Origin: Sphaerobacteraceae bacterium
GTDB taxonomy: Bacteria; Chloroflexota; Chloroflexia; Thermomicrobiales; Thermomicrobiaceae
Assembly: GCA_007695115.1 (NCBI GenBank)
Contig: REEK01000133.1
Location: 1-44,404, forward strand
DNA length: 44,404 bases
Direction of reading: 5' to 3'
Shown here: positions 1 through 44,404 of the stretch, piece by piece
Numbering within the stretch: the first letter of the stretch is position 1
Layout of the letters: the number at the start of each line of letters is the position of its first letter
Made by a program: the position numbers and the translations under genes
The notes under the pieces: model-generated
What the model was told of the DNA's origin: nothing
Seen by the model: the letters and a program-made list of their open reading frames with translations, nothing else
The model's database searches: none

Positions 1-1591
1 TGTGCCCGAGCAGCCAGTTGGTGAGGATGCCGCCATATGAGCCACCCAGCACGCCGATGCGGTCCTCATCGACGCCCACCGTCTCGCAGGCCCTCTCGAT
101 GAGCGCCAGCACGTCTGGCTGGTCTGCCTCTCCCCAGCGTCCAATCAGGTCTCCAGCAAACGATTCGCCGTAGCCGGTGCTACCCCTCGGATTGCCGTAG
201 AGAACCGTATAGCCATGCGCAGCAAGCAGCTGGAACTCGTGCATGAATCCGTTGCCGTACTGAGCCAAGGGGCCACCGTGCAACTGCACCGTCATCGGCA
301 GGCGAACATTGTCCGCGATGCCCGGTGGACGAAGAATCCAGCCCTGGATATCTGTCCCATCGGCTGATGTAGTCCAGATCTCCTGCGGGGAGGCCAGCTC
401 GACCGCAGCTCGCCAGTCAGCGTTGACATCAGTCAGGCGGCGTTCACTGGAGCCGTCGGCATTACAGACGTACAGTTTGCCCGGCTCCACAGGCGTGCTG
501 GCGCTGAAGACGTATCGGCCATCGGGCAGTCGGTTGAACGAGCCAACCCGTCGCTCGCCACCGATGATTCGCGCGATCGTTCCGTCGCTCGAACGTCGAA
601 AGACATGACTGTTCCCGAAGTCGCTCGCCAGAAAATCGATCGCCCCGGTGTCATCATCGAGGAACAGGCGATCGGCCTGATTTCGCGGCACATCACCGAT
701 CATCTGATCGCCGATCGAGCGGTCGAAATGGCTGGTTAGCGACTCCGGCACGCCACCCGAAGACGGAACACGCCAGATCTCGGTGTTGGCATAGCCAGCT
801 CGTGAGACGTCGCTCGATCCGAGGATAAGCAACTCGGTCCCATCGCTGGACCAGACAGGGCTGCTCCATGAGCCAGTTGACTCGGTGATCTTGCGGGGTT
901 CGCCGCCATTCACATGGATCGACCAGACATCGGAGAGGACATCCAGTTCCCATCCTTCAAAACGGGCCGCTTGAAAGGCGATGTGCTGACCATCCGGCGC
1001 CCAGGCCGGATCTCCGTGATCAAATGGGCCACTGGTCAGCTGACGAGCTTCACCATCTTCGGCCGAATCGGGATCGAACGGCAGCACGAAAATCTGCTTA
1101 TGCTGATCATTGAGAAAGCCGATACCGTCGAATCGATAGCGAATCGAGGTAATCCGGCGCGGCTCGTTCTCCTCAGGGGGTTCTGGTCCAACGCGCGACA
1201 CGAAGGCGAGCTTCGTTCCGTCAGGCGACCAGCAGTGATCGGAGATCCCTCCCGGCACGTCGGTAAGCTGATTCGGCTCACCACCGTCGACTCGGACCGC
1301 CCAGAGCTGGGATTTCTCGCTCCGATTCGAGGTAAACGCGATCCACGCTCCATCGGGCGACCAGACCGGCTCCAGATCAGCGTGCTTGCCCGATGTCAGT
1401 GTCCGGGTGTTTCCCGTCTCGACATCAACCAGCCAGATTGCGCTCGTCTCGACGTTCGCTTCAGCATCGAGCGTGGTGACGGTACAGGCGACAGTTGCAC
1501 CATCCGGGGAGATCTTCGGTGCCGAAAACAGCTTGATCCGGAGCAGATCGTCGTGCTCGATCGGTCGTTTCCGGGTGATCGTCTGACTCAT
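1..1591 (-). CDS. S9 family prolyl oligopeptidase / acylaminoacyl-peptidase (partial, C-terminus beyond left edge)
   Basis: A serine peptidase of the S9 (prolyl oligopeptidase) family, which cleaves short peptides or removes acylated N-terminal residues in the cytoplasm. The ATG at 1591-1589 opens a frame that stays open to base 1, giving about 530 residues. The N-terminal part holds beta-propeller repeats with the recurring SPDG / W-S-DG pattern (for example SPDGAWIAF and SPDGTKLAF). The C-terminal part begins the alpha/beta hydrolase domain with an oxyanion-type HGGP and the nucleophile motif GGSYGG, Ser518. The catalytic Asp and His would lie outside the window. There is no signal peptide. 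The ATG overlaps the moeA stop by four bases (ATGA), so the gene is probably translationally coupled to moeA, although no functional link is evident. Confidence 0.93.
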   Translation of the reverse strand, partial: MSQTITRKRPIEHDDLLRIKLFSAPKISPDGATVACTVTTLDAEANVETSAIWLVDVETGNTRTLTSGKHADLEPVWSPDGAWIAFTSNRSEKSQLWAVRVDGGEPNQLTDVPGGISDHCWSPDGTKLAFVSRVGPEPPEENEPRRITSIRYRFDGIGFLNDQHKQIFVLPFDPDSAEDGEARQLTSGPFDHGDPAWAPDGQHIAFQAARFEGWELDVLSDVWSIHVNGGEPRKITESTGSWSSPVWSSDGTELLILGSSDVSRAGYANTEIWRVPSSGGVPESLTSHFDRSIGDQMIGDVPRNQADRLFLDDDTGAIDFLASDFGNSHVFRRSSDGTIARIIGGERRVGSFNRLPDGRYVFSASTPVEPGKLYVCNADGSSERRLTDVNADWRAAVELASPQEIWTTSADGTDIQGWILRPPGIADNVRLPMTVQLHGGPLAQYGNGFMHEFQLLAAHGYTVLYGNPRGSTGYGESFAGDLIGRWGEADQPDVLALIERACETVGVDEDRIGVLGGSYGGILTNWLLGH

Positions 1592-2817
1592 GCCCCACCC
1601 TGCGCAATGTGACCAGTGATCAGCGCTTCGACCACCTCATCCGGCTGATAGTTCGTCTCCCGCGGAGCGATCAGGATGAAGCCGTTAGCGCCAACCAGCG
1701 ACATCAGACGGGCCGACTGCTGCGGCCCGGTGGTCTTCGCCCAGAGAACGCCATCGTCATCCGTGGCGATCACCGCACGCATGTATTCGATCCGGTCGCT
1801 ACTCTGCACGCTCTCCGCCAGGCGCACCGTCGCCAGTCTGGGAGCCGGATTCGGCTGACCGCTGATGATCCGGATGGCAGTCTTGATGAAAACCTCGAAG
1901 CCGACCAGTGCCGAAACCGGATTACCCGGCAGCCCGAATACGATCGTCTCTCCACTGGTCATAAAATTCAGCGGTTTGCCTGGCTTCATGAACAATCGCT
2001 GGAAATGAACCGATCCGAGCTCCATGAAGAGCGTCTTCAGCAGGTCTTTGTCACCAACTGACACGCCGCCGGATGTTATGACGATGTCGCTCTGCTTCAT
2101 CAGGTCAGTCACCAGCGCGCGAAGTTCATCCTCCACGTCGGGCCCGTGCCCGCAATAGATCACCTCACACCCGGCAGATTCCGCCGCTGCCTTGAGTGAG
2201 AACCGGTTGGAATCGCGAATTTGCCCCGGCCCCGGCTCCTGATCGGGTGGCACCAGTTCATCTCCGGTGGAGAGAACACTGACGCGCGGTCGCCGGACCA
2301 CGTTGACTCGTGCATGACCCAGACTTGCCAGCAGCCCGATCTCCGCCGGACCGAGAACCGTGCCGGCCTCGATCAACACATCCCCCTTGCGGAGATCCGA
2401 GCCGATTGGCCGGATATTGGCCCCTTCGACGATCTCATCTTCGTCGGCCACCATGTGATCGTCCCGCAGTTCTGTCTTCTCAACCGGCACCACTGAGTCA
2501 GCGCCTTTCGGCACCGGTGCTCCGGTCATGATCCGGGCGCAGGTTCCTTCGGTAACTTCGATATCCTGCATGTCGCCGGCAAACTGATCCGCGATGATCT
2601 CCCGCCAGGGCGAGACATCATCGGCAATAACCGCGAATCCATCCATCGTTGAGGCAGGAAACGGCGGCAGATCCCGATCGGCCACGAGCGGACCGGCGAG
2701 AATTCGTCCCGGTGCCTCGAGCAGATCCATCTCCTCGGCCGGGAGTCGATGCGTCACGTTGGCGAAAACGAGGTCGAGGGCTTCCCCGGGTGGCAAGAGT
2801 CGTTCAGTGGCAGTCAT
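1588..2817 (-). CDS. moeA: Molybdopterin molybdenumtransferase MoeA
   Basis: MoeA inserts molybdate into adenylylated molybdopterin in the last step of molybdenum cofactor synthesis. The 409-residue product is of usual length. Near the N-terminus it has LPPFPASTMDGFAV, the MoeA signature. The central MPT-binding domain has the TSGGVSVGD motif, followed by GLPGNPVSALVGFE, and a C-terminal domain IV. I chose the ATG at 2817 because GGAAAG lies just upstream. A TTG at 2847 in the same frame would add ten residues, but it has no better ribosome binding site. The gene is divergent from the glycosyltransferase at 2966 and overlaps the downstream S9 peptidase start. No other Mo-cofactor genes or molybdoenzymes lie in the window. 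Confidence 0.95.
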   Translation of the reverse strand: MTATERLLPPGEALDLVFANVTHRLPAEEMDLLEAPGRILAGPLVADRDLPPFPASTMDGFAVIADDVSPWREIIADQFAGDMQDIEVTEGTCARIMTGAPVPKGADSVVPVEKTELRDDHMVADEDEIVEGANIRPIGSDLRKGDVLIEAGTVLGPAEIGLLASLGHARVNVVRRPRVSVLSTGDELVPPDQEPGPGQIRDSNRFSLKAAAESAGCEVIYCGHGPDVEDELRALVTDLMKQSDIVITSGGVSVGDKDLLKTLFMELGSVHFQRLFMKPGKPLNFMTSGETIVFGLPGNPVSALVGFEVFIKTAIRIISGQPNPAPRLATVRLAESVQSSDRIEYMRAVIATDDDGVLWAKTTGPQQSARLMSLVGANGFILIAPRETNYQPDEVVEALITGHIAQGGA

Positions 2818-2965
2818 GGGTGTCGCTTTCCGTATGAATTCAGTCAATTCCGGTTGGTTAGCATTCCATATCGGATCTTAACACAGGCTCCCGCTGATCC
2901 AGAGATGCCGGAATCACCTCTGGTTCGGTACAGTACCGTTCGGAACGACGAACGACTTGTGATCC

Positions 2966-4213
2966 GTGCAGGTCTATCTACGGGGGCCGACGCTGAGCGC
3001 GCCGCAGCAGGAAGCATCCAGTACCGGAGCAGATGAGACCCGTCCGGAGTCGCGAATCGGTCGACTCTGGCAGGATCATCGGGCCATGCTCACCGACGCC
3101 GCGGTGGCGTTCGCGGTCTCGCGCATCATCTTCTATACCGTAGCGATCATCGCGATCTTTACGATTCCCGAGTACACCGGCGACGACTACACACCCCGGG
3201 ATTTCGAAACACACCCGTTGATAGACGCCAGTATGCGCTGGGACGCTGGATGGTATGTCGATATCGCCCGGGATGGCTACGAGTGGGATGGCGAGGGAGA
3301 AGGATCGGTTGCATTCTTCCCACTGTTTCCGATGCTACTCAAGGCCGCACTGGTGGTGATCCCGGACTCGTTCCTGTATCTGTTTGCCGTGTTGCTGAAC
3401 CACGCGATCTTCTTTGTCGCCCTGCTGCCGGTCTGGCTGTATGCCTACCGGTTTGGTGGACGGCCGGTTGCCCAGCGCACACTGCTGTTTCTCTGCCTGT
3501 TTCCCACCGGGTTCTTCTTCAATGCGGTCTATACCGAGGCGCTCTTCCTGCTGGTGAGTGCCACTGCGTTACTCGCCCTGCATCGGAGCAACTACCTGGT
3601 TGCCGGAGCTGTCGGGTTTCTGACCAGCCTCACCCGGCCAAGTGGGGTGTTGCTCGGGCTTCCGTTCCTGATACAGCTCTGGAGAGATCGCACCGATGAC
3701 TGGCGAGCAAGCGTGCTCCGCGGATGGCCGATCGTGCTGATCCCGACCGGCCTGTTCATCTACATGGGCTATCTCTGGTACGCGTTCGGCCGACCGCTCG
3801 CCTTCGTGGAAGTTCAGGACGCCTGGGGCCACGTGCAGATGTTGCCCACCACTGCAATCATCGACTCGTTTCGTTATCTCTTGGAAACCGAAACCCGCGA
3901 TGTGTTCTTCGTCATGGGCGCCGTCAACACCTTTCTGACGGTCTGGGCGCTGGTCATGGCCTTCGTGATCATCCGGAGCGACTCGCTCGGATCGTCGTTC
4001 GCAATCGGTGCGATCATGATGCCGCTGGTTGCCGGAGTCGAGAGCATGCCGGTGGTCAGCATGGCCCGATACGTTCTGATTCTGTTCCCGCTCTTCATAC
4101 CGCTGGCGATCTGGGCCCGGAACTGGTCGATTCACAGCCTGATTCTTGCGGCGTTCCTGCCGACGCACGTGATGCTTCTAGCCCTGTTCGTACGCTGGTA
4201 CTGGGTCGTCTAA
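2966..4213 (+). CDS. PIG-V-like polytopic membrane mannosyl/glycosyltransferase
   Basis: A membrane protein of about 415 residues resembling bacterial PIG-V (GPI mannosyltransferase 2-like) GT-C glycosyltransferases. These use polyprenyl-linked sugars and modify lipids or proteins at the outer face of the membrane. After a 35-40 residue hydrophilic start come roughly ten hydrophobic segments. The first periplasmic loop carries RWDAGWYVDIARDGYEW, the typical acidic RWD..WY loop of the family, followed by AFFPLFPML and the FPTGFFFNAVYTEALFLL block. The start is uncertain. The GTG at 2966 gives the full frame, while an ATG at 3086 would begin just before the first membrane segment; neither has a strong ribosome binding site. 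The donor and acceptor cannot be deduced. Confidence 0.75.
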   Translation: MQVYLRGPTLSAPQQEASSTGADETRPESRIGRLWQDHRAMLTDAAVAFAVSRIIFYTVAIIAIFTIPEYTGDDYTPRDFETHPLIDASMRWDAGWYVDIARDGYEWDGEGEGSVAFFPLFPMLLKAALVVIPDSFLYLFAVLLNHAIFFVALLPVWLYAYRFGGRPVAQRTLLFLCLFPTGFFFNAVYTEALFLLVSATALLALHRSNYLVAGAVGFLTSLTRPSGVLLGLPFLIQLWRDRTDDWRASVLRGWPIVLIPTGLFIYMGYLWYAFGRPLAFVEVQDAWGHVQMLPTTAIIDSFRYLLETETRDVFFVMGAVNTFLTVWALVMAFVIIRSDSLGSSFAIGAIMMPLVAGVESMPVVSMARYVLILFPLFIPLAIWARNWSIHSLILAAFLPTHVMLLALFVRWYWVV

Positions 4214-4255
4214 CTGAAAACAGACAGGTTAGCTCTGCCGGATCCGGCCGTTCTT

Positions 4256-4285
4256 TTGACAATCTTCCCGAACGGCGAGTATATT
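4256..4285 (+). promoter_or_regulatory. Sigma-70-type promoter of the rel operon
   Basis: TTGACA at 4256-4261 is a perfect -35 box. An 18-base spacer follows, then TATATT at 4280-4285 (5 of 6 matches to TATAAT). Transcription would start near 4292, about 43 bases before the rel ATG at 4335. This argues against the in-frame TTG at 4296 as the start. Confidence 0.75.
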
Positions 4286-4334
4286 TGCTTGACGATTGCC
4301 ACGTCGTCTGCGCAATGCGGGAATTCCTCTACCA

Positions 4335-6596
4335 ATGTCGAGTCCGGAATATGCTTACCGTCCAGTCGAAGACACGACCGACGAGTCGGCCACGGCACCC
4401 GTATCGGATTTTCCGACATGGGAGTCGCTGCAGGCAGTCATCGACGAGCATGTTCCAAACATGGACACCACGAAAGTGCGCCGAGCCTACGAGTACGCCA
4501 AGGACCAGCACGCGGACGTTGTCCGCAAGTCCGGCGAACCATATATCTCCCATCCCATCGCAGTTGCGATGATCCTCGGGGAGATGCAGCTCGATCCCGA
4601 CGCACTGGCTGCCGCACTCCTGCACGACGTTATCGAAGATACCGATACAACCTTCGAGGACCTTGCGACGATGTTTGGCGAGCCCGTTGCCAAACTCGTC
4701 GATGGTGTAACCAAGCTTGGCCGCATCAAGTGGACTCCTGAGCAACAGGAGCAGGCATCGCGGGAGAAAGAACGCCAGGCCGAAAGCCTCAGAAAGATGT
4801 TTCTCGCGATGGTGGACGACATCAGAGTCGTTCTCATCAAACTGGCTGACCGCCTCCATAACATGCGCACGCTCGAGCATATGCCCAGATACAAGCAGGT
4901 ACGCAGCGCGCAAGAAACCATGGAGATTTACGCCCCCCTCGCAAACAGACTCGGTATCTGGCAAATCAAGTCCGAACTCGAAGACCTCGCCCTCCGCTAT
5001 CTCGAACCACAGACGTTTTTCAGCGTTGAACGTGCTCTCGCTCGTCGGGGAACCGATCGGGAACGCTACATCAATTCGGTCATCGAGGAGTTGCAGACTG
5101 CTCTCTCCGACGCCGGGATCGAAGCGGAGATCTACGGTCGAGAAAAACACATTACCTCGATCGTCAGAAAGATGGAGCGCAAGGGACGCAGACTCGAAGA
5201 GATCTACGACGTCCTCGGTATTCGGGTACTGGTCAACGAGAAGCGGGACTGCTACGGCGCACTTGGCGTGATCCACACCATGTGGCACCCGATCCCGGGC
5301 GAGTTCGACGACTACATTGCGACGCCAAAAGAGAGCATGTACCAGTCGATCCATACGGCAGTCCTCGGCAGCGAAGGTTCACCGATCGAGATTCAGATCC
5401 GGACCTTCGAGATGCACCAGGTCGCCGAGTACGGGATTGCCGCCCACTGGCGCTACAAAGAGGGTGGAAAATCCGACCAGAACGTCGAGGCCAAGATCAC
5501 CTGGCTCCGCCAGCTGATGGACTGGCGCGACGAAGTCGTCGATGCTCAGGAATTTGTCGAATCGCTGAAGTCGGACGTCTTCCAGGAGATGATCTACATC
5601 TTCACCCCGCGGGGAGACATTATCGAGCTACCCAGCGATGCGACCCCGATCGATTTCGCCTACCGGATTCATACCGAGGTCGGGCACCAGTGCGTCGGGG
5701 CGAAAGTAAATAACCAGCTCGTGCCGCTGGATTACAAGCTTCAGAATGGTCAGGTCGTGCAGATCATGACCTCCAAGACCAAGGTCGGTCCCTCGCGTGA
5801 CTGGCTGATGTCCAGCAGCGGGTACATCAAGACCGCATCGGCCCGGGAGAAGGTCCGCCAGTGGTTCCGTCGCCAGGAGCGTGAGGAAAACATCCACCAG
5901 GGCCGGAGTATTCTGGAGCGAGAACTCCGCCGGCTTGGAATCGAAGCGAAGATCGACGATATCGCTCGTCAGTTTCCGCGCTACAACAAGACCGAGGATT
6001 TCCTGGCCGCCATCGGGTACGGCGCGGTCAGCCCACAGCAGATCGCAACCCGTCTGGCAGAGGATGAAGACCGACAGGTTCTGAAGCGGCCGAACGCGCC
6101 GCAATCGACTACCTCGCCGGTCGGCATCAACGTCACCGGAATTGGTGATCTGTACACTCGTCTCGCCAGCTGCTGCAAGCCCGTGTTTGGTGACGAGATC
6201 ATCGGCTATGTCACCCGGGGACGTGGCATTACCGTCCACCGGGGTGACTGTCAGAATGTTGCTAACGTGGACGAAGCCGCCCGTCTGGTACAGGTCAGCT
6301 GGGGTCAGGATCAGAGCGAACGATATCCGGTCAATGTCCGGATCGACGCCTGGGACCGTGTCGGGCTGTTGCGTGATGTCACCGCCCTCGTTGCCGACGA
6401 GAAGGTAAACGCACTCAACGTCCTCACCCGGGTGAATGACGATCGTACCGTGACCGTATTGATGACGCTCGAGGTGAACGGCGTTCAGCAACTCTCGCAG
6501 ATCCTGCAGAAGCTGGAAGCTATCCGGGACGTCTTCGATGTGCTGCGTGATCCGACACCAGCCAGTGCGTTCGATACGTCATCTCCACGTAACTGA
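4335..6596 (+). CDS. rel: Bifunctional (p)ppGpp synthetase/hydrolase Rel (RelA/SpoT homolog)
   Basis: Makes and degrades the alarmone (p)ppGpp in the stringent response. The 753-residue product has the full long-RSH architecture. The N-terminal HD hydrolase domain keeps its metal-binding residues (H73, H97-D98 in LLHDVIEDT), so hydrolase activity is expected. The synthetase domain contains GREKHITSIVRKMERKG and EEIYDVLGIRVLV. A TGS domain begins IYIFTPRGDIIELP, a Cys-Cys motif lies in the SCCKPVFGDEIIGY segment, and a C-terminal ACT domain starts near YPVNVRIDAWDRVGLL. The ATG at 4335 is preferred because it lies about 43 bases after the predicted transcription start. The stop overlaps the next ATG by one base (TGATG), so the kinase gene is in the same operon. 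Confidence 0.96.
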   Translation: MSSPEYAYRPVEDTTDESATAPVSDFPTWESLQAVIDEHVPNMDTTKVRRAYEYAKDQHADVVRKSGEPYISHPIAVAMILGEMQLDPDALAAALLHDVIEDTDTTFEDLATMFGEPVAKLVDGVTKLGRIKWTPEQQEQASREKERQAESLRKMFLAMVDDIRVVLIKLADRLHNMRTLEHMPRYKQVRSAQETMEIYAPLANRLGIWQIKSELEDLALRYLEPQTFFSVERALARRGTDRERYINSVIEELQTALSDAGIEAEIYGREKHITSIVRKMERKGRRLEEIYDVLGIRVLVNEKRDCYGALGVIHTMWHPIPGEFDDYIATPKESMYQSIHTAVLGSEGSPIEIQIRTFEMHQVAEYGIAAHWRYKEGGKSDQNVEAKITWLRQLMDWRDEVVDAQEFVESLKSDVFQEMIYIFTPRGDIIELPSDATPIDFAYRIHTEVGHQCVGAKVNNQLVPLDYKLQNGQVVQIMTSKTKVGPSRDWLMSSSGYIKTASAREKVRQWFRRQEREENIHQGRSILERELRRLGIEAKIDDIARQFPRYNKTEDFLAAIGYGAVSPQQIATRLAEDEDRQVLKRPNAPQSTTSPVGINVTGIGDLYTRLASCCKPVFGDEIIGYVTRGRGITVHRGDCQNVANVDEAARLVQVSWGQDQSERYPVNVRIDAWDRVGLLRDVTALVADEKVNALNVLTRVNDDRTVTVLMTLEVNGVQQLSQILQKLEAIRDVFDVLRDPTPASAFDTSSPRN

Positions 6597-7555
6597 TGTC
6601 GGCATCACCGCCCCACATACATCCACCCGAACCAGTGATTACCTGTGTCGGTGAGGTCCTTATCGATCTCATCTCCACGCCTACCCGCGACTGGTCAGAG
6701 ATCGAGCAGTTCGTGCCGAGAATCGGTGGGGCACCCGCCAATGCAGCTGTGGCGATTCGCCGGCTCGGCGGTACGTCGAAGTTCATCGGGGCGCTTGGCA
6801 ACGATGCCCCAGCCGCATGGATTATGGATCGACTGCGCGAAGAAAACGTTGATATCTCCGATGCGCCGGTCGTAACCGGAGCTCAGACCAGGCTGGCAAC
6901 GGTCACCGGTCCGGTCGACCATCGCACGTTCGAGTTCTATGGATCGCCCGCCGCTGATTCCCTGCTAGCCCCGGAACACATCGATGCCTCATCCGTTCAT
7001 CAATCCGCGGCGATCATTCTCGGATCCTTGCTCCTCCTGAGTGAACCGGGCCGATCCGCGCTCCACCGGGTCGTGGAGATTGCTGGCCATCACAGTATTC
7101 CGATTGTCTTCGATCCGAATCCCCGTCCGGCCCTGTGGCCAGATCCACAACTGGCGCGTGATCTACTCATGCCGATCATCGAGCGGGCGACAGTGCTCAA
7201 GCTCGGCAACGATGAACTTGAGATCCTGGGCCTCTCGGCCGGGCAGATCCGCGAACGTCAGTCTGAACAGACTGTACTGGTGATTACAGACGGCGCACGG
7301 GGTTGCTGGTATTGGTATGGTGATGCGGAAATGAGGCACGTCCCGTCGATTTCGGTCGACGCGTTGGACTCCACCGGGGCAGGCGACGCCTTCAACGCAG
7401 CGCTCACGCTTGGAATGGCGGAACGCGGGCAGGCGTTCAACGAAGAGGATGTTCGACTGGCAAATATCGTCGGGGCTCTGGCAACGACGCGCCATGGCGC
7501 GATGGACGCCCTTCCCTGGCGAAGTGATGTTGACCAGGCGCGAGAAACGAACTGA
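6596..7555 (+). CDS. PfkB-family carbohydrate kinase (fructokinase-like)
   Basis: A 319-residue sugar kinase of the ribokinase/PfkB family, which transfers phosphate from ATP to a sugar or nucleoside hydroxyl. The N-terminal signature is GGAPANAAVAIRRLGG (substrate lid and binding). The C-terminal signature is DSTGAGDAFNAAL, with the catalytic base Asp264 and the GAGD anion hole. The pattern GEVLIDLI at the N-terminus and the loop lengths resemble fructokinases, but the substrate cannot be fixed from sequence alone. The ATG at 6596 overlaps the rel stop codon, and lgt starts 41 bases after this stop, so the three genes probably form one transcript. Confidence 0.88.
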   Translation: MSASPPHIHPPEPVITCVGEVLIDLISTPTRDWSEIEQFVPRIGGAPANAAVAIRRLGGTSKFIGALGNDAPAAWIMDRLREENVDISDAPVVTGAQTRLATVTGPVDHRTFEFYGSPAADSLLAPEHIDASSVHQSAAIILGSLLLLSEPGRSALHRVVEIAGHHSIPIVFDPNPRPALWPDPQLARDLLMPIIERATVLKLGNDELEILGLSAGQIRERQSEQTVLVITDGARGCWYWYGDAEMRHVPSISVDALDSTGAGDAFNAALTLGMAERGQAFNEEDVRLANIVGALATTRHGAMDALPWRSDVDQARETN

Positions 7556-7596
7556 TCCGGGCAGCAGGAAAATCGACAAGTGAGGTAGCACAACAC

Positions 7597-8424
7597 ATGT
7601 TCACTGATCCGACCGCGTTCTCAATTGGACCTCTGACTGTCCAGTGGTACGCCCTCTTCATCATGACCGGCGCAGTGCTGGGCAGCATCCTCGCCGGGAA
7701 ACTGGCCGAGTTCCGGGGCCTGAAATCAGACGCAATCTTCGATATCGCCCTGGTTGGCATTATCGCCGGTGTGATCGGCGCCCGGCTCTACTACGTGATG
7801 CTGCAGTGGGACTACTACGGTCAGAACCTGACCCAGATCCTGAATATCCCCCGAGGGGGACTCTCGATTCACGGTGCGATTATCTTCGGCGTTGCCGCGA
7901 TCGTCATCATGACCTGGCGAATGAAAGAACCGGTGTTGTCCTGGCTCGATGTCGCAGCTCCAGGCGTCGCTGTGGGACAGGCGATCGGTCGCTGGGGAAA
8001 CTACGCCAACCAGGAAGCATTCGGCACACCCACGGACCGCCCCTGGGGGATTGCCATCCGTCCAGAGAACCGGCCCGCTGAGTACGCTGACTCCACCCAC
8101 TTTCACCCAACGTTCTTCTACGAGGCAGTGCTGAATCTCGGAAGTGCTGCGATTCTGACGTTCCTGATCGTCCGGTATTCCGGGCAATCGTGGATGCGTG
8201 GGGGCGATATCCTCGGACTTTACCTGATTCTCTACGGAATCATCCGGCTGCCGCTGGAGTGGATCCGGACCGACAGTCTCTACATCGGTCCAATGCCGGC
8301 TGCGTACTGGCTGAGTGGCGCCCTTATTCTTGGCGGTATTCTGATTATGGTGCTCAACCGGACGGTCTTCACCGCGGAGAAGTTCGGCGCACGGGCCGGA
8401 GAGACCGCAGAAAAGACGACCTGA
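7597..8424 (+). CDS. lgt: Prolipoprotein diacylglyceryl transferase Lgt
   Basis: Transfers diacylglycerol from phosphatidylglycerol to the lipobox Cys of prolipoproteins in the cytoplasmic membrane, the first step of lipoprotein maturation. The 275-residue product is of usual length and has about seven membrane segments. It carries the Lgt signature around GRWGNYANQEAFG (Arg and Asn binding phosphatidylglycerol) and the upstream GLSIHGAI block. The ATG at 7597 follows a GTGAGG ribosome binding site. It is the last gene of the rel operon, followed by a strong hairpin that it shares with the convergent obg gene. Confidence 0.96.
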   Translation: MFTDPTAFSIGPLTVQWYALFIMTGAVLGSILAGKLAEFRGLKSDAIFDIALVGIIAGVIGARLYYVMLQWDYYGQNLTQILNIPRGGLSIHGAIIFGVAAIVIMTWRMKEPVLSWLDVAAPGVAVGQAIGRWGNYANQEAFGTPTDRPWGIAIRPENRPAEYADSTHFHPTFFYEAVLNLGSAAILTFLIVRYSGQSWMRGGDILGLYLILYGIIRLPLEWIRTDSLYIGPMPAAYWLSGALILGGILIMVLNRTVFTAEKFGARAGETAEKTT

Positions 8425-8450
8425 TAATCACGAGCGCATCCAGAAACAGT

Positions 8451-8480
8451 ACTCCCCCGGCGGATAACCGCCGGGGGAGT
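8451..8480. terminator. Bidirectional hairpin terminator between lgt and obg
   Basis: A perfect 13-bp stem, ACTCCCCCGGCGG at 8451-8463 and CCGCCGGGGGAGT at 8468-8480, closes an ATAA tetraloop. On the plus strand it is followed by the T-rich TGTTTGTT. It lies between the convergent lgt and obg stops and probably ends both transcripts. Confidence 0.85.
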
Positions 8481-8510
8481 TGTTTGTTCATGGGCGACAG
8501 GAGCGAGGCG

Positions 8511-9947
<1,437 letters not shown>

Positions 9948-9980
9948 TCAGGTTAAGCGTCATGTCGTTAGCCGTCACAA

Positions 9981-10014
9981 GTTGCTGCACGGGGTATGCC
10001 GAGACCGCAGCAAC
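9981..10014 (-). other. Hairpin between rpoD and obg
   Basis: An 8-bp perfect inverted repeat, GTTGCTGC at 9981-9988 and GCAGCAAC at 10007-10014, encloses a smaller CGG/CCG pairing. It lies in the 115-base gap between rpoD and obg. It has no T-tract, so it could be a weak or factor-dependent terminator, an RNA processing site, or chance. Confidence 0.35.
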
Positions 10015-10044
10015 CGTTCCGAGTGAGGCTGGCAACATTGAAGT

Positions 10045-11649
10045 CTACTCCAGATAGTCCCGGAGTTTCTTGCTGCGGTTGGGATGGCGGAGTTTTCTGA
10101 GGGCTTTTGCTTCGATCTGGCGGATCCGTTCCCGGGTCACCCCGAACTCACGGCCGACCTCTTCCAGGGTGCGTATGCGGCCGCCATCGAGGCCGAAGCG
10201 CATCTCCAGAACCTGCCGTTCGCGCTCGCCAAGCGTCCAGAGCACTTCCTCGACCTGCTCCTTCAGCATATGGAAAGCTGCCGCATCGGCCGGGGCCAGC
10301 GCACGGGTATCTTCAATGAAGTCACCCAGCGTGCTGTCGTCTTCCTCACCGACCGGAGTCTCAAGCGAAACCGGCTCCTGGGCGATTTTCTGAATCTCGC
10401 GAACCCGTTCCGGAGCCAGTTCGACTTCGGCGCCGATCTCCTCCGTCGTCGGCTCCCGTCCGAGTGACTGATGCAGGCTTCGAGCAGTCCGGGTCACCCG
10501 ATTGATGGTCTCCACCATGTGCACGGGGATACGGATCGTGCGAGCCTGATCGGCAATCGCCCGGGTAATCGCCTGTCGAATCCACCACGTAGCATAGGTC
10601 GAGAACTTGAAGCCCTTGTGGTGCTGGAACTTCTCGACGGCGCGCAGCAGGCCGAGATTGCCTTCCTGCACCAGATCGAGCATCGACATCCCCCGGCCAA
10701 CATATTTCTTGGCAACGCTGACCACCAGCCGCAGGTTGGCCTCGGTGAGTCGCTGCCGGGAGGCATCTCCACGGGCGATCGCATCACTCCACCGGGCGGG
10801 TAGTGATCCGGAAACAGCCCGGAAGACTGAATGAACCTCTTGCTCGGACGGGAGGTACTCCACGCCCGAGATGAGCGACTGGATCTCCGGTGGCAGAAGT
10901 GCATGTTCAACCCGTCTGAGGCGCAAATGCTCTTCCAGCTCAGTGGCGGTAATCCCGTTCCGCTCGCAGGTCTCGGCTACTGCGTTTTCATCCAGCGTCG
11001 AAATTGGAAGCACCGCATCCAGTACCTGTGCTTTGGAACGCGCCGGATGGTCAGGGATCGCGGTGCAGTAGAAATCGTAGACCAGCGGCCAGCCATCAAC
11101 GAACGCCTGATAGATCCGAATACCTGTGCTCATCGCCGAGGACGCAGCTGAGCCATTGTCCGATACGCCGTATTGGGAGAGCCAGGTCAGGTAATCCCGG
11201 GCTTCCATCGACTGAGAAAGCGACACTTCCTGCTCGCCGGTGAGAAGCGGAACTCGGCCAATCTCCCGCAGGTAAATTCTGACCGGATCTTCCAGCGAGA
11301 CACCGGACAGATCATCGGCTACTGGTGACTCGAGGACCACCGGAGTCTCCCGCGGATCGACTTCGACGATCGTTCCGTTTGCTTCCAGTTCGACGACCGG
11401 AATCTGCATCTCGGCAAGCTGATCGGCAACATCCTGGACCGACTCGGCGTCTTCGGCAGTCACGGCAGCCAGCTCCTCGACGGTGACGAATCCCTGCTCA
11501 CGACCGTGCGTCAGAAGATCAGAGATTGCACCTGCCAGCGTGCCGTCCGACGAAGTGGACGGATCTGCACCGGCAACATCGGTCATTGGCGGTGGATTAC
11601 CACCATGTGACTGATGCGGATCTGTTGAAACTCGGGAGGGCTGTGCCAC
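10045..11649 (-). CDS. rpoD: RNA polymerase primary sigma factor RpoD (SigA)
   Basis: The housekeeping sigma factor that directs RNA polymerase to -35/-10 promoters. The 534-residue product has a region 1.1-like N-terminus ([20 protein letters not shown]), region 1.2 ([17 protein letters not shown]), and a non-conserved insert of about 130 residues. Region 2 contains [20 protein letters not shown] and the -10-reading helix [17 protein letters not shown]. Region 3 and region 4.2 follow, the latter with the -35-reading [20 protein letters not shown]. The start is a GTG at 11649 preceded by AGGGGA at good spacing. An in-frame ATG 21 codons later is possible but lacks this site. The gene lies between lysA and obg on the same strand. 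Confidence 0.96.
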
Positions 11650-11748
11650 GATCCATTCCCCTGAATATGGGAGTATTTCGGTTCTCTTCCCAGTTGTGAT
11701 GCCCTAGTGATACTACGATACCGATCAGGAATCAAAGGTATCTTCTGG

Positions 11749-13065
11749 TCAGTGCGAAGGTACCTGCCCCACCATCACATCACGCGCAAGCAGATCTTCG
11801 AAACGTTCCCGCCGCTGCATCACGGTCGTCTCACCATCGCGCACCATCACCACTGCCGGTCGCAGCGCCATGTTGTAGTTGCTTGCCATCGCCAGACAAT
11901 ACGCCCCCGAAGCCGGAATGGCGATCAGATCGCCCGACTCAGGTGACCGGAGACGAGCATCCCGAATCAGCACGTCACCCGACTCGCAATACTTGCCCGC
12001 AATGGTTACCGTCGCCTCGTCGCCATCATCACGATTCGCCAGCGCCGCTTCGTAGACGGCATCGTAGAGCGGTGGGCGAATGTTATCCGCCATTCCGCCA
12101 TCGACGCAGACATACCGGCGAACACCCGGGATGTCCTTGATACTGCCAACCCGATAGACCGCCACACCAGCCGGGCCAATAATCGATCTCCCTGGCTCGA
12201 CGATCAGTTCTGGTAGATCGATACCCATTCGCTCGGCGCCAGCCCGGGTCGCTTCTGCCACGGTGCGGGCAAAATCCGCGACCGACGCATCGGGATCGGT
12301 CGATTCATACTGGATGCCGAGTCCCCCACCTGGCGAGATCTGATCCGGCACGATCCCGAATCTGTCCCGCATTTCCGTCGCGAATTCGAACAGAGACTCC
12401 ACAGCGGCCTGATAGGGCTCGATCTCGAAAATCTGCGAGCCAAGATGAATATGATAGCCCCGGAGCTGGATTCCTTCGGTCTTCGAGATAAGCTCGACGG
12501 CCTTCGCCGCATCACCAGTCTCTATAAGCAACCCGAACTTCGAGTCAACAATTCCCGTTTTGCGATAATCATGCGTGTGGGTATCAATTCCGGGATTCAG
12601 GCGCAGCAGCGCATCGACACGTCCACCGTGCGCAGCGAGAAGCCCTCCGAGCACCTCGATCTCGTAGAAGTTGTCGATAACGATCTCGCCGACGCCGGCT
12701 TCCAGCGCCATGCGTAGCTCGTCCGGAGATTTGTTGTTGCCATGAAAGGTGATGCGCTCCGGTGGAAAGCCCGACTTTACTGCCACATAGAGCTCGCCTG
12801 CGGAGACAACGTCCAGGGAGAGACCTTCATCCTGAATGATCCTGATCAGCGATGGCGCCAGAAACGCTTTCCCGGCGTAAACAACCCGACTGTGCGGATA
12901 GTGCTGATCGAAGGCGCTCTTGTAGGCCCGGCATTGCTGCCGAATGGTCTGTTCATCATAGACATAGAGTGGCGTTCCGAACTGCTCAGCAAGACCTGGC
13001 AGAGAAACCCCACCTACGGCCAGCCGTCCGGCGTCATCACGTTCTGCCGTCACCGGCCACAGCAT
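11749..13065 (-). CDS. lysA: Diaminopimelate decarboxylase LysA
   Basis: A PLP enzyme that decarboxylates meso-diaminopimelate to L-lysine, the last step of lysine synthesis. The 438-residue product is a fold-type III (alanine racemase-like) decarboxylase. The N-terminus has TPLYVYDE and the PLP-binding lysine K66 in VVYAGKAFLA. Next come FHGNNKS, GYHIHLGSQIF, and the PLP-phosphate-binding glycine run SPGGGLGIQY. Then come ELIVEPGRSIIGPAG and the Cys-containing active-site segment KYCESGDVL. The ATG at 13065 follows GGAGGAAG. The rpoD start lies 99 bases downstream, so co-transcription is possible. A TATAAT sequence lies upstream on this strand. Confidence 0.96.
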   Translation of the reverse strand: MLWPVTAERDDAGRLAVGGVSLPGLAEQFGTPLYVYDEQTIRQQCRAYKSAFDQHYPHSRVVYAGKAFLAPSLIRIIQDEGLSLDVVSAGELYVAVKSGFPPERITFHGNNKSPDELRMALEAGVGEIVIDNFYEIEVLGGLLAAHGGRVDALLRLNPGIDTHTHDYRKTGIVDSKFGLLIETGDAAKAVELISKTEGIQLRGYHIHLGSQIFEIEPYQAAVESLFEFATEMRDRFGIVPDQISPGGGLGIQYESTDPDASVADFARTVAEATRAGAERMGIDLPELIVEPGRSIIGPAGVAVYRVGSIKDIPGVRRYVCVDGGMADNIRPPLYDAVYEAALANRDDGDEATVTIAGKYCESGDVLIRDARLRSPESGDLIAIPASGAYCLAMASNYNMALRPAVVMVRDGETTVMQRRERFEDLLARDVMVGQVPSH

Positions 13066-13125
13066 AGTTCTTCCTCCAACGATGTTCTCACGCGCCAGTG
13101 CGCGTCCGTGTCAAGTGTGGCAGCG

Positions 13126-13131
13126 ATTATA
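13126..13131 (-). promoter_or_regulatory. Candidate -10 box of lysA
   Basis: On the minus strand this reads TATAAT, a perfect -10 hexamer about 60 bases before the lysA ATG. No good -35 box is visible at the right distance. Confidence 0.4.
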
Positions 13132-13246
13132 CCCCTCCTTCGAGGGCCTCGCACGACAGGTATCGTGTTTCTCCGATAAAACACGCCAGACCACGCACTG
13201 TTAGACAGGCGGTACAATCGGGGGCGGGATTACAGGTGGTTCAGGT

Positions 13247-15262
13247 TTGCCTGACCATCTGTCGATGAATCAGCAGATAGTGGCGGCGATGACGACGATT
13301 CTCTCGGTCGAAGGTGTTTCACGAACGTTTATCACCGATCTGATTTTCAGCGACGTGACGTTCCAGATTCAGGAACGGGAACATGTGGCGCTGGTTGGTG
13401 TCAACGGGAGTGGCAAGAGCACACTCATGCAGATGGTTGCCGGGCTGGATGAACCGGACACCGGGCGTATCGTCCGCAAGAACGATCTCCGCGTAACCTA
13501 CCTGGCACAGGAAGCGACATTTGCCGGAGACAAGACGATCCGGGAAGCCGCGCTGGAGGCGTTCGAGCGGGTCCAGGCGATCGAACATGAGATGGACCAG
13601 ATCCAGAACGCGATGACCAGCGCCAAAGGTGGCGAGCTCGATCGGCTCATGTCTGATTACGGCCAGCTTTCGGAACAGTTCGAGTTTCTGGGCGGCTACG
13701 AAATCGACTTCCGCACCGACCAGGTCCTCTCCGGTCTCGGTTTCAGCGAGGAAGAGTTCGACTGGCAGGCGAAGTATCTGTCTGGCGGACAGAAGACCCG
13801 ACTGGCACTGGCCCGGGCACTGCTCGGTGAACCCGATCTGCTCTTGCTGGACGAGCCGACGAACCACCTCGATCTGAACGCACTGGAATGGCTCGAGGGC
13901 TTCCTCCGGAACTGGAACCGCGCATTTCTCGTGGTCTCCCATGATCGGTATTTCCTCGATCGGGTAACCACCCGAACGCTGGACATGAACTTCGGGCGTC
14001 TCGACGACTACCCGGCCTCCTACAATCGATTCGTCAAGCTGCGGGAGGAGCGTCGTGAGCGCTGGTGGTCGGAGTACAAAGCCCAGCAGGAGTACATCAA
14101 GACCACCGAAGAGTTCATCCGGAAATACAAAGCCGGACAGCGGACCAAAGAAGCCCAGGGGCGGGAGACGCGACTGGCCCGCATGGAGCGTATCGAGCGC
14201 CCGGACGAAGGCAAATCGCTGAAAGCCACCCTGCCTGACGCGGCGCGCAGTGGTCGGATCGTGCTCAACATCAAGCCAGTTACCATCGGCTACCGCGGGA
14301 CAGAATCCGCACCCGAGGACACCGTGCTGGTGAAAACCTCGGATGAACTGCAGATCGAGCGGGAATCCCGGGTCAGTCTTGCCGGACCCAACGGTGGCGG
14401 AAAGACGACCTTTCTCCGGACGATTCTCGGCGAGATACCGCCACTCTCGGGCACGTTCAGTTTCGGGACCAACGTCAAAGTGGCCTACTACGCCCAGGGT
14501 CACGAGGGGCTGGATACCTCGCTGACAGTTCTCGAGACGATCCGGGAAGCCAGGCCGATGGAAGAAGGCGCCGCCCGGAATCTGCTCGGTCGCTACCTGT
14601 TCAGCGACGATGATGTGTTCAAGCCGGTCTCCGCATTGAGCGGTGGAGAGCGCTCACGCCTGGCGCTGGCCAAGCTGACGCTGGAAGAGGCCAACTTCCT
14701 GATTCTCGACGAGCCGACGAACCATCTCGACATCGAATCGCGGGAAGCACTTGAGCAACTGCTGAGCGAATACGACGGCACGATCCTCTTCGTCTCGCAT
14801 GACCGGTACTTCATCGACGTCATTGCCACCCATGTCTGGGCGATCGCCGATGGGACGATCACCGTCCATGTCGGCAACTACAGCGACTACGCCCGCAGAA
14901 CAGCAACTCCGGCGAAATCATCGATCGGCTCGGCCAGAGCGTCGAACGGGAAAAGCCAACAAGAGGCCGAACCTGTCGAGAAGTCATCCGGGTCACCGCG
15001 AATGCGGCCGTCTGATAAAGAGATCAAACAGACCGAGAAGAAGGTCAAGGACCTCGAGCGAGAGATCTCCCGCCTTGAAGAAAAGCTCAATTCCCTCAGT
15101 GAGGAACTTGCGGCCGCCAGCGAATCAGGGAACGTCGAGCGCATATCCGAGGCAGGCGCCTCCTACGAATCGACGCAGGACGAGCTCGACACCGTCTACG
15201 AGACGTGGGCTGAGCTGACCGAAGAGCTGAACGAGAAGACAGCCGCGGTGCGGAATGCCTGA
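13247..15262 (+). CDS. ABC-F family ATPase (Uup/EttA-like translation factor)
   Basis: A soluble twin-ATPase ABC-F protein. Members bind the ribosomal E site and rescue or regulate stalled translation, and some give antibiotic protection. The 671-residue product has two ABC domains without membrane segments. The first has Walker A GVNGSGKST, signature LSGGQKTRLALARAL and Walker B LLLLDEPTNHLD. The second has Walker A GPNGGGKTT, signature LSGGERSRLALAKL and Walker B FLILDEPTNHLD. The linker between them is rich in Arg and Lys (KYKAGQRTKEAQGRETRLAR). A C-terminal coiled coil (about residues 595-665) is of the Uup type. The TTG start at 13247 has AGGTGG seven bases upstream. In-frame ATGs at 13265 and 13289 lack ribosome binding sites, though 13289 fits the usual family N-terminus. 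The stop overlaps coaE by eight bases. Confidence 0.92.
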   Translation: MPDHLSMNQQIVAAMTTILSVEGVSRTFITDLIFSDVTFQIQEREHVALVGVNGSGKSTLMQMVAGLDEPDTGRIVRKNDLRVTYLAQEATFAGDKTIREAALEAFERVQAIEHEMDQIQNAMTSAKGGELDRLMSDYGQLSEQFEFLGGYEIDFRTDQVLSGLGFSEEEFDWQAKYLSGGQKTRLALARALLGEPDLLLLDEPTNHLDLNALEWLEGFLRNWNRAFLVVSHDRYFLDRVTTRTLDMNFGRLDDYPASYNRFVKLREERRERWWSEYKAQQEYIKTTEEFIRKYKAGQRTKEAQGRETRLARMERIERPDEGKSLKATLPDAARSGRIVLNIKPVTIGYRGTESAPEDTVLVKTSDELQIERESRVSLAGPNGGGKTTFLRTILGEIPPLSGTFSFGTNVKVAYYAQGHEGLDTSLTVLETIREARPMEEGAARNLLGRYLFSDDDVFKPVSALSGGERSRLALAKLTLEEANFLILDEPTNHLDIESREALEQLLSEYDGTILFVSHDRYFIDVIATHVWAIADGTITVHVGNYSDYARRTATPAKSSIGSARASNGKSQQEAEPVEKSSGSPRMRPSDKEIKQTEKKVKDLEREISRLEEKLNSLSEELAAASESGNVERISEAGASYESTQDELDTVYETWAELTEELNEKTAAVRNA

Positions 15263-15857
15263 GGATTCACCGCAGATTCTGGGCATCACCGGAAACATCG
15301 CCTGTGGAAAATCACTGGTTTCTTCGATGCTCTCCGAACTGGGAGCCGACGTCATCGATGCCGATCTGGTTGCGCACGAGATCATGAAACCCGGCTCCGA
15401 AACCCTGGCCCGCATCGCCGAACGCTTCGGGCAGGATGTGCTCAACGAGGACGGTTCGCTCAATCGTCCGGCGCTGGGCGAGATCGTATTCAGCGATCCC
15501 GATGCGCTGGCTGATCTGGAAGCGATCACCCATCCGCGGACCGTCGAGGCCATTCTGGACCAGGCCAGAGCGAGCCAGGCCAGCGTAGTGGTGATCGATG
15601 CGATCAAGCTCTACGAGTCCGGCCTGAGCGATCATTGCCGGCGAACCTGGGTGATCATCTGTGATCCAGACATTCAGAAGCAGCGCCTGATCGATCGGAA
15701 TCAGATCACCGACGAAGACGCCGAACGACGAATCAGTGCCCAGCCACCACAGGAAGACAAAGTCCGTCGCGCTGACGCGATCATCGACAACAGCGGTGAT
15801 ATCGACGACACACGCGAGCAGGTGATCCTGGCCTGGAAATCCTTCAACGAATTCTGA
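15255..15857 (+). CDS. coaE: Dephospho-CoA kinase CoaE
   Basis: Phosphorylates the 3'-hydroxyl of dephospho-CoA, the last step of coenzyme A synthesis. The 200-residue product starts with the P-loop GITGNIACGKS (GK at 18-19). It has the CoaE acidic motif DADLVAHEIM, the ITHPRT segment typical of the CoA domain, and a lid region ending RRISAQPP. The product closes with the usual ADAIIDNSGDIDDTREQV segment. The ATG at 15255 lies inside the end of the ABC-F gene (8-base overlap), indicating translational coupling. Confidence 0.95.
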   Translation: MPEDSPQILGITGNIACGKSLVSSMLSELGADVIDADLVAHEIMKPGSETLARIAERFGQDVLNEDGSLNRPALGEIVFSDPDALADLEAITHPRTVEAILDQARASQASVVVIDAIKLYESGLSDHCRRTWVIICDPDIQKQRLIDRNQITDEDAERRISAQPPQEDKVRRADAIIDNSGDIDDTREQVILAWKSFNEF

Positions 15858-15973
15858 ATTCCCTGAAAGTGAATAACTGAACCCCTCGCTGCGTTAGTAG
15901 AGAAGTGAGACCCTGTTAGCAGTCGCGCCGATTGCGGTCTGCAGGTTGCGGGGTCCGTGGAGAGGATGATGTT

Positions 15974-15995
15974 GAACGCGAGAAAATGCGCGTTC
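15974..15995 (+). other. Inverted repeat in the leader of the DsbA-like selenoprotein gene
   Basis: GAACGCG at 15974-15980 and CGCGTTC at 15989-15995 are perfect inverted repeats separated by AGAAAATG. They end 12 bases before the ribosome binding site GGAAGGAG. They could be an operator or a leader hairpin controlling the gene at 16025. Confidence 0.4.
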
Positions 15996-16024
15996 TGGTG
16001 TTTTGATGGAAGGAGCCGCCAATT

Positions 16025-16636
16025 ATGAGTCAGGCCACACGAGTGGAAGTCTGGTACGACTACGCGTGACCGTTTGTCTATACTGCAGCGGTCTTGCTGC
16101 AGAAGGCAAAGGAAGAAGACGACGCACTCGACATCGAGTGGCGCTACCTCTCTCTCGAACAGATCAATTCCAAAGAGGAAGATGACTGGAAGATCTGGGA
16201 GCAGCCGGCGAACTATCCGATGCGCAGTCGCTGGGCGTTCCGTGGAGCCGAGGCTGCCCGGAAGCAGGGGAAAGACGCGTTCGAGCGCTATCACCTGAAC
16301 ATGCTGAAGGCCCGCCACGTCGATCAGAAAGAGCTTACCGACGAAGACACGGTCTTCGAGGCTGCCAAAGAGGCAGGGCTCGACATGGATCAGTTCCGGG
16401 CCGATTTCGATGCGGCCACCATCGACAAGGTCGGAGCGGACCACGAGGAGGGTGTCGACAAATTCGGCATTTTCGGGACACCGACGATCGTCATCGATGG
16501 GGAACACGCCGGATACCTCAAGATGCGGCCACTTCCAGCCGATGACGAGCTCGGTGCGACCTGGCAACAGGTGAAGTCGATGATCGCTGGTCGCCCAGAG
16601 ATCGGTGAGATCAAGCGCCCAGTTCCACGCAAGTAA
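16025..16636 (+). CDS. DsbA-family thioredoxin-fold selenoprotein, Sec15 encoded by in-frame TGA
   Basis: A 203-residue DsbA/FrnE-like oxidoreductase if the TGA at 16067-16069 is read as selenocysteine. The start ATG at 16025 follows an excellent ribosome binding site (GGAAGGAG, 16008-16015). The first beta strand reads VEVWYDYA, then TGA, then PFVYTAAVLL. Relatives have a CPF or CPW active site here, so TGA replaces the nucleophilic Cys. The downstream frame is intact for 188 codons, with a helical insert and the cis-proline loop GTPTIVIDG (Pro153). It resembles the DsbA-like nitroreductase/isomerase group more than periplasmic DsbA: there is no signal peptide, so it should be cytoplasmic. 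No Cys occurs anywhere else in the protein. A SECIS-like hairpin directly follows the TGA. The alternative is a nonsense mutation or sequencing error of a TGC/TGT codon, but the hairpin and intact frame argue against it. Selenocysteine machinery genes are not in this window. Confidence 0.87.
16070..16112 (+). promoter_or_regulatory. Bacterial SECIS element
   Basis: This hairpin starts at the base after the TGA. The lower stem is CCGTTTGTC (16070-16078, one bulged G) with GGCAAAGG (16105-16112). An internal loop TATA/AA follows. The upper stem is CTGCAGC (16083-16089) with GCTGCAG (16096-16102), perfect over 7 bp. The apical loop is GGTCTT (16090-16095). The E. coli fdhF SECIS also presents GGUCU in its apical loop, about 18 bases after UGA; here the distance is 20. 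This is the binding site expected for the SelB elongation factor. Confidence 0.85.
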
Positions 16637-16666
16637 TCCCGTTTCAGCATCAATGCTGCGACCGGT

Positions 16667-16698
16667 TGGTCGTTCCGTCCAGAAGGACGGAACGACCA
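16667..16698 (+). terminator. Strong hairpin after the selenoprotein gene
   Basis: A perfect 14-bp stem, TGGTCGTTCCGTCC at 16667-16680 and GGACGGAACGACCA at 16685-16698, closes an AGAA loop 30 bases after the stop codon. No T-tract follows, so it may be a terminator that works without one or an mRNA-stabilising 3' hairpin. Confidence 0.6.
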
Positions 16699-16950
16699 GC
16701 CCATGTCCTGGGCCAAACAACGGCAGCTATCCTGCGTTCTTCAGCAACGTCGGTAGCACAGATACCGGCATATTTGCGATACTCACCAGAAGGCACGACG
16801 TTCGCTGAAGGCAATCCATTCACCGCTGGTCATCTGTCGCTCTCGGCAGGTCTGATCAACGCAAGCAATCTGGCGGAGTTTCAGTCACCGGATCGTCCCA
16901 CCACACGCCGCACCAACGGGCACCCATTGCCCCGGAGGAAGTGACACTGC
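16699..16950. other. Intergenic stretch before the site-2 protease gene
   Basis: About 250 bases without a convincing gene. It ends in the ribosome binding site GGAGGAAGTG before the ATG at 16951. I see no clear promoter hexamers, riboswitch-like fold or repeat in it. The small frames here have no recognisable features. Confidence 0.5.
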
Positions 16951-18225
16951 ATGGAAGCTTCAATTCGTCTCGGACACATTCGCGGCATTCCCATTGGGCT
17001 GCACTACTCCTGGTTTATCGTTTTCGGTCTTCTCACCTACTTTCTCTCCATGCCGGGCGGTTTCCTGCAGCAGTTCTTCCCCGGCTGGCAGACCCCTACC
17101 TACTGGATCATTGCGGCAACTTCCAGTCTGTTGCTCTTCACTTCGGTGTTGCTGCATGAGTTGGGACACGCCTTTACAGCTCAGTACAAAGGGATTCCCG
17201 TCAAGAGCATCACCCTGTTCATCTTTGGTGGCGTCGCAAGCATCTCGCAGGACAGTGAGACCGCACGGGATGAGTTCGCAATCGCCATCATGGGGCCAGT
17301 GGTCAGTGTTGGGATTGCGATCGTTTCTGGCGTTGCCTTTCTGCTCGTTAGCCCGTTCCAGGAACAACTCGCGGCGATCTTCGCGTATCTGGCCCTGGTA
17401 AACACCGTTCTGGTGATCTTCAACATGATTCCCGGGTTCCCGCTGGACGGTGGCCGGGTCTTCCGGGCATTCCTCTGGGGCTGGACCGGAAGTGTCGAGA
17501 AGGCGACCCGCTGGGCTTCGATGGTCGGAGTGATGATCGGCTACGCCTTCATCATTCTCGGCATCTTCATGGTGTTCGTGGTGCTGTTTACCGGTATCTG
17601 GCTGATTCTCATTGGCTGGTTCCTGCAGAACGCCGCAGACCAGGCCTACAAGCAGATGCAGGTGCAGCGAACATTCGAGGGTATCCGGGTACGCCAGCTG
17701 ATGGAGCCGAATCCGGTCACGATCAGCGCCTATTCAACGATCGAGGATCTGGTCGATAGATACATGCTCGGCCGCAACCTGCGGGGGCTTCCAGTGGTTG
17801 ACGAAGGCATTCTGGCCGGGATCATCACGTTGAACGACATCAAGACCACCCCGCGCGAGCAATGGTCACACTTTCGCGTGCTTGATCGGATGACGCCGCG
17901 AGACAAACTGATCACGGCCGAACCCGACACCGATCTCGACGACGTGCTGAAGATGATGTCCGAGCAGGATTTCCATCAGATTCCGGTGCTGGAGAACGGT
18001 GCCGTTGTCGGACTGCTAACACGGGGACAGATCATCCGCTTCCTGCAACTGCGACAATCGCTCCCTGACTTCACACCGCGCGTGCAACAACTTGAGCAGC
18101 ATCCCCCTGCCACGCAACCCGTTCGGTCGGACACAGAGTCCACTGAGCGATCGGTCGACAGTGATCCTCACTCACCACCGGACGAACGTCCACGACCAGA
18201 GCAGCAACGCACCCATAGCGACTGA
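16951..18225 (+). CDS. Site-2 protease family zinc metalloprotease with C-terminal CBS pair (M50, Rip3-like)
   Basis: An intramembrane zinc protease of 424 residues. The active-site HELGH (His69, Glu70, His73) lies in a membrane segment, and the second metal site is NMIPGFPLDGGRV with Asp166. The N-terminal half has five or six hydrophobic segments. The C-terminal half (about residues 245-365) carries two CBS repeats (IRVRQLMEPNPVTISAYSTI and RMTPRDKLITAEPD), which commonly bind adenine nucleotides and gate activity. The last 50 residues are hydrophilic and disordered-looking. Family members cut anti-sigma factors or other membrane proteins; the substrate here is unknown, and no anti-sigma factor gene is adjacent. 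GGAGG lies upstream of the ATG. Confidence 0.92.
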   Translation: MEASIRLGHIRGIPIGLHYSWFIVFGLLTYFLSMPGGFLQQFFPGWQTPTYWIIAATSSLLLFTSVLLHELGHAFTAQYKGIPVKSITLFIFGGVASISQDSETARDEFAIAIMGPVVSVGIAIVSGVAFLLVSPFQEQLAAIFAYLALVNTVLVIFNMIPGFPLDGGRVFRAFLWGWTGSVEKATRWASMVGVMIGYAFIILGIFMVFVVLFTGIWLILIGWFLQNAADQAYKQMQVQRTFEGIRVRQLMEPNPVTISAYSTIEDLVDRYMLGRNLRGLPVVDEGILAGIITLNDIKTTPREQWSHFRVLDRMTPRDKLITAEPDTDLDDVLKMMSEQDFHQIPVLENGAVVGLLTRGQIIRFLQLRQSLPDFTPRVQQLEQHPPATQPVRSDTESTERSVDSDPHSPPDERPRPEQQRTHSD

Positions 18226-18231
18226 GCAATC

Positions 18232-18264
18232 GCGGCACCGGCCATAAGATCAGACCGGTGCCGC
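18232..18264. terminator. Hairpin between convergent site-2 protease and MFS genes
   Basis: GCGGCACCGG at 18232-18241 pairs perfectly with CCGGTGCCGC at 18255-18264 across a 13-base loop. It lies in the 24-base gap and overlaps the end of the MFS gene. There is no T-tract on either strand, but its place between two convergent stops fits a bidirectional terminator. Confidence 0.45.
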
Positions 18265-19449
18265 TGGTTTCGCCAGCGGAGTGCGTCTGGCGATGTGCTC
18301 CGGCAAGAGCACGACGATGACCAGCGCCACAACAAGCAGGATTCCAGTGATCCCGAGCGCCGTCGGGATCCCGACCACGTCAGCCATCATGCCGGTAATC
18401 GGAACCCCGATACCACCAGTCACGAACCCGATACCGAGAATGAACCCGGACGCCATTCCGGCCCGTCCGCGAACCATTCCCTGAGCCATCACCAGCGTCA
18501 CCGAAATCGACATGTCCACAAGGAACCCGAGCAGTGCCCCGGTGAGCAACGCCCACGGGCCCGGGAAGAACAGGAACACATAGAGCGCGGGTAAGCTCAG
18601 CAGCAAAGAATAGAAGAGAACCTGCCTCTGACCGAGCCGATCAGCCAGCACGCCGCCCGCAATGGTGCCAAGTGCCCCGATTCCGAGCATAGCGGTCACA
18701 AGAATCCCGTAAAAGCTCGCACTATATCCGAGTTCCTGATACCAGAGCGGGGACAGCGTCACTACCGAGAGAAACACCCAGCTTCGCAGCATAACCACCG
18801 CGACAACCGGCGCCAGATACTTCCACTTGATCGAGAACTGATCATCGACGCTTCCACTGGCTCGTCGCTCCGGGAGCCCGAGATTGAGCTTCACCAGGGA
18901 CCGGTACACCAGGAATGCCGAGAGCAGCCCCAGCGGCACCATCAGCAACACGCCTTCTTGATGAAACACCCCGAAAATCAGTGCACCGAAAATCGGACCC
19001 AGTGCATAACCACCGGTCCCGCTGACCGTATAGATCGACATCGCCGTATTGCGAGATTCATCCCGGACCGCCGCCGCTGCGTTAGCCGCCCCTTGTGGGT
19101 GATAAGCCCCGGAACCCAGTCCGGCCATGAACGCCGCGAACATGAAGAAACCGGTAGAGGGCGATAAGCCGATCACGCCAAACATGATCGCCGCCCAGGC
19201 CAGGCTGGCTGGCGCCATGTAGCGACTGCCGTGCTTATCAGCCAGATAACCGAACAACGGCTGGGAGATCGAGGAAGCTGTCATGAAGCTGAGCGCGACG
19301 AAGCCGACATCCCGGTTGCTGAGATCGAACTGGAGCGCCATCAATGGGTAAAGAACGGGCAACAGACCACTGTAGAGATCGACCGTGAAGTGGCCCAGCA
19401 TGAATGTCAGCAGCGCTGGATTCTGTCGTATCTCCTTGAGTGCGTCCAA
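18250..19449 (-). CDS. MFS transporter, fosmidomycin-resistance (Fsr)-like
   Basis: A 399-residue major facilitator superfamily protein with about twelve membrane segments. It resembles Fsr-type exporters: HFTVDLYSGLLPVLYPLM in TM1, the loop motif GYLADKHGSRYM after TM2 and the characteristic GLGSGAYHPQGAANAAA in TM4. These proteins export fosmidomycin and other small compounds, but the natural substrate is unknown in most bacteria. Fosmidomycin inhibits the MEP pathway, and this window encodes two MEP enzymes (IspD, IspF) 11 kb away; that may be coincidence. The ATG at 19449 gives a short cytoplasmic N-terminus. The gene is convergent with the site-2 protease. Confidence 0.86.
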   Translation of the reverse strand: MDALKEIRQNPALLTFMLGHFTVDLYSGLLPVLYPLMALQFDLSNRDVGFVALSFMTASSISQPLFGYLADKHGSRYMAPASLAWAAIMFGVIGLSPSTGFFMFAAFMAGLGSGAYHPQGAANAAAAVRDESRNTAMSIYTVSGTGGYALGPIFGALIFGVFHQEGVLLMVPLGLLSAFLVYRSLVKLNLGLPERRASGSVDDQFSIKWKYLAPVVAVVMLRSWVFLSVVTLSPLWYQELGYSASFYGILVTAMLGIGALGTIAGGVLADRLGQRQVLFYSLLLSLPALYVFLFFPGPWALLTGALLGFLVDMSISVTLVMAQGMVRGRAGMASGFILGIGFVTGGIGVPITGMMADVVGIPTALGITGILLVVALVIVVLLPEHIARRTPLAKPAAPV

Positions 19450-19586
19450 ACCCTGCCCCCGGTTGCAATAGTCCCTGCTTCCAGCACGGCATCATACCCC
19501 CCGGAATCGAACGTTTCCAACGCCAATTGCACCGGTTCTCTCCCCGCCATTGGCCCACGTTGACAACCTGAACGCCAAAAACGGTC

Positions 19587-19595
19587 TGATATACT
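19587..19595 (+). promoter_or_regulatory. Candidate extended -10 promoter of prfB
   Basis: TGATATACT is an extended -10 (TG, one base, TATACT at 19590-19595), about 85 bases before the prfB ATG. No matching -35 hexamer is clear; a TTGACA at 19560-19565 is 24 bases away, too far for a standard spacer. Confidence 0.4.
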
Positions 19596-19679
19596 GACCG
19601 AACTGACCAGCGCATATTCAGCGTGGATTCAGGCTAACCCGAATGACGAAATTTCACGTAGTTCAGAGGACGTTCGAAC

Positions 19680-20787
19680 ATGATTGATAACCTGACTGTA
19701 GCCATCTCCACTGTGGTCGACCGACTCGACCAGATCGGAGCACGTCTTTGACTTGCCTACTAAACGGCAAGATCTGCGTGAACTAGAAGAACAGACCTCT
19801 GATCCGGAACTCTGGAACGATCCAGCGCACGCTCAACGCGTGATGCGCCAGTTTTCCGATCTCCGTGCTCAGATTTCGAAATGGGAAGAGCTTCGCCAGC
19901 AGGCCTCAGATCTGCAGGACCTCATCGAGATGACCGATGCTGAGGACGATATGCAGGCTGACCTGCAGGAAGAAGGAGCTAACCTGCTCCGTGAAGTCGA
20001 GCGTATGGAGCTTCAGCTCGTCCTGAATGGCCCGTATGACAACCACGATGCCCTGCTGTCAGTACATGCCGGCACAGGTGGGGTCGATGCCCAGGACTGG
20101 GCCGAGATGCTCATCCGGATGTATCTCCGCTGGGCAAGCAGTCAGGGATTCTCCAGTAAGGTGCTCGACCGGACTGAAGGCGAAGAAGCCGGTATCAAGA
20201 GTGCCACCATCGAAATCCGTGGCCCTTATGCCTTTGGCTATCTCCGGAGCGAGGCTGGCACGCATCGTCTGGTCCGGCTGTCACCATTTGACGCTGCACA
20301 CCGGCGCCATACATCCTTCGCGCTGGTGGAAGTGCTCCCAGAGGTCGACGACGCACCAGAGGTCGAAATTCGCGACGACGATCTCCGGGTCGACACGTTC
20401 CGGGCTTCAGGAGCTGGCGGGCAGCACGTCAACAAGACCGATTCGGCCGTCCGGATAACCCATTTGCCAACCGGCATCGTGGTCACCTGCCAGAACGAGC
20501 GGTCGCAGCTTCAGAACCGTGAGACGGCGATGAAGTTTCTCCGCGCCAAGCTGATCGAGAAGGCGCTGCGGGAACGCGAAGAAGAGCAATCGAAGATCAA
20601 GGGTGAACACATCGCATCCGGCTGGGGCAACCGTATCCGCTCCTACGTTCTGCAGCCATACACGATGGTGACCGATCACCGAACCGAGTTCAGCACCTCG
20701 AACGCGAACGGAGTTCTGGAAGGCGGTCTCGGTGAACTCATTGATGCCTACCTGCATCAAAAGCTCGGAGAGGACAATGACGCCTGA
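19680..20787 (+). CDS. prfB: Peptide chain release factor 2 (RF2), with programmed +1 frameshift
   Basis: RF2 recognises UGA and UAA stop codons and triggers peptide release. The gene has two overlapping frames. A 23-codon leader from the ATG at 19680 reads MIDNLTVAIS and ends CTT TGA (stop 19749-19751). Shifting +1 at CTT continues as D-LPTKRQDL in the main frame to the stop at 20787, about 368 residues in all. The main frame carries the stop-codon-reading SPF motif (RLSPFDAAHRRHTSFA) and the catalytic GGQ (GAGGQHVNKTDSAVRI). The joint is the classic RF2 site, so this is not a broken gene. Synthesis is autoregulated: low RF2 lets ribosomes pause at UGA and shift. The end overlaps the following metallopeptidase gene by 11 bases. 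Confidence 0.96.
19737..19752 (+). promoter_or_regulatory. RF2 programmed +1 frameshift site
   Basis: The slippery sequence CTTTGAC spans 19746-19752, with the in-frame TGA at 19749-19751. A Shine-Dalgarno-like GGAG (19737-19740) five bases before CTT should bind 16S rRNA and stimulate the shift, as in E. coli prfB. Confidence 0.93.
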
Positions 20788-22222
20788 TCTGATCCGACGA
20801 CAACCAGCGCTCATCCTGCTGTTCTCCCTCGTTCTCGCGCTGTTCGTCGGGCTGGCGACGCCAGCTTTCAGTTCTGATGCGTCAGCACAGGATGGGAACC
20901 TGGTCCTCAACGACCAGAGTGTCGAGATCGATTTCCCACAGCAGATCACATTCAACCTGGAAATCGACGCACCCGAGCCGGTTCAACGGCTGGAACTCCG
21001 GTATCAGCCCGTATTCGCCGATGCAGCCAGTGCCGAACGTCCTGATTTCGAGCAAGGGGCAACCTCGATCAGCACCAGCTACGAGCTGGATCTGAGAACG
21101 CGTTATCTCCCGCCAGGGATCGATGTTGATTACCGCTGGATCATCACGCTCGAGAGCGGCGAGATTCTGGAGACGGAGCAAGAGCGCTTCTTCTTCATCG
21201 ACAATCGTTACGACTGGCAGGTCAACACCGACGACCTGGTGTCGATCTACTACTACGAGGGCGGTTCCGGATTCGGCGATCTGGCAATGGACGTCACCAA
21301 TCGGACGATCGAACGGTTCGGATCGGATTTCGACGTCCAGATCGATGAGCCAATCAACATCGTCCTCTACGGCAGCGTCAACGATTTTCAGGATGCATTG
21401 CCCTACAACAGCCCCGAATGGATCGGTGGATTTGCTGATCCGGGCCAGAATCTGATCGTTGCCGGCATCTCACCGGGAGAAGGTGCGGCCACGGAGATGG
21501 GCCGGATGCTGACGCACGAGGTCGTCCATCTGCTGGTAGCGCAGGCCACCTGGAACCCGTTCAATAGTGCCCCGCGATGGCTCGATGAAGGTCTGGCGAT
21601 CAACTATCAGGAAGTCCGTGAAGAGCGCTTCCGGCGCGTGCTCGACCTGGCGGTCGACGAAGGACGCCTGATTCCACTTCCGGCACTGCGTTCGAGTTTC
21701 CCGAGTGATCCGGACCTGGCGATTCAGTCCTACGCTCAGAGTGAGAGCGTCGTTGAGTTCCTCATCGAAGACTACGGTCACGAGGCAATTGCCTCGATTC
21801 TCGACGCCTACAGCGAGGGTGTCCCACACAGTGAAGCTGTAGTTGTGGGTATGGGAATGACCCTTGAAGAGATCGATGACGAATGGACCGCGTGGCTCGG
21901 TTACGATGGAGACACCGCCGGTGTGGATCACACCGAAGCGCCGTCACCTGGCACGATGGAGCAAACCGAAGATATGCTCGCCAACTTCGGATTGATGCCC
22001 ATACTGGTGATCGGTGGCGCCATTGTGGTGATCATGGGCCTGGTCCGGATGGTACGGGCCGTGAATGTCCGAGACCTCGATGAAGACGTAAGTCCTGACG
22101 TCGAATATTACGGCCAGGACATGTACGAAGAGGACGAATTGTTCGAGGGCGATGTGCTTGAAGATGACGCGCTCGAGGACGACGATGACAGGCCCCGCGG
22201 GACTCCACCAACCTTGACATGA
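20777..22222 (+). CDS. Secreted/membrane-anchored gluzincin metallopeptidase (peptidase MA-like)
   Basis: A protein of 481 residues with a Sec signal peptide (hydrophobic run LILLFSLVLALFVGLATPAF, about residues 12-31). An extracytoplasmic beta-rich region (about 40-150) is followed by a zinc metallopeptidase domain of the gluzincin type. That domain has HEVVH (His247, Glu248, His251) and, about 25 residues later, APRWLDEGLAINYQ, giving the third ligand Glu. A membrane segment (MPILVIGGAIVVIMGLV, about residues 405-425) anchors the protein. The cytoplasmic tail is extremely acidic (runs of Asp and Glu) and ends RPRGTPPTLT. The ATG at 20777 has GGAGAGG upstream and lies inside the end of prfB, so the two are coupled; the reason is unclear. 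The substrate is unknown. Confidence 0.85.
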   Translation: MTPDLIRRQPALILLFSLVLALFVGLATPAFSSDASAQDGNLVLNDQSVEIDFPQQITFNLEIDAPEPVQRLELRYQPVFADAASAERPDFEQGATSISTSYELDLRTRYLPPGIDVDYRWIITLESGEILETEQERFFFIDNRYDWQVNTDDLVSIYYYEGGSGFGDLAMDVTNRTIERFGSDFDVQIDEPINIVLYGSVNDFQDALPYNSPEWIGGFADPGQNLIVAGISPGEGAATEMGRMLTHEVVHLLVAQATWNPFNSAPRWLDEGLAINYQEVREERFRRVLDLAVDEGRLIPLPALRSSFPSDPDLAIQSYAQSESVVEFLIEDYGHEAIASILDAYSEGVPHSEAVVVGMGMTLEEIDDEWTAWLGYDGDTAGVDHTEAPSPGTMEQTEDMLANFGLMPILVIGGAIVVIMGLVRMVRAVNVRDLDEDVSPDVEYYGQDMYEEDELFEGDVLEDDALEDDDDRPRGTPPTLT

Positions 22223-22242
22223 CCGGTGTCAATTGCTAAGCT
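22214..22242 (+). promoter_or_regulatory. Promoter of the hrcA-grpE-dnaK operon
   Basis: TTGACA at 22214-22219 is a perfect -35. A 17-base spacer leads to TAAGCT at 22237-22242, preceded by TGC, which makes an extended -10. The CIRCE operator begins nine bases later, over the expected transcription start. Confidence 0.75.
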
Positions 22243-22250
22243 ACCTCGAG

Positions 22251-22277
22251 TTAGCACTCTCGCATGATGAGTGCTAA
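22251..22277 (+). promoter_or_regulatory. CIRCE operator (HrcA binding site)
   Basis: TTAGCACTC at 22251-22259, nine bases, then GAGTGCTAA at 22269-22277. This is a perfect match to the CIRCE consensus. HrcA bound here represses the operon until heat shock titrates its GroEL-dependent folding. Confidence 0.98.
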
Positions 22278-22291
22278 TCGGGGTGATACAT

Positions 22292-23332
22292 ATGAGCGAC
22301 GAGCTGAGCGAACGCCAGCAAAAAATTCTGAAACTCATCGTTCAGGAATACGTCCAAACCGGACGCGCGGTTGGCTCGAAAGCGCTAATCGACCGGTACA
22401 AACTGGGCGTCAGTCCAGCCACGGTTCGCAACGATATGGGTATCCTGGAAGATCAGGCGTTTCTCCAGCACCCCCATACGTCCGCTGGGCGTGTGCCAAC
22501 GGATTCCGGCTATCGCTACTACGTGGAGAACCTGCTGGGTAACCCGCGGGTTCCGATGAGCGAGCAGATCCGGATCCGGCACCAGTTCAGTCAGGTGGAA
22601 ATGCAGGTTGCCGCGTCGATGAAGCTGGCGGCGGCCGTTCTGGCCGAGGCCAGTGGCAACATCGCGCTCATTTCACCACCGCGCAGTATTCAGGAGACCG
22701 TTCGGCACTTCGAGCTGATCAGTCTGCGTGACCATTTGATACTCCTGATTCTGGTGACTCAGTCTGGAACCGTTCATGAGTCTTTCCTGCACATCGATGA
22801 TCCGGTGGATCAGGAAACGCTGAGTGCCACCAGTCGCCAGTTGAACGACGAGATTCGTGACATGCGGCACACGGAGATTCAGCTTCAGGCCAGCCGTCAT
22901 GAATCGTTTAGCGCCCTGGTGCTGGAACAGATCGCGGCACTGATGCAGCGCACCGAGCAGGAGAGCACCGCAGAACTTCATTCCGAAGGACTGGAACGGG
23001 CCCTGCGACAACCGGAGTTTTCCCACGGCGGGGTTGCCCAGCAATTGCTGGAAGTGCTTCGCGGCGGGGCATTGCTCTCGGTTCTGTTGCCGCAAGTGCG
23101 GCAGAAAGATGATCTGAGGATCTTTATCGGCTCTGAGAACGTCTCTGATGAACTTCAGTCTTATGGTGTGATCATCGCCCGATACGGGGCAACCAACGAA
23201 GTAACCGGGTTGCTCGGAATTCTGGGTCCAACCCGGATGCCGTATGACCGATCAATCTCGACCGTTCGGTACGTTTCACATCTCCTGAGTGATCTGTTGC
23301 GTCAGGTTCACGCGGATGAACCAGAACAGTGA
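22292..23332 (+). CDS. hrcA: Heat-inducible transcription repressor HrcA
   Basis: Repressor of class I heat-shock genes, binding CIRCE as a dimer and needing GroEL for activity. The 346-residue product has an N-terminal winged helix (ERQQKILKLIVQEYVQTGRAV to VSPATVRNDMGILEDQAFL), then the HPHTSAGRVPTDSGYRYYV signature. A GAF-like domain follows, and the C-terminus has the conserved IFIGSEN and a GLLGILGPTRMPY block. The ATG at 22292 has GGGGTGAT upstream. An in-frame GTG at 22271 lies within the CIRCE and is unlikely. The gene autoregulates through the CIRCE just upstream and heads the operon with grpE and dnaK; no dnaJ follows. Confidence 0.97.
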   Translation: MSDELSERQQKILKLIVQEYVQTGRAVGSKALIDRYKLGVSPATVRNDMGILEDQAFLQHPHTSAGRVPTDSGYRYYVENLLGNPRVPMSEQIRIRHQFSQVEMQVAASMKLAAAVLAEASGNIALISPPRSIQETVRHFELISLRDHLILLILVTQSGTVHESFLHIDDPVDQETLSATSRQLNDEIRDMRHTEIQLQASRHESFSALVLEQIAALMQRTEQESTAELHSEGLERALRQPEFSHGGVAQQLLEVLRGGALLSVLLPQVRQKDDLRIFIGSENVSDELQSYGVIIARYGATNEVTGLLGILGPTRMPYDRSISTVRYVSHLLSDLLRQVHADEPEQ

Positions 23333-23387
23333 CGCAGGCGTTGATCCACACAGGACTACCCGAAAAACCGGAAAGGATGGCGATGTA

Positions 23388-24023
23388 ATGCGCGATCCCA
23401 ACACTGACGAACAGACAGACAATCTCAACGGCACCGAGGAACAGGACACTTCCGCCGACGAGGAAGTGTCAGAGCAGACGAAGACGGGCAGTATGGAAGA
23501 GGAACTGGAAAACGAACGCCAGCGCTCCGCTGAATATCTCGATCAGGCCCAGCGGGCACGCGCCGAGCTGGTGAACTATCGGCGCCGGACCGAAGAGGAA
23601 CTCGCGCGGATGCAGAAGCTGGCCGGAGAACGCATTCTGGCCAAGATCCTGCCGGCGATCGATGACCTCGACCGTGCTATCAAGTCGATGGATGCGGCCG
23701 ACCGGGAATCATCCTGGGGAGAGGGCATCATTCTGGTTCAGAAAAAGATCTGGAGCATGCTCGAATCCGAGGGCGTCTCTCCGATCGAATCACTGGGCAA
23801 GCCGTTTGACCCGAGCGTCCATGAAGCCATCTCGATGCAGGAAGGTGCCGGTGGCGCCACAACGGTCGTCCAGGAATTCCAGCGAGGTTTCATGCTGGGT
23901 GACCGCGTTCTCCGACCGGCAATGGTGGTCGTCGGTTCTGCCGAAGATGCACCAGCGACTGACAGCACAAACGATGAAGAATCTGACGATACCGAAACGC
24001 GCGACGATCGCGAAGAACGATAA
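23388..24023 (+). CDS. grpE: Nucleotide exchange factor GrpE
   Basis: Exchanges ADP for ATP on DnaK. The 211-residue product has an acidic, disordered N-terminus of about 40 residues rich in Glu, Asp and Thr. A long coiled-coil helix follows ([20 protein letters not shown] to [11 protein letters not shown]), then [15 protein letters not shown]. The C-terminal beta domain has the typical FDPSVHEAI and [24 protein letters not shown]. The ATG at 23388 has AAAGGA upstream. Further in-frame starts lie earlier, such as an ATG at 23316 overlapping hrcA, but they are less well placed. It lies between hrcA and dnaK in the CIRCE-controlled operon. Confidence 0.96.
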
Positions 24024-24043
24024 CGATAGAGAGGAACGAATCA

Positions 24044-25981
24044 ATGGGACGAACTATTGGAGTTGACCTCGGAACGACGAACTCGGTCGTCGCTATTATC
24101 GAGGCTGGCGAACCGACAGTGATTCCGAACGCCGAAGGCGAACGCATTACGCCATCGGTCGTGGCTGTGACGAACACCGGAGAGCGCCTTGTTGGTCGCT
24201 TTGCCAAGCGTCAGGCCGTCACGAACCCGGAGAACACCATCTTCTCGGTGAAGCGCTTCATGGGCCGGGATTTCGATGACCCGCAGACCCAGAAAGACGC
24301 ATCACAGTTGCCGTATGAAATCCGCAAAGCGGACAACGGTGGCGTAGAGATCAAGGTTGGCGAATCCTGGCACAGCCCGCCAGAGATCTCGGCGATGATT
24401 CTCCAGAAATTGAAGGCTGACGCCGAGGCGTATCTCGGTGAATCCGTCGACAAGGCCGTCATCACGGTACCGGCATACTTCGACGACAGCCAGCGGAACG
24501 CAACCAAGGACGCCGGCCGAATTGCCGGTCTCGAGGTTCTCCGCATTATCAACGAGCCGACCGCATCAGCGCTCGCCTATGGCCTTGAGAAGAAGGAAGA
24601 CGAGCAGCTCGCGGTCTATGACCTCGGCGGCGGCACGTACGACATTTCGATCCTCGATCTGTCAGAAGGCGTGTTCCAGGTTCTGGCAACCAACGGTGAC
24701 ACGCACCTCGGTGGCGACGACTTCGACCAGCGCATCATTGACTGGCTGGCCGACGAGTTCAAGAATCAGGAAGGCATCGACCTTCGGCAGGATCGCATGG
24801 CCCTGCAGCGTCTGAAAGAAGCCGCTGAGAAGGCCAAGATCGAGCTGTCCAGCACGCAGCAGACCGACGTAAACCTTCCGTTCGTGACGGCGGATGCGTC
24901 CGGACCGAAGCACATGAACATCACGCTCAGTCGCTCCAAGCTGGAACAGCTGGTCGGCGATCTGATCGCTCGCACCGTCGAGCCGATGAGTGCTGCGCTC
25001 AAGGACGCCGAGATTAGCAAGGACAAGGTCGACGAAGTACTGCTGGTCGGTGGCCAGACACGAATGCCACAGGTCCAGAAGCGCGTCGCCGAGTTCTTCG
25101 GTCAGGACGCCCACAAGGGCATCAATCCGGACGAAGTGGTCGCCATTGGCGCCGCCATTCAGGCCGGTGTGCTCGGTGGCGAGGTCAAGGACGTGCTGCT
25201 GCTCGACGTGACCCCGCTGACGCTCTCGATCGAGACACTCGGTGGAGTCGCAACGGCATTGATCGAGCGCAACACAACGATCCCGACCCGGAAGAGCCAG
25301 ATCTTCACCACGGCATCCGACAACCAGAACCAGGTGGAGATCCACGTGGTTCAGGGTGAGCGGCCGATGGTTGCCGACAACAAGAGCCTCGGCAAGTTCG
25401 TTCTGGACGGTATTCCGCCAGCTCCGCGCGGGGTTCCGAAGATCGAAGTGACGTTTGACCTCGATGCCAACGGCATCCTCAATGTCACGGCCAAGGATCA
25501 GGCGACCGAGCGCGAGCAGAAGATCACCATTACGGCTTCCAGTGGCCTCTCCGAGGACGAAGTGAACCAGATGGTGAAGGACGCCGAGCAGTATGCCGAA
25601 GAAGACCGGCAGCGCCGCGAGGCGATCGAGTTCCGCAACCAGGCCGAGGCGATGGTCTACCAGGCCGAGCAGACCGTTACGGAGTACGGCGAGCAGATCC
25701 CGGCCGAGACCAAAGAAGAGCTCGAGGCCAAGGTTGCCACCGTCAAGGACATTCTCGAGAACGATCGAGAGAACATTGAACGGCTTCGCCCGGCCCATGA
25801 AGAGCTCGCTCAGGCTCTGTCCAAGGTCGGCACCTCGATGTACGAGCAGGCCGGCGCTGACGGCGCAACCGAACCGAACGGCACCGGCGCCGAAGAACCG
25901 CAGACCGAGCAGGAATCTGCGGAAGATGCCGAGACGGTCGAAGGCGAGTTCCGCGAAGTGAACAACGAGCGCAATTCCTGA
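24044..25981 (+). CDS. dnaK: Chaperone protein DnaK (Hsp70)
   Basis: An ATP-dependent Hsp70 chaperone that binds unfolded hydrophobic segments. The 645-residue product has an N-terminal ATPase domain with [56 protein letters not shown] and [12 protein letters not shown]. The linker is [20 protein letters not shown] in part. The substrate-binding domain includes [12 protein letters not shown] and [10 protein letters not shown]. The helical lid runs through [19 protein letters not shown], and the C-terminal tail is acidic, ending [13 protein letters not shown]. The ATG at 24044 follows GAGAGGAA. It is the last gene of the hrcA operon, followed by a strong terminator. The long opposite-strand frames inside it are shadows of its biased codon use. 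Confidence 0.98.
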
Positions 25982-26019
25982 TCTTCCGCCGCCTGTGCCT
26001 CGTTTTCGAGAACGAAAGA

Positions 26020-26051
26020 ACACCCCCGGGAGACATTCCCGGGGGTGTTTT
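26020..26051 (+). terminator. Rho-independent terminator after dnaK
   Basis: ACACCCCCGGGA at 26020-26031 pairs perfectly with TCCCGGGGGTGT at 26037-26048 around GACAT. It is followed by TTT and a T-rich stretch. It lies between dnaK and the convergent gene ending at 26100, so it may act in both directions. Confidence 0.93.
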
Positions 26052-26099
26052 CTGTCTCGTGAACTTATCTGAACCAGCCGCAAAATGTCAGGAAAGCGA

Positions 26100-27248
26100 C
26101 TACTGGATCAGCACTTCCAGACTCGTGGCCGGCACCAGACGCCGGGATCCGTTACCAAACTCCACATCAACGACCTGTCGCTGGACTCCCGTGGAATGTG
26201 GAGAATCGATAACACCACTGCGACAGGTAACAACCACACCGAGATGCTCGGGATCGACCAGTCTGGCCAGGGTGCCGTCCTGCAGGTTGATCCGCTGAAT
26301 CGCCTCGTCCCCACCGGGCCGCTCCCGGGAGAGATACAGCGTCGGGCGGGCGCTCATCACATCGGTCTGATCCGGAATCAGCAAGCTGGCCATCTGGTTT
26401 TCCTGTCCAGCCAGATACTGGAATACGGGCTGCGCCATACGGCGACGGCCAAACCCCTCGGTTACGAACACCGAAAACGGCTGGGCATGCTGCAGGTTAG
26501 ACGACGACTGCCGCCAGATGACCATCGAGGATGGCTCGGTTTCACCAGTTGTCATGTATCGGCGGATCTCGCTGTCACTGATGCTCCCGACGATCACACC
26601 GCGAACACCTTCTTCGATCAGACGACGAAGCGCCGATGTCCCGAGCGTCATTCCTGCCAGCACGATCGAACCCCGGAAATCGGAATCGACCATGTCGGCG
26701 GTGAACTCCCGGTCAGCGCGGTCCACGGCTACCCGCAACGGCCCGAAGGTGTCCTGCCCGAGTCCCAGCACGCCAGTTACCCTGCTTCCACCAACACGCA
26801 GCCAGACGCCCCGGTGATCGACCACCGAATCGACTTCGCCATGCACGCAGGCGTAGAGACGCTGTGGATGGCTAATCGGCGTGAGGGTAACCACACCGGT
26901 GCTCTCATCGAAATCGGTCATTGTCGAGGCAACGGGAGCCTTGCAGGTCACCGAGCGCAGCCCGCGCCGCGCACGGGCAACAGGCTCGCCTTCTTCGAAA
27001 TCGGTGCCAATCGGCTTGGTCAGGTACCGGGAGACGGTCTCCGGTTCCATCTCCAGCTCGCGGGCAACGTTCAACTGAAGCACCCGCCCCTGGGCAACCA
27101 GCGCGGTGGCCAGTTCAGTGGAAGGGTCTACCCGGTCTCCAGGCCGTACCTGGACATCGCCATCGCCGCTCAGCATGCGTTCGACATAGAACGACGCATC
27201 CCGAACGATAGCTGGCTCATAGGTTGCATGCTGTCGATCGGTGGACAT
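26100..27248 (-). CDS. Uncharacterised protein encoded with a MutL-like ASKHA protein
   Basis: A 382-residue protein I cannot assign to a named family. It is cytoplasmic, with no signal peptide or membrane segment. The N-terminal third has two copies of a short pattern, VRPGDRVDPSTELATALV and FEEGEPVARARRGL, reminiscent of barrel-sandwich or biotinyl-like hybrid folds. The centre contains GVWLRVGGSRVTGVLGLG, DFRGSIVLAGM and ALRRLIEEGVRGVIVGSIS, an alpha/beta stretch. The C-terminal 50 residues (LGVVVTCRSGVIDSPHSTG to VDVEFGNGSRRLVPA) look like a small beta-barrel, perhaps KOW- or SH3-like. The ATG at 27248 lies nine bases after the stop of the MutL-like gene, with GGAG upstream, so both act together in all likelihood. 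The gene ends convergent to dnaK. Confidence 0.8.
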   Translation of the reverse strand: MSTDRQHATYEPAIVRDASFYVERMLSGDGDVQVRPGDRVDPSTELATALVAQGRVLQLNVARELEMEPETVSRYLTKPIGTDFEEGEPVARARRGLRSVTCKAPVASTMTDFDESTGVVTLTPISHPQRLYACVHGEVDSVVDHRGVWLRVGGSRVTGVLGLGQDTFGPLRVAVDRADREFTADMVDSDFRGSIVLAGMTLGTSALRRLIEEGVRGVIVGSISDSEIRRYMTTGETEPSSMVIWRQSSSNLQHAQPFSVFVTEGFGRRRMAQPVFQYLAGQENQMASLLIPDQTDVMSARPTLYLSRERPGGDEAIQRINLQDGTLARLVDPEHLGVVVTCRSGVIDSPHSTGVQRQVVDVEFGNGSRRLVPATSLEVLIQ

Positions 27249-27257
27249 CCGCTCCGC

Positions 27258-28979
27258 CTATTCTGTGTCGCCGGAAAATGCACCGGCCCAGCGATGCAAC
27301 GCGTGGATCCGGGACTCGTTGTCGTTCGGGAGTTCGCACGGTCGGCCGCGACCATCCAGAATGATGCCGAACTGCCCTCCGTGAATCGCTCGATCGCCAT
27401 CAAAGGTCACCGGCTCTCCCGTCGAATACCGGCCAACGGAAATCGCCGATACCGGGGTGATGGTCACCTCGGCCGTCCGGCCCTCGGAGAGTGGCAGACA
27501 GCGAACTTCTCCCCAGGACAGGGTGAGTTCTCGCCGCTCTCCATCATCTTCGACGATCTCAACATCAGCGATCCGGTTGCCAAACTGTGCCTGTCCGTTG
27601 AGCACGATGCAGGTGCCAAGCGGAGAGAGGAAGTCATTCTCGATCACTTCACGCGCATAGTCCGGCTCTCCGGCCGCGATGGCCCCGAGCGAGGCTATGA
27701 TGCCGTCACGATCCACCGATAGCATCACTACACCATCTGATGGAAGGACCTGCAATGCATCCATGGCAACCAGGAGACCAGCGCTTCCAGCGGTCTCGAA
27801 GACTTCCCGCCCGAGCACCACCAGTTCGACATCGAGGGTATCTTCTACCCCGGCTGAGCGAGTAATAACGCCGGTCATCTCCCGAAGTACCGCGCCGGCG
27901 ATCGCCTGGTCGCTGTCACCGTAGATGCGGGCGTTCGGGCGTAGTGTCCGATTGAGCAACCAGTGACGAATCTCATCCTCAGTCATCTGTGCAGGTATCC
28001 AGCGAGCGATGTACGACGTGGGAATGTTAAGCAGTGATCGGGCTGCCATCCCGGCATCGATATCGCCCCGGTAAACCGACAGCGCTCCCTGATTGGCAGC
28101 GACCTCCAGGAGCGTCCCGGATTGCATGCTCCAGACGGCGAGCTTTCGGCCCATTCGACGATGGAGGAATGCGGCGACGCTCTCCACCCCCTGCATCCGA
28201 TCGACGAACATCCCGCTAGTGAAGGCCTGCAGAGCCTGTTCGTCAGGAAGTCGGGACGCGTACTGTTCACGCAGTTCGGACTCGATCGCACTGGAGATTT
28301 CGGTCGTATCGTAGGCTGCCGGATCAATTCCGCTGAGCTCCAGCGCGTCATCGAGCACCTCGGCAGCGACCTGTTGTCGCTCTTCGTCACCGATAATGAT
28401 GCCCTGGATCGCTCCGTATCCCGGAGCCGCGCTGGCAATAACTTCCAGAGCACCTCTCCAGTCATCCAGCGAAGATTCGCCGGCGATAAGAATCACGGTG
28501 CGCGGTCGGGCATCCCGCAGCCAGGCGTCCATGGCAGCTGGCGACATCGATGTTTCGGCCCACTTGAAATACTCGCTCGCTTCATGCACCACGGAGATAG
28601 TCCGCCGGGCGGCACTGCGTATGAGATGCGTAATCTCGCCCTGATCGAGCGAAAGCAACCCGATTCGGTTCGGCTCGATCGGAATTCCGGTGACGAACAC
28701 GCGATCGACACCGTCTCCGTCCGCTCGGGATGGCGCGATGATCTGATCGCCTTCCATCAGCCGGCGACCCGTCTGGTCTTCCAGCTGCCGGATCGCCTGA
28801 TTGATGCCGACGCTCATTTCAAAAAACGGGGTCCCGGCCGTGGTTACGGCTTCACCGACATCGACCAGCCTGGCAGCGCCCTCGACGACATCACATAGCA
28901 CCGCACGCGTAACCGACTGATCGATATCGAGGACCAGCATCGCGTTCGGAAGTGTCGTCTGTTCTGCGGTATCAATCAT
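27258..28979 (-). CDS. MutL-like (glutamate mutase L / GlmL family) ASKHA-fold protein
   Basis: A 573-residue protein resembling the MutL/GlmL family (Pfam MutL), ATPase-like proteins of the ASKHA fold found beside B12-dependent glutamate mutase in clostridia. The N-terminus has MLVLDIDQSVTRAVLCDVVEGA, the phosphate-1-type strand-turn with Asp. Then come VGEAVTTAGTPFFEMSVGINQAI, TVILIAGESSLDDW and GAIQGIIIGDEERQQV. The later part has a long helical region and TLDVELVVLGREVFETAGSAG (second ATPase half). The last about 80 residues include GRPCELPNDNESRIHALHRW. No mutase subunits (mutE, mutS) are near, so a mutase role is doubtful; a chaperone-like or sensor ATPase is possible. It is flanked by the zinc-ribbon gene (51-base gap) and the unknown gene (9-base gap). 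Confidence 0.75.
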   Translation of the reverse strand: MIDTAEQTTLPNAMLVLDIDQSVTRAVLCDVVEGAARLVDVGEAVTTAGTPFFEMSVGINQAIRQLEDQTGRRLMEGDQIIAPSRADGDGVDRVFVTGIPIEPNRIGLLSLDQGEITHLIRSAARRTISVVHEASEYFKWAETSMSPAAMDAWLRDARPRTVILIAGESSLDDWRGALEVIASAAPGYGAIQGIIIGDEERQQVAAEVLDDALELSGIDPAAYDTTEISSAIESELREQYASRLPDEQALQAFTSGMFVDRMQGVESVAAFLHRRMGRKLAVWSMQSGTLLEVAANQGALSVYRGDIDAGMAARSLLNIPTSYIARWIPAQMTEDEIRHWLLNRTLRPNARIYGDSDQAIAGAVLREMTGVITRSAGVEDTLDVELVVLGREVFETAGSAGLLVAMDALQVLPSDGVVMLSVDRDGIIASLGAIAAGEPDYAREVIENDFLSPLGTCIVLNGQAQFGNRIADVEIVEDDGERRELTLSWGEVRCLPLSEGRTAEVTITPVSAISVGRYSTGEPVTFDGDRAIHGGQFGIILDGRGRPCELPNDNESRIHALHRWAGAFSGDTE

Positions 28980-29030
28980 CGACTCACCGGTGACTTTCCG
29001 TGCATGAGTAGTTCGGCGCCGATCGTTCGA

Positions 29031-30014
29031 TCAGATTCCCTGAATGAATACGTAGACCAGCATCAATGCCACGATTACAAGGAGCACGAGAATGGCGATC
29101 CGGGCAATCATCTTGCCCCGGTCCGCACCCGACTCCTCAGCAGCTTCCTCACCATCGTGTGACACAGCAAACTGGCGTGTCGCTTCGTCGCCCGAATCCA
29201 TCTCAACCGGTTCAGCATCCCAGATGCTTCGGGATTGGGCATCTCCCGGCGTAACCCCGGCGACAGCGTCCAGCGGGAGAAACTCCTGCCGAGCCGAAGC
29301 CACTTGTGACTGATCGACCTGCCTGCCCTGTGCAAGCCAGGCGCGGCTGACGACTGGAACATCATGAAGATTTGCTACAGCTCGCGAACGATCTGGCGCT
29401 GCGCTAGCTGAAGACGCAGGTGCGCCCGAACGGGGCGACATCTGAGCCGCTGATGATACTGGAGTTGCAGCGTTGCTGGCCTCTTCCGCATCCGCATCAT
29501 CACTCAGCTCTTTAAGCCAGTCCGGCAGGTCATCATCGCTGACCAGAGAAAACTGGTCTGCTGGCTGATGATCGAGGCCCTGGGACTGATTGTCGTCGAC
29601 CGGTGGTGGTGGGGTTGCCGACGAGGCTCCAGGGCCAGGCCATGGTGGCGTCGAGGGCGAATCCTGCAACCAATCGGGGAGATCATGCGGCGACGGTTGA
29701 TCCGGGACTGACGTTCGGGGTGGCGGGGTGTCTTCAGCAGGCGCCATTCCCTGGAGCCAGTCGGGCAGATCATCCAGCTGGATGTCATCGATATTGAGCT
29801 CACCAAAATCGTCTGCAGCATCATAAACATCGGAAGATCCACCGCCATTACTGGCGGCAGCTCCGCAGGATGTGCAGAATCGATCGTGATCGCCCAGCGA
29901 TGCACCACACTGTCCGCAAGTTCGCGCTCCGGTAGAGATCAGCAGCGGCGCACCACACGTTTCGCAGTGTCCGGCTTCTTCATTATTAGATGTGCCACAC
30001 TGACTGCAATACAT
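29031..30014 (-). CDS. Tail-anchored double zinc-ribbon protein with LPDWL repeats
   Basis: A 327-residue protein with three parts. The N-terminus holds two four-Cys zinc ribbons (C3, C6, C17, C20 and C33, C36, C47, C50). A long, low-complexity acidic and Pro/Ser-rich linker follows, with three copies of a short motif, D/H-DLPDWL-Q/K (LPDWL at 83-87, 112-116 and 163-167). The C-terminus is a single membrane segment (MIARIAILVLLVIVALMLVY, about residues 302-321) with only a few residues after it. This suggests a tail-anchored protein with its ribbons in the cytoplasm. Such zinc-ribbon/LPDWL proteins recur in Chloroflexota, but I know no defined function. It is the first gene of the unit with the MutL-like protein. 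Confidence 0.82.
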   Translation of the reverse strand: MYCSQCGTSNNEEAGHCETCGAPLLISTGARTCGQCGASLGDHDRFCTSCGAAASNGGGSSDVYDAADDFGELNIDDIQLDDLPDWLQGMAPAEDTPPPRTSVPDQPSPHDLPDWLQDSPSTPPWPGPGASSATPPPPVDDNQSQGLDHQPADQFSLVSDDDLPDWLKELSDDADAEEASNAATPVSSAAQMSPRSGAPASSASAAPDRSRAVANLHDVPVVSRAWLAQGRQVDQSQVASARQEFLPLDAVAGVTPGDAQSRSIWDAEPVEMDSGDEATRQFAVSHDGEEAAEESGADRGKMIARIAILVLLVIVALMLVYVFIQGI

Positions 30015-30192
30015 GCGGGCCTCCGCCTAGTCTCGTCTGGCAGTGTCCGGACAGGGAACCAGCGTAACAGAACTTTTCTCCGCCGGCGCGCGTTGATGTC
30101 CGATGTGAAAGTCTAACACTGCATCCTGCTTCCGGATTAGCCCAGAAGTCCTGTCCATCGAATCTGCGAACGTACGCAGAAGTATACGCAAA

Positions 30193-30651
30193 CTATGCTG
30201 AACCGCGCAGATCAGCCGTATCCAGCCAGATCGTGACCGGCCCATCGTTGATCAGACTCACATCCATATGTGCCTGGAACTGTCCCCGGGAGACCGTGAG
30301 TCCTTCAGCTTCCAGTCTGACAGCAAGCTCTTCGATCAACGGTGACGCAACGTCTGGTTGCGCAGCGTCGATGAAACTCGGACGCCGTCCCTTTCGGGCA
30401 TTCCCGTAGAGCGTGAACTGAGAGACGACGAGTGCCGACAGGTTCTGATCAACTGCGGACTGATTCAGCTTGCCATCCTCATCTTCGAATATCCGGAGAT
30501 TGGCAATCTTCCCAGCCAGATATGCCGCGTCATCGGCCGTGTCGTCGTGCGTCACCCCGACCAGCAGCAATACGCCCTGGCCGATCTCACCAACGGTCTC
30601 GCCTTCGACCACGACTCGTGCTTCATGTACCCGCTGAATCAGAACCCGCAT
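30193..30651 (-). CDS. dtd: D-aminoacyl-tRNA deacylase Dtd
   Basis: Hydrolyses D-aminoacyl-tRNA and Gly-tRNA(Ala), proofreading chirality in translation. The 152-residue product has the full DTD fold and both active-site motifs: SQFTLYG (catalytic Ser-Gln-Thr region) and the cross-subunit NDGPVT near the C-terminus, where the family has a GP dipeptide. It begins MRVLIQRVHEARVVVEG, as usual. It is the last gene of the minus-strand run from the PHP gene through ispD and ispF, 29 bases after the ispF stop. Confidence 0.96.
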   Translation of the reverse strand: MRVLIQRVHEARVVVEGETVGEIGQGVLLLVGVTHDDTADDAAYLAGKIANLRIFEDEDGKLNQSAVDQNLSALVVSQFTLYGNARKGRRPSFIDAAQPDVASPLIEELAVRLEAEGLTVSRGQFQAHMDVSLINDGPVTIWLDTADLRGSA

Positions 30652-30680
30652 ACCCCTACATCCCTCTCCTGCGCGACTCG

Positions 30681-31169
30681 TTATGTCACGTTCGATGCCT
30701 CAGCCGTCAGGCTCGCCGTCGCCATTGCAGCGATGCCTTCCTCCCGGCCCACAAATCCCAGCCGCTCGGTTGTCGTCGCTTTGACATTGATCGAATCGGG
30801 AGAAACCCCGAGCAATGCACTGATTCGCTCGCGCATCTCATTGCGATGCGGGCCAATCTTTGGGGCCTGAGCCATGATGACCAGGTCAACGTTCACCAGT
30901 TTCCAGCCCGGACCAATAATCTGCAGCGCTCGCTGGAGCAATTCGCCGCTGTCCGCATCTCGCCACTGATCATCCTCGGGCGGGAAATGTTCCCCGATAT
31001 CTCCCATCCCGGCTGCACCCAGTATCGCATCAGTAATGGCATGCAGCGCGACATCGGCATCGGAGTGCCCATCCAGACCGAGATGATGTGGGATCTCGAT
31101 CCCCCCGATAATCAGGCGACGATCCGGCGCGAAGCGATGAACATCGAATCCGATCCCAACCCGATTCAT
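30681..31169 (-). CDS. ispF: 2-C-methyl-D-erythritol 2,4-cyclodiphosphate synthase IspF
   Basis: Cyclises CDP-ME 2-phosphate in the MEP isoprenoid pathway. The 162-residue product has the N-terminal zinc site GIGFDVHRF (Asp8 and His10), the conserved [34 protein letters not shown] and the C-terminal [19 protein letters not shown]. Its ATG overlaps the ispD stop by four bases (ATGA), so ispD and ispF are coupled, which suits consecutive pathway steps. Confidence 0.97.
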
Positions 31170-31852
31170 GAGACCGCATCCCTGTTCGACAGGAGCGCCT
31201 CAGCCACGATCGCATCGATCGCTGTGGTCACTTTCAGATTCTCAGGTGCGCCGGGGATCGTTCGGACATCATAACCCGCCGACTCCAGAATCGATGCCTC
31301 GTCCGTCGCCTCCCGATCAGAAGGCCACTGCTGATAGGCATTGAGGAGCCACTCGCGGCGAAATACCTGGGGGGTTTGCACCGAAACGAGCAGATTCCGG
31401 TCAACCGTCTCGGAAACCAGATCACCGTCGACACACTTGATCGTATCGGTCACCGGTGTCGCGGAGATCACCGCACCGAGCAAGTCGGCCGCGGCAATCG
31501 ACGACCGGACGAGCTCTGGCGTCACCAGTGGACGAGCTGCATCATGAATCAACACAAGGGCACATTCCGGGGTCAATGCGTCTACCCCTGCCCGCACAGA
31601 ATCCATTCGGGCAGCACCACCCCGGGTTGCCGATACAGGGATCGGCGCGTCAATTCCGGCAATGATTTCTGCGATGGCCTGCTGGTTGTCTTCGTTGTCC
31701 ACGATGACGATTTCGGAGAGCGCATCTGCCGCGATGAGGGCTTCAATCGTCCAGGTCAGCAACGGTTTACCGGCGATCTCGATCACGGTTTTGTCGGCGT
31801 TCCCGAATCGCCTGGCCCGTCCAGCTGCCGGAATAACTGCTCCACAGGTCAT
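31166..31852 (-). CDS. ispD: 2-C-methyl-D-erythritol 4-phosphate cytidylyltransferase IspD
   Basis: Joins CTP to methylerythritol 4-phosphate in the MEP pathway. The 228-residue nucleotidyltransferase has the N-terminal CTP-binding loop [27 protein letters not shown] and [12 protein letters not shown], plus [15 protein letters not shown] and [14 protein letters not shown]. One deviation is visible: the usual PKQ after the first loop reads ADKT here, although the lysine is kept. IspD activity is still likely given the ispF overlap. Its start overlaps the PIN-TRAM gene stop by four bases. Confidence 0.94.
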
Positions 31853-33111
31853 GAGTCAGATGCCATGCGGGCGAACATCATTCGGCCGCTGCTCGTCTGC
31901 AATGTCCGGGTGATGACGATGCGTACTTCAGAGCCAACGTGCGGCTCACCGCCGTCCACGACGACCATCGTACCGTCATCGAGGAAGCCAACGCCTTGCT
32001 CGTATTCACGGCCCTTCTGCACGAGCTTCAATTCGGTCTCATCGCCAACGGCCAGTGCCGGACGCATCAACTCGGCCAGCTGATGAAGGTTGAGCACCTG
32101 CACATCCTGAAGCGAAGCCACCCGCTCCAGATTGGTATCGCCTGACAGTATCGGGATATCGAGTGTTCTGGCCACGTTGACCAGTTGAGAATCGACGTCC
32201 GGGCCCTCTGCATCGATCTGCTTGACTTCAACGGATATTGCCGGGTTTGCGCGCATCTCCTCCAGCGCCTGCAAGCCACGCGTGCCGCGGGTTCGCCGGG
32301 AATAGTCATCAGAATCGGCCACCAGTTGCAACTCATGCAGGACGAAGTTCGGTACGACGAATGCAAATGGCAGGAACCCGCTGGCCGCAAGCCCCCGGAC
32401 TCGTCCGTCGATGATCGCGCTGGTATCCAGCAGAATTCTGGGAGCAGCGGTCTCCGTCACCGTCTGGAGTGGAGCCGGTTCGCTGTCTACAGCCTTCTGC
32501 GGTGGTGATTGATCCTGCGGCCCTTCGGATGACACCGCGTGGGCCACACGACGAAAGCCAACCAGCTCCATGAGTTCGCGCTTTTTGATCAATGCTGAAA
32601 GCACGGCGACGGAACAGATCACCAGCATCACCACCATTGGCAGGTACTGGCCAAACGGGCTGGGCAGCATCGAGAGCGGAAACGCCAGCAACGTCGATAC
32701 CAGCCCACCGATCAGCAGGCCTGTCGCTCCGGCGATCAGATCACCAGCTTCGACCCGACGAACACCGTGCGCCAGTCTAGACATCGCGCCAATAGTGAGA
32801 TACGGCGTTAGCAAGAAGAAAAGCGCCCCGAGCGAGGCCGAAATCATCAGCGGGAACCCGGTGGTGTCGGCACTCGTTTCGTCTGGAACCAGTGCTATCC
32901 CGATCTGCCAGCCAAGGTAGATTCCGATAATTAAACCGACATAGCGGAGTACACGGCCCCATGCCGTGTTGGCCTGTCGGGCTCGGACCTCCCGTGGGGA
33001 AAGCGAGCGGTCATCGGATTCCTGTGCGGTCTGAAGCATGCCGATCAGTGCCATTTCAACGCCCGTGGGAACAAGCAGATGCGAGACTTGATGTCTCCAA
33101 TAGTATCGCAT
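31849..33111 (-). CDS. PIN-TRAM domain membrane protein (YacL-like)
   Basis: A membrane protein with a C-terminal RNase-like domain. The N-terminal half has four hydrophobic segments (starting VLRYVGLIIGIYLGWQIGIA). A PIN domain follows, with acidic residues in ILLDTSAIIDGRVRGL and ILSGDTNLERVA; PIN domains are metal-dependent RNases. A TRAM domain (about the last 65 residues, GVGFLDDGTMVVVDGGEPHVG) probably binds RNA. YacL-like genes commonly sit next to ispD-ispF, as here. The start is uncertain: the ATG at 33111 gives 420 residues, but in-frame ATGs at 33054 and 33039 are also possible and none has a good ribosome binding site. The stop overlaps ispD. Confidence 0.88.
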   Translation of the reverse strand: MRYYWRHQVSHLLVPTGVEMALIGMLQTAQESDDRSLSPREVRARQANTAWGRVLRYVGLIIGIYLGWQIGIALVPDETSADTTGFPLMISASLGALFFLLTPYLTIGAMSRLAHGVRRVEAGDLIAGATGLLIGGLVSTLLAFPLSMLPSPFGQYLPMVVMLVICSVAVLSALIKKRELMELVGFRRVAHAVSSEGPQDQSPPQKAVDSEPAPLQTVTETAAPRILLDTSAIIDGRVRGLAASGFLPFAFVVPNFVLHELQLVADSDDYSRRTRGTRGLQALEEMRANPAISVEVKQIDAEGPDVDSQLVNVARTLDIPILSGDTNLERVASLQDVQVLNLHQLAELMRPALAVGDETELKLVQKGREYEQGVGFLDDGTMVVVDGGEPHVGSEVRIVITRTLQTSSGRMMFARMASDS

Positions 33112-33145
33112 TCCTGAATTCGCGATACCTGATCAGAGACCTGTA

Positions 33146-34000
33146 TCACAGCAATTCCGGGGCCAGGCGTCGAATATCATCAAGCACCGTATCCGGCACC
33201 GGGGCGTTGCCCAGATCGCGTCCTTCGCGGTGATCAGGACCGTGATAGTCGCTACCACCAGTGGCGATCAAGTCATACTCTCTGGCCAGTTCAGCCAGCA
33301 ACTCGCGCTGCTCCGGTGAATATGGCCCGTACCAGACCTCGATGCCCGCCAGACCGGCTTCGATGAGCTCAGGCAGTTGCCGCTCGAACTTCCCCATCGT
33401 CAATGGATGAGCCAGCACGCTGAACCCGCCAGCCTCACGCACCAGGCGCACCGCGTCTGCCGCAAAAAGCGGCAATCTGGGCACGAACGCAGGTCGGTTT
33501 CGTCCAAGCCAGCGATCGAACGCCTCGTTGATCGTCTCCACCTCGCCATTCTCGATCAATACCCGGCCGATATGGGCCCGACTCACCGCCCCGCCGGCAG
33601 CATTGGCTTCCACTTGATCCAGCGTGATGGGGACATTGTTCTCCCGCAGGCGGGCGACGATTCGCTCGACGCGGCTCTCCCGATCCTGACGAAAAGCATC
33701 CAGCGCACGCTGAAGTGCCGGGCTGGATGCATCGATCCCGTATCCCAGCAGGTGAAAATCACCACCGTGCTGCGACGTAGCACTGAGTTCGACCGCCGGC
33801 ACAATCGTCAGTTCAGGAAACGCCTGTGCGGCCGTCAGCGCCTCTGGCAGGCCGTTCGTGGTGTCGTGATCGGCAATGCCGAGGTAGCGCAAGCCTCGCT
33901 GAGCCGCTTGTCGAACCAGCTCGGTCGGGACCAGTGTGCCGTCCGATGCAGTGGTGTGCGTGTGGAGATCGATGGTACTGACGGGTTCGGGTTCGGACAT
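33146..34000 (-). CDS. PHP-domain phosphoesterase (RNase AM / nucleoside bisphosphate phosphatase-like)
   Basis: A 284-residue PHP-family metal-dependent phosphoesterase. The metal-ligand motifs are all present: DLHTHTTASDG near the N-terminus, GIADHDTTNG, a VELSA motif, AHPLTMGKF and the C-terminal ATGGSDYHGPDH. The length and layout match stand-alone PHP enzymes related to RNase AM (YciV), which remove phosphates from 3',5'-bisphosphate nucleotides or trim RNA 5' ends. The exact substrate cannot be read from sequence. It is followed 34 bases later by the PIN-TRAM gene and probably heads that operon. A terminator for the upstream gene lies just before it. Confidence 0.9.
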   Translation of the reverse strand: MSEPEPVSTIDLHTHTTASDGTLVPTELVRQAAQRGLRYLGIADHDTTNGLPEALTAAQAFPELTIVPAVELSATSQHGGDFHLLGYGIDASSPALQRALDAFRQDRESRVERIVARLRENNVPITLDQVEANAAGGAVSRAHIGRVLIENGEVETINEAFDRWLGRNRPAFVPRLPLFAADAVRLVREAGGFSVLAHPLTMGKFERQLPELIEAGLAGIEVWYGPYSPEQRELLAELAREYDLIATGGSDYHGPDHREGRDLGNAPVPDTVLDDIRRLAPELL

Positions 34001-34041
34001 GAAACTACCCTGTATCTCCAGGAATCTGGAACGGTTTCGAC

Positions 34042-34080
34042 AAAAAAAGACGCGTGCGGATCTGCGGTCCGCACGCGTCT
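34042..34080 (-). terminator. Rho-independent terminator after the SpoVS-domain gene
   Basis: On the minus strand AGACGCGTGCGGA pairs with TCCGCACGCGTCT (plus-strand arms 34048-34060 and 34068-34080), followed at once by a run of T (plus-strand A at 34042-34048). It lies 19 bases after the stop of the gene ending at 34099. Confidence 0.95.
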
Positions 34081-34098
34081 GATGATCCTGCTTGAATG

Positions 34099-34584
34099 TT
34101 ACCGCGGTTCGACGATCAACCGGATCGCAGTTCGATCTTCGTTGTCGATGGTTACATCAATGAACGCTGGCAGGCAGACCGAATCGATTCCGGTCTCTTC
34201 CAGATAATCGCGGGCAATGGCCACCGCCTTGACCGCCTGGTTCGTCGCGCCAGCGCCGATCGCCTGCACCTCGGCACGGCCGGATTCCCGGACAACACCG
34301 GCAATCGCACCTGCCACCGCGCTCGGGCGGGATCGTGCGGAAACCTTGAGCACTTCGCCATGCTCGGCTGCAGGCACTGCCGCAACAGCCTCAACTTCTT
34401 CGATGTCTTCGACCTTTGTCGCAACCGGCTCGGTTGCCACAGCCGACGCGGCCTCAGACGCACCATCCTGAAATTCAGCAACAGAATCGTCGATGCTGGA
34501 GTAACCGTCTTCCTCGGGTGGGAACTTCGAGTCTGGTTCGATCTTGATGTCGCGCAGATCGAGCTTGCTGAAGAACCGGTCCAT
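34099..34584 (-). CDS. SpoVS-domain protein with acidic N-terminal extension
   Basis: A 161-residue protein. The C-terminal about 85 residues (EVLKVSARSRPSAVAGAIAG to DVTIDNEDRTAIRLIVEPR) are a SpoVS domain. This is a small nucleic-acid-binding Alba-like fold, named for a sporulation protein of Bacillus but present in many non-sporulating bacteria. Typical SpoVS is about 86 residues, so about 75 extra residues, mostly acidic and Ala/Val-rich, precede the domain. The ATG at 34584 has GGAGGAG just upstream. A longer frame to 34698 has no such site. The gene stands alone, with its own terminator. No other sporulation genes are in the window. Confidence 0.88.
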   Translation of the reverse strand: MDRFFSKLDLRDIKIEPDSKFPPEEDGYSSIDDSVAEFQDGASEAASAVATEPVATKVEDIEEVEAVAAVPAAEHGEVLKVSARSRPSAVAGAIAGVVRESGRAEVQAIGAGATNQAVKAVAIARDYLEETGIDSVCLPAFIDVTIDNEDRTAIRLIVEPR

Positions 34585-34938
34585 CCTGCTCCTCCATACC
34601 TGGGCGGCTTGTGCCGCACTGTAAACCTGAATGTTCCGCCACGTATGTGTTCCTGAAATCCAGACACTCCCCAGAGCTGGATCCCAACCACACTCCACCT
34701 GTCGGGAAGGAACACCTGTAAAAATGTCAGGTGAAAACAGGGTAGATGACCGGCATATGTACCGAGCTGGTTCCCCTATTCCCTTCCCTGCCCAATGCCC
34801 GCAAAACCGGCCTGTGGCTCCGGCATGCTGGCGCCACTAGAGTTACCACACCGGTGCAATTGCGTCAATGTTTTCGTCCTTCCGCGCAAGGAATTCCCCC
34901 AATTGTGCACCGATATTCGACAACGCGCTCGCGCATGC
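34585..34938. other. Intergenic region between the SpoVS-domain gene and rny
   Basis: About 350 bases without a gene. It holds the SpoVS-gene ribosome binding site and, just upstream, a small GCGGC-TTGT-GCCGC hairpin. Near 34712-34732 is a CACCTG/CAGGTG inverted repeat with an A-rich loop. No clear -35/-10 pair is visible, and the small frames here look like chance. Confidence 0.5.
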
Positions 34939-34939
34939 C

Positions 34940-34975
34940 AAAACACCGATCCGAACATTGCTGTTCGGATCGGTG
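34940..34975 (-). terminator. Rho-independent terminator after rny
   Basis: CACCGATCCGAACA at 34944-34957 pairs perfectly with TGTTCGGATCGGTG at 34962-34975. On the minus strand the 14-bp stem is followed by TTTT. It lies 32 bases past the rny stop. Confidence 0.9.
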
Positions 34976-35007
34976 CTGGTCAGTTTCTTAATTGTGTCAG
35001 ACTGGGA

Positions 35008-36537
35008 TCAGCGGGCGTAATCCACCGCGCGCGTTTCGCGGATTACGGTTACCTTGATCTGCCCGGGGAACTCCAGGCTTTCCTGGATCTTCTTGACCAC
35101 ATCACGGGCCAGCCGTGTTGCAGCCAGATCGTCGACGCTATCCGGGGCCACCAGGATGCGAACTTCCCGGCCGGCCTGGATTGCGTAGGCTTTCTCAACA
35201 CCCGAGAATGAGCTGGCAACTCCCTCAAGTGCTTCGAGTCGTTTGATGTACTGCTCGACCATCTCGCGTCGTGCTCCCGGTCGGGCGCCACTGATGGCGT
35301 CGGCCGTAGCTACGATGAATGCTTCGACGGTTCGAGGTTCTTCTTCAGAGTGATGTGCGGCGATTGCGTGGACGATCTTTGCCGATCGTCCAAGACGTCG
35401 TGCGATGTCAGCACCGATAAGGGCGTGCGGGCCTTCGACCTCATGGTCGACCGCTTTACCGATATCGTGCAACAACGCGGCGGTCTTGCAGACATTGACA
35501 TCTGCCTGCAGCTCTGCCGCCAGAGCACCGGCGATCAACGAGACTTCCAGTGAGTGATGCAAGACATTCTGTCCGTAGCTCGTCCGGTACTTCAATCGCC
35601 CCAGGAGCTTCACCAGGTCTGGGTGCAAGCCCTGGACATTCGCTTCGTAGGCAACCTTTTCGCCTTCTTCACGAATGATCTGTTCGACTTCTGTTCGAGT
35701 CTTGTTGACGACCTCTTCAATACGTGCTGGATGGATGCGGCCGTCCTGGAGGAGTTTGCTCAGTGATCGTCGTCCGATCTCCCGGCGAACCGGATCGAAC
35801 GAAGAGAGAGTGACGGCTTCCGGGGTATCGTCGACGATGAGGTCGACGCCGGTTGCCTGCTCAAGAGCCCGGATATTCCGGCCTTCACGGCCGATGATCC
35901 GGCCCTTCATATCATCACTCGGCAGCGGCACCACCGACACGGTAGTTTCCGCAACGTAGTCCGGGGCCACTCGCTGGATCGTCGTTGCCAGAATTTCGCG
36001 AGCGCGCCGGTTCGCTTCGTGCTTGGTTTCCTGCTCCATCTCACGAACCCGACGGTTCATGAGGTCACGGACTTCGACTTCACCCTGCTCGAGTACCAGA
36101 GATCGGGCTTCGTCCATGGTCAACTGCGCAACCCGCTCGATTTCCTGCTGGCGCATGTCCACCATTTCATCGACCTTCGCGCGAGCCTGTTCGGTCTCCC
36201 GCTCGCGAGTCTGCAGCTTTCGTTCGCGCTTTTCGAACCCTTCGAGTCGACGATCGATCTGCTCTTCCTTATTTTGCAGTCGTCGCTCGATCCGTTCGAC
36301 ATCCTTGCGTCGTTCCTGTTGTTCACGATCCGCTTCATTTCTGATTCGGATCGCCTCGTCCTTCGCCTCGAGTACCATCTCTCTCTGGTTGGCCTTCGCC
36401 TGTTCTACGATCCGTTCCGCCTCCTGAGTTGCTCGCTGCACTGCAGACGAAGCACGAGACGTCATGTAGAAATACGTTGCACCAACCGCAAGAGCACCTA
36501 CTACGAGCGAAGCGATCATGGAGATCAATAACTCCAT
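35008..36537 (-). CDS. rny: Ribonuclease Y
   Basis: A membrane-anchored endoribonuclease that starts mRNA decay. The 509-residue product has an N-terminal membrane segment ([20 protein letters not shown]) and a long charged coiled coil (about residues 30-200). The KH RNA-binding domain has [15 protein letters not shown], and the HD domain has [13 protein letters not shown] and [14 protein letters not shown]. The C-terminus ends [18 protein letters not shown], typical of the family. The ATG at 36537 follows GAGGAGCG. It is transcribed alone, with its own terminator; recA, a common neighbour, is not here. Confidence 0.97.
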
Positions 36538-36777
36538 ATCTTACGCTCCTCGTCTTTTACGCTCTATCGTTTGTTAATGTTCGCAGGGAACTCGGTCGGA
36601 TCCTGTGTGGCATTCGTGTCGCGCATGCCAGCAGATCGATCACGAACCGGATCCATGTCGAATCATAGTGGCGGCCTTCACAGAATGTCAAGAATCGCTG
36701 GACGCGCCGATCCCGGGCATGGATGATTGAATCGAGCATCGAGCGTCTTTCTTTCGCACCGGATTGGACCAGGGTTT

Positions 36778-37428
36778 ATGGATGCTGACCGGGGACAACT
36801 GATCAAGAATCTCCTGACAGAGATCAATCGCGGCGGGGTGCGTGACCGGGATGTTCTGATGGCAATTGCCACAGTTCCCCGGGATGCCTTCGTTCGCACG
36901 GAAGCGCAGCACCAGGCATGGGAAAACCGGGCGCTTCCAATTGACGACGGGCAGACGATTTCCCAGCCCCTCATTGTTGGATTGATGACTCAGGCGCTGA
37001 ATCTGACCGGCAATGAACGTATTCTGGAAATTGGTACCGGGTCGGGCTATCAGGCCGCCGTGCTCGCCGAGCTGGCGCGGGAAGTGGTGAGTGTCGAGCG
37101 ATATTCATCTCTGGCCGAGACGGCCAGGAAGCGCCTGGCTGATCTGGGCGTTTCGACGGTTCGGGTTGTCATCGGGGACGGCACGAAAGGCTGGCCCGAG
37201 GGCGCTCCTTATGACGGGATTATTGTCACCGCGGCGGCTCCGCATCTCCCGCAGGCGCTGGAGCAGCAACTTTCACGAAAACCGGGGGCGCGGATCGTCA
37301 TTCCAATCGGAAGCCCGGACGACCAGGAGCTGATGGTCTACGAGCGCACCGACAGTAACTTGCGAGAGTACACGCTCGGGCCGGTGCGCTTCGTGCCATT
37401 GATCGGCGAGCAGGGTTGGCAGGAGTAG
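36778..37428 (+). CDS. pcm: Protein-L-isoaspartate O-methyltransferase
   Basis: Methylates L-isoaspartyl residues in damaged proteins with S-adenosylmethionine, starting their repair. The 216-residue product has the PCMT N-terminal block VPRDAFVR and ALPIDDGQTISQPLIVGLM. The SAM-binding motif I is ILEIGTGSGYQAAVLAEL. Later comes YDGIIVTAAAPHLPQAL and GARIVIPIGS. The ATG at 36778 (after CAGGG) gives the usual family start; an in-frame TTG at 36727 would add 17 residues. It is convergent with the small gene at 37457 and stands alone. Confidence 0.95.
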   Translation: MDADRGQLIKNLLTEINRGGVRDRDVLMAIATVPRDAFVRTEAQHQAWENRALPIDDGQTISQPLIVGLMTQALNLTGNERILEIGTGSGYQAAVLAELAREVVSVERYSSLAETARKRLADLGVSTVRVVIGDGTKGWPEGAPYDGIIVTAAAPHLPQALEQQLSRKPGARIVIPIGSPDDQELMVYERTDSNLREYTLGPVRFVPLIGEQGWQE

Positions 37429-37456
37429 ACGACGATTGTCCACCCTGCCAGGCCTC

Positions 37457-37693
37457 TCAATACTGATTGATGACTCGCGGCTGCACACGGATTCCTGCCA
37501 GGCGTGACCCAAGCCGAATCAGCGAGAGGCCGATCGAACGCCGAAACCGGGTGACGCCCTGTGGATCGGAGAGCGTAACGGTTTGTCCGTCCAGGTCAAT
37601 CGCTGGCCGGCTGGCCGAGAGATCATTCCGGAGCTGTGTCATTCGGTAATCCACCATTGCACGGGTTGTTCGCTGGTCCAATGGGTTCTGCAT
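37457..37693 (-). CDS. Small uncharacterised protein, last gene of the DUF2089-DUF4097 unit
   Basis: A 78-residue protein of unknown function, basic in its C-terminal half (RFRRSIGLSLIRLGSRLAGIRV), with no signal peptide or clear membrane segment. The ATG at 37693 follows an excellent GAGGAAG ribosome binding site. It begins 41 bases after the DUF4097 gene stop on the same strand, so it is probably made from the same transcript. Codon usage matches its neighbours. Confidence 0.7.
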   Translation of the reverse strand: MQNPLDQRTTRAMVDYRMTQLRNDLSASRPAIDLDGQTVTLSDPQGVTRFRRSIGLSLIRLGSRLAGIRVQPRVINQY

Positions 37694-37734
37694 GGTCTTC
37701 CTCGAATTCGAATCGATTCAACAATTCTTCACAG

Positions 37735-39003
37735 TTAGCTGGATCGTTGTTGAATACTCGCCAGAAGCGCTTCGGCTTCGTCGACACTGATATCACCCCG
37801 GGAAAGTGCGTCGAGCACTTCTCTCGTGTCCCTTTCTGGATCGGAGGTTTGGGACGTCCCTGCCGACGTCCCGGTGAACTGAACCTCTGGAACTGGCGGA
37901 GCATCGGGTACCTCCGGGACGTTCGGAACCGGTGGAGGCATCGGGATCGCGTCGCCTTCCGATGCCGCGAGCCAGTGAATCTGAATATCACCGCTCGAGC
38001 TGCGCACACTCACCTCGGCCCGTTCGTCCGATTCACCGACACTGCCCACCTGACGACGTGATCGTCGACTCTTCGGGCCACGCTGACCAACCGAGACGAG
38101 CGGGAGATTCGTCTTGATGTCGCCACTGGAGGTAAACGCTTCGATTCGCGCCGACGCGTCACGATGGATCGCCAGGGTGATCGAGCCGGAACCAGTTTCA
38201 AAAGACTGATCGCAATCGCCCAGTCTGGCCGTGCAACGAATGTCGCCAGAGCCCGACCGGACCTTCATGCGCTCAAAGGCTCCCCCAGTGATGAATACAT
38301 CACCTGAGCCGCAATCGGAGTTGTAGGCGGCAGCGCGCGAGTGCTTGACCATAATGTCGCCCGAGCCAGCCGCAATCTTGATCGCATCTCCAGTAACCCG
38401 ATGCAGCGTCACCTCACCACTCCCGGCAGCGACATTGGTCACTGCCTCCACATCGATGAGCGACACATCACCTGAGCCGCCGGCAACTTGAATTGACCCG
38501 GTAAAACTGGCAACCCGGATCTTGCCGGGACCCCCACTTACCGACAGGTCACCCTCTCCACCGTCTGACGAGAAGTCCCCGCGTTTCACGGTGCATTCAA
38601 CGGTCCGGTAGGGATCTACCAGGCGCAGCGAACCATCCTCGACTTCCAGCTCGGAGACTTTCAACTGTCGTGGGAGGTCCACATTCAATGTCGCTCGTGG
38701 CTTCGAGCGTCCGATACCGGAGAACAGACCGGTTCGTTTCAGAATGTCCTCGACCATCTGACCAGGCGACTCCAGGCCGGAGATTCGAATCTCCGTCTCT
38801 TCGTCTCCAATATCGATCTGGAAACCTGAGAGATCCACGCGAAGAAACAGCTCATCCCCACCGCGATCCACAGTAACGTCGTCGGTATCGAGCACGATCT
38901 CGTCAATGTCCTCACGCCAGGACACCACCACGTCGGCGCTGGTCACATCCAGCGTCAGGCGATTGCAATCACCAAGTGGAATTCGCTGAGTAGAGCTGGA
39001 CAT
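37735..39003 (-). CDS. DUF4097-family adhesin-like beta-repeat protein
   Basis: A 422-residue protein whose centre has about eight short repeats of the type G/S-SGDI or V (for example AAGSGDIMVKHSRA, CGSGDVFITGGA, RSGSGDIRCTAR). This is the beta-helix-like fold of DUF4097 proteins. A Pro-rich stretch follows (PMPPPVPNVPEVPDAPPVP). The C-terminal 25 residues, REVLDALSRGDISVDEAEAL, resemble the C-terminus of the upstream DUF2089 protein. No signal peptide is present, so it is probably cytoplasmic or membrane-associated. The ATG at 39003 lies four bases after the DUF2089 gene. A longer frame to 39195 overlaps that gene and is unlikely. The function is unknown. Confidence 0.88.
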   Translation of the reverse strand: MSSSTQRIPLGDCNRLTLDVTSADVVVSWREDIDEIVLDTDDVTVDRGGDELFLRVDLSGFQIDIGDEETEIRISGLESPGQMVEDILKRTGLFSGIGRSKPRATLNVDLPRQLKVSELEVEDGSLRLVDPYRTVECTVKRGDFSSDGGEGDLSVSGGPGKIRVASFTGSIQVAGGSGDVSLIDVEAVTNVAAGSGEVTLHRVTGDAIKIAAGSGDIMVKHSRAAAYNSDCGSGDVFITGGAFERMKVRSGSGDIRCTARLGDCDQSFETGSGSITLAIHRDASARIEAFTSSGDIKTNLPLVSVGQRGPKSRRSRRQVGSVGESDERAEVSVRSSSGDIQIHWLAASEGDAIPMPPPVPNVPEVPDAPPVPEVQFTGTSAGTSQTSDPERDTREVLDALSRGDISVDEAEALLASIQQRSS

Positions 39004-39007
39004 CGGT

Positions 39008-39394
39008 TCAATCCGTTCCTGGGAGCTGTTTGAGACGCTCGAGTGCGTCGTTGGCGGATATTTCACCCCGGGCAACGCGATCGAGGATGTCGCGCCGGGA
39101 CATTGGTTCACTGGTCTGCGCCGGTGCCGGAGATTCATCGGCCATCGCGCTGATGAGCTCTTCCAGCTTGGCGCGCACCGTCGGATAGGAGACACCGAGC
39201 GCTCGCTCGATTTCGCTGAGATTGCCGCGGCTCCGCACGAACAGAATCAGAAAAGAGTGCTGATCGGTGCTCAGCCGCTGAAACGGAGCAGAATCCCAGG
39301 TACCTCGAACAGTCGTGCCGCAACTTGAGCATCCGAGCTCGCGAATTCCCAGTTGTTCCTGACATGTCGGGCATTGACCCGGCGCCTGTGCCAT
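39008..39394 (-). CDS. DUF2089-family zinc-ribbon/HTH protein
   Basis: A 128-residue protein of the DUF2089 family. The N-terminus has a zinc ribbon (CPTCQEQL and CSSCGTTVRG). The middle is a helix-turn-helix (LSEIERALGVSYPTVRAKLEELI), suggesting a DNA-binding regulator. The C-terminal RDILDRVARGEISANDALERL is a SHOCT-like tail shared with the next gene. A perfect AGGAGGTG ribosome binding site and a strong promoter lie upstream. It precedes the DUF4097 gene by four bases; the two families are often adjacent in Firmicutes and Chloroflexota. It probably regulates its own operon. Confidence 0.9.
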   Translation of the reverse strand: MAQAPGQCPTCQEQLGIRELGCSSCGTTVRGTWDSAPFQRLSTDQHSFLILFVRSRGNLSEIERALGVSYPTVRAKLEELISAMADESPAPAQTSEPMSRRDILDRVARGEISANDALERLKQLPGTD

Positions 39395-39416
39395 CGTTCA
39401 CCTCCTGTTAGATGAG

Positions 39417-39445
39417 ATACTACTCCTGAATTCGATCATTGTCAA
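39417..39445 (-). promoter_or_regulatory. Strong promoter of the DUF2089-DUF4097 operon
   Basis: On the minus strand TTGACA (39440-39445) is a perfect -35, and TAGTAT (39417-39422) is a -10 at a 17-base spacer. Transcription starts about 39410, close to the AGGAGGTG ribosome binding site at 39400-39407, so the leader is very short. Confidence 0.8.
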
Positions 39446-39498
39446 TCAATTCTTTGATTTTTCTGAGTATTTCTAATGATTTGATCTCGATACATCAA
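39445..39498. promoter_or_regulatory. Pair of ATCAA/TTGAT inverted repeats upstream of DUF2089
   Basis: ATCAA-TTCT-TTGAT (39445-39458) touches the -35 box of the DUF2089 promoter. TTGAT-N8-ATCAA (39481-39498) lies about 23 bases further upstream. Both are in an AT-rich stretch and could be operator sites for the DUF2089 protein or the XRE regulator. The rest of the 39395-39746 gap holds no gene I can support. Confidence 0.35.
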
Positions 39499-39683
39499 GA
39501 TCCCGTCATCTTACCTCGGAAATAGAAAGGCTTGGGCAGTCAGGATTCATGCGCACTGGATGATTGGGCACTAATCGTGCGAACATCAGAATTGCACTGG
39601 CGAATGCTCGGTGCAGGTGGAAAACATGTTTGTGCAGATAATGGCATGATTCTGCCGGGAACAATTTTGGATGCATGCGCCAG

Positions 39684-39689
39684 TATAAT
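39684..39689 (+). promoter_or_regulatory. Candidate -10 box of the XRE regulator gene
   Basis: A perfect TATAAT lies about 58 bases before the ATG at 39747. No convincing -35 hexamer is found 16-18 bases upstream, so an activator might be needed. Confidence 0.45.
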
Positions 39690-39746
39690 GCACAATGGTC
39701 CAGATCATTCGGACTGGCGTCACGAACCACGACGAAAGAGAGACCA

Positions 39747-40832
39747 ATGGTGACCAAGACAATCGCACAACGTCAGAGAATTGGCCCGCAGATCAGGCAT
39801 CTGCGTCAACTGCGTGCGCTGACTCTCGACGATCTTGCTGGCTCGGCGGGCCTTTCCGCATCACACTTGAGCCGCCTGGAGCGCAGCCAGACACTTCCGA
39901 GCTTCACTGTGCTGGCCAATATCGCACAGGTGCTGGGCGTTAGCATCGACGAATTCGTTCAGCTGGAGCATGACCTGCAGGAACTCGATGAGCAGCTCGC
40001 CTGGCAAGCCGATTTGCTGGCACTTGATGACAATGCCTACCAGGAGATCGTCGGGCTTTCAATCGATACCCGTCGACAACTCAACCATGCAATCGAACTA
40101 CTCTCCAACGGGCACGCATCAAATGTCGAAGTGCAGGAGAAACTCTCCAGTCTGTTTGCAACCGAGGAGTCGCACCTCAAGCGGGACGAGCATATCCGCA
40201 AGTTGATCGAGGATCGCGGACAGAACCCGATCGGGCTGTCACGATCGCTGGTGCAGCTCATCGAGATCCCCGGCCCGCGAGTGGGGATTCTCAACAACGC
40301 GGGCATGCTGGCCAGCACGCCCAACATTGACTACATGACGCTCTACCATAGCCTGTTCCCGAAGCTGCCGGTCGACCCGTCGGTCGCCCGGAAATGGGCG
40401 CATTGGCACGAGCTGGCTCACGATGAATTCCCGTATGACTGGCCGATCAAGATCATCGTTCATCCTGAGCTTCTGGACCGCGTCCGCGCACGGTTCATTT
40501 CGCTGGACGATGTCGATAGCAAGGAAATCGTTCACCGGATCGCCAGCTATTGGAAGCAGATGCTGGCCCAGGGAGATCATTTCCAGATCGCGCTCGCGGA
40601 AGAAGAGTACGGAGAGTCGAACCGGATGGTCGGCGGCAACGCAGCAGCGCTGTTCGAATACTATCCGGATGACGATCCCACCGATCATCATCAGCACGTC
40701 GCCATCTGGACATCCGGCACACTTCAGGTGGAGCCGATCGTCAAGCGTCTGATGGATACCTGGAACAATCTGCCGGCCGAATCCACTGATCCATCCAGGG
40801 TCAGCGACTGGCTGGAACGCTACATCAGCTAG
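39747..40832 (+). CDS. XRE-family transcriptional regulator with large C-terminal domain
   Basis: A 361-residue regulator. The N-terminal Xre/Cro helix-turn-helix (about residues 10-68) reads GPQIRHLRQLRALTLDDLAG, then SHLSRLERSQTLPSFTVLAN, with the usual LGVSIDEFV ending. A helical segment follows. The C-terminal about 200 residues have no motif I recognise; they include WAHWHELAHDEFPYDWPIKII. HELAHDE resembles the HExxH of ImmA/IrrE-type zinc peptidases, and the spacing after the HTH would allow such a domain, but I see no third ligand for sure. The ATG at 39747 fits the usual start. A longer frame from 39675 begins upstream of the -10 box and is unlikely. Confidence 0.82.
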   Translation: MVTKTIAQRQRIGPQIRHLRQLRALTLDDLAGSAGLSASHLSRLERSQTLPSFTVLANIAQVLGVSIDEFVQLEHDLQELDEQLAWQADLLALDDNAYQEIVGLSIDTRRQLNHAIELLSNGHASNVEVQEKLSSLFATEESHLKRDEHIRKLIEDRGQNPIGLSRSLVQLIEIPGPRVGILNNAGMLASTPNIDYMTLYHSLFPKLPVDPSVARKWAHWHELAHDEFPYDWPIKIIVHPELLDRVRARFISLDDVDSKEIVHRIASYWKQMLAQGDHFQIALAEEEYGESNRMVGGNAAALFEYYPDDDPTDHHQHVAIWTSGTLQVEPIVKRLMDTWNNLPAESTDPSRVSDWLERYIS

Positions 40833-41009
40833 GCTCCACTAGCGTTGACTGCGTAGGCCGATTGTGGCGAGGGCCCGCCGATGAGTGGTAGCATGTTTTC
40901 CGTTCGACTGAAACCTTGCGTATCAATCATCAGGCGGGTCTGTTTTCTCTTTTCTGGCCTGTCAACCGAGTATCGATCGGGCTGATCGACGGACAGGAGA
41001 TGCTGCCTT

Positions 41010-41699
41010 ATGAGCTCGCCTGAGATCCCGGATATCGTTATTCGTCGATTGCCGATCTACCTGCGCACGCTCAGGCGGATGCAGGATGTTGGCCTTGAGA
41101 ATGTGTCGTCCGAAGATCTTGGCGCACACATCGGGGTTACCGCTGCGCAGATCCGGCGAGACTTCTCGTATTTCGGTCGATTCGGTAAACAGGGCAAAGG
41201 CTACGACATCGTCACCCTTGCCGAAGGAATTCAGCGGGTGCTCAAACTCGATCGCTGCTGGGATGTCGCTCTGGTCGGTTTCGGCCAGCTTGGCCGCGCT
41301 ATTGCGCACTACCGGGGCTTCGAGACGAACTCCTTCAGGGTGGCAGCCATCTTTGCCAGGAATCCGGAGCATATCGGGGATCAGGTCAACGGAGTGGTGG
41401 TGATGGACGAGGCGACCATGCACCAGGTAATTCCGGAACTTGGCATCCGGATCGGGATCGTTGCCGTTCCAGCATCGAGCTCCCAGGCGGTCGCCGATCG
41501 ACTGGTCGACAGTGGCGTGCAGGCAATCCTGAATTACGCCCCGGCGATCATCAGAGTCCCACCGCACGTCAGAGTGCGCGAGATCGATCCGACCAGCGCG
41601 CTACAGAGTCTTTCCTTTTATCTGGATTCATCAGGTCAGCCGCCAGATTCGGTGTTCGATACCTCTATGCTGCCAGGCATGACTGAACCCCGGGGCTAG
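41010..41699 (+). CDS. rex: Redox-sensing transcriptional repressor Rex
   Basis: A repressor that senses the NADH/NAD+ ratio and controls respiration and fermentation genes. The 229-residue product has the N-terminal winged helix (PDIVIRRLPIYLRTLRRM to LGAHIGVTAAQIRRDFSYFG). This is followed by the conserved GRFGKQGKGYDI and a Rossmann fold with VALVGFGQLGRAIAHY binding NAD(H). The C-terminal helix for domain swapping is the LQSLSFYLDSS region. The ATG at 41010 is the natural start. I see no TTGTGAA-type Rex operator just upstream. It is convergent with the membrane protein gene at 41705. Confidence 0.96.
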   Translation: MSSPEIPDIVIRRLPIYLRTLRRMQDVGLENVSSEDLGAHIGVTAAQIRRDFSYFGRFGKQGKGYDIVTLAEGIQRVLKLDRCWDVALVGFGQLGRAIAHYRGFETNSFRVAAIFARNPEHIGDQVNGVVVMDEATMHQVIPELGIRIGIVAVPASSSQAVADRLVDSGVQAILNYAPAIIRVPPHVRVREIDPTSALQSLSFYLDSSGQPPDSVFDTSMLPGMTEPRG

Positions 41700-41704
41700 C
41701 CAGT

Positions 41705-42226
41705 TCAGGGTGATTCGACCGCATCCCCGTTGGCATCACCATTCTCGATGCCGTTACCGTTCTCTGTATCGAACGGCAGGAACGAGCGAAGATCATCTGG
41801 GAAAACATCCACCAGTGAAATCAGCAGCAACAGATCACCAACGCTGAGAATCAGCAACAGCGCCAGTGGAACCACAAATCCTACGGTTCGCAGGTAGGTG
41901 CCGATGCCTGCAAGATTGATTGCGGTGAGCAGAAACACCAGCCAGCCAACGACCACGAAGATCGTTCCCAGCACCTGTACGTTGCTGTGCGGCAGATCAC
42001 GGATAAGCAGAATCGCCAGATTGAGGATCGTCAGGACCAGGCCGGGCAAAACGAACATCGCCACGGCCATCCAGAGGTTGCGCAGCTCTCCGAAGACGCC
42101 CCAGAAATCATAGGGACGCTTCAACTGAGGCCAGCTTCCTTCGACAAACTCCTCGATCGCCTCGATCGTGAACAGCATGGCGATACTGAGGATAATCAGC
42201 AGCCAGAGACGTACATCGGTCAGCAA
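41705..42226 (-). CDS. Small integral membrane protein of unknown function
   Basis: A 173-residue protein with four predicted membrane segments: WLLIILSIAMLFTIEAIEEF, LWMAVAMFVLPGLVLTILNL, VLGTIFVVVGWLVFLLTAIN and VGFVVPLALLLILSVGDLLL. The C-terminal tail is hydrophilic and rich in Asn, Gly, Asp and Glu (ENGNGIENGDANGDAVESP). The TTG at 42226 has a perfect AGGAGG eight bases upstream, so I prefer it to the longer frame beginning at 42322. No family is recognised. It is convergent with rex and divergent from the gene at 42432. Confidence 0.72.
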   Translation of the reverse strand: MLTDVRLWLLIILSIAMLFTIEAIEEFVEGSWPQLKRPYDFWGVFGELRNLWMAVAMFVLPGLVLTILNLAILLIRDLPHSNVQVLGTIFVVVGWLVFLLTAINLAGIGTYLRTVGFVVPLALLLILSVGDLLLLISLVDVFPDDLRSFLPFDTENGNGIENGDANGDAVESP

Positions 42227-42431
42227 CGAGCCAGCCTCCTGTAAGACATCGAGACGAATCCTGCCAGTCAGGCGAACTAAACCTAACAGAGTGCCCCGGA
42301 CATCGCCATAGCAACTGAGCAACGATACGCAGCACTGACACTTTCTTCAGTGGTACCATCCCTGACGGAACAAGTGGCCAGCAGCCGGCCCCACATTCGG
42401 CCGGATTCCGTGGTTGAGAGGTCTTTCAGGT

Positions 42432-42899
42432 ATGGATTCATCGCAGATTCGTATTCACACCAACCCGAACATCGGGGCCGATAAACGTCGTGATCCAGAC
42501 GAGGTGATCAACGGCTTCGCCTACTCCTATTTGCGGCTCTGCCGCGGACAGGGATACGAGTTCGCATCTCAACTGACCCCGCAGCCTGGCGACTGGATCC
42601 TTGGCGAAACCGTTCCAGACGATATGCGAATGGTTTTCGATCCTCCCGGTGAGCTTCAGGAGAAAGAAGTCGTAGTTCCGACCCTGAGCCGGCTGGTTCA
42701 GCTGCTCCGTGGTGAAGCACACGCGGTAGTGATCGATTGCTATCCGGACGATTTCGCCTGTATGTGCTTCAACGAGGGCAGTTTCTCACTGGCGAACATC
42801 GTCTCCCGCAACCCGGAAGAAGCGGCGTTCCGGGCACTACTCTTCATCATGTCCGAGAAAAAGGCCCAGGAAGCCGCGAGCGCACACTCCCACGGCTGA
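42432..42899 (+). CDS. Uncharacterised 155-residue protein upstream of the ureohydrolase
   Basis: A soluble protein of 155 residues that I do not recognise. It has no signal peptide, membrane segment or known motif. It contains DPDEVINGFAYSYLRLCRG near the start and VVIDCYPDDFACMCFNEGSF (three Cys) in the second half. The ATG at 42432 follows CAGG; a longer frame to 42414 is possible. It lies 77 bases before the ureohydrolase on the same strand and may be co-transcribed with it, which is the only hint of a role. Confidence 0.68.
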   Translation: MDSSQIRIHTNPNIGADKRRDPDEVINGFAYSYLRLCRGQGYEFASQLTPQPGDWILGETVPDDMRMVFDPPGELQEKEVVVPTLSRLVQLLRGEAHAVVIDCYPDDFACMCFNEGSFSLANIVSRNPEEAAFRALLFIMSEKKAQEAASAHSHG

Positions 42900-42976
42900 C
42901 AATTGGGGTATCGTAAACGTTCCACAGCAGGTACACTGCCCTCACCAAATACAGTTCATCCGCGGGAGGGCAGACC

Positions 42977-44122
42977 GTGAAACACGAGGACCTCAAAGGA
43001 ACATGGGCGATGGACCGTTCGGTCCAGTGGCCCAGCACCAGGCGCGACGAGAACTCCGCACTGGCGCTGGAACATGGGCTGGAATCCGCCGCCTCGATTC
43101 GAGACCGCAAAATACCGCTCTTCAACCGCAGCGGCGGCGGATTCTCCAACTCCGGGCAGATGCTGGGCGTGCCGTATCTGGAAGATATGCGCGAACTGGG
43201 CGGGCAGGACGTCGCCTTCATCGGCGTTCCGCTTGATACCGGCACCACCTATCGCTCCGGCACCCGATTTGGCCCGGAAGCGATGCGCCGGATTTCATCG
43301 CTCGGCAGCAGCTATAACCCGGAGATCGGCGTCGATCTGGTCGAAACGCTGAACATGGTCGATGTCGGCGATGTTTCCGTGATTCCGGCCAACATCGAGA
43401 AGAGCTTCGATCAGATCGCCAAAGCGATCGGCTACCTGAGCGAGCGATCGGTGTTCCCCGTTGTGCTCGGGGGCGATCACTCGATCGGTTACCCGGACGT
43501 AATGGGGATGTCGCCCTACGTTGACGGCAACATCGGGATTATCCACTTCGACCGGCACAGCGACCTCAGCGAGTTCAACATGGACGAGCGGATGCACGGC
43601 ACCCCCTTCTTCCATGCAACCAACATCCCGAACGCGCCGCCCCAGAACCTGGTGCAGATCGGCATCGGCGGCTGGACTGGCTCCAGGGAAGGTCTCCGGA
43701 TCGCCCGGGATCGGCGGGCCACCGTGATCACCCTGGAAGACGTCGATCAGTTCGGCATCGACAAGATCGCCGAGTACGCGCTGGATATCGCCTGGCGGAA
43801 CGCCAAAGCGGTCTTCATCAGCTTCGATGTTGACTGCATGGATCCCGCGTTCGCCCCTGGAACCGGCACGCCGGAGCCCGGTGGGTTCCTGCCACGCGAG
43901 CTGCTGAAGATGATCCGGAAGATCTCACGTGAGGGCATCTCCGGGCTCGAAGTGGTGGAAGTCGCCCCGCCATATGACGTGGCTGACATCACATCTCTGC
44001 TTGGTGTCCGGGTGATTCAATCCGTCCTCGCCGAGGTCGTTCTCTCCGGGCAGATCGGCAAAATGCCGGAGCTCAAGCCGCCGGATGGTGGGGAATCCAA
44101 CCTGGAGGACCGCAGAGGGTAG
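42977..44122 (+). CDS. Ureohydrolase of the arginase/agmatinase superfamily, guanidine-hydrolase-like
   Basis: A 381-residue metal-dependent amidinohydrolase that releases urea or ammonia from a guanidino compound. The binuclear metal ligands are visible: GGDHS (His168), HFDRHSD (Asp192, His194, Asp196) and FDVDCMD (Asp284, Asp286). Agmatinases and arginases usually have FDAHxD; the Arg in DRH is a mark of the cyanobacterial Ni-dependent guanidine hydrolase (GdmH, Sll1077) group. From memory, the segments DERMHGTPFFHATNIPNAPP and LVQIGIGGW also recall that group. The N-terminal about 70 residues are an extension relative to agmatinase. Annotation as agmatinase would therefore be doubtful. The GTG start follows GGGAGGG. 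No hypA/hypB-type nickel accessory genes or guanidine riboswitch is in view. Confidence 0.88.
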   Translation: MKHEDLKGTWAMDRSVQWPSTRRDENSALALEHGLESAASIRDRKIPLFNRSGGGFSNSGQMLGVPYLEDMRELGGQDVAFIGVPLDTGTTYRSGTRFGPEAMRRISSLGSSYNPEIGVDLVETLNMVDVGDVSVIPANIEKSFDQIAKAIGYLSERSVFPVVLGGDHSIGYPDVMGMSPYVDGNIGIIHFDRHSDLSEFNMDERMHGTPFFHATNIPNAPPQNLVQIGIGGWTGSREGLRIARDRRATVITLEDVDQFGIDKIAEYALDIAWRNAKAVFISFDVDCMDPAFAPGTGTPEPGGFLPRELLKMIRKISREGISGLEVVEVAPPYDVADITSLLGVRVIQSVLAEVVLSGQIGKMPELKPPDGGESNLEDRRG

Positions 44123-44165
44123 GCAGAACGGCCACTCCGCCAAAGATCACTGCACAATGGGGTTT

Positions 44166-44404
44166 CTACCCCCACCTCGCCGCGATGCCGAGATCAGACA
44201 GCACCGTCCGCAACACCCGGGCGGTTGCTTCATCTCGATCCTCACTGATCACGCGCACGAACAACCGATCATTACTGACTGGCTCCACGGTCAGACCCTG
44301 GGCCGCGAGCGCCTCGCTCAGCCGCTCCAGCTCACCGGCATGGCTCAGCTGCACCATCAGACCACGGGAGATCCGGGCACGTCGATACGTCTCCGCCCAC
44401 TCCT
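44166..44404 (-). CDS. C-terminal fragment of an unidentified protein (continues beyond right edge)
   Basis: A minus-strand frame open from the right edge to a stop at 44166. It gives at least 79 residues, with the segments EWAETYRRARISRGLMVQL and HAGELERLSEALAAQGLTVE and the ending VLSDLGIAARWG. The alternating alpha/beta pattern resembles the C-terminal accessory domain of ABC-type ATPases, but this is only a guess. It is convergent with the ureohydrolase. An internal ATG at 44357 exists but the upstream codons read on, so the true start is probably outside. Confidence 0.6.
   Translation of the reverse strand, partial: EWAETYRRARISRGLMVQLSHAGELERLSEALAAQGLTVEPVSNDRLFVRVISEDRDEATARVLRTVLSDLGIAARWG

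Follow-up and report, generated by a model that had tools for sequence, protein, structure and literature searches.

Selenocysteine-containing proteins with a DsbA-like fold have been described before. In a Sargasso Sea set the active site of such proteins reads UxxC (PMC1088965), and a 2026 catalogue of prokaryotic selenoproteins lists in its Table 1, apart from a UxxC form 1, a 'DsbA-like protein form 2' (PF01323, motif DxxUP, one Sec, example MDP6049977.1), which it credits to Peng et al. 2016 and also calls 'crotonase/enoyl-CoA hydratase family protein' (PMC13188914). A single conserved Cys characterises DR2335 of Deinococcus radiodurans, a DsbA-like protein predicted to be cytoplasmic (PMC8945050). 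The structure of its C24S mutant exists (7dka), and no reported function of this protein was found in the literature search.

The gene analysed here is located in the genome of a Sphaerobacteraceae bacterium (GCA_007695115.1; family Thermomicrobiaceae in the GTDB lineage; 98.5% complete, 186 contigs), within a window, i.e. the whole stretch of DNA that was analysed, of 44,404 nucleotides of contig REEK01000133.1. The predicted product shares with the Sargasso Sea proteins (PMC1088965) a Sec at the thioredoxin-fold nucleophile and a bSECIS downstream of it, but the resolving Cys retained there is missing here (the motif is UPFV and the protein is devoid of Cys). With DR2335 (DR_2335; 7dk9/7dka) it has in common the whole-length fold, one nucleophile position, the lack of CxxC and a predicted cytoplasmic location; it differs in that Sec15 occupies the place of the Cys (identity of approximately 28%). 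Compared by its catalogue description, form 2 agrees in PF01323 and in the single Sec, and D12-Y-A-U15-P16 fits DxxUP. Judged by motif and Pfam domain, this kind of protein has very probably already been catalogued as DsbA-like protein form 2. The initial annotation had hinted at a variant new to Chloroflexota; the novelty is smaller than thought and has to be regarded as modest, since a TGA-containing DsbA-like family with the motif DxxUP is present in Table 1 of the catalogue (PMC13188914). No crotonase fusion was seen (by eye) in the upstream open frames of the 80 best related loci.

Table 1. Features of the DsbA-like locus (window coordinates).
Feature	Position	Strand	Remarks
Shine-Dalgarno sequence GGAAGGAG, serving ATG 16025	16008..16015	+	Conserved in same-genus orthologues
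Predicted Sec-containing DsbA-like protein gene	16025..16636	+	203 aa by TGA read-through; stop TAA 16634-16636
In-frame TGA, predicted to encode Sec15 (nucleophile position of the thioredoxin fold)	16067..16069	+	Cys or TGA aligned in all relatives
Predicted bacterial SECIS hairpin CTGCAGCG-GTCT-TGCTGCAG	16083..16102	+	bSECIS model criteria, PMC13188914
Truncated ORF from TTG, lacking Sec15 and the first strand	16094..16636	+	180 aa; standard ORF caller
GTPT, codons 151-154, cis-Pro loop of the thioredoxin fold	16475..16486	+	P153 invariant in 30 orthologues

The frame opens with 14 codons (ATG included), followed by TGA (codon 15), 188 sense codons and TAA, and read-through yields MSQATRVEVWYDYA-U-PFVYTAAVLL...IFGTPTIVIDG...RPVPRK, a product of 203 residues that lacks Cys. 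Translation thus bore out the initial annotation, which had proposed this frame with a single in-frame TGA at the nucleophile position, 188 open codons after it, a cis-Pro loop GTPTIVIDG (P153 of GTPT is the cis-Pro) and U15 as the sole Se/S nucleophile. ATG 16025 is most likely the translation start, because the Shine-Dalgarno sequence is placed 9 nt upstream and its motif and spacing are shared by three orthologues from the genus, two of them with diverged flanking sequence. The frame is not a product of chance, since the Pfam DSBA match crosses the TGA (residues 7-160, E 1.7e-18) and pN/pS 3' of the TGA is 0.17-0.18 (in comparison with two same-genus orthologues). As had been foreseen, a standard ORF caller starts at TTG 16094 and its product loses the active site. 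This call agrees with a reading in which the TGA is a true stop, the functional protein begins internally (e.g. at this TTG) and the upstream part is vestigial. However, such a protein would lack strand 1 and the active-site residue, while conservation extends to the upstream codons and the Shine-Dalgarno sequence, the codons between TGA and TTG (few sites) vary mostly synonymously, and the TGA aligns with an invariant Cys. Moreover, no Shine-Dalgarno-like sequence was seen before the TTG. A true stop is, on balance, highly improbable.

The AlphaFold2 model, built with 30 orthologues, has a pLDDT of 94, and the nearest solved structure is DR2335 (7dk9; Z 24.5, rmsd 1.8 over 194 residues, 28% identity). 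Together with the Pfam DSBA match, these indicate a whole-length thioredoxin fold with a DsbA-type helical insert, in which Sec15 superposes on the single conserved Cys (C24) of DR2335. The active site follows the pattern [CU]P[FYW] with one nucleophile, neither CxxC nor UxxC being present in the read-through protein, and the nucleophile is the sole C/U of the matched region in 69 of the best 80 relatives. No hydrophobic N-terminal segment was visible by eye, and strand 1 of the model starts at residue 5. The earlier assignment to the DsbA family holds for the fold (Pfam, DR2335), but not for DsbA proper (the periplasmic thiol:disulfide oxidase), which is ruled out by the missing CxxC/UxxC and the lack of a visible export signal; for the same reasons 'DsbA-like' describes the fold and not the role. 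The protein is best placed in a cytoplasmic, single-Cys, DR2335-like branch of the thioredoxin superfamily, distinct from CxxC DsbA. The NCBIfam search returned no family at its cut-off, and the DsbG-like NF041057 (Rcas_1661 thioredoxin-like selenolipoprotein) was rejected at 24 bits against a curated cut-off of 190.

Within a set of 60 relatives, most of which possess an orthologue, a TGA occupies this codon in all three same-genus genomes that have the gene, in four from a sister genus and in six from a different family of the order; all other orthologues have Cys. The alignment expected by the initial annotation, with Cys opposite the TGA, was also obtained for the best 80 relatives in a named public genome collection (44 with TGA, 36 with Cys, none with a third residue), nearly all of which belong to Chloroflexota/Thermomicrobiota, including SAR202. 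One TGA form (L080, Centralia_MAG_106) is labelled Proteobacteria, possibly as a result of horizontal transfer or mis-binning. The TGA form is also present in cultured Thermalbibacter longus CFH 74404 (L075) and in Candidatus Lucifugimonas marina JH1073 (L125), a complete SAR202 genome, the Sec sites reading YA-U-PYV or YT-U-PWV. On a maximum likelihood tree of 88 proteins, inferred with the Sec/Cys column masked, 8 Sec/Cys changes are needed, at least 5 of which are forced by well-supported branches. In an even sample of the phylum (301 genomes), the protein was detected in 26 genomes at E 1e-30 or better, and 4 of these 26 have the TGA. Judged from these sequences, the DR2335-like/Sec protein is widespread across Thermomicrobia and SAR202/Dehalococcoidia. 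The source genome is split into 186 contigs and the nearest named relatives are metagenome assemblies, which would suit a pseudogene in decay or an error of sequencing or assembly. However, further assemblies of the genus share this TGA, as do those of the sister genus, it recurs in more than 40 distinct genes (the cultured isolate and the complete SAR202 genome among them), and the pN/pS of about 0.18 is that of a constrained gene, making an error or pseudogene exceedingly improbable.

A hairpin of 20 nt, with a stem of 8 bp and the GTCT loop starting 21 nt past the TGA (-11.5 kcal/mol), was predicted downstream of codon 15. It agrees with all four published bSECIS criteria (PMC13188914), and the fold of the wider hairpin region has a z of -3.4. 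A strict test, i.e. the perfect-stem version of the model with related sequences counted separately, was passed by 21 of 47 distinct TGA forms and by 0 of 41 Cys forms. Counted from the TGA, positions 17 and 30 can pair in 96% of TGA forms versus 34% of Cys forms, and positions 15 and 32 are T-A, G-C or C-G in TGA forms, with the reservation that amino acids constrain the same bases too. Approximately 2% of synonymous-codon shuffles of this gene reach the stability of the hairpin, which is a modest excess for one gene. One SAR202 subclass (with the motif UPWV) has an ATTTG loop, outside the bSECIS model. The Rfam scan of the window gave no match; Rfam is not expected to detect every bSECIS.

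The absence of the Sec machinery from the genome had been named in advance as grounds for abandoning the selenoprotein reading. All components are present, each above its cut-off: selA (524 bits), selB (361 bits), tRNA-Sec with the UCA anticodon (74.7) and selD (367). The selD gene (L156:661-2043, contig C39) itself contains an in-frame TGA at the active site (AACAG-U-ASK), and selenophosphate synthetase is thus a predicted selenoprotein in its own right. SelB and/or tRNA-Sec were found in 14 of 14 TGA-form genomes (the source genome included); where one of the two was undetected, this may reflect the search threshold or fragmentation of the assembly. The near-complete relatives G026 (91%) and G034 (98%), both without SelB and tRNA-Sec, have the Cys form. 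UGA is read as Trp or Gly in rare bacteria, and a recoding of this codon as Cys or Trp by an altered code or suppressor tRNA was therefore weighed. It is very improbable, given that TGA otherwise serves as a normal stop here (coaE, just upstream, terminates in TGA 15855-15857, and release factor 2 has a UGA frameshift site), that the Sec system is complete, and that homologues have Cys at this position, never Trp or Gly. Codon 15 almost certainly encodes Sec, because the exchange of TGA and Cys at one codon, the bSECIS hairpin and the complete Sec machinery all support it, as does the predicted fold, which places the residue at the active site of a DsbA-family protein as originally claimed. 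Sequence itself shows the frame, the equivalence of Sec and Cys, the hairpin, the Sec machinery and the predicted fold.

In the proposed mechanism, SelB and tRNA-Sec would decode UGA codon 15 as selenocysteine, directed by the bSECIS hairpin downstream. Sec15, which faces the cis-Pro loop from the N-terminus of helix 1, would attack an oxidised substrate (candidates are a disulfide, a sulfenic acid, a peroxide or another electrophile), so that a selenenylsulfide or selenenic intermediate would form on it. As the protein has no resolving Cys, an external thiol partner, thioredoxin or a low-molecular-weight compound, is proposed to release the selenenylsulfide. It is very probable that codon 15 is read as Sec and that the enzyme has a redox role broadly of this type. 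For the narrower role that we infer from the architecture of the active site, that of a monoselenol reductase relying on an external thiol for its resolution, the chances are about even.

A Sec protein with a role other than disulfide or peroxide reduction is somewhat unlikely, although it deserves consideration. It could, for example, be (i) a kappa-class GST/HCCA-isomerase-like enzyme, binding and activating a low-molecular-weight thiol, or (ii) a mycothiol-type nitroreductase like Rv2466c, the mycothiol-dependent enzyme of Mycobacterium tuberculosis. The fold resembles human GST kappa (Z 17.1, below the 24.5 of DR2335) and Rv2466c (Z 17.9), the Pfam Rv2466c-like family matches residues 15-198 (2.3e-9), and MshA-like and MshC/CysS-like genes are present in the genome. 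However, the residue at this position is Ser in GST kappa and HCCA isomerase, Cys/Sec switching implies redox or nucleophile chemistry, and Rv2466c (identity of about 22%) has a second active-site Cys (C22) without counterpart here. No paper linking Rv2466c to selenocysteine was found in the literature search. The mycothiol assignments are ambiguous, both being below their cut-offs: the MshC-like gene reaches 383.7 bits against 485 and scores higher as cysS (413), and the MshA-like gene reaches 359 bits against 462.5. Mycothiol-like thiol synthesis in Thermomicrobiaceae is thus possible; for the bacillithiol route, BshC is absent from the genome. The MshC-like gene is a short CysS paralogue (L152:1516-2712, contig C91; 399 aa, 413 bits for cysS and approximately 382-383.7 bits for MshC), and the MshA-like glycosyltransferase (L153, contig C178; 359 bits) is located about 1.4 kb from selA.

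The monoselenol reductase proposal was also confronted with the gene neighbourhood. In Thermomicrobia, genes encoding an ABC-F protein and CoaE are located upstream of both the Sec and the Cys forms, and within the family an M50 protease is encoded downstream. The SAR202 neighbourhood consists of a different, housekeeping-looking gene set. No conserved functional neighbour was found, the adjoining genes being housekeeping. Upstream of a Cys form (L093 of the genome collection and L035 of the relative G045), no stop separates coaE from the DsbA-like ORF, with which it is in frame; in this one metagenome-assembled genome the two may be fused.

A redox enzyme that is widespread in Chloroflexota/Thermomicrobiota is therefore prone to systematic mis-annotation, because standard ORF calling cuts the gene at the TGA and the active site is lost. 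The Sec/Cys switches at this codon, of which there were at least five and probably some eight, constitute a natural series, suited to the question of what selenium adds to a thioredoxin-fold enzyme without a second Cys; it is strengthened by the fact that in Thermomicrobia both forms adjoin the same upstream genes. The occurrence of TGA forms in two named, cultured strains makes the prediction testable in native hosts. It is conceivable, though unlikely, that across Thermomicrobia and SAR202/Dehalococcoidia these proteins form a lineage-wide monoselenol enzyme of the DR2335 type, with repeated Cys/Sec exchange, selenium as the sole redox atom and a low-molecular-weight thiol as the partner; were form 2 of the catalogue a different subfamily, they would represent an undescribed selenoprotein subfamily. 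No paper linking SAR202 to a selenoprotein was found in the literature search.

Two further observations concern UGA codons in this genome. A second Sec candidate, DsbA/DsbG-like (L155:175-1071, contig C174), has an in-frame TGA at the nucleophile, a hydrophobic N-terminal segment and the motif DYQ-U-PGC (UxxC); judged by these features, it resembles the DsbG-like/NF041057 kind. Its start is provisional, a second TGA being placed near the beginning of the listed ORF. The prfB gene (release factor 2; 19681-20787 of the window, + strand) contains a classic programmed +1 frameshift site, CTT-TGA-C, at 19746-19752, and the start given by the ORF caller is TTG 19753, inside the gene. Two genes of this contig, prfB and the DsbA-like Sec gene, were thus cut by the ORF caller at a meaningful UGA.
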